From: Saprospiraceae bacterium
GTDB taxonomy: Bacteria; Bacteroidota; Bacteroidia; Chitinophagales; Saprospiraceae
Direction of reading: 5' to 3'
Length of the DNA stretch: 64,000 nt
Assembly: GCA_013001595.1 (NCBI GenBank)
Contig: JABDMH010000137.1
Location: forward strand, 1 to 64,000
Part shown: piece by piece, positions 1 through 64,000 of the stretch
Layout: each line of letters starts with the position of its first letter
Numbering within the stretch: position 1 is the stretch's first letter
Translations under genes and position numbers: made by a program
The notes under the pieces: model-generated
Told to the model about the DNA's origin: nothing
Databases searched by the model: none
The model's input: the letters and a program-made list of their open reading frames with translations, nothing else

Positions 1-251
1 ACGCTATCTCCTTGCGCAGCTATCGAGGCTATATTGGTCACCAGCTCACTTACCAGTATACTGGCGCTGTCATTAACACCTATCGAGGCATTAATGTGTG
101 TACAGTTGGGTCCTATCTGGGCTTGTACCGCAAAAGCCCCTAAGCATACAAGTAAGGCTACCTGTATATACTTGAAGGGCGATTTATAGCGCCAAAGTCC
201 CTCACGGATCCAACACGAATAATCCGAAGAAGTAAAACTCGTCTTTTTCAT
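1..251 (-). CDS. N-terminus of a large secreted surface protein (partial)
   Basis: An open frame starts at an ATG (complement of 249-251) and runs off the left edge after 83 codons. The first ~45 residues carry basic residues, then a hydrophobic stretch ending in AVQAQ, which fits a signal peptide with an unusually long charged N-region. The mature part begins with a motif of the form xCTHINASIGVNDSASILVS. In Saprospiria this opening (Cys, then a short sentence about a value being 'asserted' as a beta strand) is typical of very large repeat proteins that end in a type 9 sorting domain, but that end lies outside the window. The function cannot be given; export is the firm inference. Confidence 0.6.
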   Translation of the reverse strand, partial: MKKTSFTSSDYSCWIREGLWRYKSPFKYIQVALLVCLGAFAVQAQIGPNCTHINASIGVNDSASILVSELVTNIASIAAQGDS

Positions 252-611
252 GAGTAACAGTTTTGATTTAATAAAATTTTCGGTTTCTGCATAAGTCAAA
301 ATCAGGGCAATGTTTTTTTTACCCGGTCATATTAGTATCAAGAACAATACCAAAGCCCGAACTTTTGGGTAGATGAACAGATGAGGAAAATTCCTTATGT
401 ATTAAAGAATTTTTTAATGTGAAAAACACCCTGTCACCGAGGAAAAACGGGGAAATCTAGACATACAGCACAAATACCATATACTTTTCAATATGTATCA
501 GTCAAATAAACATTATATTTTTATTTAATGTGTATTCGCACTTGCGCGCACTGGTCATATAAAGAATTCCATTATATGTTGATTAATGATATATAAGTGT
601 GCTGAAAAAAA
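252..611. other. Intergenic, no gene seen
   Basis: AT-rich spacer between the divergent upstream side of the left-edge gene and the ilvE terminator. All frames are broken by stops. It must hold the promoter of the left-edge gene, but no clear TAnnTTTG box was found near its start. Confidence 0.5.
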
Positions 612-614
612 GGC

Positions 615-649
615 ATAAAAAAAAAGCTGGCGCTTTTTAGCACCAGCTT
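615..649 (-). terminator. Rho-independent terminator of ilvE
   Basis: Inverted repeat AAGCTGG (624-630) / CCAGCTT (643-649) with an inner GC/GC pair. On the minus strand it is followed directly by a run of nine T (complement of 617-625). It sits about 43 bases after the ilvE stop and has the right polarity. Confidence 0.85.
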
Positions 650-691
650 CTTTGAGTCAATTTTTTGGCTAAATCGCCCCTAAATCCAGCT

Positions 692-1762
692 TTATGATAC
701 ATCAACACCTGCAAAAACAGGGTGTGTCCAATCGAAGTGATCCGGTATTTCACCCTTTCTTATGCCATTCAATTGGCTTTTTAGTTGTTGAGCTAAGTTG
801 TTGTCTTCGACAGGTAATTTGATCACTCGATCTTTGTATTTGATATGTGAGACGTCAACGGCGACTGCGGCTGTCCCAGAGCCAAAGACCGCATTGAGTT
901 CTCCTTTCTCGTATGCAGCAAAGACTTCATCTATAGATATCGCGCGTTCTTCACAGGGAATCTGGTCTCGTTTCAACAGTTGAAGGAAGCTATCTCTAGT
1001 GATTCCTTTCAATATGGCGCCATCTGTCTTTGGAGTGACTACAGTATCGCCAATGACAAAGAAGATATTCATTGTACCAACTTCCTGGGCATACTTGAAT
1101 TCCTTGCCATCCAACCATAGAATTTGATCGTACCCCTCTTCCATAGCTTTCTTTGACGCATACAATGAAGCAGCATAATTGCCTGAGGTCTTCGCTTCAC
1201 CGACACCACCAATTGCCGCTCGTATATATTTATCACTTGCCAGCAATTTAACCGGCTGACTGTAGTATGGTGCTACGGGCAAGGTAAGTATGATGAATTT
1301 AAATGTTTCAGAAGGAGCAACTCCCAGGAATTCATCCGTGGCAAACATAAAAGGTCTAATATACAGTGCGCTGCCCTCCCCCTCAGGAATCCAAGCTTCT
1401 TCCAAAAGCACCAGCTGCTTTACTGCATCAATAAACAATTCTTCATCTACTGCCGGCATACACATACGTTCAGCAGATGCATTCAAGCGCCTGGCATGCA
1501 TTTTCGGTCTAAAAAGAATGGGGGTGCCTTCCAGATTTTTAAAGGCTTTCATTCCTTCAAATATGGATTGACCATAGTGCAGGGTACAATTGGCAGGATG
1601 CAGGGATAGTTCACTGACAGGTTCGATCGTTGCATCATGCCATTTACCATCTCGATAATCCATGCTGAACATATGATCGGTAAAGACGCGGCCAAAAGGA
1701 ATATTTGTCAGGTCTACTGATGCCAATCTTGATACCGCGATGTGATCGATTGCTATTTCCAT
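692..1762 (-). CDS. ilvE: Branched-chain amino acid aminotransferase
   Basis: A 356-residue fold-type IV PLP enzyme that reversibly transaminates Leu, Ile and Val with 2-oxoglutarate in the cytoplasm. The catalytic lysine is K191 in GEAKTSGNYAAS, which matches the YKxGGNYG context of eukaryote-like BCATs. The motif LHYGQSIFEGMKAF (61-74) and EVGTMNIFF (237-245) are further family hallmarks, and the length is normal for the long BCAT type. It is transcribed alone, with its own promoter (-7 box at 1783-1790) and terminator, and is divergent from the next gene. The start is supported by the promoter lying only ~20 bases upstream. Confidence 0.96.
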   Translation of the reverse strand: MEIAIDHIAVSRLASVDLTNIPFGRVFTDHMFSMDYRDGKWHDATIEPVSELSLHPANCTLHYGQSIFEGMKAFKNLEGTPILFRPKMHARRLNASAERMCMPAVDEELFIDAVKQLVLLEEAWIPEGEGSALYIRPFMFATDEFLGVAPSETFKFIILTLPVAPYYSQPVKLLASDKYIRAAIGGVGEAKTSGNYAASLYASKKAMEEGYDQILWLDGKEFKYAQEVGTMNIFFVIGDTVVTPKTDGAILKGITRDSFLQLLKRDQIPCEERAISIDEVFAAYEKGELNAVFGSGTAAVAVDVSHIKYKDRVIKLPVEDNNLAQQLKSQLNGIRKGEIPDHFDWTHPVFAGVDVS

Positions 1763-1782
1763 GCTGCCATCTTATTTAATCT

Positions 1783-1815
1783 CAAAATTAGGTATTTTGC
1801 CCATTGAAGTTAAAC
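1783..1815 (-). promoter_or_regulatory. Bacteroidota-type promoter of ilvE
   Basis: On the minus strand GTTTAA (1810-1815), a 19-base spacer, then TAATTTTG (1783-1790). The second element is an exact TAnnTTTG -7 box and the spacing fits the Bacteroidota consensus; the -33 element is only a partial match. The predicted transcript start is ~15 bases before the ATG. Confidence 0.6.
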
Positions 1816-1849
1816 CATTACACCATTAAAATCCAGTGTAGATCCAATT

Positions 1850-2278
1850 ATGCCTCAAATACCGTTTCAAAAACTGCACCGATATGCTATCCCAACGTCT
1901 AGTGCCCCGCAAACGCGGGGAGATCTTGACAAAAAAATCTGGATCGTCTTAGACAGTGGAGAGAACGGAAAAGCACAACTCAGCCTCCTTGAAAGAATCT
2001 TACAAGCTGTAGGTAAATCACTGTCCGATGATACCTGCACGCTTCTTTATCAACAAGAACCATTTCATTTATCAAGACTAATGGCAGCCCATCGTCCTAA
2101 GCTGGTGCTGTCTTTTGGAGTTCCCCCAATCGATTTGGGTTTGAATATACGCGGTAAACCATATAAACAAGTAAAGATGCAAGGCACTCAATTCTTATTT
2201 GTAGATGGTATGGAAAAACTTGCCTCCGACCAAGAGGCAAAAAAGAACCTGTGGGCAATTCTCCAAAAACTCTTCTAA
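1850..2278 (+). CDS. Conserved hypothetical protein, 142 aa
   Basis: I do not recognise this family with certainty. The protein is soluble, lacks a signal peptide, and has an alternating strand/helix pattern: a strand at KIWIVLDS (29-36), a helix, then a strand at KLVLSFGVPP (84-93), and a C-terminal helix AKKNLWAILQKLF. This looks like a small Rossmann-like domain. It lies 22 bases upstream of rdgB on the same strand, so the two are probably co-transcribed. A role near nucleotide or DNA metabolism is only suggested by that neighbour. The opposite-strand reading frames across this region lack any recognisable content. Confidence 0.7.
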   Translation: MPQIPFQKLHRYAIPTSSAPQTRGDLDKKIWIVLDSGENGKAQLSLLERILQAVGKSLSDDTCTLLYQQEPFHLSRLMAAHRPKLVLSFGVPPIDLGLNIRGKPYKQVKMQGTQFLFVDGMEKLASDQEAKKNLWAILQKLF

Positions 2279-2300
2279 AATTCCCTGATACAGTAGGCAT

Positions 2301-2906
2301 ATGAAATCCCTCACCTTCGCCACGCGCAATGAACATAAGATCAAGGAGGTTAACCAGATCCTGAAGAAATTTGCTTTTCCACCGCAGCCAGCCATTTCCG
2401 TCACAGGCCTTCAAGCACTCAATTGCTTCGACGAACTTCCTGAAACAGGCAGTACCATCGCTGAAAACGCCGCGCAAAAGGCTCAATTTGTATTTGACAA
2501 GTTTGGAGTGGATTGTTTTGCTGAAGATACGGGCCTCTTCATTGATGCGCTGGATGGAAGACCAGGTGTTGATACCGCACACTATGCTGGTCCAGAAAGA
2601 GATGCACAAAAAAATATGGATAAAGTGCTTAGGGAATTAACAGGTGTTAGAAATCGAAGTGCAAGATTTAAAACTGTCATGGCACTTATGACCAATCGAA
2701 GACTGCATTTTTTTGAAGGCTTGGTCGAAGGAAGCATCCTTCACCAAAAAAGTGGAATTGGCGGATTTGGATACGATCCTATTTTTACTCCAACTACCAG
2801 TCATCTCTCTTTTGCCCAATTGACTGCAGAGGAGAAAAACAAGATCAGTCATAGATACCGAGCATTGGTGAAGATGATCCGGTTTCTCACCTTCAGTAGC
2901 AAGTAA
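2301..2906 (+). CDS. rdgB: Non-canonical purine NTP pyrophosphatase (RdgB/HAM1 family)
   Basis: Hydrolyses dITP, ITP and XTP to the monophosphates and so keeps deaminated purines out of DNA and RNA. Family motifs are in order: TRNEHKIKEV near the N-terminus (substrate-binding T/SxN-xxK), FAEDTGLFIDAL (residues ~73-84, metal and base contacts), AHYAGPER, GGFGYDPIF (~155), SFAQLTAEEKN and the final ISHRYRAL (SHR motif). The 201-residue length is normal. It follows the 142-residue unknown gene after a 22-base gap. A weak hairpin with a later T-run lies ~30 bases after its stop (2933-2959). Confidence 0.95.
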   Translation: MKSLTFATRNEHKIKEVNQILKKFAFPPQPAISVTGLQALNCFDELPETGSTIAENAAQKAQFVFDKFGVDCFAEDTGLFIDALDGRPGVDTAHYAGPERDAQKNMDKVLRELTGVRNRSARFKTVMALMTNRRLHFFEGLVEGSILHQKSGIGGFGYDPIFTPTTSHLSFAQLTAEEKNKISHRYRALVKMIRFLTFSSK

Positions 2907-3240
2907 TCGATACATCACCAAAAATACTCGATATAGCGGGGGCTATGCCTGTGTTTTTTGAATCGTCTGCGACCAAAATAAGCCAGCGAGCTAAATCGAG
3001 CCAGTAATTCAACGGTCTCCTAGGGTCTGCGTTCTAGCAATCGCTGCCCGAATACCTATCGAGCCAAGGCTATGGGCTATCCTAAAATTGGCATTGATCG
3101 ATTTTCAAAACTCATGGGCTCTAGGATCCGGTCACGGCTTGTAATTGGTATTTCCGGGGAATTAGATTCTGTAGTAGTTAAACGTAAGTTCAGGTTGGTT
3201 ACCAGATCCCCCCACAACTCGGGTTGGTTCCCAGACCCAA
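2907..3240. other. Intergenic between convergent genes
   Basis: No coding frame is supported. It contains a small hairpin ATAGC/GCTAT (2933-2946) followed by T6 at 2954, possibly a weak terminator for rdgB. It also has an imperfect direct repeat, GGTTGGTTACCAGATCCC at 3193-3210 and a close copy at 3222-3238. Confidence 0.5.
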
Positions 3241-4104
3241 CTACCACAGTAAGTCTACGATAAAAAACAAACAGAACACCAAACTACCAATGCCATTGGT
3301 AGTGAAGAAGGCCAAATTTACCTTATCAAGCCGTCCAGGCTTGACGAGTAGATGTTGATATACTAATAGCGCAATGAAGAGAAGGGCACCGATCCAATGT
3401 AAAATCGACAGTGCTGAATAATCTTGCTGAGCAAGCCAGCCAGCCAGAATCATCAGTAATGCACAACATACATGAAGCGCAGTAGAAATATGCAAGGCTC
3501 CTTGTTGGCCAAATCGAACCGGCAAAGACCTTAGATTCTGCCCCTTATCAAAATCGATGTCTTGCAAAGCGTAAATAATATCAAATCCGGACACCCAAGT
3601 TAAGACCACCAGTCCATAGATGATGGGAATCCAATGAAACGCTCCAGATACAGCCAGATATGCGCCAACTGGTGCGAGGGCCAGCCCTAATCCCAAAATC
3701 AAATGACAAAGTGCCGTGTAGTGCTTGGTGTAGCTATACCCCAAGACCACCGCTAAAGCTACGGGAGACAAGTAAAAACACAGTGGGTTAATGAAATACG
3801 TAGTAACAATAAATAGCAAGCAATTCACGATGATGAATGTCCGCGCACGTCGCGATGAAATGACACCGGCAGGAATCTCTCGCTGGTTGGTCCTGGGATT
3901 GAGCGCATCTATATCGCGGTCTACATAACGATTAAAAGCCATGGCAGCATTCCGAGCAAACACCATGCATGCGACAACTTTGACCAGCGTCATCCAAGTA
4001 AGCTCATCTCCATACCATTTCACACCGAGAAAAAAACCCAATAAGGCAAAGGGTAGTGCAAAGATCGTATGACTGAACTTGACTAACGATAAATAATCTT
4101 TCAT
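3241..4104 (-). CDS. ubiA: UbiA-family polyprenyltransferase (quinone biosynthesis)
   Basis: An integral membrane prenyltransferase that joins a polyprenyl chain to an aromatic acid ring in quinone synthesis. Both Asp-rich motifs are present: NRYVDRDID (58-66) and DIIYALQDIDFD (175-186), each in a cytoplasmic loop between helices. About eight or nine hydrophobic segments span the 287 residues. In organisms that lack ubiquinone, this subgroup is thought to act in the futalosine route to menaquinone (MqnP), and that is my preferred reading, though the window has no other mqn gene to confirm it. It lies downstream of the DUF1573 gene but is separated from it by a strong hairpin. Confidence 0.88.
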   Translation of the reverse strand: MKDYLSLVKFSHTIFALPFALLGFFLGVKWYGDELTWMTLVKVVACMVFARNAAMAFNRYVDRDIDALNPRTNQREIPAGVISSRRARTFIIVNCLLFIVTTYFINPLCFYLSPVALAVVLGYSYTKHYTALCHLILGLGLALAPVGAYLAVSGAFHWIPIIYGLVVLTWVSGFDIIYALQDIDFDKGQNLRSLPVRFGQQGALHISTALHVCCALLMILAGWLAQQDYSALSILHWIGALLFIALLVYQHLLVKPGRLDKVNLAFFTTNGIGSLVFCLFFIVDLLW

Positions 4105-4155
4105 TCAAAGTGGCTGTCCATAAAGAAGTATGCAGTATGCTGGTCAGAAACACAT

Positions 4156-4184
4156 GAAGCCTGTATAATTGATATACAGGCTTC
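4156..4184 (-). terminator. Perfect 12-bp hairpin between the DUF1573 and ubiA genes
   Basis: GAAGCCTGTATA (4156-4167) pairs perfectly with TATACAGGCTTC (4173-4184) around a 5-base loop. It lies 76 bases after the DUF1573 stop and 52 bases before the ubiA start. The T-tract after it on the minus strand is poor, so it may act as a terminator, a partial attenuator or an RNA-stabilising 3' end. Confidence 0.55.
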
Positions 4185-4259
4185 AGGTACAAGGTAGCCT
4201 TCCAGCTGTCTATGCCGGAATATAACCTTGACTAAAGTCTTAAATAGCTGTCAGTTATA

Positions 4260-4784
4260 CTAACCTGCCTCTTCCGGCTTCTGTACTTCACCAGAGATGG
4301 TAAGCACTGTTTTAGCCGGATCAGTGTTAGCTGTTACGGTTACCGTTTTTGTTTGTTTTCCGGATTTACCCTTCGAATCAAACTCAACATGAATCTCACC
4401 ACTTTCACCTGGCGCTACGGGTTCTTTAGTCCAGCTAGGAGTTGTGCATCCGCAGCTTGGCTTCACATTACTCAACACCAAAGCTTCATTGCCTGTATTG
4501 GTAAATTTGAAGATGTGCGCAACCTTCTCTCCTTGCTCGATTGCGCCATAGTCATGTCGTGTCTCTGCAAATTCCAATGATGTTGTTGGTCCGGTGGGCA
4601 CTTGATCTGCAGCCGGTGTAGGTACTGCATTATCGGATGTTGCTACTGCATCGGCTCCAGTGTTCTCGATGGCAGCTTTCGCTTCTTCTTTCGCAGCATC
4701 ACCACCATCATTTTGACAGCTGACCATGATAAGTCCGCTCATAGCCAATAGCGCTACTGAAAAGGACATTCTCAATCGTTTCAT
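4260..4784 (-). CDS. DUF1573 lipoprotein
   Basis: A 174-residue lipoprotein. The signal peptide ends in a lipobox LIMVSC with Cys23, followed by an acidic/Ala-rich linker (24-60). The rest (~68-170) is a DUF1573 domain, an Ig-like fold recognised by the series HDYGAIEQGE, FKFTNTGNEAL, the CGCT motif in KPSCGCTTPSW, and FDSKGKSGKQTK. Family members are widespread in Bacteroidota and have no settled biochemical role; they are exported, probably to the periplasmic or outer-membrane side. It is monocistronic by its own promoter and the hairpin downstream. Confidence 0.92.
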   Translation of the reverse strand: MKRLRMSFSVALLAMSGLIMVSCQNDGGDAAKEEAKAAIENTGADAVATSDNAVPTPAADQVPTGPTTSLEFAETRHDYGAIEQGEKVAHIFKFTNTGNEALVLSNVKPSCGCTTPSWTKEPVAPGESGEIHVEFDSKGKSGKQTKTVTVTANTDPAKTVLTISGEVQKPEEAG

Positions 4785-4807
4785 ATGTTTACTTTCTTTA
4801 ATTTGAA

Positions 4808-4815
4808 CAAAAATA
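4808..4815 (-). promoter_or_regulatory. -7 box for the DUF1573 gene
   Basis: TATTTTTG on the minus strand is an exact TAnnTTTG element 23 bases upstream of the ATG. The -33 element is weak (CTTT). Confidence 0.5.
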
Positions 4816-4897
4816 GTTATTTGAACAGTAATAAAAAGATTACTTCCCCAATTTTATTGCCTCTCAGCGGTAAAAACAGCGCTTAGCCTACGCCTAT

Positions 4898-6523
4898 TCA
4901 TTTACCACAGAACGTGAGAAAGGCGTCTACATCTCTTGCGTTGAGACAACCTTCCTTGTCCAACCACCCTTTCCTTGCAATCTTCACGCCAAAATCGACG
5001 TAATTTATGGCCTCTTTGGCGTGCGCATCGGGATTGATGCTAATGAGCACCTCCTTCTCCCGTGCCTTAGCGATCCATCTCCAATCTAGATCTAAACGAT
5101 AAGGGCTGGCATTGAGTTCAATAGCGACTCGATTGGCCGCACAAGCATCAATGATCTTGGCCATATCCAATGGGTATCCTTCACGTCCCAAAAGTAGCCT
5201 TCCGGTTGGATGGCCCAGCATATTAGTGTGCGGGCTTTCAACTGCACGGATGATCCGATCTGTAGCCTTTCTTTCATTCATCCTAATGTTTGTATGGATG
5301 GAAGCAATGACTACCTCAAAACCAGCCAACAGTTCATCATCATAGTCCAAATTTCCATCGTTTAGAATATCACATTCGATCCCCTTGAGAATCCTAAAAC
5401 GATCCACTGCAAAATTGTTCAATTGATCTATTTCCTCCCATTGTCGGATTACATTTTTACGACTTACCCCATTGGCATACACCGCAATTTGCGAGTGATC
5501 CGTAACCACAAAATATTGATACCCTGCACCCTTGCAATAGGCTGCCATTTCTTCAAGACCATCCACACCATCAGAATATAGGCTATGGGCATGCACCACT
5601 CCCAAGATATCTTCACGTCGGACAAGTCTATCAGGTGGTTGTGCTCCGGCTACGGCCAGGGCTCGTGCTTCGGGAGACAAGTATCTGATACCCAATTCAT
5701 CAAAGCAAGCTTCTTCATTCGTATATGCTGCACCTTTCAGCCGTCCTGCCAATGCTCGTGGACCGGTACTAGCAAATAGTCGAAGCACAAAGTCTTGCGG
5801 AGTACTCAGGTATATGTGTAAAGGAATTTCCTGATATGCTAAAGACAGATGCTCAGCACGTTTCTCAATTAAAGACATGTCTGGAAGGGCAAGTATTTCG
5901 TCAAGGACATCGTCTTCAGCAGCAATAAGCAATTCCAGCTTATCTAGCACAGGGTCACAACGACGAAACGATCCGGTCCATGACATTTGAATACTGGGAA
6001 GGGTAGATTGCAGTATTTCCATCAAGTGATCTGCCATTTCCTTGACGTTAATGTGAAGAAAATTGGCACGATTGCGCAGAAAAAACTCGAGTTGCCGACG
6101 TACCTCCTGTTGCGTTTTGGCACCGAATCCCTTGAGTTCGACCAAACGATTTTCATTGCATGCATACAGCAATTCGGTGGCACTTTCTACACCTAGTTCC
6201 TTCCATGCCGCTTTGATCTTTTTAGGCCCAATGCCTTTGACATTGAGCATCTCCAAGATGCCCTGAGGGACTTCCGACTTGTATCGCTCCAGGGTTTGCA
6301 TGGTCCCCGTATTCAGCAACTCTTGAATTTTCCCTGCAATGGCCTTTCCCACTCCTTCAATGGCATTGATTTCATCCATACTCATTTCGGCGAGTGGTGA
6401 GCCCAACTTCTTCAGTGTGCCAGAAATCCGTTGGTATGAGCGAATCTTATAATGGTTTTCGCCCTGGAACTCCATGATTTTTGCCAACTGGTCGAAAGAC
6501 CTTGCCAATTCTTTGTTACCCAT
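4898..6523 (-). CDS. polX: PolX-like protein with degenerate polymerase site and intact PHP domain
   Basis: A 541-residue member of the bacterial PolX family: helix-hairpin-helix region (~50-145), pol-beta-like region (~150-300), C-terminal PHP phosphoesterase (~305-541). The PHP metal motifs are complete: HAHSLYSDG (311-319), VTDHSQ, GIECDIL, ASIHTN, LGHPTGR and INPDAHA. The polymerase site is not: after GSFRR (184-188) the two metal-binding Asp of the family (D-x-D) align with K195 and E197, and the third Asp aligns with H236. The protein should therefore be a DNA-binding PHP nuclease or phosphoesterase rather than a polymerase. The reading frame is intact and the length near normal, so this is divergence and not decay. 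Confidence 0.88.
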   Translation of the reverse strand: MGNKELARSFDQLAKIMEFQGENHYKIRSYQRISGTLKKLGSPLAEMSMDEINAIEGVGKAIAGKIQELLNTGTMQTLERYKSEVPQGILEMLNVKGIGPKKIKAAWKELGVESATELLYACNENRLVELKGFGAKTQQEVRRQLEFFLRNRANFLHINVKEMADHLMEILQSTLPSIQMSWTGSFRRCDPVLDKLELLIAAEDDVLDEILALPDMSLIEKRAEHLSLAYQEIPLHIYLSTPQDFVLRLFASTGPRALAGRLKGAAYTNEEACFDELGIRYLSPEARALAVAGAQPPDRLVRREDILGVVHAHSLYSDGVDGLEEMAAYCKGAGYQYFVVTDHSQIAVYANGVSRKNVIRQWEEIDQLNNFAVDRFRILKGIECDILNDGNLDYDDELLAGFEVVIASIHTNIRMNERKATDRIIRAVESPHTNMLGHPTGRLLLGREGYPLDMAKIIDACAANRVAIELNASPYRLDLDWRWIAKAREKEVLISINPDAHAKEAINYVDFGVKIARKGWLDKEGCLNARDVDAFLTFCGK

Positions 6524-6618
6524 ATGTTGGATTACTTTTAAAGCTGCCGAATGATGGTTCTCAAGGCAATGATGGAAGCGCTCACGTCAAAAAGAGTACG
6601 GAGTAGGTAACCACAGAA

Positions 6619-7545
6619 TTATTCACCATCGACGAGATCCAGTAGCTTCCCAAAAACACGATTGTAGATGCCTGACGAATCCGAATAGAAGTAGGCATCT
6701 TCATTCAATGATGAATGTAAGATAAAATCTTGTGTGGTATCCTGTGCAGCATATGCTAACACTTGAATGGGCTGTAGGATATTATTTCCTTCAAAGGCGA
6801 CCTGACCCAACTGTGAACCCATTTCTGTTGTAGGGTTCTCCACAAAACTGGCACCACTCACGTTACCCAGTGTGCTCAAATAGGTGGCCATAGATGACGA
6901 ATCTACTGCCAAATTGTTTACCCTCCAGGAAGAAGCACCTTTTGAAAAAGTATAGACTTCACCATCCATATTCAGGTCTATTTTCGTCAAAGCATCCTTA
7001 GCCAATGACAGCATCTCTTTATTTCGATAATTGGTATAGTCTTGTGACAGACTCATGCTAAGAAATCCATCTACAGAATAGACTTCGTCTTTATCCGGAT
7101 GTTTAAGGTAGGAAATGCCATTACGGGTGGCTTGATTAAAACTAAATCGTCCTACAACCAAATCCCCCAAAGGATTAGTACCACTGTATAATGTGATGAA
7201 AGTACCCAAAGAATCGTTTACATTATAATCTGCAAATTTGTCCGGATTCTTAGAAACGATGCGATCGGCCTTGATTGAAATCATATTTGCTAAGAGTGAT
7301 TGCACGCTTTGTGAAGCAGCTTCATAAGTTTTTCCTCCCACCGACACGGTCCATGCCCCTGCAGATTTTTGCAGCGTAAATGGTTCGTCGTTAGATGGTC
7401 GTACTTCCACCTTGTTTACCAGTGAGGTATCTATAGACATGATTTCCGGGTCAAAACTTCGATCTCGGTTACCTCCGGCAAATTTAACAAGTAAATATAT
7501 GAGCAGTAATACACCAAAAGTGATGGCAAGTGTTTTATTATTCAT
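6619..7545 (-). CDS. DUF4340 domain protein, membrane-anchored
   Basis: A 308-residue protein with one N-terminal membrane segment (TLAITFGVLLLIYLLVKFAG) and an exported domain that resembles DUF4340: a repeated strand-rich half with VNKVEVRPS, FTLQKSAGAWTV, RIVSKNPDKFADYNV and similar segments. DUF4340 proteins are regularly encoded next to GldG-like ABC components, as here (230 bases downstream of gldG), and are thought to work with that transporter at the membrane surface. The precise role is unknown. The 230-base gap before it holds no gene and no clear promoter. Confidence 0.85.
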   Translation of the reverse strand: MNNKTLAITFGVLLLIYLLVKFAGGNRDRSFDPEIMSIDTSLVNKVEVRPSNDEPFTLQKSAGAWTVSVGGKTYEAASQSVQSLLANMISIKADRIVSKNPDKFADYNVNDSLGTFITLYSGTNPLGDLVVGRFSFNQATRNGISYLKHPDKDEVYSVDGFLSMSLSQDYTNYRNKEMLSLAKDALTKIDLNMDGEVYTFSKGASSWRVNNLAVDSSSMATYLSTLGNVSGASFVENPTTEMGSQLGQVAFEGNNILQPIQVLAYAAQDTTQDFILHSSLNEDAYFYSDSSGIYNRVFGKLLDLVDGE

Positions 7546-7775
7546 ACTAATTATTTAGTTTTTTTTTGATAAACCATGTTAGTGGAATGAAACATTCAGA
7601 TGAGTACTATCAGTTGGATTTATTTTGTGCCAAATCGAATCTCGGATTCCGACCGCAGCGTCGGCAGAAGCAATATCGCAGATAGGTGAAGCTATGTTAG
7701 GATATTGATGATGAGGAGTTGGTGCAAAAGAAATCAATTGCTATACTTGATTTGAGTGTTTCAATCCACTAGTAC

Positions 7776-9266
7776 CTATACCCATCGCTCCTGCATTCTT
7801 TGTAAGCGAAGGTTTTTACTTCTCTGATTTCTAAAAAAACCATAGATTAATATCAGTGCGATCGGTAGCAGAAAATTTACATATTTCAAGAAGGATCTTC
7901 TCCCATCCTCCAAATCCTCAATAGGTCTTGAGCTGACACCTTTGGTGCGCAGTTCAATCAAGCCTGTATCGTCAGATAGCCAGTCAATACTGTTGACCAT
8001 CAAACTCACATTGTCTGGATTTTGTCCACGCTGACCACTAATGGGAAAACTACCATCTGACACCACGATGAGTTTGCCTAGCTGCGCACCAAAATTGCCT
8101 TCCACAATTGCCCCCATCACCACATTTTTCTGCGGAAAATCTAAATCGGTCCATTCTTTTTGAATATCGAAATAGGTAGGTGCTTTCACAGTACCTGCCT
8201 TCTCTGATGAAGTTACAATGGGAGTAAATAGAAAACTGCTATCTCCAGTGAACGCTATGGGCGAGGCAAATTCCAATACGACTTGTTCCAATCCTTCGGT
8301 AATGGGATGTTCAGGATATTGCTTGACGATGGGGAGGTAAGGAAAACTAATCTGATTATTGAAGGTGAGAAAACCTGATCGCTGTTGCACAGTGACATTA
8401 CCACAGCTGGCATCGGTCACGAAGCTGTCATCAACGTTTATGCCCTTAGATGCCAACCAGCCATGCAGCCCTATATCTGAAGCAGACCCACTTGCATTGG
8501 ATAGGTCTCCAGTCACGCGATCAAAAGCCACAAAAAGATGCCCTCCGCGACCTAAGAAATCATTTAGTTTGCCAAATGCATCAGCCCGCAGTGTATCGGT
8601 AGGTCTAATCATCGCAGCCGTCTTGAAACGTGCATCAATACTCGGTGAAGTCTTCAAATCAACGAGCTCCACATTATATAGGATACTTAGCTGTTGGGCC
8701 GCCTGTGAAAGTTCTTGCATCGCAGGCTCTCCATGACCCTGCAGTAAGGCAATTGAAGGTTTATCTAACGCAGTTAATTTTTTGATGCTGGTGGTCAGGG
8801 GATACTCCATTGCTCCTCCTGGTTGAATAACCGGAATCACTTCTTGTGCCTCTCCCACTTTTACAATAGCACCTAGAAATGCACGCTGTTGCTTGGCTTG
8901 ATCCTTTTCACGCATCATAATGGTCAAAGGTTGGATGCCATTTTGCTGCGCTTCCTGCTCAATAACAGGGTCCCCATTTGGATTTACGAATTCATAATCC
9001 ACAAACCCCTTCGAAATACTGGCATACTCCACCAACATATCTTGAAAGTCCCGCCTGGTCTTGGCAATATTTGCAGGCAAATCTTCAGAGAAATAGGCCT
9101 TGACTGTAACTGGATCCTCAAGATTCCTTAAGATATCCTTAGTGGCATTGCTCAAAGTGTATTGCTTACCTTCGGTCAGATCTACACGAAAAAACAACTG
9201 CTTTGATAGCACATTTAGTAGTAGTACAATACCCGCGACCAATAGTACCGAAACCGTATTTTTCAT
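7776..9266 (-). CDS. gldG: Gliding motility ABC component GldG
   Basis: A 496-residue protein with one membrane segment at each end (residues ~5-22 and ~465-482) and a large periplasmic domain between, as in GldG and related ABC_transp_aux proteins. The opening FRVDLTEGKQYTLSNATKDIL is the characteristic start of this family, and the segment SIALLQGHGEP (~172-182) is also conserved. GldG works with GldF and GldA in an ABC complex needed for gliding in Flavobacterium, though many non-gliding relatives keep it. The gene follows gldF by two bases, so translation is probably coupled. Confidence 0.93.
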   Translation of the reverse strand: MKNTVSVLLVAGIVLLLNVLSKQLFFRVDLTEGKQYTLSNATKDILRNLEDPVTVKAYFSEDLPANIAKTRRDFQDMLVEYASISKGFVDYEFVNPNGDPVIEQEAQQNGIQPLTIMMREKDQAKQQRAFLGAIVKVGEAQEVIPVIQPGGAMEYPLTTSIKKLTALDKPSIALLQGHGEPAMQELSQAAQQLSILYNVELVDLKTSPSIDARFKTAAMIRPTDTLRADAFGKLNDFLGRGGHLFVAFDRVTGDLSNASGSASDIGLHGWLASKGINVDDSFVTDASCGNVTVQQRSGFLTFNNQISFPYLPIVKQYPEHPITEGLEQVVLEFASPIAFTGDSSFLFTPIVTSSEKAGTVKAPTYFDIQKEWTDLDFPQKNVVMGAIVEGNFGAQLGKLIVVSDGSFPISGQRGQNPDNVSLMVNSIDWLSDDTGLIELRTKGVSSRPIEDLEDGRRSFLKYVNFLLPIALILIYGFFRNQRSKNLRLQRMQERWV

Positions 9267-9268
9267 AT

Positions 9269-9985
9269 TTATTTCTTTTTAGAGATCATATACTCAGACA
9301 TAAATATTCCGAATAACGTAATGGAAATAAAATAGATCAGGTCTTTTGAATCTAAAACACCCCGACTGATCGATTCAAAATGATTGGTCAGACTTAGTGT
9401 ATCAAAAACCTCACTAAGCCAGCCAGAAGTGCTTCCTGCCAAAATGCCAAAAAGAAAATGGAAAAATATTCCAATCAACAATGCCAGAAGAAAAGATACG
9501 ATTTGGTTGCTCGATAGGCTACTTGCAAAAATACCGATACTAATGTAAACCGCACTCATCAACAACAATCCCAAATAGCCACTGATCGTAGCACCATGGT
9601 CGATGTCTCCGATACTGGCAACGGTAATGTAATAGGGCAATGTGAACGCTAGCGCAATAACAACTAGCAAAAAACAAGCAAGCCATTTACCCAATACCAG
9701 CTGCCGATAATTGATCGATTTTGTGAGCAACATCTCAATCGTTCCAGTTTTTCTTTCTTCAGCAATCTGCCGCATTGTAATGGCAGGGATGAAAAAAAAT
9801 AAAGTCCAAAATGCTACGCCAAAAAACACTTGTAGACTAGCTTCTTTGACATAAAAAATATCGCTGCCGAATAACCAGGTAAAGAAACCACTAAATCCTA
9901 GAAATGCGATCAGCATAATATAGGCCACTAAGGAGTCAAAAAACGACCCAAGCTCCCTCTTAGCAATTATCCAAACTGAGTTCAT
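9269..9985 (-). CDS. gldF: Gliding motility ABC permease GldF
   Basis: A 238-residue ABC-2 type permease with six predicted membrane helices. The motif IAEERKTGTIEMLLTKSI (~91-108) is the conserved elbow of this permease class that contacts the ATPase. It is flanked by gldA upstream (11-base gap) and gldG downstream (2-base gap), giving the classical gldA-gldF-gldG order on one transcript. The length is standard for GldF. Confidence 0.94.
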   Translation of the reverse strand: MNSVWIIAKRELGSFFDSLVAYIMLIAFLGFSGFFTWLFGSDIFYVKEASLQVFFGVAFWTLFFFIPAITMRQIAEERKTGTIEMLLTKSINYRQLVLGKWLACFLLVVIALAFTLPYYITVASIGDIDHGATISGYLGLLLMSAVYISIGIFASSLSSNQIVSFLLALLIGIFFHFLFGILAGSTSGWLSEVFDTLSLTNHFESISRGVLDSKDLIYFISITLFGIFMSEYMISKKK

Positions 9986-9996
9986 TCTTCCAATAT

Positions 9997-10920
9997 TTAA
10001 TTCATCGTGAGTTCTCTAAAGATATCTTCCAACTTGGTTTCAAATGGGATCATCTCCATTAATACCCAACCTTCGGAAACACACATCTGAAAAATGTGCT
10101 GATTGCTTACCGACTCGGGGCGACTTTGTATTTCAAAACGACCTGTATCGAGATTGATAATATCAACCGTATTTATTGAAGGCAGAGACTGGAGTTTTTC
10201 GTAAACGGCCTGAGGGGATGGGGCCTCAACCTTCACCTGTAGCACCTGCTGCCCCTGTGCCTGCTTGCGCAGAGTGTCTGCAGTACCATCAGCCACAATT
10301 TTGCCGTTATTGATGATCAATATGCGATCACAGGTTGCCTCTACTTCTGGCAAAATATGTGTACTTAGAATAACTGTCTTTTCTTTTCCCATTTGACGGA
10401 TCAGATCTCTAATCTCGACTATTTGATTGGGATCTAGACCAGTAGTGGGTTCATCAAGAATTAAAATTTCTGGATCATGTATCATCGCTTGTGCCAAGCC
10501 CACTCGCTGACGGTACCCCTTAGAGAGTTCTCCGATCTTTTTATGCTTCTCTACATCAAGCCCGCAAAGCTGCACCATCTTCTTGATGCGACTGTCGACC
10601 AGATGATTGGGTACTTTTTGCAATTTCGCACAAAAAGCCAGATAATTTACGACAGGCATATCGTGATACAAAGGATTGTGTTCTGGAAGGTAGCCTATGT
10701 TCTCCTTCATGTCACGCTTTTGAATCGACTGGCCATCAATGATGATGTCTCCCTCTTCAATATCGAGGTAGCCAGTGATCATCTTCATGGTGGTCGTCTT
10801 ACCAGCACCATTGGGTCCAAGAAATCCAAGTATCTCTCCTGTCTTAACTTGAAAAGAAATATCATCTACAGCTTTTTGAAAACCATAGCTTTTCGTCAGT
10901 TGATTGATCGATATATCCAT
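9997..10920 (-). CDS. gldA: Gliding motility ABC ATPase GldA
   Basis: A 307-residue ATP-binding subunit. Walker A is GPNGAGKT (35-42), the signature is LSKGYRQR (132-139), Walker B is ILILDEP (152-158) followed by the D-loop, and the H-loop His is in STHILPEVE. The extra ~80 residues after the nucleotide-binding domain form the C-terminal domain typical of GldA and of ABC-2 drug-type ATPases. It is first in the gld operon and divergent from the HsdR-N-like gene, with about 97 bases between the two starts. Confidence 0.95.
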   Translation of the reverse strand: MDISINQLTKSYGFQKAVDDISFQVKTGEILGFLGPNGAGKTTTMKMITGYLDIEEGDIIIDGQSIQKRDMKENIGYLPEHNPLYHDMPVVNYLAFCAKLQKVPNHLVDSRIKKMVQLCGLDVEKHKKIGELSKGYRQRVGLAQAMIHDPEILILDEPTTGLDPNQIVEIRDLIRQMGKEKTVILSTHILPEVEATCDRILIINNGKIVADGTADTLRKQAQGQQVLQVKVEAPSPQAVYEKLQSLPSINTVDIINLDTGRFEIQSRPESVSNQHIFQMCVSEGWVLMEMIPFETKLEDIFRELTMN

Positions 10921-11017
10921 AGTTACGTTAAGTTATACCGACAGCTGAGACAAAGTCGGTGATCTATTACTTTTTTGACGAACGCAAATTTAACCATTGT
11001 TCTTTATCTTGCAAAAC

Positions 11018-11476
11018 ATGGTCGACATTGATCTATTATCTTTTGGCAATGCCCTTAAGTACAAAAAAATTGCAGGTAATTCCCATTTGTGGGATCCAAT
11101 CAGAAAAAGATTTGTGCTCAATGCCCCAGAAGAGCTGGTGCGACAACTAATGATCAGATATCTGATCGATGCATTGCATTACCCTCAAAAGTTGATTCAA
11201 GTAGAAAAGCAATTGGTCATCAATGATTTGATTCGAAGGTTTGACATCTTAGTGTATGATCGCAACATGCAGCCGTTTCTACTGGTGGAATGCAAAGCCC
11301 CTAAAATCGAAATTGGTCAAGCTGCTTTTGATCAAATTGCTCGATACAATATAGGACTTAAGGTTCCGTACATGCTAGTGACTAACGGTAGAATCCACTA
11401 TTGTTGTAGCATCAACCATGAGGACAAATCTTACGCTTTTCTCGAAGAGATACCGAATAGTGAAGTGGTTGGCTAA
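11018..11476 (+). CDS. Type I restriction HsdR N-terminal domain-like protein
   Basis: A small soluble protein (152 residues from the ATG at 11018; an upstream in-frame start at 10997 would add seven residues). It has the form of a stand-alone HSDR_N domain: LWDPIRKRFV, PEELVRQLMIRYL, then the nuclease-like core RFDILVYDRNMQPFLLVECKAP with a D...E-x-K pattern, and FDQIARYN. Such single-domain proteins are common in Bacteroidota outside any restriction locus; no hsdM or hsdS is nearby. A nuclease or nucleic-acid-binding function is inferred, not shown. It converges on the aspartate kinase gene with 25 bases between. Confidence 0.82.
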   Translation: MVDIDLLSFGNALKYKKIAGNSHLWDPIRKRFVLNAPEELVRQLMIRYLIDALHYPQKLIQVEKQLVINDLIRRFDILVYDRNMQPFLLVECKAPKIEIGQAAFDQIARYNIGLKVPYMLVTNGRIHYCCSINHEDKSYAFLEEIPNSEVVG

Positions 11477-11501
11477 TAAGAATCTACCGCATGGGATCGC
11501 A

Positions 11502-12761
11502 TCAGCTATGCCCAATTACGAATTGTGCCGTTGATGGACTGCGCTCCTCAAGCAAAACATTGTTTTCTGCCCAGACAGCCCGTAAGTCTTGCTCCTCATA
11601 ATGCCTCAGGGTCAGTAGATCTACATCGATCTGCTCACCCACATCAAAGGAATTGGACAATGCTTGTCTAAGCGACAGTACACGCTCCGCATCGGTTTGC
11701 ACAACCATGGTAAATGATACCGCCAGGTTTTTCATTAAGGCCAGCTTAATTTGATGCTGTACCAAAAGAGAAAAAATTTCCTTTAAGTGATCTTCCACAA
11801 CGAACGAATAGTCTCTAGTGGTAATTTTGATTGCTACCAAATTACTTCTCAGGACCTTAATTCGCGGATAAGTGAGATCTTCAAAATTGGCCACTTCAGT
11901 ACCTCGGGAAGCCCAATCCTGAAAAGATCGAACCCGCAGGATAATTCCTTTGGTATGGAGTGGTTTGATCGTTTTTGGATGAATGACTTTTGCACCATAA
12001 TAGGTCATCTCTAAGGCTTCCTGATAGGATATCTGCGGAATCAAAGTAGCGTCCTCGAAAAGTGCAGGATCACAAGTCATAATTCCTGGTACATCCTTCC
12101 ATACGGTCAATATCGATGCATCGAGACCATAGGCAAATAGGGCTGCTGAGTAGTCAGAACCCTCTCGTCCTAGGGTAATGCTATTATTTTCCGAAGTACC
12201 TCCGATAAAGCCTTGCGTTACAATAAGACTTGTTTGCATGCGTGGCATTAGGTCCTGGGCACAGATCTCCGATGTTTTGTCTAGATCCACCTGACCTTCC
12301 CGATATCGATCATCGCATTTGACCACATCGCGGGCATCTATCCAGGTGGTTACTGCTCCCTTCCGGCTCAAGTAATGATGCACTATTAATGAAGAAAGTA
12401 ACTCCCCGATGGCCACAATCTGATCATAGATATAGTCATAATCATCTTGTGGTTCATCTTCCAGGAGCCACTCAGCCTCTATGCAAACATCATTCACCTG
12501 ATCAAGGAGGACTCGATCAGAGATATCAAGTTCCTCTATGATGTTTAGGTGCCATAGCTTAATGGTTGTCAGCTCCTGGGCAGCTTGGTCATTCTGACTT
12601 GTGTACGAATTGACCACTTGCTCCAAGGCATTGGTGATTTTTCCCATGGCAGAAACAACGATGAGGACTTCTTTCTTGGGAAAACCCATGACTATTTTCG
12701 CCAAATTCTGCACGGCTGCAGCATCCTTGATCGATGCACCACCAAATTTATGTACCTGCAT
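11502..12761 (-). CDS. lysC: Aspartate kinase
   Basis: Phosphorylates aspartate, the first step towards lysine, threonine and methionine. The 419-residue protein has the amino acid kinase motif KFGGAS (5-10), VVSAMGK (36-42), SLIVTQGFIG, TLGREGSDYSAALFA (substrate loop) and the VWKDVPGIMTCDP segment. The last ~110 residues form ACT-like regulatory repeats, so feedback control by an end product is likely. It is monofunctional, with no homoserine dehydrogenase domain. It has its own promoter (-7 box at 12782). Confidence 0.95.
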   Translation of the reverse strand: MQVHKFGGASIKDAAAVQNLAKIVMGFPKKEVLIVVSAMGKITNALEQVVNSYTSQNDQAAQELTTIKLWHLNIIEELDISDRVLLDQVNDVCIEAEWLLEDEPQDDYDYIYDQIVAIGELLSSLIVHHYLSRKGAVTTWIDARDVVKCDDRYREGQVDLDKTSEICAQDLMPRMQTSLIVTQGFIGGTSENNSITLGREGSDYSAALFAYGLDASILTVWKDVPGIMTCDPALFEDATLIPQISYQEALEMTYYGAKVIHPKTIKPLHTKGIILRVRSFQDWASRGTEVANFEDLTYPRIKVLRSNLVAIKITTRDYSFVVEDHLKEIFSLLVQHQIKLALMKNLAVSFTMVVQTDAERVLSLRQALSNSFDVGEQIDVDLLTLRHYEEQDLRAVWAENNVLLEERSPSTAQFVIGHS

Positions 12762-12781
12762 ATAAATGTAAAATCTGCCGG

Positions 12782-12789
12782 CAAATATA
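12782..12789 (-). promoter_or_regulatory. -7 box for aspartate kinase
   Basis: TATATTTG on the minus strand, an exact TAnnTTTG match, 20 bases upstream of the ATG. No good -33 element is seen at the usual distance. Confidence 0.5.
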
Positions 12790-13036
12790 ATGATGCACAG
12801 GTTACCATATGCTGCTGTGAATCTATAGTGTCAAATGGAGCAAAATCACCAGCTGTCGATTTAGCATAGGCAAAACATGGGTACAAAAGGTGAACCCGAG
12901 CAGGTCGCCTTCAGAAGTTAAGGAGGGCATGCTCATCGAATCACACCAGTTCTTTGTCGAATACATACTTCCTTCACAGATCGTTGTAATATCTTTCTAA
13001 TATCATTTTGATATCACTTACTGAAAATCATAGACC

Positions 13037-13890
13037 ATGAATGAAAAAATCATCAAGCCCATTAATGGCTACCTGATGCTGATTGTACTCGTAATCATCT
13101 TGGGCATCGGCGCTTATGGCTTTCTGATCCTTGATTGGATCGTCCTGACCGGATTAGGGGTGGTAGTTGGATTCCTAATTGTGAAAGGTTTCTATATGAT
13201 TTACCCTAATGGATCAATGGTCATGACCTTATTTGGATCTTATCAAGGTACGACTAAGGAGACCGGACTTTTTTGGACCAATCCACTATATGCGAGACAA
13301 CGTATCAGTTTGAGGGCAAGAAATTTTGATAGTGACCGACTGAAAGTTAATGATAAGATAGGAAACCCTATCCTCATCAGCGTAATCCTGGTATGGAGGG
13401 TCAAACACACCTTCAAGGCTGCTTTTGAAGTAGATCTCTACGAAAGCTTTGTTAAGGTACAAACAGATGCTGCAGTACGAAAGTTAGCCAGTCAGCATTC
13501 TTATGATAATTTTGACGATGACCAGACCGAGTTGACCTTGCGGTCCGGTGTTCAAGATGTAAATGATTCACTTGAAGTCGAACTTGCGGAGAGGCTGGCT
13601 ATTGCCGTATAGAAGTTATGGAAGCACGATTGGGATATTTGGCCTATGCACATGAAATAGCGAATGCTTTGCTCAAGAGACAACAGGCTGAAGCCAGTGT
13701 CGCAGCCCGATTTAAGATTGTGGAGGGTGCAGTAAGCATGGTTGAAGATGCCTTAGAAAAGCTGTCCCGCAAGCAAATCATTGAGTTGGATGAAGGTCAG
13801 AAAGCGACTATGGTCAGTAACTTAATGGTCATATGGTGTTCAGATAAAGAAGCAACACCCGTATTGAATACAGGAACACTACACCAATAA
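13037..13890 (+). pseudogene. SPFH (stomatin/flotillin-like) gene with a single-base frameshift
   Basis: Two adjoining frames together make one SPFH protein. The first (13037-13612) has two N-terminal membrane segments, the GTTKETGLFWTNP motif and the SPFH domain up to LEVELAERLAIA, then a TAG. The second (from 13618) continues with the expected IEVMEARLGYLAYAHEIANALL and the C-terminal helix. Reading one extra base near 13607 restores A-G-I-E-V across the join and gives about 285 residues, the usual length. The gene is therefore either recently inactivated, or there is a sequence error. It would normally encode a membrane scaffold protein. A ribbon-helix-helix gene follows by 9 bases, a pairing that recurs in Bacteroidota. 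Confidence 0.85.
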
Positions 13891-13899
13891 GTTTGGTAT

Positions 13900-14124
13900 A
13901 TGGCTAAAAAAAAGTTTGTTCTGCGTATTGATGAATCGACGATGAAATCTGTGGAGAAGTGGGCTGCAGATGAATTCAGAAGCATCAACGGCCAACTAGA
14001 ATGGATCATCACACAAGGCCTAAAACAGGCCCGACGACATAAAAGTGACGACAAAGACACCCATGCAGAAACAAATCCGGCAGGGACGCATAAGAATCAG
14101 ACCCAAATTCGAAAGCACCAGTGA
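13900..14124 (+). CDS. Arc-like ribbon-helix-helix protein
   Basis: A 74-residue protein. Residues 5-46 form a ribbon-helix-helix fold: a strand FVLRIDE, a helix STMKSVEKWAADEF, and a second helix with SINGQLEWIITQGL. The tail (47-74) is polar and probably disordered. RHH proteins of this size usually bind DNA as dimers and often regulate their own operon. It follows the SPFH gene by 9 bases, so it may act as that operon's regulator. No toxin partner is seen. Confidence 0.78.
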   Translation: MAKKKFVLRIDESTMKSVEKWAADEFRSINGQLEWIITQGLKQARRHKSDDKDTHAETNPAGTHKNQTQIRKHQ

Positions 14125-14133
14125 GTTTTACAT

Positions 14134-15180
14134 TTAGGCCTTTTCCAGGGTAAAACCAAAGGTCGAACCCAATCCGGGAGAACTGCGTACATTGATGGTC
14201 TGGTTATGTGCTTCGATGATATGTTTGACAATGGCTAAGCCCAAGCCAGATCCTCCTGCCTCCCTCGATCGGCCTTTGTCGATTCGATAAAATCGATCAA
14301 ACACATGTTTGAGGTGTTCTTCTTCGATGCCTCTTCCATTGTCCGCCACTTCCACTAGAATGTTCTTATCCATATCATAAAAGGCAACCTTAGTAGTACC
14401 ATTCGGTGACCCGTAGTTTATTGAATTCACCACCAAATTGTCCAGCACTTGACGTACATATTCCCGATCTGCGTTCACCATATAGGATTGATTTGCACCT
14501 TCCTTAAAAACAAGACTGATGCCACGCTTGCTGGCTTTCAATTCGTGCATTTCAAAAACTTCGGCGGCCAGTTCTTTGATCTCAAAAGCATCCAGTTCCA
14601 GGACTAGTTGGCCTGACTCGAGCTTAGAGATGGTTTCCAGGTCATCCACGATGGTAATGAGTCGATCCACATTCTTGGCAGTTCGATTTAAATACTTTTC
14701 GTTGATCGTATGATCATGGAGTCCGCCATCAATCAAGGTATGTACATATCCCTGTATATTAAAAATGGGTGTTTTCAACTCATGCGATACATTGCCGAGA
14801 TACTCTCGACGATAATTTTCCAAGCTTTTAAGCTGATCTATCTCATATTGCTGGGTTTGTGCCCACTCCGCTACGTCTTCCTCCACTTCATCCATAATCT
14901 GGTCATCACTCTCTACATTACGCTGTTTCTGGGTTGGATCTAGCTTGAGTCGATGGATGGTTTTATAAATCAATTTTATTCTTCTAAAAATATATTTCTT
15001 TAGAAAAAATAGATTTACAAAATAGGTAGCTATTAAGACGACTACCATTGAGGTAATGATCTCAAGAGCCGGAGGTACATATCCAAAAATTGTGAGCAGC
15101 AGTAGGCACAAAAGGTAAATGGTCGTAATGACAATTGAAGAATAGATAGCAATCTGCCTGGGCGTGAGATTTTTAAACAT
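14134..15180 (-). CDS. PhoR-like sensor histidine kinase
   Basis: A 348-residue membrane kinase. Two N-terminal membrane helices (~10-32, ~38-60) enclose almost no periplasmic loop, so the signal is probably sensed in or near the membrane. A charged linker follows, then the dimerisation box NVSHELKTPIF with phospho-accepting H133, an N box (NLVVNSINYGSPNG), and G boxes DNGRGIEEEH and GGSGLGLAIV. It is last in an operon with its response regulator (26-base gap). The domain set is like PhoR but lacks a PAS domain. Confidence 0.93.
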   Translation of the reverse strand: MFKNLTPRQIAIYSSIVITTIYLLCLLLLTIFGYVPPALEIITSMVVVLIATYFVNLFFLKKYIFRRIKLIYKTIHRLKLDPTQKQRNVESDDQIMDEVEEDVAEWAQTQQYEIDQLKSLENYRREYLGNVSHELKTPIFNIQGYVHTLIDGGLHDHTINEKYLNRTAKNVDRLITIVDDLETISKLESGQLVLELDAFEIKELAAEVFEMHELKASKRGISLVFKEGANQSYMVNADREYVRQVLDNLVVNSINYGSPNGTTKVAFYDMDKNILVEVADNGRGIEEEHLKHVFDRFYRIDKGRSREAGGSGLGLAIVKHIIEAHNQTINVRSSPGLGSTFGFTLEKA

Positions 15181-15206
15181 ACTATTTGCCTCTTAGAGCA
15201 TTGAGC

Positions 15207-15896
15207 TTAGCCCTCCATTTTATAACCCACTCCCTTTAGGGTTTTGATGTATTGAGTACCGATTTTCTCGCGGATCCGTCTTACGTGCACATCAATGGTC
15301 CGTTCCCCCACAATAATCTCGGCTCCCCAAACCTTTCGAAAAATCTCTTCGCGGGAAAACACTTTGCCAGGGGACATCATCATTAGTTCCAGGATCTTAA
15401 ATTCCTTCTTGGCAAATTCTATGTTTTTTCCATTTTTTTCCACTTTATATTTCTCTCGATTTAGTTTAAGATCTCCCAGCTCTAATATGTGGTCATCTTT
15501 CTGAGCATTCCTCCCACTGCGGCGTACCAGGGCATTTATCCTACTTTTTAGTACACTGGGCTTGATCGGTTTCACAATAAAGTCATCGCCTCCATAGTCC
15601 AACGCAGCCACCTGTGTATAGTCCTCTCCCCTTGCAGTCAAGAAAGCGATGATCGTTTCGTCAAAGGATCTATCTGCGCGCAACTGGCGGCACACTTCAA
15701 TCCCATCTATATCGGGCATCATGACATCCAGCAATATGACATCTGGGCGATCGCTCTTGGCCTTGGTGATGCCTTCGGTGCCATTCGTCGCCGTCAATAC
15801 CTCATACCCATCCCGCTCCAAATTGTAAGAGATAAAATCAAGTACATCTGATTCGTCATCGATCACCAGAACTTTTGTATCCATGCTGCGATTCAT
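15207..15896 (-). CDS. OmpR/PhoB-family response regulator
   Basis: A 229-residue two-domain regulator. The receiver has acidic residues D13 and D14, phospho-accepting D57 in LLDVMMPDIDG, T87, and K109 in IVKPIKP. The C-terminal winged helix (~135-229) has the DNA-recognition segment VGERTIDVHVRRIREKIG and ends in IKTLKGVGYKME. Its start overlaps the DUF4296 stop by one base (TAATG), which supports the ATG at 15896; a second in-frame ATG lies four codons later. It surely partners the adjacent kinase. Phosphate control is possible by similarity, not shown. Confidence 0.94.
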   Translation of the reverse strand: MNRSMDTKVLVIDDESDVLDFISYNLERDGYEVLTATNGTEGITKAKSDRPDVILLDVMMPDIDGIEVCRQLRADRSFDETIIAFLTARGEDYTQVAALDYGGDDFIVKPIKPSVLKSRINALVRRSGRNAQKDDHILELGDLKLNREKYKVEKNGKNIEFAKKEFKILELMMMSPGKVFSREEIFRKVWGAEIIVGERTIDVHVRRIREKIGTQYIKTLKGVGYKMEG

Positions 15897-16261
15897 TATT
15901 CCGTTAAATTAGCTGATGCCCTACTAATTTTGTCTTCTAGAGACCCAGCCCTTTGTAGCACCTTGGCATATATAGAATCCAGTTTTTCTGGATGTCGACT
16001 TAGCCATTCCATGTTTGTATTATAAACGTCCAAGGTAATGCCATGCTTGGACAATAACTGTTGGGTATACACTTCGCTCATACTGTCACGAATATCCCCA
16101 AAAGTCTGTCTGAAAGCCGATTGAAGGATAAAAGCATCCGTCATCACTACCACCAAAGTGGAGTCTGGCAGAATTTCTATTGGTTGCTGCTCACCGGCTT
16201 TCGCACAACTGAGATATACAAACCACAAAGAAAGAAACCAGATACCTACTGACCTTCTCAC
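15896..16261 (-). CDS. DUF4296 lipoprotein
   Basis: A 121-residue lipoprotein: signal peptide, lipobox VYLSC with Cys19, then a helical DUF4296 domain (PDSTLVVVMTDAFILQSAFRQ, YTQQLLSKHGIT, SRHPEKLDSIYAKVLQ). The function of the family is unknown. The gene overlaps the upstream SixA-like gene by four bases (ATGA) and the downstream regulator by one, so it is firmly inside this operon. Its position suggests an accessory envelope partner of the two-component system, but that is inference. Confidence 0.88.
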   Translation of the reverse strand: MRRSVGIWFLSLWFVYLSCAKAGEQQPIEILPDSTLVVVMTDAFILQSAFRQTFGDIRDSMSEVYTQQLLSKHGITLDVYNTNMEWLSRHPEKLDSIYAKVLQRAGSLEDKISRASANLTE

Positions 16262-16755
16262 AGACCCATTAGTTTAGGATAATAAAAATCAACCAATTTG
16301 GTATTGCCAGGCTGAAAACTACTCCATCCAGCCGCCTCACTGACCACTTTAAACACGCCTGTAGTGGGAACATTTACGATGGTTTCATCTCCTAGTAAAT
16401 TCGCCAATTGGGTGGTGCCGGGATTGTGACTGAAGATGGCAATATTTTGATATTCATCTGGTGTCTCCTGGATCACCTCAATCATCTCTTCTGGAGAAGC
16501 AAGATAAAGTCGCTTATCCTCCCATAGATACTCCTTTGATAAACCAAATGCCTTGCGAAAATACTTGGCTGTGCGAAAAGCCCTTTTGGCAGGACTACTA
16601 ATCAGCAAATCTATATACTGTTCCTTTTGCTGTGCTATTGACGCCATGTATGGAGCATCTCTCTTCCCTCTACCATTCAGAGGCCTCCTATGATCAGCCA
16701 ATGTCAAATCGGACCAACTTGACTTTGCATGCCTCACTACCAGTACTGTCTTCAT
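16258..16755 (-). CDS. SixA-like histidine phosphatase
   Basis: A 165-residue single-domain member of the histidine phosphatase superfamily. The catalytic motif is VVRHAKSSWSD (R8, H9), followed by ADHRRPLNGRGKRDAPYMA and the second histidine in IFSHNPGTTQLANLL. This pattern is that of SixA, which removes phosphate from phosphohistidine in signalling proteins. Here it leads an operon with a sensor kinase and regulator, which makes a role in damping that phosphorelay plausible. That link is inferred from position only. Confidence 0.9.
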   Translation of the reverse strand: MKTVLVVRHAKSSWSDLTLADHRRPLNGRGKRDAPYMASIAQQKEQYIDLLISSPAKRAFRTAKYFRKAFGLSKEYLWEDKRLYLASPEEMIEVIQETPDEYQNIAIFSHNPGTTQLANLLGDETIVNVPTTGVFKVVSEAAGWSSFQPGNTKLVDFYYPKLMGL

Positions 16756-16871
16756 AACTAGGTAAAACTACGAAAAATAAGACATGAGCCTGATGATAAA
16801 ACCCGATCAAAAAGTGCTCCATTCAGCCGCTATTGGTGGTCTAGCAACTGCGCTATTGATCTTGGTTTCAC

Positions 16872-16879
16872 TATATTTG
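16872..16879 (+). promoter_or_regulatory. -7 box for the SWIM-finger gene
   Basis: TATATTTG is an exact TAnnTTTG match. Transcription would start near 16886, after the possible TTG start at 16885 and before the ATG at 16903, which favours the ATG. Confidence 0.5.
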
Positions 16880-16902
16880 AGGGTTTGGCAAGTATTAAGA
16901 CA

Positions 16903-18585
16903 ATGCGGCAGCAATCATTTCCCATCGATAACTATTTCATGTACCTGGCAGAACGGTACTTGGACAAAGCAAGTGATTTGTTGCGGGAGGGCAGTATTGT
17001 GCTACATTCTGTCAAGAAAGGATATCACCTGTTTGAAGTCAACCAAGATCATACTTATGAAGTAGAGGTGTTGGTCGGGCGAAAAAAAGTAAGGTCTTTC
17101 TCCTGTGAATGCAAACACTACCTCGATCACCAAATGTGTGCACATATTGCTGCAGGTATTAAGATGATCGTAGAGCAGCGTGCAAAGCGGCAGCACCAGA
17201 AAAAGAAGGATGCAAATGCAAAATCTGCCAGTACGCTTCATGTCAATAAGTTAGTATCCAAACTTGAGATCCAAGACCTCCGTGCATTCGTTCAGAAATA
17301 CGCCGCCCAGGATACCGCCTTTTCTTTGAAGCTCAAGGCACAATTTGCGCATTTGGTAGAGCTCAAAAACAATGACATTAAGTACTTTGAAATCCTTAGA
17401 CGTCATGAAAAGCACATCATTAAGACGAAAATAAATCGACTCAAATTTCGCAAGATCAGCAACTTCGTCGCAGACCTTCTTGACCTCTCCGCAGATCTTT
17501 CCGTGCATAAAAATTACCAAGAAGCCTATGGTATCATCTATGGTTGTTTGTCCTACCTTATTTCCCGCAACATTCTTTTCAGTCCTTTTGAACCAATTGA
17601 GGTTAATTTAGTGACTCACGAGAGATTACAGGATTTGCTGCGAGCTGACATCGCTCCTGATCTGCTGAAAAAAGTCTTTAGACAGGCACGTCAGCTATAT
17701 ATGGAAAATGACTACAAAGTGGTAGACAGTCAGCTTAATTTATACTACATCTTGTTTCAGGCGTATGGACCTTCCCAACAACAAACCATCTTAGAGGATG
17801 TGAAGAAATTACACTCTACGCAGGTCGACCTGGACAGAATGTTGACACAGACACTATTAAGGCTATATGTAGAGGATGGAGACCTGCCATCGCTTCGAGA
17901 GTTGATCCTGGATGAAGATCACGAAAGGGGGCTCTTGGAAGAGATCTTCAACATCTTGCTCACTCCACATCTGAGCAAGCGTGACGGTCAAGATCCACAT
18001 CTCAAAAAAGTTGGTAAGAAATGGTCTTTCGAGATCCTTGTCGAGCTGTACGAACGTTCATCTAGCCGGCTGCAGCGCAACGCAATGCTGCATATCCTTC
18101 AGCAAGCAGGAGCTCCACAAGAGCTGCTGCAGCGCTTGTATCTAGATTGTTTCTTGAAAGACACTGATCAGCAGGTATTGGTGAAATTAAAACAGATGGA
18201 CAAATGGAAGCGCAGCAGAAAGGTGATTATTGATCATTTGCAAACGCATTCCCACAATCGAATGCTAGCAAACTTGTACCGTAACGAACATATGACCGAG
18301 GAGCTTATCGATATGTTGGAATCATCTAATGATATGCCCCTATTACTAGAGCACGTACAATACCTTCATAATTCTAATCAGGATTGGACGCAAAAACGTC
18401 TGCTTCAACTCATGACTCAACATCTAGACAAGCATCTTGGATACCAAAGTGTTTCTTATGTAGGAAAAATCATTCGTACCCTCGAGAAGAATCATTTGAG
18501 AAGACTGTCGAACAAGATCAAAGATACACTAATTGAAATATACCCAGAACGATCCTTCTTCACCAAGGCGCTGAAGCAGGTATAA
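16903..18585 (+). CDS. SWIM zinc finger protein
   Basis: A 560-residue soluble protein. Near the N-terminus is a SWIM finger, CxC...CxH, in CECKHYLDHQMCAHI (~69-83), preceded by the usual strand-rich segment (YHLFEVNQDHTYEVEVLVG). The rest is long and helical, with no other recognised domain. SWIM fingers bind DNA or protein, and in bacteria they often occur with SWI/SNF ATPases; none is adjacent here. The start is set at ATG 16903 instead of TTG 16885 because of the promoter position. The gene is one base upstream of rlmH, so the two are co-translated. Confidence 0.85.
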   Translation: MRQQSFPIDNYFMYLAERYLDKASDLLREGSIVLHSVKKGYHLFEVNQDHTYEVEVLVGRKKVRSFSCECKHYLDHQMCAHIAAGIKMIVEQRAKRQHQKKKDANAKSASTLHVNKLVSKLEIQDLRAFVQKYAAQDTAFSLKLKAQFAHLVELKNNDIKYFEILRRHEKHIIKTKINRLKFRKISNFVADLLDLSADLSVHKNYQEAYGIIYGCLSYLISRNILFSPFEPIEVNLVTHERLQDLLRADIAPDLLKKVFRQARQLYMENDYKVVDSQLNLYYILFQAYGPSQQQTILEDVKKLHSTQVDLDRMLTQTLLRLYVEDGDLPSLRELILDEDHERGLLEEIFNILLTPHLSKRDGQDPHLKKVGKKWSFEILVELYERSSSRLQRNAMLHILQQAGAPQELLQRLYLDCFLKDTDQQVLVKLKQMDKWKRSRKVIIDHLQTHSHNRMLANLYRNEHMTEELIDMLESSNDMPLLLEHVQYLHNSNQDWTQKRLLQLMTQHLDKHLGYQSVSYVGKIIRTLEKNHLRRLSNKIKDTLIEIYPERSFFTKALKQV

Positions 18586-18586
18586 T

Positions 18587-19051
18587 ATGAAAATCGAAGT
18601 ATGGTGGATCGGCAAAACCACGGCCAAAGCTTTTTTACCCATTGTTGCAGATTATGAAAAACGGTTGGGTAGATTTCACTCAATCACTATTCGAGAATTT
18701 CCTTCTGCCAAAGATAAAAACCCAAATCAACAAAAAATAAAGGAGGGGAATCAGTTGTTGAAGCACATCGACAAAAGTGATCACATCGTACTCCTTGATG
18801 AGCGAGGAAGTATGCATTCTTCCCAAGAATTTGCCAATTACATTAATAAAAAAGCAATTTCAATCTCACATAAACTCATATTTATTGTTGGCGGACCATA
18901 TGGTTTTTCCCAAAAACTATACACCAGAGCAAATGAACTACATGCACTATCTTTGATGACCTTCACCCACGAAATGGTACGCCTGTTTTTCCTAGAGCAG
19001 TTGTATCGAGCATTTACTATTATTCATCACCACCCTTACCATAATTCTTAA
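18587..19051 (+). CDS. rlmH: 23S rRNA pseudouridine-1915 N3-methyltransferase
   Basis: A 154-residue SPOUT-class methyltransferase that modifies pseudouridine 1915 in helix 69 of the 23S rRNA. The hallmarks are all present: VLLDERG (64-70), SAM-knot segment FIVGGPYGF, the C-terminal MTFTHEMVRLFFLEQLYRA and the final PYHNS. The length is standard. It lies between the SWIM gene (1-base gap) and the rhomboid gene (3-base gap) in a single operon. Confidence 0.97.
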   Translation: MKIEVWWIGKTTAKAFLPIVADYEKRLGRFHSITIREFPSAKDKNPNQQKIKEGNQLLKHIDKSDHIVLLDERGSMHSSQEFANYINKKAISISHKLIFIVGGPYGFSQKLYTRANELHALSLMTFTHEMVRLFFLEQLYRAFTIIHHHPYHNS

Positions 19052-19054
19052 TCC

Positions 19055-19678
19055 ATGAGCGCTACAGTCGTTATTATCATAATTACCTGTCTAGTTTCCT
19101 ACAATGCTTTTAATAATTCAGAATTTTTTTACAAACTCGCCCATTGGCCAATGCGTGAACATGGAGCAAGAGAACATTATCGTTTGGTTACTTCTGGGTT
19201 CGTCCATGGTGGATGGATTCATCTCCTAATAAACATGTTTGTCTTTTACAGTTTTGGAGAATTAATTGAATATCACTTTGCCCAATTCTTCGGACCCGTA
19301 CGTGGTCTCGTCTATTATGTTTTGGTCTATTTGCTCACCATCGCATGCGCTTCTCTACCCTCCTATTTCAAGCGAAAGCAGGATAGTCAATACATTGCAG
19401 TGGGTGCTTCTGGTGGTGTTTCTGGTATTGTTTTCATATTCATCCTATTGTATCCGTGGCAGACACTCTTACTGTATGGCATTATTCCCATCCCCGCCAT
19501 CATTGGTGGAATAGCCTATCTATGGTACTCCTCATATGCCAGCAAAAACAAACAAGACCGGATCGACCACGAAGCTCATTTCTATGGGGCAATTTTTGGT
19601 ATCGTCTTCACCTTGCTACTTAAACCATCCCTTGCATTGTCTTTTGCCCAACGTCTGGTGGAAAATTTCCCACTATAG
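19055..19678 (+). CDS. Rhomboid family intramembrane serine protease
   Basis: A 207-residue integral membrane protease with six predicted helices. The catalytic dyad is visible: S119 in GASGGVSG and H175 in AHFYG; the helix-2 motif HLLINM (56-61) is also conserved. The AHFYG motif differs slightly from the canonical AHxxG but retains the histidine and the glycine. It follows rlmH by 3 bases. The natural substrate is unknown. Confidence 0.93.
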   Translation: MSATVVIIIITCLVSYNAFNNSEFFYKLAHWPMREHGAREHYRLVTSGFVHGGWIHLLINMFVFYSFGELIEYHFAQFFGPVRGLVYYVLVYLLTIACASLPSYFKRKQDSQYIAVGASGGVSGIVFIFILLYPWQTLLLYGIIPIPAIIGGIAYLWYSSYASKNKQDRIDHEAHFYGAIFGIVFTLLLKPSLALSFAQRLVENFPL

Positions 19679-19960
19679 AATAACCACTACATCAGTGATT
19701 GTATCTTTGATGGAAACAATAAATGTATATTGGAAAACGAACACCACGGCAAGGGTAAGCAATACGGCATGGATGGACCATTGGGCGCTCAAAGTAGAAA
19801 AACGAAAATGGCACCATCCATCTGGCAGCACTCAAATCGGTAGAATCATGGATCGTCGATTTTTCCACAGGCTCCGATTTTGCATTATAACCCAAATGAA
19901 TGATGCCGTAACACACCCGAACAGCAATGCTGATTTATGTAACCAATTATCAGTCAAAGG
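19673..19960 (-). pseudogene. Possible decayed small membrane protein gene
   Basis: The minus strand between rhomboid and patatin contains a frame with two membrane-like segments, SALLFGCVTASFIWVIM and HAVLLTLAVVFVFQYTFIV, ending with a TAG at 19673 that overlaps the rhomboid stop region. The frame is broken once, by a TGA (complement of 19832-19834), and has no good ATG. It could be a decayed two-helix protein or chance. No homologue is recognised. Confidence 0.35.
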
Positions 19961-19963
19961 AAA

Positions 19964-20866
19964 ATGAGGGCACTGGTAATATCAGGTGGTGGAGCTAAAG
20001 GAGCCTATGCTGGAGGCGTCGCAGAATACCTCATTAAAGAACAGGGACTGCAATATGATCTCTTTGGTGGGTCTTCCACAGGTGCTTTGCTAGCCCCCAT
20101 GTTGGCTGCAGGAGAAATCGATCGAGCACGAGAAGTCTACACCAACGTAGGACAGCATGATATTTTCTCGAGTCATCCCTTCATCATCAAAAAGCAAAAG
20201 GGGATCTACAAAACACGAATCAATCACTTCGGTGTGATAAAAATGTTCATGCGTGGAAAAAAGACATTTGGAGAAACGCACGCCTTGCGGCAACTGATTA
20301 AACGAACCTTCACTGAAGAACACTACAATCGTGTCAAGGATACGCCACAAAGAGTGGTGGTTGCAGTATCTAATTTTTCCTGCAATGTGGTAGAACATAA
20401 ATACCTAGCAGACTGTTCTTACGATGACTTCATCGATTGGATTTGGATTAGTGCCAATTTTATCCCATTCATGAGTCTAGTAGTCAAAGACGGACAAGAA
20501 TATGCCGACGGAGGATTCGGAAATTTTATTCCCATTGTTGAAGCAATCGATGCCGGTGCAACAGAAATAGACGTAATTATTTTGACACCAAGGAGGAAAA
20601 AGATTAAAAAATTGCCCAGCGCAAATGCCTTTTCACTGCTCATGAATGCATTGGATTTTATGTTGTCTCAGATTGCCCGAGATGAAAAATACATCGGTTT
20701 ACTAGAAAGCATGCATCACGATATTAAGATCCGCTACTTCCACACTCCTAGAGTTTTGACCGACAATAGCCTGATTTTCGATCCTGAACAAATGCGGCTT
20801 TGGTGGGAGGAAGGCAAAGCCTTTGCAAAAAAACAGGTAGAGGAGTCGATGCCCTCGACCTTCTAG
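19964..20866 (+). CDS. Patatin-like phospholipase
   Basis: A 300-residue lipid acyl hydrolase of the patatin/RssA type, without a signal peptide. The oxyanion loop GGGAKGAYAGG (8-18), the nucleophile elbow GSSTG with S38, and the catalytic Asp in ADGGFGN (D182) complete the Ser-Asp dyad. Family members act on membrane phospholipids, or are uncharacterised. The gene stands alone; a 28-base gap precedes the next gene, so co-transcription with it is possible. Confidence 0.93.
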   Translation: MRALVISGGGAKGAYAGGVAEYLIKEQGLQYDLFGGSSTGALLAPMLAAGEIDRAREVYTNVGQHDIFSSHPFIIKKQKGIYKTRINHFGVIKMFMRGKKTFGETHALRQLIKRTFTEEHYNRVKDTPQRVVVAVSNFSCNVVEHKYLADCSYDDFIDWIWISANFIPFMSLVVKDGQEYADGGFGNFIPIVEAIDAGATEIDVIILTPRRKKIKKLPSANAFSLLMNALDFMLSQIARDEKYIGLLESMHHDIKIRYFHTPRVLTDNSLIFDPEQMRLWWEEGKAFAKKQVEESMPSTF

Positions 20867-20894
20867 TTTTTTATATAAAACCAAAACGCTACAT

Positions 20895-21515
20895 ATGCAT
20901 CGGTTTTTTCGAATATTATTTTGCGGTAGCCTAATTTGCATCACCCTATTTTCTTGTGATGAAGATTTCACTACCTTGACAGAAGAAGGTGATGGAACAT
21001 CTGATCTGGGATGCACTCCCAACCCAGATCCTGAATACATCTTACCTTTTACCCCAGGTTCATCCTTTACTTTGTTGCAGGGAAATTGTAGCTCCTTCAA
21101 CCATTTGAATGATCTGCGATACGCGTACGATTTCGCCATGCCCATTGGAACTCCTGTTATTGCCGCCCGTAATGGCATCGTCAATTTTATTGAAGAGGGC
21201 TTTACCGACAATGACCATCAGATCGACCATGTAAATGTCGTCACCATTGATCACATCGACGGCACCTTCGCGCGCTATCAGCACCTTACTCATAATGGGG
21301 TATTGGTGGATTTAGGCAGCGTAGTATCTACAGGAGATACGATTGCACTCAGTGGATTCACCGGCTTTGCAGAGGAGCCGATTTTACACTTTGACGTCTC
21401 CAAATGCATTGGAGATTGCAGTTCCTCAGAGACCCAATCCATCTCTTTTGAGAACGCTAATCCAGCTGTCGTGGACCAAGAGGAAGTGCGCTACTTGGCC
21501 GAGCCCTTCAATTAA
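20895..21515 (+). CDS. M23-like lipoprotein with degenerate metal site
   Basis: A 206-residue lipoprotein (lipobox LFSC, Cys21) whose C-terminal two thirds resemble a LytM/M23 peptidase domain: YAYDFAMPIGTPVIAARNGIV (one Asp ligand, D79), a QHL (H130), and EPILHFDV (H165). In active enzymes the first ligand His precedes the Asp and the last motif is HLH; here those two positions are not His. It is therefore probably inactive as a metallo-endopeptidase and may bind cell wall or another surface. It follows the patatin gene by 28 bases and converges on the sulfatase gene. Confidence 0.82.
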   Translation: MHRFFRILFCGSLICITLFSCDEDFTTLTEEGDGTSDLGCTPNPDPEYILPFTPGSSFTLLQGNCSSFNHLNDLRYAYDFAMPIGTPVIAARNGIVNFIEEGFTDNDHQIDHVNVVTIDHIDGTFARYQHLTHNGVLVDLGSVVSTGDTIALSGFTGFAEEPILHFDVSKCIGDCSSSETQSISFENANPAVVDQEEVRYLAEPFN

Positions 21516-21557
21516 ATGGCCCAAAAACAGATATTAAAAATGCAAAGCTCCACTGAC

Positions 21558-23054
21558 CTATAGTTTGAGATCATCATCATAATGATCCTGGAGATCCCTT
21601 AATTCCACCATCAAGGCTTCCCTTTTTTCACGATAGGTGGGATCTTCTGCCACATTGTTCAACTCATGAGGATCCGCAGCCAAATCAAATAGTTCGATCT
21701 TCTCCGCACGTGGATATACAATCAATTTATGTTGGTCCTTGCGTATCATCCGTTGCCAGTTGACGTAAGCGCCATAAATGGCGTCATAGTGGCTTTCTTG
21801 TCGTTTTCCCGTTGCCAATGGCAGTAGGCTATTGAATTCCACGTAGGTAGGTTTTTCGATACCGGCGACATCCAAGGCAGTGGCCATTATATCTTGCAAG
21901 TAGACATCCGCCTCCGATGTCTTACCAGCAGGAACATCAGGACCTGCCATCATTAATGGTACTCTAATGCTGTGTTCATACATATTCTGTTTGCCTAATA
22001 ATCCATGATGACCAACGGCCAGGCCATGATCGGCAGTAAAGAAGACATAAGTATTGTCACTTTTGCCACTGGCCTCGATCTGATCAAGAATTCTGCCGAT
22101 CTGGTCATCAAGATGTGTAATTATAGCGTAGTATTCCTGAATATGTTTTTTGGTGGCAAATTCTGTGCGCGGAAAAGGAGCCAAAGCCTCATCTCTTAGG
22201 CCTGGGCCACAACCCATACTATCTGCGAATGGGTGCAATGATTGCCAATTGGCTGGAATGGGCATGTCTTCCACAGGGTACATATCTAAATACGACTGTG
22301 GTGCCTGTCGTGGATCGTGCGGTGCATTAAAAGCTACATACATCATGAAGGGATGCTCGCTTTTCTTTGCATCTTTCAAAAACAGGAGGGCATCATCAGC
22401 AACTACTTCACTCCAGTGCCGCCCGCCCTTCCAAAATCCACCGAAGGAGGTATCCGTGGGAGACCAAGAATCATCGTTCTCATCCATCGGCCTATGATAT
22501 CCCACAGGCATGATTTCCTGTAATGAAGTATACTTACCTTCTTCCAATTCCTTCAGCTTTTGGTTGACTTTCCCTCCTGGCCATGCATCGGGAGGCATTC
22601 CGGGCCGAATGTGTCGAGTGGTACCGAACACCTTTTCAGCTGGAGCGGCCACGTGCCACTTGCCTGTCATATAGGTGTCATACCCCTGCCCACTCATCAG
22701 TTGCCCCCAAGTCTTATCCATTTCAGCACCTCGTCGCCAATATTCCTTGAAAGCATTTGCCCGCCATAAGCTGCGTCCAGATATCATCATAGACCGGGAT
22801 GCTACGCAAATGGCTCCATTCCATCCACCCATATTAAAAGCATTGGAAAAAGTTACACCCTGGCTGGCAATTCGGTCTATATTGGGGGTACGAACGGTGC
22901 CGTTACCCAGACTCTGCACGGCATTGAAAGTGAGGTCATCAGCAAATATCAAAACGACATTGGGCTGCTCCGTATCTCCACCCCCAGAATCGCTTGTGCC
23001 GCAAGAAAATAGTACACAAGTAGAAAAGAACAACCATAGATACTTCATCATCAC
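21558..23054 (-). CDS. Sulfatase lipoprotein (S1 family)
   Basis: A 498-residue sulfatase. The lipobox VLFSC gives Cys18, so the enzyme is anchored at the envelope. The active-site motif CVASRSMMISGR has C83 as the residue converted to formylglycine, with Ala in place of the usual Pro at position 85. Metal ligands are visible in FADDLT (~37-42) and the TADHG segment (~350). Such enzymes remove sulfate from polysaccharides, consistent with a marine or algal-polymer diet. No formylglycine-generating enzyme or anaerobic maturase is in this window. Confidence 0.93.
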   Translation of the reverse strand: MMMKYLWLFFSTCVLFSCGTSDSGGGDTEQPNVVLIFADDLTFNAVQSLGNGTVRTPNIDRIASQGVTFSNAFNMGGWNGAICVASRSMMISGRSLWRANAFKEYWRRGAEMDKTWGQLMSGQGYDTYMTGKWHVAAPAEKVFGTTRHIRPGMPPDAWPGGKVNQKLKELEEGKYTSLQEIMPVGYHRPMDENDDSWSPTDTSFGGFWKGGRHWSEVVADDALLFLKDAKKSEHPFMMYVAFNAPHDPRQAPQSYLDMYPVEDMPIPANWQSLHPFADSMGCGPGLRDEALAPFPRTEFATKKHIQEYYAIITHLDDQIGRILDQIEASGKSDNTYVFFTADHGLAVGHHGLLGKQNMYEHSIRVPLMMAGPDVPAGKTSEADVYLQDIMATALDVAGIEKPTYVEFNSLLPLATGKRQESHYDAIYGAYVNWQRMIRKDQHKLIVYPRAEKIELFDLAADPHELNNVAEDPTYREKREALMVELRDLQDHYDDDLKL

Positions 23055-23251
23055 TCAGTTTATTCTAGCAAGATCTAAAAATCCATTCACAATTTGATCC
23101 GGCGCGAAAAAATAGTTTAACCAGATCATATCCTAGTCACCTGTGAATTTCTGTTTGGCATCCTTTATTATCTTTAATACAGCGGCATCTGCTATATGAT
23201 CAGACTTCTGAAGAGCTTTAGACTGAATTGGACCACTAAAAATATATCACT

Positions 23252-24121
23252 TTGAAAAACTTCACAATACGGAATCGATGGTTCTACTTAGGATGGATTC
23301 TAAGTGTGCCTATGATACTACTGGCACAAACCGATCTATCATCTTTGAAAAAATCACTGACGTTTGCAGCAACCTTTGACCATAATGTGATGGCAAATTT
23401 CTCCCAAGGGGAAGATGCGCTGTTCATGGCTCCAGCGTATGGGGAACTGAGAGACCCTGCCATCAATCAACTACCCACGCATATTTCTCGTGTAGATGGC
23501 GGAAAAGTCGGCCAAGCCCTGGCATTCTCAGCCAAGGAAAAATCGGTTATCTTCTACCGGGCGGAACATAATGTAGCGTATTCAAAGGGTGATTGGAGTG
23601 GAACCGTTTCTCTATGGATGCGTGTAAATCCCGAAGAAGATTTGGCACCAGGATACACAGATCCTATACAAATCACTGACTCAGGCTACGACGATGCCGC
23701 GCTCTGGGTTGATTTTTCAGATGTGAACCCGCGCGATTTTAGAATGGGAGTTTTTGGAGATGTAGAGAGTTGGAACCCACAGAAAAAAAATCCCGATGCA
23801 AACCCTGACTTCCAGAAACGCCTCATAAAAGCTGCAGGGCGCCCGTTTAGTAGCAGCGAATGGACCCATGTCTTGATGACTTTTGATCACCTCAATTCGG
23901 GAAAGGGCTTAGCCAGATTCTATATTAACGGCAAATTGCAGGGCGACAGATCAATCGAGGAGCCCTTCACTTGGGATGAATCAGAGGCAAAAATATTTAT
24001 TGGACTTAATTATATAGGTCAATTGGATGAAGTGAGTATTTTTAATCGAGCTCTACAAGACAGTGAAATCCAAAAACTTTATGGGCTTGAGGGTGGTATT
24101 GAAGAACTGATTGACGAATAG
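23252..24121 (+). CDS. Secreted LamG-like lectin-domain protein
   Basis: A 289-residue exported protein. The frame opens with TTG at 23252, giving MKNFTIRNRW and a normal signal peptide ending in LLAQ; there is no in-frame ATG before the signal core, so the TTG start is preferred. The remainder is one LamG/concanavalin-like jelly roll with segments WSGTVSLWMRVNP, WTHVLMTFDH, ARFYINGKLQG and the closing YIGQLDEVSIFNRAL. It probably binds carbohydrate. A hairpin TGCCTgCCA/TGGaGGCA (24122-24142) directly follows the stop. A decayed copy of its C-terminus lies at 27040-27186. Confidence 0.85.
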   Translation: MKNFTIRNRWFYLGWILSVPMILLAQTDLSSLKKSLTFAATFDHNVMANFSQGEDALFMAPAYGELRDPAINQLPTHISRVDGGKVGQALAFSAKEKSVIFYRAEHNVAYSKGDWSGTVSLWMRVNPEEDLAPGYTDPIQITDSGYDDAALWVDFSDVNPRDFRMGVFGDVESWNPQKKNPDANPDFQKRLIKAAGRPFSSSEWTHVLMTFDHLNSGKGLARFYINGKLQGDRSIEEPFTWDESEAKIFIGLNYIGQLDEVSIFNRALQDSEIQKLYGLEGGIEELIDE

Positions 24122-24874
24122 TGCCTGCCAGAATTGGAGGCATGACAGACTTGCCTGGCATTAAGCTTTAGAGAAAAAATCTAGCCCACGCGACACGAAT
24201 CCCTAATCGAGCAAATAAAGGGTAACCTGCACTTACAATGTTTCTCTGTCTTCGTTGCCTAATTTCCAGATATAAATTGTAGTGACACAAAATGATCCCC
24301 GTACAAATTATTCCCATTGTACCTGCGATTACATCTAAACCCGGCCACCTCAGGCAGAAACGATTCGAAATCCTCTATGGGCTTGGTCACAAATTCTGTC
24401 TTTTGGTCTGCGATTGAAGTCGCGATGACTGCCACTGAGCTTATCCTAAAGTAGATGGATCGAACCGGCAAGCTCATCGCTCTCTCATCCACTTCACTGA
24501 TCCTCAAATAGGAGCAATGTTATTATTTTCTTTCATACGGCTAAAACACACCGAAAAATATTTCTCCGAAAATTCGATGCAAAAAACAGTGCCTCATTAA
24601 TTGAGAAAGCGCTGGAGAAAGGATTCATCTAAGGATCGGACGGGAGCTAGTTCTAGCAATATCAGCATCCCCCAAAAGGGGTATTGCCCTTTTTCACCCT
24701 TCCGGGTCTGGATAAGAATGTGATTTCCTTGCAACTTTGACATCAAACACTACTACGAAGAAATGCACTCAAAATCCTGGGTAAGGCTCATTGTTCTAGA
24801 TTCTTTGATCATGAGCATACATTCACATTGGCCTATCATTTTAAAAAATTGACGGTCGCAAAAAATAAAATCAA
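24122..24874. other. Long intergenic region, no gene seen
   Basis: Apart from the hairpin at 24122-24142, nothing recognisable was found. The minus strand has an 82-codon open frame (24259-24507) with no signal peptide, no homology I can recognise and no upstream signal. Confidence 0.45.
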
Positions 24875-26575
24875 ATGTCAAATTCAAATTTTGTATTACT
24901 ATTTTTCTTCCTGATATCAGTTGTTCTTCTAGAAGCCCAAATCGACCCCCTGGCTGAGATCCAAGGTCGCTTGTCCATTTATCTAGATTTTGACACGACT
25001 TCAATGCATATAGGCAAAAATGCTGGAGCTAACCAATCCGGTGGCCAAAAGATGAATACGTTCGTGGGAACCAATGCTGGTCTCAATAACGATGGCGGAT
25101 TTTTTAACAGTTTCTATGGTTCGAACGCAGGGCGCGATATGCGGACGCAAGTTGTTGGAATGTTTGATGCCTCCGTAAATAGTTTTTTTGGTACCGGTGC
25201 AGGGCAATCTACGCAATATGGCAGTGCCAATTGTTTTTTCGGTGCGTTGGCGGGCAACGAGAATATTGGTCGCCCGCTTTTGAATATTCCCGATGGAGAC
25301 GGAAACAGTTTTTTTGGCTATGAAAGTGGCCGAAAGAATGAACGGGGAAGCCACAATAGTTTTTTCGGCTATCGATCGGGTTCGATTAATACGGGGCGCA
25401 CCGTACATCCGGTTTCCGGAGATACCTCCATTGTCGGTTCAGAAAATGCCTTCTTTGGTAGCCAAGCTGGTAGATTTAATACCACAGGTGAAAGGAACGT
25501 CTTTCTTGGAGCTAGTGCTGGCTATCATAATATTGGTGGTGAGATAGAGTTTGATGGCGAATTGTATCTCTATAACGGAAAGGGTGATAAAAACTGTTTT
25601 CTGGGCCATTCAGCAGGCTATGAAAATGAATATGGATCCAACAACAGCGCTTTAGGTTTTGAATCATTGCGAGACAATCTGGAGGGTAATGCCAATGTGG
25701 CCCTTGGTTATCGTGCTGGAGTGCAGGTAGAAGGTAATCGCAACGTATTCATTGGAAACGAAGCTGGCCCAAATAACAACAATTCTGCCAAAGACACCTT
25801 TAGTAACCGACTTTACATCCATTCAAATTTCACATCTGATCCACTTATCTATGGTGAATTTGATAATCGACTTTTAGGCATCAACACCGGCAACCCTGAA
25901 ATGACACTACATATTGGCGGTCAAGGAAATGAATCCAGGTTGCTTTTCAACAATGCGGGGGATATTTTCTTTAAGAATTCTAATGGGGACAATAAGGCCA
26001 TTCTGACCTTGCATTCGGATGATGATACTTACCTGGACGCCTTCGATGATCTAAAGTTTAGATCAGGACACAATCTTAGTCAAGCTAACCCAGACATGAT
26101 ACTGCAGGGTGACGGCGATGTTGGCATCGGGGTTAGTGATCCAATCTACAAACTGCACGTAGATGGTTCTGTGAGAGGTACGGATATCATCTGCACCAGC
26201 ACTAGTCTCTGCTCCGACATTAGATTTAAGAAGAACTTTTCTGCCATTAGCGACCCGATGAATATCATTTCTCAATTAAATGGATATTACCATCAATGGC
26301 GCACCGACGAATTTCCGAAATGGCAATTTTCTGAAGGGAGAGAAATTGGTTTTAAGGCCCAGGAAATTCAAAAAGTATTGCCAGAAGTGGTAGAAGAAAT
26401 GTCAGATGGATATTTAGCTGTCGATTATTCGAAGGTGGTGCCTCTGCTGGTTGAGGCAATTAAGGACTTGCAAGCTCAAATTGAACAACAAAAACTAGAC
26501 CACCAACAATTGCAGTCTGAATTGGCTCAAATCATATCCGACAAGTCCAGAGATAATTCTTCGTATGCGCCATAG
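24875..26575 (+). CDS. Secreted repeat protein with S74 autochaperone domain
   Basis: A 566-residue surface protein. A signal peptide (1-21) is followed by about a dozen short repeats of the type N-x-F-x-G-x-x-AG (FVGTNAG, FYGSNAG, FFGTGAG, FFGALAG and on to FIGNEAG), as in bacterial beta-solenoid or trimeric head structures, over residues ~47-310. The C-terminus (~440-560) is a Peptidase_S74 intramolecular chaperone: S447-D448 begins SDIRFKKN, then GFKAQEIQKVLPE, VDYSKVVPLLVEAI and a coiled-coil tail. In tail spikes this domain trimerises the fibre and is released by cutting before the Ser-Asp. This suggests a trimeric surface adhesin. Confidence 0.88.
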   Translation: MSNSNFVLLFFFLISVVLLEAQIDPLAEIQGRLSIYLDFDTTSMHIGKNAGANQSGGQKMNTFVGTNAGLNNDGGFFNSFYGSNAGRDMRTQVVGMFDASVNSFFGTGAGQSTQYGSANCFFGALAGNENIGRPLLNIPDGDGNSFFGYESGRKNERGSHNSFFGYRSGSINTGRTVHPVSGDTSIVGSENAFFGSQAGRFNTTGERNVFLGASAGYHNIGGEIEFDGELYLYNGKGDKNCFLGHSAGYENEYGSNNSALGFESLRDNLEGNANVALGYRAGVQVEGNRNVFIGNEAGPNNNNSAKDTFSNRLYIHSNFTSDPLIYGEFDNRLLGINTGNPEMTLHIGGQGNESRLLFNNAGDIFFKNSNGDNKAILTLHSDDDTYLDAFDDLKFRSGHNLSQANPDMILQGDGDVGIGVSDPIYKLHVDGSVRGTDIICTSTSLCSDIRFKKNFSAISDPMNIISQLNGYYHQWRTDEFPKWQFSEGREIGFKAQEIQKVLPEVVEEMSDGYLAVDYSKVVPLLVEAIKDLQAQIEQQKLDHQQLQSELAQIISDKSRDNSSYAP

Positions 26576-26643
26576 ACTCCAATATTTAAGATTTGCATCG
26601 ATGAAAAATTTTCATTCCTTGATTAAATCATCTGGAATTTAAA

Positions 26644-26908
26644 ATGACTGTGCACCAAAGCCAATTTGTATTTCGACATATGCATACACTTAGTCAACTG
26701 GCATTCCCTTTTTTCCTAATGCCACTCACCTCCACTGCTCAGTCTGATAAGCTTAGGGTAATCAAGGACCATACACAGGAACTTGAATACACCTCACCAG
26801 ACTCTGCCATCATCCTTTGCCGTTACGTCAACGAGTAAGCTGAAGAGATAGGCAACGGGGATGTGCAAAGAGGGCCACCTCTTATCAGGGTTTGGTCCAT
26901 AAGTAAAT
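26644..26908 (+). pseudogene. Relic of a TPR-type signalling protein N-terminus
   Basis: An ATG opens a signal peptide (HTLSQLAFPFFLMPLTSTAQS) and then a helix typical of tetratricopeptide sensor proteins: DHTQELEYTSPDSAIILC. The frame stops at 26836-26838, yet reading through the TAA continues the same helix (AEEIGNGDVQ) until a TGA. Only the first ~1.5 TPR units remain of a family that normally has several plus a kinase or LuxR domain. Confidence 0.5.
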
Positions 26909-27469
26909 GAGCAAATTTAATTCGCGCGAGATCTTCGTTCTTAAAAAGTCTTTTGGGACTCAATGCTTCAAGGTTCCCTTTTGAATAGGACCAATAGAGA
27001 AGAAAAGCTCATCCATCTCATTTAGTTGCAGGCATATCCCCAAATAAGCTACTGGTTGGAAGGGCAGAAATTAATTGCATCGGTCTATTGAATGAAGTTA
27101 GTGTTATTGACCGAGCACTAAAAGACCGTGCAACCAAGAAGCTCTACGTACTTGAAGGTGGCATTGTTGAGCTGATTCAAGATTAGTGCTTTCTCTACAG
27201 ACCTTCTTTAATGGCGATTCAAGCACGCACCTGTTGAGGTTATCGGCTAATTCCCACTCCTGATATTACAACTGGAAATCCATAATGACGAAAACCTTCG
27301 GCCGCGGTCTTCATCCATGGCCTTTCATGCGTCAAGGGCTTAGAGCAGATTCCCACTTTCGCGAAAGCTACGTTCCATTTTCCTTGGTGACTCTGAGGAG
27401 AAAGCATAGCTTTAGCATTACCAACTAAAACCTAAATCCTTGATTAGAAGAAGTGGTGCAGGAGGTCCT
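26909..27469. other. Intergenic with relic DNA
   Basis: Apart from the LamG C-terminal relic this stretch has no supported gene. A GGAGG at 27461-27465 is an unusually clear Shine-Dalgarno sequence for this genome and fixes the start of the next gene. Confidence 0.45.
27040..27186 (+). pseudogene. Relic of the LamG gene C-terminus
   Basis: Translation of 27070-27186 gives INCIGLLNEVSVIDRAL and then ATKKLYVLEGGIVELIQD before a TAG. It aligns with the end of the intact LamG protein (YIGQLDEVSIFNRAL, IQKLYGLEGGIEELIDE). Only the final ~45 codons survive; upstream the similarity fades. No start and no signal peptide remain. Confidence 0.75.
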
Positions 27470-29743
27470 ATGATGCGCAGTGAATTTTGGGGAGTATCAT
27501 GGATGAGAACGATCTGCCTGATGTACGTTTTTCTTAGTGGTTTGTCCGTGTTGAGTGCCCAGGATTTGACGATCAAGAGAGCATCATCGTCTATTCAGAT
27601 CGATGGAGTGATGGATGAAGAAGCATGGCAGGAGGCTGAAGTCGCCAATAATTTCAATCAATATTTTCCTTTCGACACCTCGCTTGCAGATTCTCAAACG
27701 GAAGTACGAATGACCTATGATGATCGATTCTTGTACGTCATTGCCATCATGCAAAATCAAGGCCCACGAGATTACGTAGTGCGTTCTCTGCGTAGGGATT
27801 TTAGGGGCCGAGGCTATGATAGCTTTTCAGTTGTACTGGACACCTACAAGGACCGTTCAAATGCCTTTGTCTTTGGCATTAATCCCTACGGTGTTCAACG
27901 TGAAGGCTTTATTACCAATGGTGGTATCCAGACTAGGACACAGGGTTCGAGCAGTGAGAATAATGCGTTTACCTTGACATGGGATAACAAATGGCGTTCT
28001 CACACCCGTATGCTTGATTCATGCTGGATTGCCGAATTTGCCATTCCATTTAATTCTATACGCTTTAGGGATGATGTTGACAGTTGGTATGTGAACTTCT
28101 ATCGTGTTGATAGCGAACAGGCTGAGCGGTCGACCTGGTCACACATCCCGCGAAATTTTAGTCTGATCAACATCGGCTTCAACAAGGAAGTGCAATGGGA
28201 TCAACCGCCACAAAATAAAGGCAAAAATATTTCACTTATACCCTATGCCGGATTTAGAACCAGCAAGAACTTCGAAGAAGGCCTTCCAGCAGAACGTGCC
28301 TTTACTGCAGGAGGTGACGCTAAGATTGCATTATCCACAGCCTTGAATCTGGATCTCACCATCAATCCAGATTTTTCTCAGGTCGAAGCCGATGAACAAG
28401 TGACCAATTTAGATCGATTTGAAATACTTTTTCCCGAGCAACGACAATTCTTTTTAGAGAATGCCGACCTTTTCAGCAACTTTGGATCTGATGGAGCCCG
28501 TCCATTCTTCTCTCGTAGAATTGGGATCGTTGTGGATACCGCCACGGGTACCAATGTCACCAACCCATTGTACGTAGGTGCAAGAATGACTGGCAACCTC
28601 AGTAGCAAATGGCGATTGGGATTGATGACCATCCAAGCTGCTCCTGAAAAGGACATCGGAATCCCTTCGATCAATTATTCGGTAGCATCCATTCAACATC
28701 GCATCGGTCAGCGATCCAATATTGCAGGTATACTAATTAACAAACAAGCCTTTGTGGATAGCCTGAATGGCAGCTTCAGCTGGAATCCAACAGATTGGAA
28801 TCGGACCTTAGGAGTCGACCTTAACCTTGCCACTCCAGACAATCGTTGGAACGGCAAGGGCTACTTTCATACATCGCTTGACCCTTCCAAACTAGATTCT
28901 ACCTATTCAGCCGGTTTCGAAATAAATCATGAAACATTCGACTGGGAAATTCGCACTGATATCAGAACCATCGGAGCGAACTTCAATCCGGATGTTGGTT
29001 TTGTCAGACGGACAAATTTTGCACAATGGCGTGCCACTGGCTATCGAAATTTCTATCCATCCAACAAATCAATACAATCTCATGGCCCAGGCCTGGATTT
29101 TGACATCCTTAGGCACAACCAATTTGGCATCACAGACTGGGATGCGAACCTATTATATAGAATCGATTTCAAAAACAACTCCCGGTTCAATCTACGTTTG
29201 AGAAGGCAATATACTTTTCTCACAGATCCATTTGATCCGAGTGGTTCCGACGGATTAGCACTTCCAGCGCAGTCCGACTACACCTATAATTTCATGATTG
29301 CCGACTATCGATCTGATCAACGTAAGTCCTTTTTCTACGAGTTGAGCACTACCAATGGTGAATATTTTAACGGTCATCTCCTTAATCTGGAAGGCACGCT
29401 TTCTTATCGTTTTGGAATCAAGGGTACTGCTGCGATGAATGTTGCATTCAATCGCATTCGTTTGCCGGGAGAATACACAGATGCCGATCTAGTTTTGATT
29501 GGTCCTCGGATAGATCTGACTTTCACTCGCGCACTATTTTGGACGACCTTTGTCCAGTACAATGAGCAAATCAATAATGTAAATATTAATACCAGGTTGC
29601 AATGGAGATTCAAACCCGCTTCCGACCTTTTTATCGTGTACACAGATAGCTATCTAGCGGCTGAAGAAGACAGGATAGTGGATTTTGCCCGACCAAAATC
29701 TCGAGCGCTAGTAGTCAAGATGAATTATTGGATAAATCTATGA
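27470..29743 (+). CDS. DUF5916 outer-membrane protein with CBM9-like domain
   Basis: A 757-residue exported protein from ATG 27470, which has GGAGG five bases upstream; an in-frame TTG at 27440 is less likely. After the signal peptide (ending VLSAQ), residues ~35-230 form a CBM9-like domain (IQIDGVMDEEAWQEAE, YDDRFLYVIAIMQ, AEFAIPFNSIRF). From ~260 the protein turns into a DUF5916 beta-barrel-type sequence with NPDFSQVEADEQVTN, FPEQRQFFLENADLF and many amphipathic strands to the C-terminus. The family is common in Bacteroidota and linked to outer-membrane binding of sugars or other ligands; the substrate is unknown. Confidence 0.9.
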   Translation: MMRSEFWGVSWMRTICLMYVFLSGLSVLSAQDLTIKRASSSIQIDGVMDEEAWQEAEVANNFNQYFPFDTSLADSQTEVRMTYDDRFLYVIAIMQNQGPRDYVVRSLRRDFRGRGYDSFSVVLDTYKDRSNAFVFGINPYGVQREGFITNGGIQTRTQGSSSENNAFTLTWDNKWRSHTRMLDSCWIAEFAIPFNSIRFRDDVDSWYVNFYRVDSEQAERSTWSHIPRNFSLINIGFNKEVQWDQPPQNKGKNISLIPYAGFRTSKNFEEGLPAERAFTAGGDAKIALSTALNLDLTINPDFSQVEADEQVTNLDRFEILFPEQRQFFLENADLFSNFGSDGARPFFSRRIGIVVDTATGTNVTNPLYVGARMTGNLSSKWRLGLMTIQAAPEKDIGIPSINYSVASIQHRIGQRSNIAGILINKQAFVDSLNGSFSWNPTDWNRTLGVDLNLATPDNRWNGKGYFHTSLDPSKLDSTYSAGFEINHETFDWEIRTDIRTIGANFNPDVGFVRRTNFAQWRATGYRNFYPSNKSIQSHGPGLDFDILRHNQFGITDWDANLLYRIDFKNNSRFNLRLRRQYTFLTDPFDPSGSDGLALPAQSDYTYNFMIADYRSDQRKSFFYELSTTNGEYFNGHLLNLEGTLSYRFGIKGTAAMNVAFNRIRLPGEYTDADLVLIGPRIDLTFTRALFWTTFVQYNEQINNVNINTRLQWRFKPASDLFIVYTDSYLAAEEDRIVDFARPKSRALVVKMNYWINL

Positions 29744-29774
29744 CTAAAGGCTATAATTTTCGTGTCAGGTGACT

Positions 29775-30998
29775 TCAGCTCAAGGCTTCCGCAAGTACCT
29801 CCTTTACCCTATAAGCTACCGCTCGTTCTTGCCCAGGTTCCATCATCCAGGTGGTGATTTGCATATCAGTATCATGTGGCCAAATCTCAATAGCGGGGTG
29901 TCCCATTCTCAGCTTCTTCCTGACCTCTGCATAGGTTGCGTGTCCACCTTCCTGATCCCATGTAACCAGCAGTGTAGGCACTTCATTAGCAATTTCCGGT
30001 AGGTAGACTTCTGAGGTGATGCCATCTACGGAATCGACTGCTTCTTTAATGAGCGCTATCTGCGCCTCCCACATCTTCCACTCCTCTCCATGATCCTTAG
30101 CCAAATATATCTCAAGCGCAATCAGCATTCCAATAATCTCCTCTTTATTCACCTTCATGCCCCGACCTATATTGACGCTGGGTGGAGCATTGAGCCGTGC
30201 TGCATCCGTATATTTCTTCTTACCCAGAAGCAGGCCAGCGCTTTGGGGTCCACGTAATCCTTTTCCTCCAGAAAATGCAACCAAATCAAACCCCATACGC
30301 GTAAACCTAAATAAGTTATCAAGTGGCGGTATGTCCGAAGCACAATCGTTAAAAGTGGGAATGTTATGTTTTTCACCAAGAGCCACCCAAGCCTTATCAT
30401 CAAGCTCGCCTTTGTTATTGGCTTTGTTAAGAAACCACATCATCGCCGTCTTATCATTGACTGCCAGATCTACGTCTGCGGCAGTTTTCACCGTTACCAA
30501 TTTTGCACCAATGTTGGTCAACGCGTGGGAGTAGCCCCCCGCATGAGACTCCTGGACGATGATTTCATCCTTCATGCCTTCGGTATTCGGCAATTGTTGA
30601 ATCTTTTCCCGATCCGTACCAGTCATCACTCCAGCTACTCCAATACTCATAGCTCCAAAACACCCGGAAGAAACTACTGCACCTTCACATTCCAGCAGTT
30701 TCGCAATGCGCTCCCCTACACGATCATGGAGGGCATTCAAGTCCACATAGTCCTGTCCTGTTCTCTTAATCGCATCCAATACTTCGTCAGGCATAAGGCA
30801 ACCGGTCATAGATGTGAACGGCCCAGCACAATTAATAAATGTGCGCAAACCAAGTTCTTTGAATAGATCTCTTTCGCGTCCTATGATTGGTCGAAGCCAA
30901 GATTGCTCAACAATACTACCCATAACCGCTGTACTAGCCATCCCGCCCAGAAAAGGAATTCCACCCAATACCCTCAATAATTCTCTCCGATCTATCAT
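29775..30998 (-). CDS. Exported SelA-like PLP-dependent enzyme
   Basis: A 407-residue fold-type I PLP enzyme related to L-seryl-tRNA(Sec) selenium transferase and D-glucosaminate-6-phosphate ammonia-lyase. The Schiff-base lysine is K246 in FSGGKGLRGPQSAG; ALHDRVGERIAKLL (89-102) and a Gly/Ser phosphate-binding region near 111-125 also fit. The N-terminus begins DRRELLRVLGGIPFLGGMAS, a twin-Arg-like leader, so export by Tat is likely, as seen for amidohydrolase-linked members of this family in Bacteroidota. No selenocysteine genes are near, so a tRNA role is unlikely. The reaction is not known. Confidence 0.85.
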   Translation of the reverse strand: MIDRRELLRVLGGIPFLGGMASTAVMGSIVEQSWLRPIIGRERDLFKELGLRTFINCAGPFTSMTGCLMPDEVLDAIKRTGQDYVDLNALHDRVGERIAKLLECEGAVVSSGCFGAMSIGVAGVMTGTDREKIQQLPNTEGMKDEIIVQESHAGGYSHALTNIGAKLVTVKTAADVDLAVNDKTAMMWFLNKANNKGELDDKAWVALGEKHNIPTFNDCASDIPPLDNLFRFTRMGFDLVAFSGGKGLRGPQSAGLLLGKKKYTDAARLNAPPSVNIGRGMKVNKEEIIGMLIALEIYLAKDHGEEWKMWEAQIALIKEAVDSVDGITSEVYLPEIANEVPTLLVTWDQEGGHATYAEVRKKLRMGHPAIEIWPHDTDMQITTWMMEPGQERAVAYRVKEVLAEALS

Positions 30999-31260
30999 GT
31001 TGTTTTATACTTCTAATCAAATAAAAAGAATAAGTGCCGTTGAGACTCTCGAAGCAAAGAAATATACCTCTACTGCACATCTTTCTGCGACATAAACCTC
31101 TCTTGGCTACGAACTAAAGATAAGGGATTCTCTATTTCAATCAAATTTTGGTCATTGCGCTCCATCTATCGCACTAAGATTTTACCAAGTAAATGTACGA
31201 TATCGCTCCTGGTGCAAATTCTTACGTACACATTACCAGAATAAACTACCGATGAAAATC
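30999..31260. other. Intergenic, no gene seen
   Basis: Spacer between the SelA-like gene start and the plug relic. It must carry the promoter of the PLP enzyme; no exact TAnnTTTG box was found. Confidence 0.4.
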
Positions 31261-31554
31261 GTCAACAAATGGACTCTCATGGTCAGCGTCCGCTCATTGA
31301 TTTCATGAGACATCAATCTGGAGTAGAGGTGCGCGGTTCAAATGCGAATCCAATGGTATTGGTGCGTGGTGTACAGTCAACTAGTGCGAATAATGAACCC
31401 ATTTATGTAGTAGATGGTGTCATTGTCTGATCTTCCTACCGAGAGGCTCTTCAATCTAGAACGGGTGTCTGTAGTCACACCGGCCAGGGCAAGAAAGTGC
31501 GGCGCGCGTGGACAAAATGGGATTATTGAAATTACGACCAAAAAAGAAAATTAG
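31261..31554 (+). pseudogene. Decayed copy of the plug-domain lipoprotein
   Basis: The reading [30 protein letters not shown] matches the intact gene at 50804-51235 ([30 protein letters not shown]). It then meets a TGA at 31428-31430 where the intact copy has Gly, and after a small deletion continues in another frame as FNLERVSVVTPARA and GARGQNGIIEITTKKEN before TAG. The signal peptide and lipobox are gone. Confidence 0.82.
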
Positions 31555-31621
31555 ATCAAGAAATTTTCTTTTGCAGACCTGGCAATAGTAAGGTTATTTT
31601 TTTGTCTAGTCAATAGCGTAT

Positions 31622-32210
31622 TTACAATCTAAACTCTACACCTAGTTGCATTTGGGTGGCATTGAGGAGCGTGCTGAATTGAGAAAATCCCTTCCTGGAT
31701 GAACTAGCAGGTACTCTCCACTTTCCTACTTGATATGAAAGTCCACTAAATCTTGCCGTCAGATTGACTTGCTCACCTATGCCGTAGGTAACAAGTGGAT
31801 TTGCTTACACCTGCAAAGAATGACTCCTAACGGTAGAAATTTCTATATCACGTTGCCGAACTATGGTCCATCCCATATTTGTACCTAGAGAAGGTTATAA
31901 GTGAATTTTCAATTTCTTGTCTTCGATCACAAACAGGATATATCGCCTAAAAACACCCAATGACAGAGCATGGTCAATGGTTTCTTGGGCGCGGTTCTCT
32001 TCTATTAAATCCCGATTCTGAATTTGTACAAGATAATTGGAAGTCACACCTGCGATGCATTTCTCGCTGACAGACTTACCTAGATCTAGATAAGGGCGAA
32101 ATCGAAATGAACTTTGCGATGACTCATGCTCAAATGATCCGAGAAAAACGTTGAATTTGTGGAGCGATCAAAACCAATCGCACCAAAGTCTGTAGGTGCA
32201 TAGATGATAG
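31622..32210 (-). pseudogene. Decayed outer-membrane beta-barrel gene
   Basis: Minus-strand translation shows amphipathic strands and a barrel-type end: TYGIGEQVNLTARFSGLSYQ, then FSTLLNATQMQLGVEFRL and TAA (complement of 31622-31624). Earlier stretches such as TNMGWTIVRQRDIEISTVRS are open but separated by a TAA and frame changes. The closing strand ending in Phe-Arg-Leu is typical of outer-membrane barrels. No intact copy is in this window. Confidence 0.6.
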
Positions 32211-32221
32211 TGACCTCATAC

Positions 32222-33766
32222 TTAGCGGACTATGATGGTCTGATGGTCTTCAAATCCACCCACTGAACGCACCACCAATTTATATAAACCTGGACGCAGT
32301 CCTTTAACATCCAGGGGCTGTAGTGGCGATTTCGGCGTCTCCTCTAAAATCCGTTGACTCACTACCTGGCCATCGAGATTGACTAAGGTGATGGTCGTGC
32401 GAAATCCAATATCCTCCAAAGGAAGCTCCACCATGAAATTGTCTTCCACAGGATTGGGAAATGTTGCGATACTGGCTTCAAATTCTGGTGTAGCTTCCAC
32501 AATGTTCTCATTAGCATCCTCCGCTAGGGTTCTAAATTTGGACCAGTCTGAAGATCCACTGGTAGAAGTATCTGAGCATTCGGTAACAACCCGAAAATGG
32601 TAGTTACCATCCGGACTTAAATCTGTGGCCAGAAAAAAGGTATCGGTTAAAGTTGTATCGAAGGCATAGTGCTGTGTTCCCTCAATACTTTTGATGTTCA
32701 AATGGAAGGATGTGAATGAATCCCGCGGAACCCAATTCAGTAATGCGGACGTATCGGAGACTTCCAACACCGACAAATTCCTGGGTTTGGGACATTGGTT
32801 ATAGGTACTGTCTCCCCCGGTAGTCACAAAATTAATCCAAGAGCTCGACCCTGCCTTATTTCTTTCGCACTCTGCTTTGACCCTGAACTTGTAATTACCC
32901 CCTGGCTCAAGGCCTTCAACAGCTAAGATGGTCGTATCTACAATCTCTGACAATCTATATTGGGCGGTATGCTCTTTTTGATGTACATCTACCAAATACA
33001 CGACATTTTCGGGATTACCCAACCAACTAAGCACAACGCTGCTGTCAGTTACATCCAACACTGCTAAATTCGATGCCTTAGGACATCTACCGTGTCCACT
33101 GCTATCTACTCCTGTTGTTGTAAAAGTATGCCATCCGGAATTACTTTTACCCTTAGCACATGACACCTGAACCTTGAAACGGTAAGTTCTGCCTGGGGAC
33201 AGGTTTGTAAGTGTTACGGCAGTATCTGATGTACGGGTGGACCACTTAAAATTCGGATTCTGAGGTGCATGTATGACATCGACTTTGTAACTACGATGGC
33301 TTTCGTTGCCAAGCCATGATAGGGTAGCTCCTGTATCGGACACATCAATAGCAGTGAGCTCCTGTATATCTGGGCACTTACCTTGGCCATCCGATTCCCC
33401 ACCATCTCCAGGCTTTTCACCGACAGTGGCAAAATCAAACCATTTGCTTGAACCTCCCGAGCCCTTATCACATTTGGCCATCACCCTAAAGCGGTAGTTG
33501 CTGCCTGGCACCAATCCATCAACGGTAACTTCGGTGGCGGAGGTCATTCTGGAGAAGGCAAAATTTGCAGCCTGTGCACCGTGTTTAACGTCCACTCTAA
33601 ATTCTCTATGATTGGTGTCTCCCTCCCAGGTCAACTTAGCACTATGCTCAGACACTTTAGAGACGGCCAGGCCGCTAACCTTTGCACAATCATTTTGGGC
33701 TTGAAAATCTAAGGCATAGAAAACAAACAGGGATAAGTAAAGTAATCGAGCAATTCTCATGATCAT
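32222..33766 (-). CDS. Secreted fibronectin type III protein with T9SS sorting domain
   Basis: A 514-residue surface protein. The signal peptide (1-24) is followed by four FN3 repeats at ~27-115, ~131-218, ~228-316 and ~325-415. Each begins with a Cys (DCAK, KCPD, RCPK, QCPK), contains a Trp strand (LTWEG, LSWLG, LSWLG, LNWVP), and closes with Y-x-F-R/K-V and a second Cys. The last ~80 residues (FPNPVEDNFMVELP ... LRPGLYKLVV ... IIVR) are a type A Por-secretion C-terminal sorting domain. It should be exported by T9SS and attached to the cell surface, probably as a binding protein. Linkers between repeats are Gly/Ser-rich. Confidence 0.93.
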   Translation of the reverse strand: MIMRIARLLYLSLFVFYALDFQAQNDCAKVSGLAVSKVSEHSAKLTWEGDTNHREFRVDVKHGAQAANFAFSRMTSATEVTVDGLVPGSNYRFRVMAKCDKGSGGSSKWFDFATVGEKPGDGGESDGQGKCPDIQELTAIDVSDTGATLSWLGNESHRSYKVDVIHAPQNPNFKWSTRTSDTAVTLTNLSPGRTYRFKVQVSCAKGKSNSGWHTFTTTGVDSSGHGRCPKASNLAVLDVTDSSVVLSWLGNPENVVYLVDVHQKEHTAQYRLSEIVDTTILAVEGLEPGGNYKFRVKAECERNKAGSSSWINFVTTGGDSTYNQCPKPRNLSVLEVSDTSALLNWVPRDSFTSFHLNIKSIEGTQHYAFDTTLTDTFFLATDLSPDGNYHFRVVTECSDTSTSGSSDWSKFRTLAEDANENIVEATPEFEASIATFPNPVEDNFMVELPLEDIGFRTTITLVNLDGQVVSQRILEETPKSPLQPLDVKGLRPGLYKLVVRSVGGFEDHQTIIVR

Positions 33767-34035
33767 TGGTTCAAATTTGGTTCAACAAGTAAAACGGGTT
33801 GCATCAAGCAGCCTTACGTGTGTCGCAAATTCTATGATCGAGAACAAAATTTGTTGTCTAGATAAAGACTGTTAATACAACAGTCGAACTAGTGATTTAT
33901 TGCGCAAATCATCGCAAAGTTAATTCAAAACTCGTCCTTAAATAACAGCTTTCAAGAAATGTCCAAATGACTCATTAGCATCCATGTGAATATATATCCT
34001 GACTCGATGGAATCGTTCAACATCAGAAGATCCAT

Positions 34036-34680
34036 CTACTTCCTCCTCATACCAGACTTATATTTGTCATGTAAGCCCTCTCCATTCAGGATTTTACCAA
34101 TGCATTTCTCGATCCTTGCTTCACGTGTTTTTGCTTGCTTGGGAGCTGAGAAATAGATGATGTATCCCCTTTGCCGCCCCGGTGTCAATCCCATAAAGGC
34201 AGCATTGAGATTGGGATCTTCATTCAATCTGTTTTCCAATTCTATCGGAATTGGCTCAGGATTCTTTTTGAAGGGCACCTTTAGACCAGCTTTCTCGATT
34301 TCAACGGCTTCTAAAATATATGCCTTGATGATGGTTGCCCATTCACTCACCTGCGGCGCATCGGTTATTTTCAGGTAGCGGGCAGCCTGTGAGTTTTTGC
34401 CCGGTGCCACCAATAGGCCATGATCATCCTTCATCAAGCTACCCTTAAAGAAACTGACGGTGGCCGATTCCTTCAAGGCACTCAACATGAGGATGTTCTT
34501 ACCGTCGTATGTGTAGCATGGTGCACCCCACTTTAATTCCTCAGTCAAACCAACATCTAATATGAGAGACCTTAATTCCTGCAGCTCCTGCTGCCAGTCG
34601 TTCACCTTACATGCCGGTGTTGCACCCAGCGGGCATCGCATACACCCATCGATCAGGTATTTATCAACTTGCAGATTCAT
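34036..34680 (-). CDS. YdeI/OmdA-family protein with DUF1801 domain
   Basis: A 214-residue cytoplasmic protein. Residues 10-26 hold a Cys-containing leader (CMRCPLGATPACK) typical of the Bacteroidota YdeI group. Then comes a DUF1801 domain (LTEELKWGAPCYTYDGKNI, SFFKGSLMKDD) and a C-terminal OmdA-like helical region (LNEDPNLNAAFMGLTPGRQRGYIIYFSAPKQAKTREARIEKC, quoted here only in outline). The role of this family is not settled; links to stress tolerance have been reported for YdeI in enterobacteria. The gene stands alone. Confidence 0.85.
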   Translation of the reverse strand: MNLQVDKYLIDGCMRCPLGATPACKVNDWQQELQELRSLILDVGLTEELKWGAPCYTYDGKNILMLSALKESATVSFFKGSLMKDDHGLLVAPGKNSQAARYLKITDAPQVSEWATIIKAYILEAVEIEKAGLKVPFKKNPEPIPIELENRLNEDPNLNAAFMGLTPGRQRGYIIYFSAPKQAKTREARIEKCIGKILNGEGLHDKYKSGMRRK

Positions 34681-34827
34681 CGGTGGATATGTTCTTTACC
34701 ATTGCACAAATTAGCCCATAAATATTAATAATATAGACCTCCCGCTGCAATGCTGTGTCAAAAACTACAAAATCTTATTTTGTGATAATACCCAGCTGCT
34801 CATCATCGATAACCTTACTAGATCACT

Positions 34828-35391
34828 ATGAAAAATGTAATTGTTCTGATCTTCTTCCATTTTATTTCGGCCAACGTAGGTCAAGGCCAGTCATTCACAG
34901 TGAGTGGTACGGTATTGTACAACCCGCAACTCAACGACTGTTTTCAGGAGGTGCCCTGCCTGCAAGATATTGCACTGACCAAAGAGGAAGATTGGATACC
35001 ACCCAAAGCCGCCGTAAACATTCTGGTCAAAGGCACCAACAAGGTGGCCAAGACCGATCCCCTGGGTAAGTACTCAATTGAAGTCTCCTCAAACCAGGAC
35101 ACCCTTCAATTTCTGTACATCGGACACAATCGATTAGAAGTATCGGTGGATGGAAGGAAGACAATGGATATTAAATTAACGCCCACTCCAATTCCAGTCA
35201 TTGAACGGTTGTTGGGTCTAATCATGCCCGCAATTGATGCCGGCCAATTTCCAAATATCGATCAAACCGCCAAAGAAGCACAGGTAAACAGAGCAACTGC
35301 CCGAGACATACTTTGGTTGGTCTTAGGTAATATGCGCATGAAAACGCATTATCCCGAAGAATTCATTCCTGATTATCGATTTGCAGACTAA
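34828..35391 (+). CDS. Exported protein with carboxypeptidase-regulatory-like domain
   Basis: A 187-residue exported protein: signal peptide (1-21), then one carboxypeptidase-D regulatory-like Ig domain that starts FTVSGTVLYNP, continues AVNILVKGTNKVAKTDPLGKYSI, and closes LQFLYIGHNRLEVSVDGRKTMDIKL (~residue 118). This domain normally precedes a TonB receptor barrel; here only ~65 helical residues of unknown nature follow (IDQTAKEAQVNRATARDILWL). It may be a free-standing surface adaptor. It is 75 bases upstream of the toroid-like gene on the same strand. Confidence 0.75.
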   Translation: MKNVIVLIFFHFISANVGQGQSFTVSGTVLYNPQLNDCFQEVPCLQDIALTKEEDWIPPKAAVNILVKGTNKVAKTDPLGKYSIEVSSNQDTLQFLYIGHNRLEVSVDGRKTMDIKLTPTPIPVIERLLGLIMPAIDAGQFPNIDQTAKEAQVNRATARDILWLVLGNMRMKTHYPEEFIPDYRFAD

Positions 35392-35466
35392 TGCATTCTT
35401 AATCAAAAGACCTCATCTATTGCACAATTAATCTGCGAGTACTCAAAGTTTTAAAATATACTACCA

Positions 35467-37431
35467 ATGATCCCTATCAACATAAAAAGCATCAGCATAC
35501 AGATTGGATTTTTATTCTTGGTGAGCTGCCCACTGATGGTCCACAGTCAGCCACATCATATCAAGATCGAAGCGCCGGAAACATCCACCCATTGGGGGCA
35601 ATATGGACCTTCCTCATCTTTCAATCCGCACATCATTGTAGGTGAGGCACATAATACACCTGAGTGGGCATTGTTGCAGCGCGCATTATTGCGAGCCACC
35701 TCCCTTGCCTGCGTAGAATACTATCATCATTACTTTGATGAACGTGGATTTCTATTAACAGACCTTCGCTGGGGAGCCAATGATGGCCCTGACGATGCCA
35801 TCGAAAATGTGAATCGGTGGCCGCAATTGTATGCACTGGGTGGTGACCGCCAAATTATGGACCTGTGCAAGAAAGTCTACGAAGGGCATGTCAGGCAAAT
35901 GTCGATGCCCCTTAAAACCGTCAGCGGAAGGCCCAGTCATGTACCGTATGCGGCGGATGGCATGTATTACAAGGAGTTTCCAACGATTGCAGATTGGATG
36001 CACATCTCCGAGGGATTAATGGTTTTTAATATGATGGGATTGGGAGATCCTTATGATGTAAAATTCAGGCATCGAGTATATCGCTTTGCCGGATTCTATA
36101 TGAATGAAGATCCCGGTGCACTAAATTATAATCCGGAGCAAAAAATCATCCGCAGCATGTACAACGGCAGCCGTGGTCCACTGATGCGGAAGACTACCAG
36201 TGTGGATTGGACTGGTGATCCTTCTGAAGTGAGAAACCGCTATGCGGCCGGACATGGAGAAGAAAACTATGAAGAATTTCTTTTTCATTTTAAAGACTAC
36301 CATGATACCCAAGGCGATGTTCCGCTCAACCTCATGTCTACCACCCTAGCTCTAAATGCCTACTTACTAACCGGAGATGAAAAGTATCGGCAATGGATGC
36401 TCGAATATGTAGATGCCTGGTACAATAGAATGGAAGCCAATAATTGGGTGATCCCCAGCAATATTGGTTTAGATGGTGCTATTGGGGGTGCTGCCGATGG
36501 CAAATGGTATGGCGGTGCCTATGGTTGGAGTTTTACGGTGGAGCAACAAACACCTCCTGCACAGGGACTATCTGATCGTGAACGCACGCGCTGGGGTTTT
36601 GTGGGATTTATGAATGCTTATCTCATGACCGGCGATGATCGATATCTGGAGGCTTGGCGAAAGCAACACGATGTTATTTACCAGGCAGGAAAAATGGTGG
36701 ATGGGGTATACCATACACCACTGATGTACGGAAATCCGGAATGGAGTCGAGAAGGGTATACTGCAAACGATGGCTGGTACAGCTTCAGACCATATAGTGC
36801 CGAAAAGGAAAATATGTTGCAAATCTATTATCTGTCCATGCAGCTCAAAGACCGCCAACACATTTCTACCAACTCTTGGCTGGAATTTCTCGAGGGAAAC
36901 AATCCCGATTATGCCGTCAATGCCCTCCGCGCTGACCTGGTGGATGTGAGGAAACGTATGACCATGCTTAGGGATGACAACTCCTCACCCGATATGCGTC
37001 TTACCGATGATCCCATGCATTTGAATCCTGCCAGCATTACCTCACTCATCAGGCTCATGGGTGGTGGTTTTTATGAATCTTCACACGCACGTCGTTCACC
37101 TCCTTTTCACACGCGCCTGCGTTATTTTGATGCGGAGGAAAGGCGTGCCGGAGTGCCCGAAGATGTCGCAGTATTGGTGGATGGAATGACAGATAAAACA
37201 GTGAATGTCCGCATAGTCAACCTTAATGCCACTAAGTGTCGTACCCTGGTGATCCAGGGTGGTGCCTACGCAGAGCATCAGCTGGTTGCTGTAACTTACG
37301 ATGATGAGCGCATGTCCATAAATGATGCCTCTTTTAGCATCATGCTGGAACCCGGAGCAGGTACCGTACTAGCAATCGAAATGAATAGATATGTCAATAC
37401 GCCTACGATGGATTTTCCTTGGCGGCGATGA
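35467..37431 (+). CDS. Exported alpha/alpha-toroid-like protein of unknown function
   Basis: A 654-residue protein with a signal peptide ending in MVHSQ. The mature part is rich in paired helices with aromatic turns (FLLTDLRWGANDGPDD, VNRWPQLYALGGD, LNAYLLTGDEKYRQWMLEYVDAWY, WGFVGFMNAYLMTGDDRYLEAWR), the pattern of six-hairpin glycosidases and related enzymes. The last ~100 residues look like a beta-sandwich (VAVLVDGMTDKTVNVRIVNL). I do not recognise a specific glycoside hydrolase family. The nearby sulfatase and lectin-type genes agree with carbohydrate processing, but that is inference. Confidence 0.72.
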   Translation: MIPINIKSISIQIGFLFLVSCPLMVHSQPHHIKIEAPETSTHWGQYGPSSSFNPHIIVGEAHNTPEWALLQRALLRATSLACVEYYHHYFDERGFLLTDLRWGANDGPDDAIENVNRWPQLYALGGDRQIMDLCKKVYEGHVRQMSMPLKTVSGRPSHVPYAADGMYYKEFPTIADWMHISEGLMVFNMMGLGDPYDVKFRHRVYRFAGFYMNEDPGALNYNPEQKIIRSMYNGSRGPLMRKTTSVDWTGDPSEVRNRYAAGHGEENYEEFLFHFKDYHDTQGDVPLNLMSTTLALNAYLLTGDEKYRQWMLEYVDAWYNRMEANNWVIPSNIGLDGAIGGAADGKWYGGAYGWSFTVEQQTPPAQGLSDRERTRWGFVGFMNAYLMTGDDRYLEAWRKQHDVIYQAGKMVDGVYHTPLMYGNPEWSREGYTANDGWYSFRPYSAEKENMLQIYYLSMQLKDRQHISTNSWLEFLEGNNPDYAVNALRADLVDVRKRMTMLRDDNSSPDMRLTDDPMHLNPASITSLIRLMGGGFYESSHARRSPPFHTRLRYFDAEERRAGVPEDVAVLVDGMTDKTVNVRIVNLNATKCRTLVIQGGAYAEHQLVAVTYDDERMSINDASFSIMLEPGAGTVLAIEMNRYVNTPTMDFPWRR

Positions 37432-37487
37432 CTTTATATTTCTTTCCAAAATCGTTTAAGATCCCATTCGTGGTCTGACATTTTTTG

Positions 37488-37505
37488 CCCCGGGTAAAAC
37501 CGGGG
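37488..37505. terminator. GC-rich hairpin after the toroid-like gene
   Basis: CCCCGG (37488-37493) and CCGGGG (37500-37505) pair around GTAAAA, 57 bases after the stop. No T-run follows on the plus strand, so it is a hairpin, and its use as a terminator is uncertain. Confidence 0.4.
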
Positions 37506-37632
37506 TTGCCTTAAAATCCATCTTGCGATTGGCGGGATTTTTGACTAAAAATCATGACAATCCCCTAATATTGATTGCAATCTAATGTCTATCGGTGTTT
37601 TCCAGGCACTTTCTAGAGATATAAATCATCAC

Positions 37633-38345
37633 AGGGTGAACCCTTCTAAAGGGGTCTATATTTGAAACTTGTAAGGCGGTATCAAAGACTAAATGTCTGG
37701 CCCTTTTTTCATCACCCAGAAATATCCGTAATCACAATAATCTCAGTGAAATGCCTTTCTGCAGCGAATATTTTGACCCCATTCGATCTCGCTCAAGCTA
37801 AACTCGTCAAAGGGGTCTACATTTGAAACTTGTAAGGCAGCATGAATGGATAAAACCATGGTCCTATTTGAAGAGGGCACACCGGTAAGGAGGATGCCTG
37901 CACGACGAGCATGGCCAACATCTTCAATGCTGACAGGCTATGCCTCGTCAGTATGATTCTACTGGCATACTGGGAGATGATCAGAGCATCTCTATTTACA
38001 AAGCGACTGAAAAAATGAATAATTTCTCAATTTCCATTTATACTGAAACTGGTCATCATAAATGGATTCCAAGAGGTATGACTTACACATTTTCATCCCC
38101 TAAAACATCGGCAATAAACAATCTCAGTAAAATGCCTTTTGCTGCGGATATTTTGACCCACTTCGATATCGCTAAGTGTAAACTCTTCAAGGGGGTCTAT
38201 ATTTGAAACTTGTAAGGTGGTTCAAAAATGAAATCTCTAGCCCTCTTTGAAGAGGGCAAGTATGGCCAGAATCTCTAATACTGACAGGCTATGCCTCGTC
38301 AGTATGATTCTGTTGCCATACTGGAAGATGATCGTGTCTCTATTT
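37633..38345 (+). repeat. Array of three structured direct repeats
   Basis: Three copies share the core GGGGTCTAYATTTGAAACTT followed by GTAAGG: partial copy 37633-37710, full copy 37735-37997, full copy 38112-38345. The full copies also share CTCAGTRAAATGCCTTT, GAATATTTTGACCC, and CTGACAGGCTATGCCTCGTC. Two self-complementary elements recur: GCCCTC/GAGGGC (38240-38257, perfect in copy three) and CTGAC/GTCAG. Copy two carries ~30 extra bases before GGCCA. No repeat encodes a convincing protein; the 88-codon frame at 37940-38206 overlaps repeat sequence and is not supported. Confidence 0.8.
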
Positions 38346-38361
38346 TAAGGAATTAGTGTTG

Positions 38362-39972
38362 TTAACTCCTTCTTGGAATTTTCACCACGATGAGGGACAG
38401 CTGATCTGCTTGTAAGGCTTCTTTAAAGGTCTGGATCAAATCTTTCGCCGGATCATCAATATGTACCTCCGAGATGTGCTGCACGCCACATGATCTTGCG
38501 ATATCAATAAAATCTAATTTCGGGGTATTATTCCCTAAGGCATCAAACCCACTGGCAGGCGTTAATTGTCCTCCCGAAGTCACGGCAGCACCATTGTCTA
38601 ATAGTACCAGCGTGATGCGACTTTGATTATAGGCAGCATTACAAATAGCCGGTATGGTGGTATGAAAAAAACCAGAATCTCCCACCAGAGCAACTACTGG
38701 TTGATTAATCTCAGCCTTTACGAGTCCGCTTGCCAGGGCTACAGCGGATCCAATGGCATACTTTGCCAGTAGTCTATCGCCAACACTAAATAAACATCCA
38801 GGATCTCCAGTAAACAGCGGGTGCATGCCCAAACTTTGTGTTGCTTGATTTATTGCATCTAGCACCTCTTCATATCGACAGTCTGCGCAAGGATTACCCT
38901 TGAGCGGTCGCTCTTGGTCTTCGTTATCCTTACTGTAGCTAGAATTGGTCTTAATTCCTGGATGAAAATCTTCCAGCACTTCCGAAATCTGCCAACGAAA
39001 TAGCTCTCCTTCAGAAGGAAAATGCCCTGAACTTTTACCCAAAATGGTCGAATTGGATCTGTGGTCGTAGGCAATCACTTTCAGTGCATTTTCAATAAAA
39101 GGTAGGGTCTCCTCCAGCACCATTACCTCATCACAACTTTTCATAAAGGTTGACAAACTCAGCTCTGGAAGTGGATGTAAAGTACTGAGTTTATATATGG
39201 ACAGATCAACGTTAGAATTATGTCCAAGGGTGTCCATTAATTTCCTGTAGGCATAGCCGGAAGCGATGATGCCCTTCTTCGATCTTACAATTGATTTATT
39301 GAATGCACTCTTTTCTGTCCAACCTTTAAATGCCAGCAATTGTCGATGTAGTCTTCTATGTTTTTCGACTGCCTGGGCAGGTACCGGAACAAACCGAAAA
39401 GGTTCGTTGAGCACACCATAATTCGGTGGATCATAATCAAAGCTTGGCAGATCAAATTCAATTGAATCCTTTGAAAATGCCCTGGTTTCACGAATAATTA
39501 TGGGAAGCTTATATTGCTCACTTAACTCAAAAGCCTGCTTCATCATGAAGAATCCCTCTCTAGGATCGGCTGGTTCCAGCAGGGGAAGCTCCAACATATG
39601 CATCAAGGGCCTGGTATCCTGATCGTTTTGAGATCCATATCCTCCAGGATCGTCACCCAATAATATGACGAGCCCTGCATTGAGCGGAGTGAGATTAAGG
39701 GTCATCACGGGATCAACCATCAAATTCATACCCACACTCTTTGCACAAACCAGTGATCGTCGACCACCGATGGATGCTCCGATGGCCACTTCCGCAGCAA
39801 CCTTTTCATTGACTGACCATTCGATGTAGAAGTCAAAGTCTGGTTGCATTTTTATCAAATGCTGCAAGGTGCCAGAACTCGGAGATCCAGGATATCCCGT
39901 GATCACAGAGGCACCTCCTGACAAAGCCCCGTGTGCAAAGGCGCCATCTCCGTCTACTTTGTTGGATGTCAT
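38362..39972 (-). CDS. IorA-like thiamine-pyrophosphate oxidoreductase without ferredoxin domain
   Basis: A 536-residue protein like the alpha subunit of indolepyruvate:ferredoxin oxidoreductase. The N-terminal pyrimidine-binding half has YPGSPSSG (~28-35), WSVNEKVAAEVAIGAS and GDDPGGYGSQNDQDTR; the C-terminal half has PCADCRYEEV, GDPGCLF and the TPP motif GDSGFFHTTIPAICNAA followed by LLDN. Usual IorA proteins are longer and end in a domain with two 4Fe-4S clusters; that domain is absent here, and no IorB gene is adjacent. It may oxidise aromatic or other 2-oxoacids with an electron carrier encoded elsewhere. Confidence 0.87.
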   Translation of the reverse strand: MTSNKVDGDGAFAHGALSGGASVITGYPGSPSSGTLQHLIKMQPDFDFYIEWSVNEKVAAEVAIGASIGGRRSLVCAKSVGMNLMVDPVMTLNLTPLNAGLVILLGDDPGGYGSQNDQDTRPLMHMLELPLLEPADPREGFFMMKQAFELSEQYKLPIIIRETRAFSKDSIEFDLPSFDYDPPNYGVLNEPFRFVPVPAQAVEKHRRLHRQLLAFKGWTEKSAFNKSIVRSKKGIIASGYAYRKLMDTLGHNSNVDLSIYKLSTLHPLPELSLSTFMKSCDEVMVLEETLPFIENALKVIAYDHRSNSTILGKSSGHFPSEGELFRWQISEVLEDFHPGIKTNSSYSKDNEDQERPLKGNPCADCRYEEVLDAINQATQSLGMHPLFTGDPGCLFSVGDRLLAKYAIGSAVALASGLVKAEINQPVVALVGDSGFFHTTIPAICNAAYNQSRITLVLLDNGAAVTSGGQLTPASGFDALGNNTPKLDFIDIARSCGVQHISEVHIDDPAKDLIQTFKEALQADQLSLIVVKIPRRS

Positions 39973-40058
39973 TTTTGGATCAATTGAGCCCTTGCTACCA
40001 TCTCATTTTGCTGTACAATAACGGCTGGGCAAAGTAACCAAATAGAATCCATCATCAC

Positions 40059-40679
40059 TTATTTTGGGTTAGCAACTCCCCAATAATTATAACTCGCGGG
40101 TTTAAACCCTGGTATGTACATACTTTCAAGTTGCTCGACGACAAATCCTCCATTCTTTATCATGGTGGGAATGTTGCGATTTAAATTGCACCCACCTCCC
40201 AACCTTCTCCATATGGGATTTAATGTATTCTGCCATCTTCTAACTGACTTATCAGGTGCTGTTCCGTGTTCTGTAAATATAATCGCGCCAGTTGGCTTGA
40301 TCACCCTCCTAAACTCACTAAAAGCTGCAATGTAATTAGGAATGGTACATAAGGTATAAGTAATCACGATAGAGTCAATGGCATTGGTGTCGACTGGAAT
40401 ATTTTCTGCCCGTCCCTTCACATAACGAACAGGGAAATCGAGCTTCGCCAGTCTTTTATTTGCTATAGACCACATTTCCTCCGAAGGATCAAGTGCCATC
40501 ACCTCACTAACTTGTTCAGGATTGTAATATTGGAAATTCAGTCCAGTGCCGACTCCAATTTCTAGGACACTGCCGGTAGCTAATGGAATGACCTTTTCTC
40601 TTTGCCTTCCATTGGGTCCTGCAGCACAGAGAAAGTCGGTAATTCTTGGTAGAAAATATCTATCATAAAGGCTAGTCAC
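40059..40679 (-). CDS. Class I SAM-dependent methyltransferase
   Basis: A 206-residue Rossmann-fold methyltransferase of the UbiE/phospholipid-methyltransferase type. Motif I is VLEIGVGTGLNFQYY (~44-58), then an acidic residue in MALDPSEEM, the AENIPVDTNAIDSIVITYTLC segment (motif II/III) and IKPTGAIIFTEHG. It overlaps the upstream hydrolase by four bases, so both are on one transcript and probably act on related small molecules or lipids. The substrate is unknown. Confidence 0.9.
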   Translation of the reverse strand: MTSLYDRYFLPRITDFLCAAGPNGRQREKVIPLATGSVLEIGVGTGLNFQYYNPEQVSEVMALDPSEEMWSIANKRLAKLDFPVRYVKGRAENIPVDTNAIDSIVITYTLCTIPNYIAAFSEFRRVIKPTGAIIFTEHGTAPDKSVRRWQNTLNPIWRRLGGGCNLNRNIPTMIKNGGFVVEQLESMYIPGFKPASYNYWGVANPK

Positions 40680-41482
40680 GGAAGTATAGATTTCAGATGA
40701 CGTTCGATTAATGAGTTGACTATATCGGGTTCCTCGACGGGTGACATGTGGCCAGCTCTAGGAATGATCTTTAACGAGGCGTGTAGGATGTTCGATTGTA
40801 TGATCTCAGCTTTATCAAGGTCGGTGAGCTGGTCATGTTCTCCTACCAAGATCGTTGTGGGATGCTGGATCTCACCGATCTTATCTGTCACTCCTTCTCT
40901 ATACAGCACCCCCTCCACTGCTTTAACTATGCCTTCCCTATTATTTGCAAGAAAGTGATTTTTCCAGATTGTCCGAAGTTCTTTTCTAGCTGGGTCGTTC
41001 AAGAAGGTTTTTCCAAAAAACATATGCAATACCTTATTCGCGATCGGTTTGAGCCCAATATGCTTTGCTATAAACAACATCGCCCTATTTCTCATCATCT
41101 CTTTTTTCGCTTCAGGCTCTGAAGAGGTGTCGATCAGAATAAGTGACTTTATGAGTTCAGGATACTTTATTGCCACCCTCAATGCAACCATTCCACCCAT
41201 AGAAAAACCCACTAAATGACAAGGAGCACATTTCAAGGCACGCATTAATTGGACAAAATCTTCGGTCTGCGTGTCCAAGTCATATCCGTCATCAGGTGAT
41301 GCACTCCTGCCATGTCCCCGGAAATCCAAGCGAATGCATCGATGGTCTTTCTTTAGATAATCAACTTGTTGATCGAACATGTGTAAATTGAATAGCATGC
41401 TGTGACCAAAAACGAGCGTTTCCCCTTTCTTACCCTCCTCCAGGTAGTAGAGATCGACACCGTTTATCGAGAGGAATGGCAT
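40676..41482 (-). CDS. Alpha/beta-fold hydrolase
   Basis: A 268-residue alpha/beta hydrolase, soluble. The oxyanion region is GHSMLFN (~26-32), the nucleophile elbow is GFSMGG with S94, the acid is D217 in GEHDQLTD and the base is H245 in RAGHMSP. The set of motifs resembles 3-oxoadipate enol-lactonases and esterases. It is first in a two-gene operon with a methyltransferase (4-base overlap). The substrate is not predictable from sequence. Confidence 0.92.
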   Translation of the reverse strand: MPFLSINGVDLYYLEEGKKGETLVFGHSMLFNLHMFDQQVDYLKKDHRCIRLDFRGHGRSASPDDGYDLDTQTEDFVQLMRALKCAPCHLVGFSMGGMVALRVAIKYPELIKSLILIDTSSEPEAKKEMMRNRAMLFIAKHIGLKPIANKVLHMFFGKTFLNDPARKELRTIWKNHFLANNREGIVKAVEGVLYREGVTDKIGEIQHPTTILVGEHDQLTDLDKAEIIQSNILHASLKIIPRAGHMSPVEEPDIVNSLIERHLKSILP

Positions 41483-41715
41483 AGCGAGAAGTCAGATATT
41501 TTTTGAAAATAGCCTTTTTTTTTGCGATTCTCATACTATTTCAATGGACGAAGCTCATATACTAAGTAATAATCCTGACGGTCGACACTTGGTGATTCTG
41601 GAAGCTCGTGCCTTTTACAAGAATTGAGTTTATCTGATTTAATTCTCAGTGCTCAAAGGGAAATTTTGATGACTTATCTAACCATGGGAGAAATTAAGCG
41701 CTAATTATTGCAACT

Positions 41716-42150
41716 GTGAACCATCAGCCCAATTTGACCATCTGCTCTGGCTACAAATGGGGCCTATTAATTATCATGGGAACTTTATGGCTATTCAACC
41801 AGAGTGGCATTAGTTCCCCTGCTACCAGTATTGATCCATCCGAAGCACGTCTGATTCAAAAAGAGGTTGGGAACGATAGTACAAAAGCACTTTCAAGAAG
41901 TGCTTGCATATATTCTTACGCAAAGATTTGGGGTGCTACTCGCTTTCATATCCCAAGTCAAAGTGCAGATTCTTTCGACTTATACTTTCTAAAGACGATT
42001 GATTCCATTATAGTGACCGCAAAAGAAAGCAAACCAGTACAAGAATCTTGCGGCGATTTGGCCAAATATGCTTGTACGCTACTCAGGAGCCAACCCCCAT
42101 ACGAGCATACGTTTCCAAAGTACGAGGATACTTCTAAACTTCATTTAACT
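41716..42150 (+). pseudogene. Truncated S41-like peptidase N-terminus
   Basis: The frame starts at a GTG (41716) and gives a membrane/signal segment (GLLIIMGTLWLFNQSG) followed by CIYSYAKIWGATRFHIPSQSADSFDLYFL, which resembles the N-terminal helical region of S41 tail-specific proteases (the 'WGFVKYYHP...D' region). Homology-like content stops near 42150; the rest of the open frame (to 42267) is the complement of the NmrA gene's end. The catalytic PDZ-S41 part is absent, so this looks like a truncated gene. A genuine short protein cannot be excluded. Confidence 0.5.
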
Positions 42151-42167
42151 ATTCCAATCACTATCCT

Positions 42168-43004
42168 TTACCCTTCAATCAGGGCCAAAGGTGCTTTGTG
42201 GGGTCTGCCGGCAGCATTGTTAAAATGTGATTCTACATCAAAAGCACCTATGCTGATTCCTTCATAAATACCCGCTATTACGGTTCCGATAAAATCTCCC
42301 AATACCTCCTTTCTTTCCCTTTCGAAGGATTCAACGGATACAGGTCGATAGACTAATTGGGTATGATACACCTTATTGATCAACTCAGCCAAATGTGCTT
42401 GGGATATTCCCTCACCGACCAAATTGTAAACCTTTCCGTCACGATCTCTATGAAGTAGCATTTTCGTGTAGGCATAACCGAGTTCTCCCCTACTGGTGTA
42501 AGCACATTTACCATCTCCTGCACAATTGCTGATTTCACCCGCTTTCACATAATGGTCGATGAATTCTAGATCTGGCTCAATGTAGATGCCATTTCTACCG
42601 ATGGCCCATTGAAGGCCAGAATCCTGAATGTCTTTTTCCGTTTGGCGATTACTGTGCACTATTGGGCTAAAGGCCGTCTTTTGTGCGTCTCCTACTATGC
42701 TTGTATATACGATTTTCTGCACATCATTTACCTTGGCGGCTGCAATCACATTCCTATGTTGTTGGATGCGTTTTTCAGGTACATCCATTCCAGAAATCAA
42801 CAGCACCGCGTCAACGCCAAGCAATGCCTTGTCTAATTCCTGGCGGCTATTGTAGTCCCCTTTTCTGATTTCAACGTCCAAGTGGCTTGCCTTTTCAGGT
42901 GTCCGTGCAATGCCAACCAAGTTATCTTTGCCAACATCCTTGATCAGTTGTTTGACAACTGCTGAACCCAACTGACCGCTTGCGGAAGTTACTGCTACTT
43001 TCAT
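42168..43004 (-). CDS. NmrA/QOR2-like NAD(P)-binding reductase
   Basis: The start is taken as ATG 43004, giving 278 residues and placing the dinucleotide motif SASGQLGSAV at residues 7-16; the frame is open for 38 more codons upstream, but these do not look coding. Other features are VGIARTP (NADP-type Arg), DAVLLISGMDVPEKRIQQHRN, KIVYTSIVGD and the GRNGIYIEP segment. It is an atypical short-chain dehydrogenase of the NmrA group, like the quinone oxidoreductase QOR2, which uses NADPH on quinones. It converges on the truncated S41 gene and stands alone. Confidence 0.87.
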   Translation of the reverse strand: MKVAVTSASGQLGSAVVKQLIKDVGKDNLVGIARTPEKASHLDVEIRKGDYNSRQELDKALLGVDAVLLISGMDVPEKRIQQHRNVIAAAKVNDVQKIVYTSIVGDAQKTAFSPIVHSNRQTEKDIQDSGLQWAIGRNGIYIEPDLEFIDHYVKAGEISNCAGDGKCAYTSRGELGYAYTKMLLHRDRDGKVYNLVGEGISQAHLAELINKVYHTQLVYRPVSVESFERERKEVLGDFIGTVIAGIYEGISIGAFDVESHFNNAAGRPHKAPLALIEG

Positions 43005-43585
43005 TTCCGCTAAAATACTGTTTCTAAGCTTTTGCTGAGGATCTAAGAACTGACCAAAATTTGATAAATAGTTGCTCACATTCTGTCTGTAACAGTTTTC
43101 ATTCTTACCGCAACTCAAAGGCTAAGTTTTCCATCTACCACCAGAGCGATTATCCAGGTGATCCATGACATAGGTAATCTTACATGCTGATCATGCCCCG
43201 ATCGAAATCTGTTGTGAGCTTAAGAATACCTCCAAAACCCGTTCACGGGCTCAGCAAAATTTCTATCGAAATTTCTAAATGATTCTTTGCGATTTATGCT
43301 GAGTTAGTCCTCACTCATCTCACCAAGAGCTAGCCTCCCCAGCCTAAGTGTGTACATTAGGACGAAGCTCTTCGGAGCACCTTGTCTAAATCGAAAATTA
43401 ATTAATTTGGGCATCATTCAGCGTTCCCAGAAGTACGCTTAACTCGAAAGCCCTGAAAATTCAATACCTCTATACCTTTCCTCTGCAGTCAACTAAATAC
43501 GAATACTTCTCACTAGGCAAATAAGGAAAACGTGATAAGAAAGAATATCAATGCACCTATGCGAATTCCCATCCTACACAAAATT
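43005..43585. other. Intergenic, no gene seen
   Basis: About 580 bases between the NmrA start and the pdxH stop. All frames are short. Nothing recognisable. Confidence 0.45.
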
Positions 43586-44275
43586 CTATGGAGATAATCT
43601 TTGCTTCATCCAGGTATTATCTGTTGTAAGTGAATATTGAATTCGGTCGTGGAGTCTATTTGCTCTGCCCTGCCAGAATTCGACACGCACTGGTGACAAA
43701 CAGTATCCTCCCCAGTTATCAGGTCTTGGAACCGTTTTGTCCTTATATTGCCCTTCGAACTCACGGAATCTTCTTTCTAATTCTTTTCGATCTGCAATGG
43801 GTTCGCTTTGGGATGAAACACAAGCACTGATTTGACTGCCTTTTGGTCTACTGTTGAAATAGTCATCGGATTCAATTGATGAAATAGGTGCAACATTTCC
43901 CTCTATTCTGACCTGTCGATACAATTCCATCCACAGAAAGGTAATAGCGGCAGAGCTGTTCTCTGCCAGCTCTTTTCCTTTCCGACTGTCATAATTCGTA
44001 AAGAAGATAAAACCCCTTTCATCAAAACCCTTGAGGAGCATTGTCCTATTTGAAGGTTTTCCCTCTCCATTTACAGTGGAAAGGTGCATAAAATTAGGAA
44101 CCACTAATTTATTATTAACCGCTTCAGCAAACCAAATTTCAAACTGGTCCATTGGATTATTTTCCAAATCAGCAATAGTGATGCCTTTAGATATATATTC
44201 GGTCCTGAAATTTGCAACTAGCTGTCGAAAAGATTTCGTCTGAAGTTGATTGGTAATGGTTTTAAAAATATTCAT
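43586..44275 (-). CDS. pdxH: Pyridoxamine 5'-phosphate oxidase
   Basis: A 229-residue FMN enzyme that oxidises pyridoxamine or pyridoxine phosphate to pyridoxal phosphate. Motifs include NRTMLLKGFDERGFIFFTNY (FMN and substrate site), SRKGKELAENSSAA, LWMELYRQVRIEGNV, and the C-terminal PDNWGGYCLSPVRVEFWQGRANRLHDRI, in which the WGGY, EFWQGR and RLHDR elements are diagnostic. The length is normal. It stands alone with a promoter at 44299. Confidence 0.97.
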   Translation of the reverse strand: MNIFKTITNQLQTKSFRQLVANFRTEYISKGITIADLENNPMDQFEIWFAEAVNNKLVVPNFMHLSTVNGEGKPSNRTMLLKGFDERGFIFFTNYDSRKGKELAENSSAAITFLWMELYRQVRIEGNVAPISSIESDDYFNSRPKGSQISACVSSQSEPIADRKELERRFREFEGQYKDKTVPRPDNWGGYCLSPVRVEFWQGRANRLHDRIQYSLTTDNTWMKQRLSP

Positions 44276-44298
44276 TTACGATAAGATATATTACTATT

Positions 44299-44306
44299 CA
44301 AAATTA
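44299..44306 (-). promoter_or_regulatory. -7 box for pdxH
   Basis: TAATTTTG on the minus strand, an exact TAnnTTTG match, 23 bases upstream of the pdxH ATG. No clear -33 element. Confidence 0.45.
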
Positions 44307-44905
44307 TCTTCACGAATGATTGCATCATCCAGCGTCTATTTTTTTCAGCCGCTAGAATGATCTGCTAGGATCTACCTGTGATGGGCTGTGATCATTATTC
44401 GTCAATAGCGAATAAAGCCCATGCACAAAATGCATTTGCATTAACTTGCAGTGTCATTATGCCTTAATAAGCACCAATGGTGAATCTCCAATCCGACACA
44501 TTGGCTACATTTACCACTAGCCAAGGATTACAGATCTCCACAACATCCAAAAAAGCTCCTTACGTCCCGAGAAGGCATTTCTCTATGAGTAAGAGGTTTA
44601 ACCATGGCCTCCAAAAACGCAATTCCCTTGATGTCATCTCTTTGCAAGTAAGTATAATGAAACCCCAGACCCTAACTCCAGTCATGAGGCAAGAGCATGA
44701 TATCCTTTAGTTCATGCTGATCACTGAATCTTGCCAAAACCATACAAAATCGCCGGCAAAAATACACGCGGCGATCTTTTACTTGCCTACGAATATTTCA
44801 TTTTACCAATCCTATGAAATCATCTCAAAATCAGAAAAACACTAGTAAACTAATCAATTTACATATTATCTTGTTACATCGACAGCCAACTTGGAAGAAC
44901 TTCTT
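44307..44905. other. Intergenic between divergent pdxH and receptor gene
   Basis: No supported gene. The plus-strand 77-codon frame at 44477-44710 has no recognisable domain and no ribosome-binding signal. Confidence 0.4.
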
Positions 44906-47308
44906 ATGCATGAACAACATAAACGTTCAACTGTAACATCTTTGTTTACTGTTTTTCTTTTCAGTCTTCTAGCTCAATCTGATGATGGAAGTGTCTCCTC
45001 ATCAAAGACTCCGATTACGGGACAGCTTTTGCAAGAAGCAAATCGAGAACCGCTTCCATATGCAATGGTTGCACTTTACAACGAACAGGACAGCAATTTG
45101 GTGAATAGTGCACTTTCTAGTGATCAAGGTTGGTTTCGAATGGAAGCAGCTCCAGGAAAATACTACGCCGAAATAAACTTTATCGGCTACGAGGATAGGA
45201 CAATCCCGAGTATCGAGGTTCAAAAAAATCTGGATTCTTTGCAACTGGGTCAAGTGTTCCTCAAATCGGATGCCATTGCTTTGGAGGAAGTAACCGTAAC
45301 GGCAGAAAAGAGCCAAATGCAATTGAAACTGGATCGAAGGGTCTTCAATGTAGGTGAGGATCTTTCCAATAGTGGAAGTAATGCAGCAGATATCCTGGAC
45401 AGAGTTCCGTCGGTCACCGTCGATCCGGAAGGAAATGTCAGTCTCCGTGGAAGTCAGGGTGTCCGTATTCTGGTCAACGGCAAACCATCGGGCTTGTTGA
45501 GTTCGGGAGAAACGGAAGCGCTACTGAGGATGCAAGGAGATATCATTGAAAGTGTTGAAATAATTACTAATCCTTCTGCGCGATATGAGGCAGAAGGAGA
45601 AGCAGGAATTATCAATCTCATTCTCAAGAAGAATAAGGAAAAGGGATTCAATGGATCTTTCGGGCTAACTGCTGGTAGGCCAGATAATTATGGGGCTTCC
45701 TACAGTCTAAATCTACGTCGTAGTGATTTTAATTTCTTTTCCAATTTCGGTATGGACTATCGGAAGACACCGGGAGGTGGTTGGTCGGAACAGCGGTTTT
45801 TCACTGGTGGAGCCTTGTCCACCTTTTACCGAAGCGAAACGGAACAGACGAGAGGAGGTGTGGGAGGATATCTGCAGCTTGGCACTGATTGGAATATTGA
45901 CCAAGGACTTCTGCTGACAGGTGCACTCTTGTTCAGAAAGGGCCAAGATAAAAATGATGCCTTTGTGACTTACGAAGATTTTAATCCGGAGGGTGCTACG
46001 ATCTCCTTTACGGAAAGAGATGTTGCCGAATCGGAAAATGAATATAATTTGGAAGGTTCCCTCAATCTAAAAAAGACCTTTGATGACCCTGACCATACAT
46101 GGACAACCACCATCACATACATCGTCGATGACGATACCGAATTGGCCGACTACGTTCAGAAAACTGATACATTGGGAGCTCTAATCCTGCAGAGATCAAG
46201 TAATACAGAAGATGAGCTCAACTTTCTATTACAAAGTGATTATATAAAGCCCATAAATGAAAATGGACGATTGGAAGCTGGCATGCGAATTGCCCTACGC
46301 AAAGTTAATAACGACTTTATGGTAGAAGAATCTGATGATGGTACATTTGAGGCATTGGATAATTTTGATGATCAGCTGGAATATCTTGAAGACATATATG
46401 CTGCTTATTTTATGATCGGAGATGAGTTTGGCAAGATAGGTTTACAAGCTGGATTGCGGGCTGAATACTCTGATATCTCTGCCACCTTGCAAAAAATAAA
46501 CAGCTCTAATGAACAGAATTATCTTAGTTTTTTTCCCAGTGCCTCTGTGTCATACAAGTTCTCAGGTGAGAATCAATTACAGCTCAGCTACAGTAGGCGG
46601 TTAAGTCGTCCGTATTTTCGCAGCTTGCTGCCCTTTTCCAATTATAATGACCCTCGTAACAATAACATTGGAAATCCAAACTTGCGTCCAGAGTTCACGC
46701 ACTCGCTTGAGACCGGCTATCTAAACTACTTTACCAAGGGATCCTACTTGGTCAGTGTATATTATCGCCATACAGATGGGGTAATCGAAGAAATCATACT
46801 CCCTGCTGAGGATGGTACGGCTATTGAATATCCGGTAAATCTTTCCACACGCAATGCCTACGGAGTGGAGATGAATTTCTCTTACGACCTAACCGATCAA
46901 TGGGACATGAATACCGATCTGAATTTCTTCCGATCCATGATCGACGGTATGTTCGAAGGAGTACAATATACCAATGACACCTATGCAATGCTAGGTCGTC
47001 TTACTACCAATTACGATATTGGTCAGGTTGCTGAGATTCAGGCATCCTTTAACTACTTGGCTCCTCAAAGAACAACACAAGGACGAAGATTGTCTTCCTA
47101 CAACTTTGATCTTGCTGCCTCAATGGATGTTTTAAAGAATCGTGGAACACTGACACTATCGGCAAGGGATATTTTTAATACCAGGGTAAGGAGGAGTATT
47201 ATAGACCAAATTGATTACAGAGCGGAGTCGTCCTTTCAATGGCGTCGAAGACAGGGGATCGTGCTTTCCTTCAACTACCGTATAAATCAGGAAAAATCTG
47301 AAAAATGA
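44906..47308 (+). CDS. TonB-dependent receptor-like outer membrane protein
   Basis: An 800-residue outer-membrane protein from ATG 44906 (an in-frame TTG at 44891 is less likely). After a signal peptide, residues ~38-125 form a carboxypeptidase-regulatory-like domain (ITGQLLQEANREPLPYAMVAL, FIGYEDRTI), then a plug with LEEVTVTAEKSQMQ, ADILDRVPSVTVD, GVRILVNGKPSGL, SVEIITNPSARYEAEGEAGIINLILKK, and a C-terminal barrel of the OMP_b-brl type. It has no SusD partner, so it belongs to the class that transports or binds peptides, metals or other ligands independent of SusD. It is monocistronic. Confidence 0.93.
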   Translation: MHEQHKRSTVTSLFTVFLFSLLAQSDDGSVSSSKTPITGQLLQEANREPLPYAMVALYNEQDSNLVNSALSSDQGWFRMEAAPGKYYAEINFIGYEDRTIPSIEVQKNLDSLQLGQVFLKSDAIALEEVTVTAEKSQMQLKLDRRVFNVGEDLSNSGSNAADILDRVPSVTVDPEGNVSLRGSQGVRILVNGKPSGLLSSGETEALLRMQGDIIESVEIITNPSARYEAEGEAGIINLILKKNKEKGFNGSFGLTAGRPDNYGASYSLNLRRSDFNFFSNFGMDYRKTPGGGWSEQRFFTGGALSTFYRSETEQTRGGVGGYLQLGTDWNIDQGLLLTGALLFRKGQDKNDAFVTYEDFNPEGATISFTERDVAESENEYNLEGSLNLKKTFDDPDHTWTTTITYIVDDDTELADYVQKTDTLGALILQRSSNTEDELNFLLQSDYIKPINENGRLEAGMRIALRKVNNDFMVEESDDGTFEALDNFDDQLEYLEDIYAAYFMIGDEFGKIGLQAGLRAEYSDISATLQKINSSNEQNYLSFFPSASVSYKFSGENQLQLSYSRRLSRPYFRSLLPFSNYNDPRNNNIGNPNLRPEFTHSLETGYLNYFTKGSYLVSVYYRHTDGVIEEIILPAEDGTAIEYPVNLSTRNAYGVEMNFSYDLTDQWDMNTDLNFFRSMIDGMFEGVQYTNDTYAMLGRLTTNYDIGQVAEIQASFNYLAPQRTTQGRRLSSYNFDLAASMDVLKNRGTLTLSARDIFNTRVRRSIIDQIDYRAESSFQWRRRQGIVLSFNYRINQEKSEK

Positions 47309-47463
47309 TTTGATGGCTCGATCAAAATCGTAATAATCCTCACCCACCATCAAAGGAGCCAATATTCAGACCATTCCACCATCGAATTCAAATTAAAGAC
47401 ACTGAAATGATGTTAGGATCGCATGGAGTAAAATCTGAGGGCAAATAGATCATGGCGTCTCTC

Positions 47464-47658
47464 CTACCTCATAGCCACAACTTCAAAATCTTTCAGTTCA
47501 GGAACGGTAAATTTAACCGTTCCATCTTCCTGATTAAAGCTGATTGCTTTACCCGACCTCAATAGGCTTACTTCAGTGGCCGTTTTATTGGTTTCATTGA
47601 AATCTATCATGAGCCAACTAATAACAGCGTAATGAGGGTGTATGCTTTTATAATCCAT
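47464..47658 (-). CDS. Short C-terminal-fragment-like ORF
   Basis: A 64-residue frame from ATG 47658. It lacks a signal peptide and reads as the closing beta-sandwich of a larger hydrolase (SLLRSGKAISFNQEDGTVKF, VPELKDFEVVAM), as found at the C-terminus of several glycoside hydrolases. It may be a gene relic. No neighbour supports a function. Confidence 0.35.
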   Translation of the reverse strand: MDYKSIHPHYAVISWLMIDFNETNKTATEVSLLRSGKAISFNQEDGTVKFTVPELKDFEVVAMR

Positions 47659-47832
47659 GGAGGTTTTAATCCACAACTTGAAAAAGATACACTATGGTAA
47701 AAGTGCAAATGATGAAAACTAGCAGATAGATGACTCCTTGCGTATGTAAGTAATTGTTATCTAAACCAAAATGGGAAAAAAAGCGCTAATGTTAATATGA
47801 ACCGAATATTGATCTTCTGCTAACCACCATCG

Positions 47833-49671
47833 ATGCCAAAATCTCCAGAACAATCCTTGGAAATAGAAACTAAGCTGGCGGTTCCTCAAAAATACTTTAG
47901 TACACTTAAGCAGATCTTAACCTCGGCAGACTTCTCAAGATCACTACAACTAAAGTCTGTCCGTGAACTCAAGATTCATGACTACTACTATGATACAAAA
48001 GACTTGGCTTTGCAATCCAGAGATGCTTGCTTAAGACGGCGACAAATCAACGACTTACCTGCACTACTAACGTACAAAGAAGCGCTTTCTCAGAATAAGG
48101 GGCTTTCGATTTTTACGCGAGAGGAAATCGAAGGTCCACTCAGAGCTGAGCTATTGCAAGAGATTTTATCAAAACTCAACTGTGGAATCAGTGTCGATAC
48201 TCTATCAGATGAAGATAGCTCATTTGATTTAGAAAGAGTTTTAAATAAGCAAGAGATGTATTTGATCTTGCAACTCAAAAATGACCGAAGTGTCTTTGAT
48301 TGCGAAGTTGGCGATACGTTGAAAGTTGAGTTTTGCCTTGACAAGGTGAGGGCAAAAGGTCTGGATCAGAAGACCAAATTCAATGAACTTGAAATAGAAC
48401 TAAAATATGGCACAGAAGCCGACTTCGAGCATTTTGTTAAATCCATTCGTCCGGTGCTACCCTTCGTCAAAGCATCAAAATATCTCAGCAAGTACCACGG
48501 GTCACTTGCTCGCCTTGGTTTTTTTGATTCAGAAAAGAACAAGAAAGATAGGCAGGTAAAGACTTGGAAATCCCACTTGTCAAAAATATATAAGCGGTTT
48601 CAGTGCTTTTTTGCTAAAGCTATGAGCTTCAAGAATATTGAAGATCTACACCAAGCTCGAGTCTCCTTGCGTCAACTCCTTACCTTGTTGGATTTTCTGC
48701 AATTCGAGCACAAAGATCCCACACATTTAAAGCGACTGCAACGTCTGACTAAAAAAATACAATTAATTCAGAAAAGACTTGGTGCAGTACGCGATTTGGA
48801 CGTACTTATTGAGAAAATCAAACGGGACACCTCTGATTCCTCCCGACAAGATAACCCACAAATTTTTGATGCACGCCTACTTGCATTGTTGCAGAAGGAA
48901 CGAAAGATTGCTCGTTTTAAGAGTCTGGCCAGATTACCCCAACTCTACAACCGACAATTTCAATCTCTTTGGAAGCAATTTTTCCGGGACGACCTTGAGA
49001 TATTAGCAACTCAGGTACAGGCCGAAGAGAAGTTACATCGATTAAAGCAAGATTTTCAGATGTTGTTTATGGCTTTCCAAAGCAGTAAAAAAAAGTATGG
49101 ACTACATCATCCCAAAAGCATGAAGAAATTACATCGCATCCGATTATTGTGCAAAAAACTGCGTTACGCTTACAAGTATATAGCCTTTGTGCTGGCATAC
49201 GATCCCTCCACATTGGCAAAGCAATATGCGCGCATGCAAGATGTGCTCGGGGATTTGAATGATCTAAGGAATTTCAAAAGATTACATGAAAATCTGCATA
49301 CAGATTATGGTGCATTATTTGGTCCATTCATTCGGGATAACATCCCAAGGATTGAAGCGGTCATTGAAAATCAAGCTATTTTGGCAATCAGTCGACTAGA
49401 GTCCATGGTGCAATTTGATGGATCCCAATCAAAGGCTGAATTTCGGCATACTATGGAGACGACCTCGAGGGATGACTTGAAAAGTCTGGTTGGGATCGGT
49501 GACAGAATTGAAGCACAGCTTAATGATCATGGCATTTTCCGTTTCGAACAAATATCCACTATGACTTCACAAGATTTTGAGGTGCTAGATTCCGATGGCT
49601 TAAACCTAAAATATCGAGCCCAACTTAATAAATGGAGTGAGCAAGCTCAAAAGAAGTTGGTACTTACTTAA
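47833..49671 (+). CDS. CYTH-CHAD fusion with C-terminal helix-hairpin-helix
   Basis: A 612-residue soluble protein. Residues ~8-215 are a CYTH domain with the signature EIETK (ExExK) at the N-terminus and paired basic residues in CLRRRQINDLPALLTYK, which act in tunnel-type triphosphatases. Residues ~240-520 form a CHAD domain, helical and very rich in Lys/Arg/His (HQARVSLRQLLTLLDFLQF, HRIRLLCKKLRYAYKY), which binds polyphosphate. The last ~60 residues (LVGIGDRIEAQLNDHGIF) resemble a helix-hairpin-helix of the DUF4332 type, an addition not usual for this family. It is expected to hydrolyse inorganic triphosphate near polyphosphate granules. Confidence 0.92.
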   Translation: MPKSPEQSLEIETKLAVPQKYFSTLKQILTSADFSRSLQLKSVRELKIHDYYYDTKDLALQSRDACLRRRQINDLPALLTYKEALSQNKGLSIFTREEIEGPLRAELLQEILSKLNCGISVDTLSDEDSSFDLERVLNKQEMYLILQLKNDRSVFDCEVGDTLKVEFCLDKVRAKGLDQKTKFNELEIELKYGTEADFEHFVKSIRPVLPFVKASKYLSKYHGSLARLGFFDSEKNKKDRQVKTWKSHLSKIYKRFQCFFAKAMSFKNIEDLHQARVSLRQLLTLLDFLQFEHKDPTHLKRLQRLTKKIQLIQKRLGAVRDLDVLIEKIKRDTSDSSRQDNPQIFDARLLALLQKERKIARFKSLARLPQLYNRQFQSLWKQFFRDDLEILATQVQAEEKLHRLKQDFQMLFMAFQSSKKKYGLHHPKSMKKLHRIRLLCKKLRYAYKYIAFVLAYDPSTLAKQYARMQDVLGDLNDLRNFKRLHENLHTDYGALFGPFIRDNIPRIEAVIENQAILAISRLESMVQFDGSQSKAEFRHTMETTSRDDLKSLVGIGDRIEAQLNDHGIFRFEQISTMTSQDFEVLDSDGLNLKYRAQLNKWSEQAQKKLVLT

Positions 49672-49898
49672 AGACCTTATAGTGGCTTTTTCATCAATTC
49701 TCAATGTCAAAAATGCGAAATCATATATATGATGAACGATTGCTTGTCGATTAGATGAGATCTTAAGTTTCAAAAAATTTGAAGAAATGTTCCGTTGTTG
49801 ACTTCAGGTAGTCACCTGCAGCTTGAAGATGGCCAATCAATATGTCCAGATTCGTTTGCACTTGTGATAGTTTAGTTCAGCGATCTTGATGGATTGAT

Positions 49899-49929
49899 GA
49901 AAAATAAAAGGCCAGGACTTGCCCGACCT
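49899..49929 (-). terminator. Rho-independent terminator of the tRNA gene
   Basis: On the minus strand AGGTCGGG (49922-49929) pairs with CCTGGCCT (49909-49916) with two G-U pairs around a 5-base loop, followed by TTTATTTTT (complement of 49900-49908). It lies 10 bases after the tRNA 3' end. Confidence 0.75.
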
Positions 49930-49938
49930 CGTATTAAT

Positions 49939-50015
49939 TGGTGACCCCATCAGGACTCGAACCTGAAACCTGCTGCTTAGAAGGCAGCTGCTCTATCCAG
50001 TTGAGCTATAGGGCC
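49939..50015 (-). tRNA. tRNA-Arg (anticodon TCT)
   Basis: The minus strand from 50015 folds into a full cloverleaf: acceptor GGCCCTA/TGGGGTC with two G-U pairs, D-arm GCTC/GAGC, anticodon stem GCTGC/GCAGC with loop CTTCTAA (anticodon TCT), five-base variable loop AGGTT and T-arm TCAGG/CCTGA with loop TTCGAGT. The mature part is 74 nt (49942-50015) and the 3' CCA is encoded (49939-49941). Confidence 0.97.
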
Positions 50016-50133
50016 GCTCGATTTGCTTATCTATTCTTCCTGCCTTAGCGGTGGCAAATTTAGTTGAATTTATAAAAAGAGCAAAGATGTACCGCTGATT
50101 CGCTATATTTCGTAAAAAGGAGTACGGCCGGCT

Positions 50134-50820
50134 ATGGCAACTGAAGTAAAGATCGAAGAAGGCTGGAAAAAAGCACTTAAAGAGGAGTTTGAAAAGCCAT
50201 ATTTTCAAGAGCTTCGCACCTTCTTACATAAGGAACTACGGGCAGGTAAATCAATATACCCACCCGGTGCCCTTATTTTCAATGCATTTGATAAGACGCC
50301 CTTTGATCAAGTTAGGGTGGTCATCTTGGGTCAGGATCCCTATCATGGTCCTGGACAAGCGATGGGGCTCTCTTTCAGTGTTCCTAGGTCTGTTCGGAGG
50401 CCTCCATCACTATTAAACATCTATAAAGAGCTACAGGAAGATCTACAAGTGCCGATTGCGGATCATGGAGACCTAACGCACTGGGCAGAGCAAGGTGTAT
50501 TCTTACTCAATGCCATGCTGACCGTTGAGAAAGGTCGTGCCGGATCACATAAGAACATACGTTGGCAAAGCTTCACTGATGCAGTAATCAAAAAGCTTTC
50601 TGAAGAAAAAGATGGCCTTGTATTTTTATTATGGGGAAGGTTTGCGCAAGGTAAATCAGATCTCATTGATCAAACCAAACACCATGTACTCAATAGTGCA
50701 CACCCGTCACCGCTGGCCAGAGGAGGATTCTTCGGCTGCAAACACTTTAGCCGTACCAATGAAATTCTGCTGGGTCAGGGCTATCGGCCCATTGACTGGA
50801 ACCTTACAGGCTCCTCCTAA
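50134..50820 (+). CDS. ung: Uracil-DNA glycosylase (family 1)
   Basis: A 228-residue base-excision repair enzyme that removes uracil from DNA. The catalytic water-activating motif is [19 protein letters not shown] (D68, H71), the Pro-rich loop is [13 protein letters not shown], the uracil pocket has [14 protein letters not shown], and the Leu intercalation loop is [16 protein letters not shown] with H190. The intercalation loop is one residue shorter than in E. coli. AAGGAG lies upstream as a ribosome-binding site. Its 3' end overlaps the convergent plug-lipoprotein gene by 17 bases. Confidence 0.97.
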
Positions 50821-51235
50821 TTTCCTTCTTCATCGTAATTTCGATCACACCATCTTGACCACGAGCACCATATTTTCCTGCCCGAGGAGGAGTTACCACC
50901 GTCACCGTTTCAATATTGAAAATATCAACCGAACTAACAGCTTCGCGATATGAATTACCAACTATTATACCATCTACCACATAAATGGGTTCATTTTCCC
51001 CTGAAAATGATTTTGCACCCCGGATTATAGCTATGGGATTCGTTGCTCCACCTCTTACTTCGACACCGGGCTGTAACCTAATGTAATCGATCAGCTGCCG
51101 CATTCCTTGTACATTGGCATCGACCATATTTCCATCTTTATCATATTGAACTGCTTTTTCCGAGGTATAACAGGATGACACCACGAGCATGCAAACGATG
51201 GCGAAGAGTGAGCTTTTTAGATGTGAAATATTCAT
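50804..51235 (-). CDS. Stand-alone TonB plug-domain lipoprotein
   Basis: A 143-residue lipoprotein: signal peptide, lipobox VVSSC with Cys22, then a TonB-dependent receptor plug domain with [67 protein letters not shown]. No barrel domain follows; the gene ends at a normal stop. The function of free plug lipoproteins is not established. A decayed copy lies at 31261-31554. Its last 17 bases overlap the end of ung. Confidence 0.88.
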
Positions 51236-51284
51236 AATTAGTAGATTTCATGGAAAGTTAAGACAATTCCGGTCAGGATGCCAT

Positions 51285-51315
51285 AAAAAAAGGGAGTGAC
51301 GAGCACTCCCTTTTT
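51285..51315 (-). terminator. Rho-independent terminator of the DUF2911 gene
   Basis: AAAAAGGGAGTG (51287-51298) pairs perfectly with CACTCCCTTTTT (51304-51315) around ACGAG; on the minus strand it ends in T7. It lies 22 bases after the DUF2911 stop and is symmetrical enough to work in both directions. Confidence 0.9.
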
Positions 51316-51337
51316 GTATCGATATATGAAGACTGAA

Positions 51338-52192
51338 CTACATGCTCCATTCTTTGATGGAAGCTTCGTTCATCCGTATGTAGTCCATATTGTTCGCTTT
51401 CTTGGCTAGCTCTAATGATTTCTTGGCCGATGCTATGGCATCTGCCTTCTTGCCCAACTTTGCTTCAATCAGAGACTTTTGACGCAAGACCCAGAACTTT
51501 TCATTGCCCATATCGACAGATTTAGTGATCCATTCCAAGGCTTGCTCAAGGTTTTTACCTTCTGCGGCGTAATAGGAAGCTGCATTATAGTAGTCACCTG
51601 CGTGGGGTCCTGCCATCACTTGTTCAATGTTTTTCTCAACGGTTTTAGCTGTATGTACTTTGAGATCCAATGCAGCAAAGGTATTGTCCCATCCAAACCA
51701 GATGGAAGCACCATCACTAGTCATACCATCAATAGAAATCATGAAGTTCTCGATCATGGTCTCAGAACCGGACATTGTTCCTGCTTCACCCATCACAGTG
51801 ATGGGCTCGACACCTCCTTGCAGATAACTGCCAAAATTGCCAGAATTATAAGGATACAACATAAAGGTCCAATTGCTCTTTCCGGGCTTGGCAAGAATCG
51901 CATATGCACCAGCCTCAACATCTTTACCTCCCAATACAACATCTTCACTAAAGGTAATTTTAGTAGCTGCATTTGCTCCCAGTCTCCATACCTCATCGTA
52001 GGGTACCAATCCACCAAAGATATCTCTGCCTTTCTTACCAGGACGCGAATACTCAACAGTGACATCGGTCAACCCTACCGTCTGCATAACCTTGGCGGAT
52101 GGACTGGCTGCAGGAGTCTTAATTTGTGCGCTTAGGTCCACTACCATCATGGTCATGGCTACCGCGAAGCACATCGATAATACATTTTTCAT
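51338..52192 (-). CDS. DUF2911 exported protein
   Basis: A 284-residue exported protein with a signal peptide ending in DLSAQ. Residues ~25-165 form a DUF2911 domain with the diagnostic YSRPGKKGRDIFGGLVP, EVWRLGANAATKITFS and AGAYAILAKPGKSNWTFM. The C-terminal ~100 residues are helical, with two tetratricopeptide-like units (LEQALEWITKSVDMGNEKFW and ADAIASAKKSLELAKKANN). It is common in Bacteroidota; function unknown. It stands alone with a strong terminator. Confidence 0.9.
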   Translation of the reverse strand: MKNVLSMCFAVAMTMMVVDLSAQIKTPAASPSAKVMQTVGLTDVTVEYSRPGKKGRDIFGGLVPYDEVWRLGANAATKITFSEDVVLGGKDVEAGAYAILAKPGKSNWTFMLYPYNSGNFGSYLQGGVEPITVMGEAGTMSGSETMIENFMISIDGMTSDGASIWFGWDNTFAALDLKVHTAKTVEKNIEQVMAGPHAGDYYNAASYYAAEGKNLEQALEWITKSVDMGNEKFWVLRQKSLIEAKLGKKADAIASAKKSLELAKKANNMDYIRMNEASIKEWSM

Positions 52193-52307
52193 AAATCTCT
52201 CTTTTTAAAAATTGAAATAAATAAGGCCTTTAGTTCTCGCTGACGGCGCAAAAGTAGGATTTTTCATCATATTAGTAATATGCGTATGTGGATATGTGCT
52301 TCCAATC

Positions 52308-52639
52308 CTGCGAAATATTTTCACGTCCATCTCCTTTAAAACACTGGCAACCGACCATATTTCACTCGGCGGATCTACAAAAACAGTCTGATGGTGTTAT
52401 ACTCTTGAGCTTATGTCCTGCGAAATATATTCGCCTCTACAGCTTACCAAATCAACCATGGTCAATTTTGTGAACCACATAGGTACAATTGGGCTCATAG
52501 TCTAATTGCTTGTCCGCTTCCCCTCTGTGTTACTATGTGCCTGGGTAGTTCCCTTTCACTCATAGGTTTTTGGAACCAGAAGATACTTGGGGGGCTCATC
52601 ACATTTTGCTCGACGGATCCGAAAACGACCCTATCAGGG
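52308..52639 (+). repeat. Modular dispersed repeats, patch 1 (X-Y-X)
   Basis: Module X: CTCGGCGGATCTACAAAAAC (52365) followed by CCTGCGAAATATATTCGCCT (52418), and a second X at 52593-52639 (GGCTCATCACATTTTGCTCG then ACGGATCCGAAAACGACC). Module Y: GAACCACATAGGTACAATTG (52472), then CTGTGTTACTATGTGCC and GTAGTTCCC (52525-52553). The same modules recur at 62901-63370. The patch runs up to the stop codon of the molybdenum hydroxylase gene (52634). Confidence 0.78.
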
Positions 52640-54835
52640 ATGGCTTTGAATTTTAACTGGCAGGGAATAAATCCGCAAGCCCAGCGCATCAAAGATGGCA
52701 TTGGTGATGGACGCTGGAGTAGGTGGGGTGGCCAGTTCACCCCCACCCAGTGGTTGCTCTTGAGGCTGATCAAGGATGGTGATGTCAAAATCTGGGACAT
52801 TCCCGAATCTCAGAATGGGGTATGCATTCCAATCGGCGCATGAAACTGCATTGCCCTCAAAGGTGACAGACTCTTTCAGGGTCCAGCTGCATGCCTGTAG
52901 GATGGCTCCCTCTACTTGCATCTCCAGACCAAGTGGATTCATCACCTCCCCCACATCAACCACTGCCCAGCATTTAATCAAAGTAACATCTCCGTTCACA
53001 GAAACACTTAGTTTGGTGGCCAAGGCACAATATCCATCGGTATTCTTATATCTACCAAAAGCATATCCCAGACCTTCTCTTTCTGCTGTCTTTTCATTTA
53101 TGGTTTGCTCTTTTAGTCGCTCAAGGACAGCAATGGCCCGTTCATCATCCAGACGCTTTGTGCGAAAATCAATAGGATGCTCACCGAGGTATCTACTCAT
53201 CTTATCAATAATGGTCTCAATGGCAAATACATTGGCAAAGGCTCCTAGGCTGCGTAAAGATGATACGCGAAGAGGGCCCTGAAAATGATGCGCAACCAGC
53301 TTGTTTGAAGCAATTCGATAATATGGCTCGGCATTGCGATGCCCACCACGGATATAGCCCTTACCCTTCATGTAGAAAGGCTTTGACAAATATCTAGCTG
53401 ACAACAATGTTCCCGGATCTTTATTTGGTCTGGTGCTATGTGAATCAGTACGTACCTCACTTTCCCAGGTTACAATCTCACCCTGATCATTGAGTGTGGC
53501 TTTTACATCGATCTTAATGGCACTTCCCATGGCCTCCCACTGATGCTCCTGCTGCCGAGTCCACTGCACCCGGACATGTCGCCCACGGAATGCATGGGCT
53601 AAAATCGCAGCATCAGCGGCAGCATCATCTGCTGAGCTGTGCCCAAAGCAACCAGCACCTGCTTCACCTTTTACAATGATGCGTTCGGCTGGCATCGAAA
53701 ACAGACTCGCTAAAGCAGCACGAAATGGAAACACGCCTTGGCTATGGGTCCATACTTCTAGCAGGTCCATATCAAATTTAGCGACGCCGCAGGCTGGCCC
53801 CATGGCACCGTGTAAAATATATGGTTTGAAAAAAGTGCCTTCAAATGTGGCACCTGCTAAATCTTCCTTCACAGTAGGTGAAATCACTTCCACCTCTTCA
53901 GTGGACATTTCCTTCATCTTTTCAGAAAGAGTGCGATCTGTCACCGACACTTCATCGGAATGCCATTTGAGTTCTCTATCTAACCGCCTATGAGTCTTGA
54001 CCACCGTATATTCATCTGCTCCCACAATGGCAAGCATCTTCCCATCAACAAAAAGTTCAAGTCCTTCAGGTAAGAGGAGTTTCAGCTTGGCGACATCTAT
54101 GTTTCCGTTCCAATTTGGTGCTGGAGGTCGCAGGATCCTTGCATGCAACATCTGTGGAAACACGAGGTCCTGTATAAAATAGGGCTCTCCCCTGACGATC
54201 TGCTCGATGTCGTAGCTTACATTTGGCCTACCTACGAAACGGTACTTCCTCTTTGGTATAAGTTCAATCGGCATGGTCACCTCGACCTCGCTTTGCTGGC
54301 CACCAAGCACATTGGCTATGGATATACTTCGTTTCTTGTCCTTTGAGAATATGGTCCCATTGTCTAAGTGGACATCCTTGCGCTCCAATCCCCATTGATT
54401 TCCTGCCAATGAGCAAAGATGCATTCGGGCAAAGGCTGCGGCATACCGCACCGCAATGGCACTGCCTTTCACGGATCCGCTACCTGCCGTATATCCTTCA
54501 TTTGGCGTCATTGCAGTGTTTGCCATGATCACCTCCACTTGCTCCATCTCCATGCTTAGCTCTTCAGCCGCAACCTGTCGAATGACGGTTTTAATGCTCT
54601 GCCCGAGCTCAATCTTTCCTGTAAAGACTTGAACCCTATTATCTTCGGTCACTTGCAACCAAGCACCTAATGAAGGATTCCTCTGCAAAGTTCGTGGTAA
54701 TTTCTCCTCTTGAACTGGGCCATAGCTAGGCCAAAGGATCGGAGAAGTCAAGGGAAAAGAAACCATTAAAGTGCCGAGCTGCTTAACAAACGAGCGACGG
54801 CCTTCAATCGGTAAAGACTTCAATAAATCTTTCAT
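52634..54835 (-). CDS. Molybdopterin-binding subunit of a xanthine dehydrogenase-family enzyme
   Basis: The large catalytic subunit (733 residues from ATG 54835; an in-frame GTG at 54853 would overlap the upstream gene). It resembles the IorB/isoquinoline oxidoreductase group: Tat-like leader with EGRRSFVKQLG, then TGKIELGQSIKTVIRQVAAEELS, ANTAMTPNEGYTAGSGSV, ILHGAMGPACGVAKF, the GEAGAGCFGHSSADD and RGGHRNAEPYYRIASNK segments, and the closing LGGGELATPPTPASITNAIF with the active-site Glu context. It is coupled to the 2Fe-2S subunit (4-base gap), with no FAD subunit. It would hydroxylate an N-heterocycle or aldehyde in the periplasm. The substrate is not known. Confidence 0.9.
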   Translation of the reverse strand: MKDLLKSLPIEGRRSFVKQLGTLMVSFPLTSPILWPSYGPVQEEKLPRTLQRNPSLGAWLQVTEDNRVQVFTGKIELGQSIKTVIRQVAAEELSMEMEQVEVIMANTAMTPNEGYTAGSGSVKGSAIAVRYAAAFARMHLCSLAGNQWGLERKDVHLDNGTIFSKDKKRSISIANVLGGQQSEVEVTMPIELIPKRKYRFVGRPNVSYDIEQIVRGEPYFIQDLVFPQMLHARILRPPAPNWNGNIDVAKLKLLLPEGLELFVDGKMLAIVGADEYTVVKTHRRLDRELKWHSDEVSVTDRTLSEKMKEMSTEEVEVISPTVKEDLAGATFEGTFFKPYILHGAMGPACGVAKFDMDLLEVWTHSQGVFPFRAALASLFSMPAERIIVKGEAGAGCFGHSSADDAAADAAILAHAFRGRHVRVQWTRQQEHQWEAMGSAIKIDVKATLNDQGEIVTWESEVRTDSHSTRPNKDPGTLLSARYLSKPFYMKGKGYIRGGHRNAEPYYRIASNKLVAHHFQGPLRVSSLRSLGAFANVFAIETIIDKMSRYLGEHPIDFRTKRLDDERAIAVLERLKEQTINEKTAEREGLGYAFGRYKNTDGYCALATKLSVSVNGDVTLIKCWAVVDVGEVMNPLGLEMQVEGAILQACSWTLKESVTFEGNAVSCADWNAYPILRFGNVPDFDITILDQPQEQPLGGGELATPPTPASITNAIFDALGLRIYSLPVKIQSHP

Positions 54836-54839
54836 TCTT

Positions 54840-55292
54840 TTAGAGTATCGCACGTTTAACAGCCTTCATAACACGAGGATGCGAACCACAACGACAGAGT
54901 TGGCCTTTAAGTGCTGCTTGAATTTGCTCATCCTCGGGTTGTGGAATTTCTTCTAGTAAGGCCACCGTTGCGATCATCATACCGCTGGTACAATAGCCAC
55001 ATTGAGCAGCATTTTCCTCCATAAATGCCTGCTGAACGGGGTGTAAATCACCTTCCATAGTGCTAAGACCTTCCACCGTACGTACCGACTTGGTACCGAT
55101 GGCTGCTACAGGCAAGAGGCAACTATATCGAATCTCTCCATCAATCAGGACAGCACATGAGCCGCACTGACCCATTCCGCATCCAAATTTGGCCGCAAAG
55201 AGCTGAAATTCATTGCGCAACACATAGAGCAGCGGCGTATCTGGACTTGCCGAGGTGATCAATTCTTCGCCATTAATTCGTAGGGTTATCAT
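54840..55292 (-). CDS. 2Fe-2S subunit of the molybdenum hydroxylase
   Basis: The small electron-transfer subunit, 150 residues. The N-terminal plant-type ferredoxin fold has Cys38, Cys43, Cys46 and Cys58 (FGCGMGQCGSC ... C); the helical C-terminal domain has Cys98, Cys101, Cys133 and Cys135 (QCGYC, LCRCG). All eight cluster ligands are present. Together with the next gene it makes the two-subunit type that passes electrons to a c-type cytochrome or other acceptor instead of FAD. It is 93 bases downstream of the ABC ATPase and on the same strand. Confidence 0.94.
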   Translation of the reverse strand: MITLRINGEELITSASPDTPLLYVLRNEFQLFAAKFGCGMGQCGSCAVLIDGEIRYSCLLPVAAIGTKSVRTVEGLSTMEGDLHPVQQAFMEENAAQCGYCTSGMMIATVALLEEIPQPEDEQIQAALKGQLCRCGSHPRVMKAVKRAIL

Positions 55293-55384
55293 AGATAAAG
55301 GGCAATAGATGGGCTCTGAAAATACAACAAATGCTGTTATTGGTAGACTACGTCCATTTCAAATAGAAGCTTACTGAGTAGTCA

Positions 55385-56188
55385 CTACAGCTCAGAAACC
55401 CGAAGCATGGCATCCTCGACATCCTGTACCAATACTTCGTACTTGGCATCACGTTTAATGGCAGCTGTCCGCTCTAGTGGGAGATCTACGTGAATGTGTG
55501 CTGCAAAATGCGACGGAGCTGACTTTAAAATGTAGATGTCGTCTCCGAGAAAGACCGCTTCTCTAATGTCGTGTGTCACAAAGATAATGGTGCTGTGAAA
55601 CTTATGCCACACATCAACGAGCAGTTCCTGCATCTGTAAGCGGGTACGAATGTCTAATGCACCAAAAGGTTCGTCCATCAGAAGGATATGCGGATTGGCC
55701 AGGAGGCTGCGAGCAATGGCAACACGTTGCAATTGACCGCCAGATAATGCAGGGTACTGTGCGTACTTGTGCTCATGACCAGCCAAACCCACCATTTCAA
55801 TCAGTTCCATGGCTTTTTCTTTGCGGGCTTTGCGTGCCACACCCTTATAGCGTAAGCCCAGGGCCACATTGTCCAAGACCGTCATCCAGGGCAATGAAGA
55901 ATATTGCTGAAAGACCATACTAACCCGATTGTCATCACTCACTGGCTGGCCCAGGATGAGAACCTTTCCGTTTGTTGGCTTTTGCAGCCCAGCGATGTAA
56001 CGCAGTAAGGTAGATTTTCCACTGCCGGACATGCCTAAGATGATAGCAAACTGGCCTTGATCGGGCTTGTCTTCAATGAGAAGATCTAAACCTTGAATGA
56101 TAAAGGTCTGACCACCGTCATAGCTCTGATCAATATTCCGCAATTCGATGATATTCTGGCGGTTTGTATCTTCTTGTTTTATACTCAT
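55385..56188 (-). CDS. NitT/TauT-type ABC transporter ATPase
   Basis: A 267-residue ATPase from ATG 56188, whose start overlaps the permease stop by four bases (ATGA); an upstream in-frame ATG at 56257 would overlap it by 73 bases and is rejected. Walker A is GMSGSGKS (52-59), signature LSGGQLQRVAIARSLL (147-162), Walker B ILLMDEPF, H-loop VTHDIREA. These features match the SsuB/TauB/NrtD group. It forms the energy unit for the adjoining permease and the solute-binding fusion protein. Confidence 0.93.
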   Translation of the reverse strand: MSIKQEDTNRQNIIELRNIDQSYDGGQTFIIQGLDLLIEDKPDQGQFAIILGMSGSGKSTLLRYIAGLQKPTNGKVLILGQPVSDDNRVSMVFQQYSSLPWMTVLDNVALGLRYKGVARKARKEKAMELIEMVGLAGHEHKYAQYPALSGGQLQRVAIARSLLANPHILLMDEPFGALDIRTRLQMQELLVDVWHKFHSTIIFVTHDIREAVFLGDDIYILKSAPSHFAAHIHVDLPLERTAAIKRDAKYEVLVQDVEDAMLRVSEL

Positions 56189-57249
56189 ACTGCCTGAGGA
56201 ACTACGCGTTGTCGCTTCTTCCAAAATAGATATCCTTGATATCCCATCACGCACCACATAATGAAATGTATGGCCAGGGTGGTATCAGCAAAGAGATAGG
56301 TCAATATGGACTCAGAAGTTAAGATGGGTACGAATGAGTCGATTAGGAGAAGCAGATAGATGCCAATCAGCAACCATACGGCTATACTGCTGACAAAATT
56401 CCAGATAAGGTCCAAACTGGAAGTCTTCCTTTCTTTTACTTGATAGTGCTTCCGCTTTCCCTGGTATTTATGGGGAAAGAAGACTTTATCTAAGTAAATG
56501 AATATTCGATCCTGCACCATACCGATGATCATAATGATGATAAGCATGGCGAAGACCTTATCTACTCGGCCTTGTCGAATACCAGCTCTCCAAATTAGGG
56601 CACCTATTCCACCAGTAGCACCAATACCTTCGGCAACAATGATGTATGTCCACGAAATGGCAGTCAATACACGAATGTCGTCAGTGATTCTAGACAAGAC
56701 CGAAGGAATGTAGACAGTCTTGATGGTTTGCCAGGTATCAGCACCCAGCGTATAAACCGTCTTGAGATAAACATCAGAAACTTCCTTGACTCGCACAATG
56801 ACGACAGGCAATAGGTAAATCAATATGCCAAATGCCAGGAAATGAACCTTCATGGCCGTGCCTGTGCCAAACCAAACAATGAATAAGCCAGTGACCGCAG
56901 TAAGGGGAATGTAGCGAATGGCATCAACCTGTCGCTGAGCCAATCCCTGGAAAAGCGGGAATAACCCGATCACAAAGCCTAGTGGCAAAGCAATCAGCAC
57001 TGCCTCGATATATCCCGACAGGTTAAGGCCTATACTCATGCAAGTATTTCGGATGATGTCATTGTCCACATATAAGGACCCAAAAGAAGACAAAACCTTC
57101 CATGGTTTAGGTAAAATGTAGGCGGGGAAAAGTGGGTTCTCCCCCATAGTGATCAGCACCCAGACACCTAAGACGACCAATAAACCAATAAGCCCCAACA
57201 CCCACTTTTGCTGGGAGGTCAACTCGCCTTTCAAGGTAAAAAGTGACAT
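56185..57249 (-). CDS. NitT/TauT-type ABC permease with extra C-terminal membrane segment
   Basis: A 354-residue permease. Residues ~15-260 are the standard SsuC/TauC-like domain: a first helix, then the conserved WTYIIVAEGIGATGGIGALIWRAGIRQGRVDKVFAM (coupling region to the ATPase) and MIIGMVQDRIFIYLDKVFFP. The usual protein ends about here. This one goes on for ~90 residues: a basic linker (KRKHYQVKERKTSS) and two further hydrophobic segments (SIAVWLLIGIYLLLLIDSFVP and LAIHFIMWCVMGYQGYLFW). The gene lies 5 bases after the SBP-OmpA gene. Confidence 0.9.
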   Translation of the reverse strand: MSLFTLKGELTSQQKWVLGLIGLLVVLGVWVLITMGENPLFPAYILPKPWKVLSSFGSLYVDNDIIRNTCMSIGLNLSGYIEAVLIALPLGFVIGLFPLFQGLAQRQVDAIRYIPLTAVTGLFIVWFGTGTAMKVHFLAFGILIYLLPVVIVRVKEVSDVYLKTVYTLGADTWQTIKTVYIPSVLSRITDDIRVLTAISWTYIIVAEGIGATGGIGALIWRAGIRQGRVDKVFAMLIIIMIIGMVQDRIFIYLDKVFFPHKYQGKRKHYQVKERKTSSLDLIWNFVSSIAVWLLIGIYLLLLIDSFVPILTSESILTYLFADTTLAIHFIMWCVMGYQGYLFWKKRQRVVPQAV

Positions 57250-57254
57250 CCGAT

Positions 57255-58856
57255 CTATTGAACAGGAGTAGAAGCAATCAGCTGAAACTCAGTCCGGCGA
57301 TTTTTCTCCCGACATGCTTCGGTTGCATTACTCTCACAGCCAGGCGCGGGTTTGTCAGGACCATTTCCGACAATGACAAAGCGATTGCGATCCATATTGT
57401 AGGTAGAGACGAGATAGTCCGCTACGGATTGCGCCCTTTGCTGGGAAAGCTTCATATTCGTCGCCCTACTCCCCGTCGAATCGGTATTACCTTCTATTCG
57501 TACACGCAGGTTGGCAAAAGATTTAGCGATATCTGCGAGCTGCAAATCAATCAGGGTCTTCGCATTTTCTGTCAGTCTGTACTGCCCAGTATTGAAATTA
57601 ATGGTGATTGGTTTAATGGCAAGGGCTGGTGCAGATGCATCGGCTGCCGTCGGTGCGGAGAAATCACGCTGACCCTCCGCCTCAAATCCAGGACCTACCA
57701 AGCGTCCATTTGCAGCAGATACTGCAGAAGAATTCACCACGTTCCGCCAGGGTGGAGCCACTCTTTCTGCCTGCTCAAGCCTATGAAAAGTTTTAGCCAT
57801 TTTGCTGTACAGATCTTCTCCTTTCATACCTCGATATCTCGGATTGAGACCAAAGAAGTTCATATTGTCTCCATGGGTCGCAAAGTGCACATCTGCCATA
57901 GCACCTAGGGCATCTTCCTCAGGGAAGTTCAGAAATTCGCCCAAGATCTTCGCTGCCTTTGTACGGTTGGATTCAGAGGCATTGATCTCCGTAATGGCTT
58001 TCATCCATCCCTCATAGAAGGCATTAATTTTATCTCTATTTTGCTGAATAAAAGACTCCTTGGCAAACATGATGTCACCAATGATGTGTGACTGTTCTTG
58101 CGTGCTCACCAGCACTTTAGAACCCGCAATATCCCTGAGTGCTTCCAGGTGAAATGGGCTCCACACGACCGCCGCATCAACATCTGGTCCTTTAAAGGTA
58201 GTGGCCGCAACCACGGGATCGGGAGAGGCAACGATCTGCACATCTTCATATTTCAGTCCTGCCGCCTCCAGGGCTGTAATCAGGAGTGTTTGAGATGGCG
58301 ATGGTTCTGCTACTGCCACTCGTTTGCCCTTCAAATCATTGATGGAGTTGATACCACGTTTGGCAATGATTACATCGCCACCACGAGACCAATCTACCTG
58401 TATAAAGACTTTCGGCCGATAGTTGTAAATATCCGTGGGTGCAGTATAAAGTGGGTAGGCATCGGCTGTTTGTACGATGACATCATATTCGTCAGCTACC
58501 CATGCGTTAAGTGCTGCGTCTAGATTGTCATTGAGGATGAATTGAACTTTCAAACCGTAATCTTTATAAAAACGAGAACGCGTTGAGGCTTGAGCACCTT
58601 CATTGAAATACAGACCTGGTGCATAGCCACCCCAGGTGACCAATTGTACGGTCAACACATCCTCATCACTGGACGGCACTGCAGGAGAGCTGGTACTACC
58701 ATCTGATGGAGTAGTGTTGGTTGCAGTTTCACCAACTTGCTTAAACTGATCACCTAAATTCGTCTCATTAAGAATGAAACGAATGAGAAAAAACAAGCCC
58801 AAAATAATGAGCATGGTGATCAAGAACTTAGAAAATGTGGTCAATCGTCGTGCCAT
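57255..58856 (-). CDS. Solute-binding domain fused to OmpA peptidoglycan-binding domain
   Basis: A 533-residue protein. An N-terminal membrane anchor (~10-30) with no clear cleavage site is followed by a polar linker, then a periplasmic solute-binding domain of the NitT/TauT/SsuA type (~70-390: VTWGGYAPGLYF, DDIINDLKG-like INDLKGKRVAV, SQTLLITALEAAG, DAAVVWSPFHLEAL). Residues ~415-530 are an OmpA C-terminal domain: INFNTGQYRLTENAKTLI, IEGNTDSTGSRATNMKLSQQRAQSV, NRRTEF, which binds peptidoglycan. A free solute-binding protein is thus replaced by one fixed to both membrane and wall. It is 5 bases upstream of the permease. Confidence 0.9.
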   Translation of the reverse strand: MARRLTTFSKFLITMLIILGLFFLIRFILNETNLGDQFKQVGETATNTTPSDGSTSSPAVPSSDEDVLTVQLVTWGGYAPGLYFNEGAQASTRSRFYKDYGLKVQFILNDNLDAALNAWVADEYDVIVQTADAYPLYTAPTDIYNYRPKVFIQVDWSRGGDVIIAKRGINSINDLKGKRVAVAEPSPSQTLLITALEAAGLKYEDVQIVASPDPVVAATTFKGPDVDAAVVWSPFHLEALRDIAGSKVLVSTQEQSHIIGDIMFAKESFIQQNRDKINAFYEGWMKAITEINASESNRTKAAKILGEFLNFPEEDALGAMADVHFATHGDNMNFFGLNPRYRGMKGEDLYSKMAKTFHRLEQAERVAPPWRNVVNSSAVSAANGRLVGPGFEAEGQRDFSAPTAADASAPALAIKPITINFNTGQYRLTENAKTLIDLQLADIAKSFANLRVRIEGNTDSTGSRATNMKLSQQRAQSVADYLVSTYNMDRNRFVIVGNGPDKPAPGCESNATEACREKNRRTEFQLIASTPVQ

Positions 58857-58928
58857 GTCGTTTCGTTGTTTTGTTAAATGATCTCAGTTACAACAATTAA
58901 TTACTGATCCAACTGGGTGAGGTGTTGC

Positions 58929-59942
58929 TTATTCAAAGAAGTCGTCATATTGGTTGTCGTGATTAGCTACGCGCACGGGCTTCTTGATGGGCTGGTTAAG
59001 GTCCAGCACATTGCTATCATCTTCCGCTTCCAAGATTAGGTTATCCTTTTCTGCTCCCAGTAGTAATGATGGCCCTTCCTTCTCCCATTTCTCCAGCATC
59101 TTTAGACCCTCTTCTTCAAAAACTCCATTTTGCAGATCGACGGAAGACATAAAGCTTTCTGACATCTCCATAAATCTTTCCATTTCTCCAACCTTATTAC
59201 TGACATCATCAGCTATGGCTTCCAGGGCCTGATCAAACATCGCCCTTTTGTCAGCGTCACCACTGATCACGTTCATGGCACTCTTCATAGCCGAATTGCT
59301 GGCGTGAATGGCTTTGCGTTCCTGTTCTTTGATCATGACTTGATCCTGGATATCCTCCAGCATGATCTCTGAATTCTCATACATCTTCCTCAACACGCGA
59401 TAGAGCACTTCCATCTTTTGATAGAGGTCTTCCAGTTTCATATTCGACTCCTTCAGCCTGCCTGCCTTACGGGATTTTAGGATCATTACAGACTGTTTGT
59501 TTTTTTGTTTGGCCTTACTAGCCAAATCCAGGTTGCTCTTGATGGCTTTTCGATTGTTGAGAATCATCTCTTGCAACTTGTGCATCTGACCACGGAGCTG
59601 ACTGATCTGACGGTTCATCTTCCGCAAATTGTCCTTGAGGTCATCTACATAACTTTTTAAAATGCCGATGGGATCGATCTGTACAAATATGCCAGTGACC
59701 CATCTCATAACACTCTTGTACATATACCATACGAGGTTGCGCATTTTAGGATCAAGAACCATATAGATAATGGCACCAAGGACCAGCAGCATACCCGCAA
59801 GATAGAGCGTGTTGGAGGCTGCCGCGATAAGAAACGGTAGGGCCTGAACCAACAGGAAACCACCCCCCAAAACCAATCCACCCAAAATAATGGCTCCGGT
59901 TACTCCCTCAGGCCTTTTCCAGAAGCTTTTCTTTGTTACCAT
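58929..59942 (-). CDS. Membrane-anchored PspA-like coiled-coil protein
   Basis: A 337-residue protein. Two N-terminal membrane segments (~14-35, ~42-62) precede a long heptad-rich helical part (~85-290). The segment DPIGILKSYVDDLKDNLRKM resembles the start of PspA/IM30 proteins, and the helices are rich in Lys, Glu, Met and Gln as there. The last ~50 residues are acidic with no clear structure and end in DDFFE. PspA proteins are soluble and remodel or protect membranes; this one is fixed to the membrane. It lies between the solute-binding fusion and a second coiled-coil gene, 72 and 40 bases away. Confidence 0.75.
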   Translation of the reverse strand: MVTKKSFWKRPEGVTGAIILGGLVLGGGFLLVQALPFLIAAASNTLYLAGMLLVLGAIIYMVLDPKMRNLVWYMYKSVMRWVTGIFVQIDPIGILKSYVDDLKDNLRKMNRQISQLRGQMHKLQEMILNNRKAIKSNLDLASKAKQKNKQSVMILKSRKAGRLKESNMKLEDLYQKMEVLYRVLRKMYENSEIMLEDIQDQVMIKEQERKAIHASNSAMKSAMNVISGDADKRAMFDQALEAIADDVSNKVGEMERFMEMSESFMSSVDLQNGVFEEEGLKMLEKWEKEGPSLLLGAEKDNLILEAEDDSNVLDLNQPIKKPVRVANHDNQYDDFFE

Positions 59943-59982
59943 ATAATGAACACTTTATACCTATTTACAACACCGAATTGGG

Positions 59983-60663
59983 TTATTGTCTCAAATATTT
60001 AGCAATATTATCGATATCCTGCCTTATTTGCTTGACCAAGTCCGCATAGCTGGCTACGAATCGTCTGCCAGTCAGTTCAACTCTCTCCGTAGCAGAACTG
60101 ATATTACGCTCCAATTCCGATAATCCTTCACGTTGAGCTGCGATCTCCTGCTTTAGTGCTTCAATCTGTGCCTCTTTTTGGGCAATGGCTGATTCTGCCG
60201 CCTTTAACTCGGTCTGTCGATCTTCAATCTGAATGGTTCGTTGCTTTTCAAGAGCAGCGCGAAACTTATCCTCTTCCGTCTGCAATACAGCTACATAATG
60301 TTCAGCCGAAGCGATCAAGGAATCTGGCGTCGCCCCCATCGTCTTAGCCGTTGCAAAGGCACTTTTATAGATCGTACCTTCAGCCATATCCATCTTTTTG
60401 AGGTTTTGCACCGACCGCTTAAACTCTAAATAGTCAAAGCCTTCTTGATTGTTCTCTTCAATCGCATTCATCAGAATATTGGTGAATTTCTCGTTGATCT
60501 GACCATCTGCCGGAAGATCTGCGTGCGGCACCCTCTGTTTGCTTGGAGCAGAGATCTTACTCGGTGAATTCACCTGGCGATCACGCTCGGTTGGTTGGGC
60601 CTTGGTGGCCTCTGCACTCTCAATGATGAAAGCTGATTTTATCTTTTTGAAAATGCTACTCAT
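59983..60663 (-). CDS. Soluble coiled-coil protein, unknown family
   Basis: A 226-residue protein without signal peptide or membrane segment. The N-terminal ~70 residues are polar and Pro-rich (probably disordered); residues ~75-130 form a globular helical segment (NILMNAIEENNQEGFDYLEFKRSV, MAEGTIYKSAFATAKTMG); residues ~135-226 form a continuous coiled coil with QIEDRQTELKAAESAIAQK and ending in IDNIAKYLRQ. It is the first gene of the minus-strand cluster and is 40 bases before the PspA-like gene. I know no defined function. The pairing with a PspA-like membrane protein and an ABC system suggests a shared envelope role. Confidence 0.7.
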   Translation of the reverse strand: MSSIFKKIKSAFIIESAEATKAQPTERDRQVNSPSKISAPSKQRVPHADLPADGQINEKFTNILMNAIEENNQEGFDYLEFKRSVQNLKKMDMAEGTIYKSAFATAKTMGATPDSLIASAEHYVAVLQTEEDKFRAALEKQRTIQIEDRQTELKAAESAIAQKEAQIEALKQEIAAQREGLSELERNISSATERVELTGRRFVASYADLVKQIRQDIDNIAKYLRQ

Positions 60664-60798
60664 ATTACCCTAAATCCTGATTGTTCGTATTAATCAGCAA
60701 AATACGAATATTGGAATAATCGGAAATTGGAATCGTGTATTCGGCCCATGGCCAATGTTCAGTTTCCTACATTTACTTAGGTATGAAAATTCCGCAAC

Positions 60799-62067
60799 AT
60801 GATGATACCAGAATCGGCATTTGAGATTTATTCGAGTTCAGAAATCAACCCCTTGGAGGCTGTGCTGGTGCATCGTCCAGAACGCGGCATTGCTAGGGTA
60901 TATCCAAAGAGGTCTGAGGAGTTTTTATTTGACGACATCGTATACCTACCACAGATTGTAGAGGAACATGATCTATTTGTATCCGTCCTACGTAAAGCAT
61001 GCGGAAAAAATAGTGTATTCTATGTCCATGATCTCTTAGTGGAGGCACTAGATCAAGACCAACAAGCACAAGAAGACATCATTCGGCAGATCATTGATTT
61101 TGAGGAACTTCCAACCAAGTATATTCACGAGCTATCGGATCTAGACAACCGATCTTTGGCAGAAGTGCTCATCAGTGGATTCCTAGCTTCTCATGAGCTT
61201 ATTTTATTCGATCCCATCCCAAATTTCATTTTTACTCGCGACATTGCAGTTACCATCAAGGATCATGTTGTGCTTACCAAAGCTTCAAAGATGGCCCGGC
61301 ATAGGGAGAACTTCCTGACCCAATTCATCTTTTGTAACCACCCCATGTTCAGAACCTTGCGACAAGAGGATCGGATAATCAATATGAATGATGTGGAGCT
61401 TTTTCCGCGTTCGCGTCGGGGTGAATCGGTCTCCATCGAAGGCGGAGATATGATGTTGTTTGCAGAAAACCATTTTTTAGTCGGATGTAGTGAACGAACG
61501 ACCCAGCACGCCATTCATAGCTTGCGGGACGTACTCTTTGAGAAAGGCATTGTCGATAATGTGGTGCAGGTAAATATCCCCAGCGATCGTGCTTTCATGC
61601 ACATAGATACCGTATTTACACGCATCAGTGCGGATCATATAGTCTGTTATCGTCCACTCATCTATGATGGACTGAGCTCTTACGTCACTGTTTTTCGGCG
61701 CAATGGCAGTGAAGTGAGCTATCATTCCGTCAAAGATTTTATCGAAGGGGAAATCAACAGTCGTATGAAGTTCGTCTTTGCTGGACAAGGACTCTCGCCC
61801 TATCAAGAGCGAGAACAGTGGACAGATGGATGCAATCTGGTGGCATTGAAACCCGGTGTCGCCATCACCTACGATCGTAATATTAGGACGCTGAATGCGC
61901 TCGAAGCATATGGATTTACAATCCTGGGCGCGGCAGCATTTCTTAAGGAGGAGCGACCTTTTGCTAAAGTTCAAAACACCATCATCACCATACCTTCTAG
62001 CGAATTGTCACGTGCACGAGGAGGATCACATTGCCTTACCCTGCCTTTAAGGAGGTCAAAGACGTAA
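60799..62067 (+). CDS. arcA: Arginine deiminase family protein
   Basis: A 422-residue amidinotransferase-fold enzyme that hydrolyses arginine to citrulline and ammonia. The complete active site is visible: FTRD (145-148), EGGD (214-217), HIDTVFT with H268 and D270, and the nucleophile C412 in GGSHCLTLPL near the C-terminus. No carbamate kinase or ornithine carbamoyltransferase gene adjoins, so this is probably not part of a fermentative ADI operon; a role in arginine salvage or a related guanidino substrate is possible. The second ATG of a MM pair could be the real start. It is divergent from the coiled-coil cluster. Confidence 0.92.
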   Translation: MMIPESAFEIYSSSEINPLEAVLVHRPERGIARVYPKRSEEFLFDDIVYLPQIVEEHDLFVSVLRKACGKNSVFYVHDLLVEALDQDQQAQEDIIRQIIDFEELPTKYIHELSDLDNRSLAEVLISGFLASHELILFDPIPNFIFTRDIAVTIKDHVVLTKASKMARHRENFLTQFIFCNHPMFRTLRQEDRIINMNDVELFPRSRRGESVSIEGGDMMLFAENHFLVGCSERTTQHAIHSLRDVLFEKGIVDNVVQVNIPSDRAFMHIDTVFTRISADHIVCYRPLIYDGLSSYVTVFRRNGSEVSYHSVKDFIEGEINSRMKFVFAGQGLSPYQEREQWTDGCNLVALKPGVAITYDRNIRTLNALEAYGFTILGAAAFLKEERPFAKVQNTIITIPSSELSRARGGSHCLTLPLRRSKT

Positions 62068-62148
62068 GGCCCATGGAAAACCATCGACAGAAATATGGGT
62101 TGGAAGTTCTGCTCTTTTGATCTCGGTCTCTATGCCCAGATCCACACA

Positions 62149-62751
62149 CTAAAAGTCCATCACGGAAGAAGAACCAACCCCTACCCCGATAATCGTACGC
62201 ATGGCATCATCAGTGCGAATGTCTGAATCCAAACGAAACACTTGTTCCTTGGTCACATGAAAAATAAATCCATTGGTAGGGTTAGGCCCTGTAGGTACAA
62301 ACACCGTAAAGTTTCCACTGGGATGTTCATCAGTAATGAAGCCCGTCATTCGCGTACCGTTGCTAAAGACATCTACTAAAACCACATCGGTAAAGGGCAT
62401 CTTTTTCGCCCCTGTGAATTGCTGAACCGTCTCCTTGATCACCCCATAGAGCGGTAGACGGAGTAAGTAGGTGCGCTCAAAATAATGCAACGAGTTCTGT
62501 CCAAATCGAGTACGAACGAATAGACCTATGGCAAAGCAGAGTAAGATCACGATGGTGAAAGCGATGATACTGATCACGGCATCTGGCACTTGGAGGTCTA
62601 TTTCATTTTTCAGCAAGTTTGAAATCGGAGCTAGCAGACCCGCAACAAGGTTGATGATCAACTTGATAAGGAGGACAAAAATGGCAAGTGGCAACAGCAC
62701 CACGAATCCACCTATGAGTGTCGTTACGAGAAACTTCTTAAGTCTGGACAT
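62149..62751 (-). CDS. DUF502 membrane protein
   Basis: A 200-residue integral membrane protein with two strongly hydrophobic segments near the N-terminus (TLIGGFVVLLPLAIFVLLIK and VISIIAFTIVILLCFAIGLFV) and a conserved extramembrane C-terminal region that contains LPLYGVIKETVQQFTG, VVLVDVFSNGTRMTGFIT, VFVPTGPNPTNGFI. These match DUF502. Proteins of this family occur across bacteria with unknown function. It converges on arginine deiminase and is a single gene. Confidence 0.92.
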   Translation of the reverse strand: MSRLKKFLVTTLIGGFVVLLPLAIFVLLIKLIINLVAGLLAPISNLLKNEIDLQVPDAVISIIAFTIVILLCFAIGLFVRTRFGQNSLHYFERTYLLRLPLYGVIKETVQQFTGAKKMPFTDVVLVDVFSNGTRMTGFITDEHPSGNFTVFVPTGPNPTNGFIFHVTKEQVFRLDSDIRTDDAMRTIIGVGVGSSSVMDF

Positions 62752-62896
62752 ATAATCAATCTTTTAACTCTTCAGAAAATGGCCAATGTGTACCTCAAAT
62801 TTGTGACCACAAATATCGCAGAATTCAGTCAGCGTGTGAACAGTGAATTTGGAGGACCTAATATGCCTAGGTGGCTCCCCTTCATTCCCGGGTTTT

Positions 62897-63370
62897 TCTG
62901 GAACCAAATAGGTACAGAGAGCTCGGCTCATCACCTTCATCCCTTATCAAAAACCAGCAGTTAAGCATGTTTTGCTCGGCGGATCTGAAAACGACAGCCT
63001 GATGAATGCCTACATTTCATCCCCAGAGAAATACATTCGCCTCCACCCTTTCCTCGGTTCCAATATAACCGATGCGGCATCCATTCAATCATAGACTTTT
63101 TCTTTCCACATAGGCCCAATAGGGCTCATATTTTCATTTGCAGGTCCGAATCTCCTATGTGCTACTATGTGCCTTTGTAGTTCCCTATCATTATTGGTTT
63201 TTTTTGAACCACATAGGTATAGTAGAGCAGATAGTTTTTTAGGCCCCAAACCAGCTCTGCGTTACTATGCGGCTATGTGATTCCCTATCACCCTGATTTT
63301 TCTGAACCATCAATGAATTAGGTTCATCACCTCATCCCTAAAGCCGTGTGCATATAGGAACTACTGGGCT
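62897..63370 (+). repeat. Modular dispersed repeats, patch 2 (X-Y-Y)
   Basis: Shares modules with 52308-52639. Module X: GTTTTGCTCGGCGGATCTGA (62969) with AAACGACAGCCTGATG, then GAGAAATACATTCGCCTCCA (63027). Module Y occurs twice: CCACATAGGCCCAATAGGGC (63117) to TAGTTCCCTATCA (63178-63190), and GAACCACATAGGTATAGTAG (63206) to GTGATTCCCTATCA (63277-63290). A partial GAACCAAATAGGTAC lies at 62901 and a degenerate copy after 63303. Nothing here encodes a convincing protein; it fills most of the gap between the DUF502 and DUF72 genes. Confidence 0.8.
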
Positions 63371-63519
63371 TTCCAGAAAAATGACACTAAACCTTATGGT
63401 TATTCGTGAAATCGTTATTTTCATCCAGGTGCATTATTCCAGAGCCTTAAAGGTCACCATCTCATCGCATACTCATTCAGATCAAACCCTGTATTGAAGC
63501 GTATTAAATTAAACTACTT

Positions 63520-64000
63520 ATGAAATTCGGACATGCCACAGCAGAAGAAATCGGTGATGTTTCTTTTTCTCTGCCCCAGGAACACCCTTTATCTATTTCT
63601 CATAAACCCAATCCAGATAAATTTAGCATCAGAGTGGGATGTGGCAAATGGGGGATACCGACTTGGATCGGTACTCTATATCCTGAAGGCACCAAACAAA
63701 AGAATTTTCTGGAGGCGTACATTGCTCACTTCAACAGCATTGAGCTAAATGGCACCTTCTACCGGCTTAGTAGAACCAGTATCGATAAATGGGCCTCGGC
63801 AGCAGAAGGCGCAGATTTTCTTTTCTGCCCAAAATGGTCACAGCGCATTTCGCACTTCAAGCGACTTAACGAGGTGGAAGAAAATGTGCAATACTTCATG
63901 GATTCAATGGCATTACTCGGAGAAAATCTCGGTGCTACATTCCTTACACTGCCTCCTAATTTTGGGCCAAAGCACGAAGAACGGGTAAATTCCTTTCTAG
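63520..64000 (+). CDS. DUF72 protein, N-terminal part
   Basis: The frame from ATG 63520 is open to the right edge (160 codons), so the gene is truncated by the window. The domain start RVGCGKWGIPTWIGTLYP, then FNSIELNGTFYRL and FLFCPKWSQRISHFKRL and the GATFLTLPPNFGP segment match DUF72 (YecE-like) TIM-barrel proteins of unknown function. It has about 38 extra residues before the domain. It is preceded by ~150 bases of sequence after repeat patch 2. Confidence 0.9.
   Translation, partial: MKFGHATAEEIGDVSFSLPQEHPLSISHKPNPDKFSIRVGCGKWGIPTWIGTLYPEGTKQKNFLEAYIAHFNSIELNGTFYRLSRTSIDKWASAAEGADFLFCPKWSQRISHFKRLNEVEENVQYFMDSMALLGENLGATFLTLPPNFGPKHEERVNSFL

Follow-up and report, generated by a model that had tools for sequence, protein, structure and literature searches.

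Closest described systems

Operons that combine a transmembrane PspA/Snf7 protein with an AAA+ ATPase, an ABC ATPase, a permease and a PBPB/OmpA protein have been described by Ravi et al. (2024, mSystems; PMC11237479), who already propose that membrane remodelling and solute transport are linked; in one Bacteroidetes example, a coiled-coil third gene lies next to PspA and Snf7. The locus analysed here resembles these operons in that a single protein (SBP-OmpA) joins a solute-binding domain to an OmpA domain, accompanied by a permease and an ABC ATPase. The PspA-like protein of the published operons carries a transmembrane (TM) segment, as does its counterpart here (PSP), whose likeness to PspA is suggestive only. 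The published operons include an AAA+ ATPase, whereas the constant partner in the present unit is a coiled-coil protein (CC), and no recurrent AAA+ partner emerged from a motif scan of its loci. In that scan, by motif alone, a further gene with Walker A lay within 8 kb of the unit in 8/37 and 15/77 loci; these genes are of assorted kinds, and the commonest (594-597 aa; L035, L059, L104, L106, and L148) looks ABC-like. Split forms, an exchanged outer domain and a common anchor, all found here, are absent from the covered text sections of Ravi et al., although the operon may stand in the tables of that paper. Within the covered parts of the literature, a search for the operon returned something similar in PMC11237479 only, and OmpA does not occur in the main text of PMC9239133. 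Judged by the covered sections, a similar gene grouping is already in print with a putative function (PMC11237479), and the present unit is a variant of it.

Layout and domains of the gene block

Seven open reading frames, all on the minus strand of the window (the whole stretch of DNA analysed, 64,000 nucleotides), form the block, and their checked coordinates and junctions agree with the tight seven-gene order given in the initial annotation. The gene for the soluble protein CC (59983..60663) is followed after 40 bases by that for the membrane-anchored, PspA-like PSP (58929..59942) and, after a further 72 bases, by SBP-OmpA (57255..58856), composed of a membrane anchor, an NMT1-type solute-binding domain and an OmpA domain. 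The NitT/TauT-type permease (56185..57249), with a hydrophobic C-terminal extension, begins 5 bases downstream and shares a 4-base overlap, ATGA, with the ABC ATPase (55385..56188), which confirms both short transporter junctions reported earlier. The ATPase comprises 267 aa counted from the ATG at 56188 that overlaps the permease stop, as against the GTG at 56257 in the open reading frame list. The largest gap of the block, 92 bases, separates the ATPase from the 2Fe-2S subunit of a molybdenum hydroxylase (54840..55292), followed by the molybdopterin subunit of the same enzyme (52634..54853). The latter starts either at the listed GTG, giving a 14-base overlap, or at an in-frame ATG at 54835, leaving 4 bases. 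Both hydroxylase genes are neighbours outside the conserved unit.

Profile scores over the cut-offs uphold the earlier domain calls for transporter and hydroxylase, with NMT1 at 47.9 bits (cut-off 20.5) and OmpA (PF00691) at 64.6 (27.2) in SBP-OmpA, BPD_transp_1 at 44.2 (26.4) in the permease, ABC_tran at 104.4 (25) in the ATPase, Fer2 at 36.1 (21) and Fer2_2 at 100.4 (30.3) in the 2Fe-2S subunit, and MoCoBD_1 at 67.4 (27) and MoCoBD_2 at 129.5 (27) in the molybdopterin subunit. The hydroxylase domains are those of a xanthine oxidase-type enzyme, and RRSFVK by the N-terminus of the molybdopterin subunit looks like a Tat signal. Against NCBIfam, the transporter genes stayed under the cut-offs of all models listed. 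ATPase homologues of 255-340 aa from 40 loci retain Walker A (30/30), LSGGQ (29/30), and Walker B (30/30), and all three motifs are present in 11/11 ATPases of other loci. NitT/TauT/SsuABC importers have the same NMT1 solute-binding protein, BPD_transp_1 permease and ABC_tran ATPase with intact motifs, differing in that the solute-binding protein here is apparently tethered at both ends. These domains point to an importer of NitT/TauT type, probably for a small ligand.

Conservation of a five-gene unit

The order CC-PSP-SBP-OmpA-permease-ATPase is found again among relatives and in seven further families of the same class, and the conserved unit is five of the seven genes. Neighbourhoods (40 loci) were drawn from 39/57 genomes with an SBP match, and a second set comprised the best 80 of 502 loci; since the two sets (L032-L071 and L072-L151) share genomes, their counts are kept separate. 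A CC-type gene is present in 36/40 neighbourhoods, and CC adjoins PSP in all 13 loci from other families. Counts based on PSP cover 77/80 loci, because three (L083, L097, and L100) yielded no PSP in the ORF calling, though the scan placed one in each. SBP matches in G025 (L071) and the second match in G067 (L063) are TIR-NMT1 proteins, not SBP-OmpA; this pair was excluded from the profiles for the locus survey, anchor scan and residue conservation, and retained in alignment A3, used for the MotB/PomB/Pal comparison, the SBP-OmpA absence search and the outer-domain comparison.

In raw counts that ignore kinship, 57 of 148 relatives have an SBP match, 59 the permease and 55 both, leaving 2 with the SBP match only and 4 with the permease only. 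A diverged SBP-OmpA adjoins the permease in two of these four; in G032 and G052 the permease is present and SBP-OmpA was not found among the matches listed. With a wider permease profile, the permease was present in 12/12 genomes carrying SBP-OmpA and in 0/9 genomes with PSP in which SBP-OmpA was not found among the matches listed. The unit is broken up in some genomes as 3+2, 2+3 or three ways, with SBP-OmpA and permease retained in the same genome, and CC-PSP is also found without these two. In all 10 genomes fetched because the permease is distant from SBP-OmpA or on a separate contig, the ATPase follows the permease. The permease match in L177, near a contig end, contains internal stops, and no ATPase was called in L164. 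A check, suggested in the initial annotation, on the cohesion of the coiled-coil genes, SBP-OmpA and permease in loci lacking the hydroxylase favours the five-gene core. The initial annotation had joined all seven genes in one system; the core survives, while the hydroxylase is not supported as a member. The permease extension, weakly conserved and missing in the seven other families, was dropped as a defining trait.

The coiled-coil proteins

In PSP, two predicted TM helices precede a helical hairpin (residues 91-219) and additional helices, the coil is predicted on the cytoplasmic side, and a mean column identity of 67% marks the lowest variation among four aligned proteins. The proposed PspA likeness of PSP is suggestive only: the model shows a TM-anchored helical hairpin, and the sequence resemblance is weak, at 17.3 bits against PF04012 under a curated cut-off of 33.9. 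PF04012 reached E <= 0.01 in 7/38 PSP members, one distant member scoring 33.5 bits. Profile comparison with canonical PspA gave a probability of 51.5 over a match of only 62 columns (controls 0.5 to 6.0), dropping to 24.2 with a narrower PSP alignment, and the PSP profile matched nothing at E <= 1 among PDB sequences. In VIA-align, the model aligned with E. coli PspA (4whe; Z 9.3, rmsd 2.2, 121 residues) and Vipp1 (7o3w; Z 9.8, rmsd 2.7, 134 residues). BAR domains and ciliary proteins scored equal to or higher than Vipp1 (BAR up to Z 10.9), and Foldseek placed Vipp1 at E ~0.2 and above. The BAR matches were read as generic long-helix likeness, and a BAR-type assignment was rejected. PSP is a probable distant relative of PspA/Vipp1 (IM30) of the ESCRT-III superfamily, resembling them by the predicted long helical hairpin and differing in the two TM helices ahead of the hairpin and in a sequence score under the family cut-off.

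In the CC model (mean pLDDT 81.8), a short helix near the N-terminus (3-12) and a three-helix region (58-108) precede a single long helix (113-224), and TM prediction found no segment. A fold search of the PDB gave 34 matches at E <= 10 and none at E <= 0.001, with Vipp1 chains at E 2 to 5. The CC-PSP pair probably supports the inner membrane.

SBP-OmpA, its anchor and its replacements

D459 and R474 of the OmpA domain, which we take to be the Asp/Arg pair that holds peptidoglycan, are kept in 39/39 sequences. SBP-OmpA has an N-terminal TM segment (residues 11-29) and no lipobox within the first 45 residues, so the wall and the inner membrane should both hold the protein. Mean pairwise identity is 0.72 for residues 1-16, 0.64 for the OmpA domain and 0.54 for the solute-binding domain; over the whole anchor (1-29) it is 0.58, lower than in OmpA. 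As the first 16 residues vary less than both outer domains, this pattern suggests that the N-terminal tail may dock on CC/PSP. A comparison of the OmpA part gave matches to MotB, PomB, and Pal chains, and MotB and PomB likewise combine an inner-membrane anchor with an OmpA domain. In SBP-OmpA, unlike the wall-bound inner-membrane complexes MotB/PomB and Tol-Pal, the anchor and the OmpA domain flank a solute-binding domain, and an ABC ATPase stands in place of ion flow.

In one family, a protein whose Ppx/GppA-like domain sits on a related anchor replaces SBP-OmpA in its slot, so that two different outer domains carry anchors of related sequence. Among 2413 N-termini, the anchor of the Ppx-like protein gave E-values between 1.7e-9 and 6.8e-8 at three loci, against E 0.047 for the best N-terminus outside the unit; diverged SBP anchors ranged from E 2.6e-6 to 3.9, 4/10 being no better than outsiders. 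A search of annotated plasmid-borne relatives with SBP returned 650 records, all below 60% identity and 0 covering 80% of the query, and the PSP of L163 had no match among such relatives.

Proposed mechanism and alternatives

We consider the chances about even that the five genes encode an envelope unit in which a wall-tethered importer is coupled to a PSP-CC membrane scaffold. SBP-OmpA would span the periplasm, with its anchor in the inner membrane and its OmpA domain on peptidoglycan, and its solute-binding domain would hand a small ligand to the NitT/TauT-type permease-ATPase. PSP, through its two TM helices, and CC would constitute a cytoplasmic coiled-coil scaffold of PspA/ESCRT-III-like make, in which PSP may form polymers and onto which SBP-OmpA would dock by its TM segment and its short, conserved tail in the cytoplasm. 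In this way, PSP-CC would stabilise or remodel the membrane locally, coupled to ligand capture and transport at the site held by the wall. We infer that all five proteins may act as one physical machine.

That the hydroxylase completes a seven-gene machine by acting on the captured or imported ligand, as the initial annotation proposed, is highly improbable. The enzyme lies on the same strand as the unit across the 92-base gap, and one congener (L032) is arranged likewise, but this is the only one of 40 loci in which it adjoins the unit, and it is missing from the corresponding place in another congener (L033). Its orthologues (49-53% identity) lie on other contigs in the congeners G001, G003, and G005, and G001 (85% complete) has no SBP-OmpA match. 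G003 also has a distant homologue of 30% identity that is truncated where its contig ends; it is encoded on the opposite strand, ~10 kb away from the ATPase gene. The hydroxylase was rejected as a unit member.

The genes could alternatively specify an ordinary importer whose solute-binding protein is incidentally wall-tethered, with CC-PSP a general membrane-maintenance pair, co-transcribed and physically unlinked, a reading that we hold to be possible and rather doubtful. Of 148 relatives, 88 contain PSP and 69 of those have at least two copies; the second copies viewed have no adjoining SBP-OmpA. The permease-ATPase pair may sit elsewhere. SBP-OmpA adjoins the permease away from CC-PSP in G023 and G143, and in 5/40 loci one gene family, its examined member TENA/haem-oxygenase-like, sits between permease and ATPase, as in a metabolic importer. 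Conversely, seven loci (L050, L053, L054, L056, L060, L061, and L070) keep SBP-OmpA with CC-PSP despite a permease elsewhere, and the replacement protein in the SBP-OmpA slot bears the related anchor. An unlikely further reading assigns the unit to sensing, not uptake: the outer domain would read ligand or wall state, the anchor would relay it to PSP-CC, and the ABC proteins would serve as a signalling engine. It would fit the variation of the outer domain among families (SBP type 1, diverged SBP, Ppx/GppA-like) and the family with the Ppx-like form, in which the wider profile found no such permease in 3/3 genomes. Intact ATPase motifs and permease domain argue against it, as does the close tracking of SBP-OmpA by the permease, which is expected for transport.

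Significance

Beyond the coupled five-gene importer, we tentatively entertain a trans-envelope system of modular build: a cytoplasmic platform of CC and the ESCRT-III-like, membrane-anchored PSP would recruit interchangeable periplasmic heads through the conserved tail and TM segment. Wall-bound solute-binding heads would drive the ABC importer, the Ppx/GppA-like head being found without such an importer, and contact with ligand and wall, in place of an AAA+ ATPase, would direct PspA-type scaffolding. The poorer anchor match of the diverged SBPs makes this reading less probable. Flavilitoribacter nigricans DSM 23189 (L080) and Lewinella cohaerens DSM 23179 (L117) carry CC-PSP-SBP-OmpA, which makes the unit open to bench work. 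As a conserved unit of such a PspA-like protein, a wall-tied importer that binds a ligand and a specific partner of coiled-coil type, it provides a concrete candidate for testing.

Gene organization and co-occurrence of the five-gene unit

The seven genes of the initial annotation were confirmed on the minus strand at 52634-60663 of the window by open reading frames and domain searches: a coiled-coil protein (CC), a membrane-anchored PspA-like protein (PSP), a solute-binding domain fused to OmpA (SBP-OmpA), a permease, an ATPase, and the 2Fe-2S and molybdopterin subunits of a hydroxylase. The tight transporter junctions were also borne out, measuring 5 bases and then a 4-base ATGA overlap, and 92 bases separate the ATPase stop from the 2Fe-2S gene start. 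A divergent arginine-deiminase-family gene (60799-62067) lies upstream of CC and occurs in 14 of 40 loci fetched through SBP matches. The genome comprises 6.2 Mb in 161 contigs; its nearest named relatives, labeled Saprospiraceae, Lewinellaceae or Bacteroidia, are metagenome assemblies.

Among 148 relatives, SBP matches were present in 57, permease matches in 59, and both together in 55 (Fisher p 3.8e-33, with genomes treated as independent and relatedness ignored). An SBP match occurred without a permease match in G014, where a permease fragment follows the SBP, and in G025, which carries a TIR-NMT1 protein. The reverse was found in G023 and G143, both with a diverged SBP-OmpA adjoining the permease, and in G032 and G052, where, among the matches listed, the SBP profile covers the OmpA end only. 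Of the 40 fetched loci, which include two TIR-NMT1 proteins, 36 contained CC, 37 PSP, 30 the permease, 29 the ATPase, and one (L032) the hydroxylase. For 80 named loci retrieved through PSP, the best of 502 and many of them interrupted by contig ends, gene calling identified PSP at 77 loci, CC at 65, SBP at 62, the permease at 36, the ATPase at 35, and the hydroxylase at one, with direct same-strand neighbors being CC-PSP (60), PSP-SBP (60), SBP-permease (32), and permease-ATPase (28).

The unit also occurs in split form. In ten genomes with the permease remote from SBP-OmpA or on a separate contig, the ATPase follows it in 10/10. G090 holds the unit in three places, SBP-OmpA (L068), CC-PSP (L179), and permease-ATPase (L177), and two genomes divide it into CC-PSP and SBP-permease-ATPase (L221 and L219 in G023; L180 and L220 in G143). 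PSP is present in 88 of 148 relatives, 69 of which have at least two copies; at nine second-copy loci (L152, L154, L156, L158, L167, L182, L183, L184, and L187) CC is present and an adjoining SBP-OmpA absent, and at L160 neither was seen. The window's own genome carries such a second CC-PSP pair, without adjoining SBP-OmpA, outside the window (G000:C36:40999-41991, L152).

Several variants were observed. One gene family sits between permease and ATPase in 5 of the 40 loci (L042, L044, L046, L048, and L055); its L042 member matches Haem_oxygenas_2 and TENA/THI-4/PQQC, a possible hint at the metabolism of the ligand. The permease at L052:7396-9087 carries a long insertion with a Cadherin match, and a separate SBP without OmpA, a lipoprotein by appearance, adjoins SBP-OmpA at L045:6943-8085. 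In relatives of the window genome, the proteins of L063:9273-10937 and L071:1673-3202 join a TIR domain to a solute-binding domain of NMT1/phosphonate type; such a fusion might be a TIR enzyme under the control of a small ligand.

Distribution across the class

Across 395 genomes of the class, a wider PSP profile gave matches in 19, which belong to nine families. Six families (f116, f108, f86, f93, f107, and f20) show the order CC-PSP-SBP-OmpA-permease-ATPase at a total of seven loci, L228-L234, with two genes interposed between PSP and SBP in L231. In family f29 (L163-L165), CC, PSP, and SBP-OmpA follow in order with a permease match next in 3/3, that of L163 from the wide permease profile only; gene calling gave an ATPase for L163 and L165 and none for L164. 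SBP-OmpA is of the window's type (type 1) in f116 and f108 and of a diverged type in the others. The two types align nearly end to end by profile (probability 99.9), and diverged members match OmpA in 9/9 and NMT1, weakly, in 2/9. In family f30 (L161, L162, and L235), a membrane-anchored protein replaces SBP-OmpA as the third gene; of the two members scanned, that of L162 matches Ppx/GppA weakly and below cut-off (E 3.4e-4) and that of L161 does not. The wide permease profile found a permease in all 12 genomes with SBP-OmpA and in none of nine genomes without SBP-OmpA found (G011, G033, G085, G300, G304, G140, G390, G512, and G864), where, among the matches listed, those to the SBP-OmpA profiles cover only the OmpA end or little more (one search of eight of these genomes and one of all nine).

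Position of the hydroxylase

The hydroxylase had been proposed as part of the same machine, a claim not sustained by its distribution: it adjoins the unit in 1/40 fetched loci and is absent from the same place in L033 (G003), where the ATPase is followed by a DUF2911 gene that in the window comes after the hydroxylase. Orthologues occur in G001, G003, G004, and G005 (49-53% identity), G019 (47%), and G025 (43%), and only that of G004 adjoins the unit (L032). G003 also carries a distant homologue (30%) at the end of the contig, roughly 10 kb away from the ATPase gene and on the other strand. We take the hydroxylase to be a neighbor of the unit, gained here or lost elsewhere.

Protein architecture and relation to PspA

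SBP-OmpA has a single transmembrane segment (residues 11-29) and no lipobox within its first 45 residues; we assign its solute-binding domain and its OmpA domain to the periplasm, the compartment in which such domains act. D459 and R474 of the OmpA domain, which we take to be the Asp/Arg pair holding peptidoglycan, are conserved in 39/39 sequences. CC has no transmembrane segment, and its C-terminal part is modeled as a 112-residue helix. The permease bears additional hydrophobic segments at its C-terminal end.

PSP is predicted to have two transmembrane helices followed by a helical hairpin (transmembrane prediction and structure model), and is probably a distant PspA relative. It scores 17.3 bits against PspA/IM30 (PF04012), below the family cut-off of 33.9; 7 of 38 PSP members match at E <= 0.01, and a member from another family reaches 33.5 bits. 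Profile-profile comparison of a broad PSP set (63 sequences) with canonical PspA of the same phylum (28 sequences) aligned 62 columns (probability 51.5, E 1.5e-4), with controls (reversed, CC) at 0.5 to 6.0; a narrower PSP alignment lowered the probability to 24.2. The structure model (mean pLDDT 70.5) fits Vipp1 and E. coli PspA at small rmsd, with Z scores equaled or exceeded by BAR domains and ciliary proteins, and Foldseek E-values are about 0.2 at best. The window's own genome has no PF04012 match above cut-off, the sole match below it being the second PSP copy.

Shared N-terminal anchor

A profile built on residues 1-32 of type 1 SBP-OmpA, searched against 2413 N-termini (duplicates included), matched the replacing f30 protein in three loci (E 1.7e-9, 1.1e-8, and 6.8e-8), the best non-unit protein reaching 0.047. 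Ten diverged SBPs gave 2.6e-6 to 3.9; six beat 0.047, and all four of L230-L233 were no better. Within type 1, residues 1-16 share a mean pairwise identity of 0.72, compared with 0.64 in OmpA, 0.54 in the solute-binding domain, and 0.22 in the linker; the value for the whole anchor (1-29) is 0.58. On the simplest reading, the cytoplasmic tail of SBP-OmpA would have a docking role, a reading unsupported in the families of L230-L233.

Relation to published groupings

A literature search found no bench study of such a unit. Comparative genomics by Ravi et al. 2024 (PMC11237479) noted this kind of grouping; as described in its text, it has the transporter part in common with the present unit, which differs in having no recurrent AAA+ partner by motif scan. 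Features of the present unit that go beyond that text, tables aside, are a CC protein as constant partner, split forms, an exchanged outer domain, and a shared anchor. The initial annotation recognized the core correctly and claimed too much for the hydroxylase and the permease extension. The five-gene unit is conserved and real, of a kind already noted by comparative genomics.
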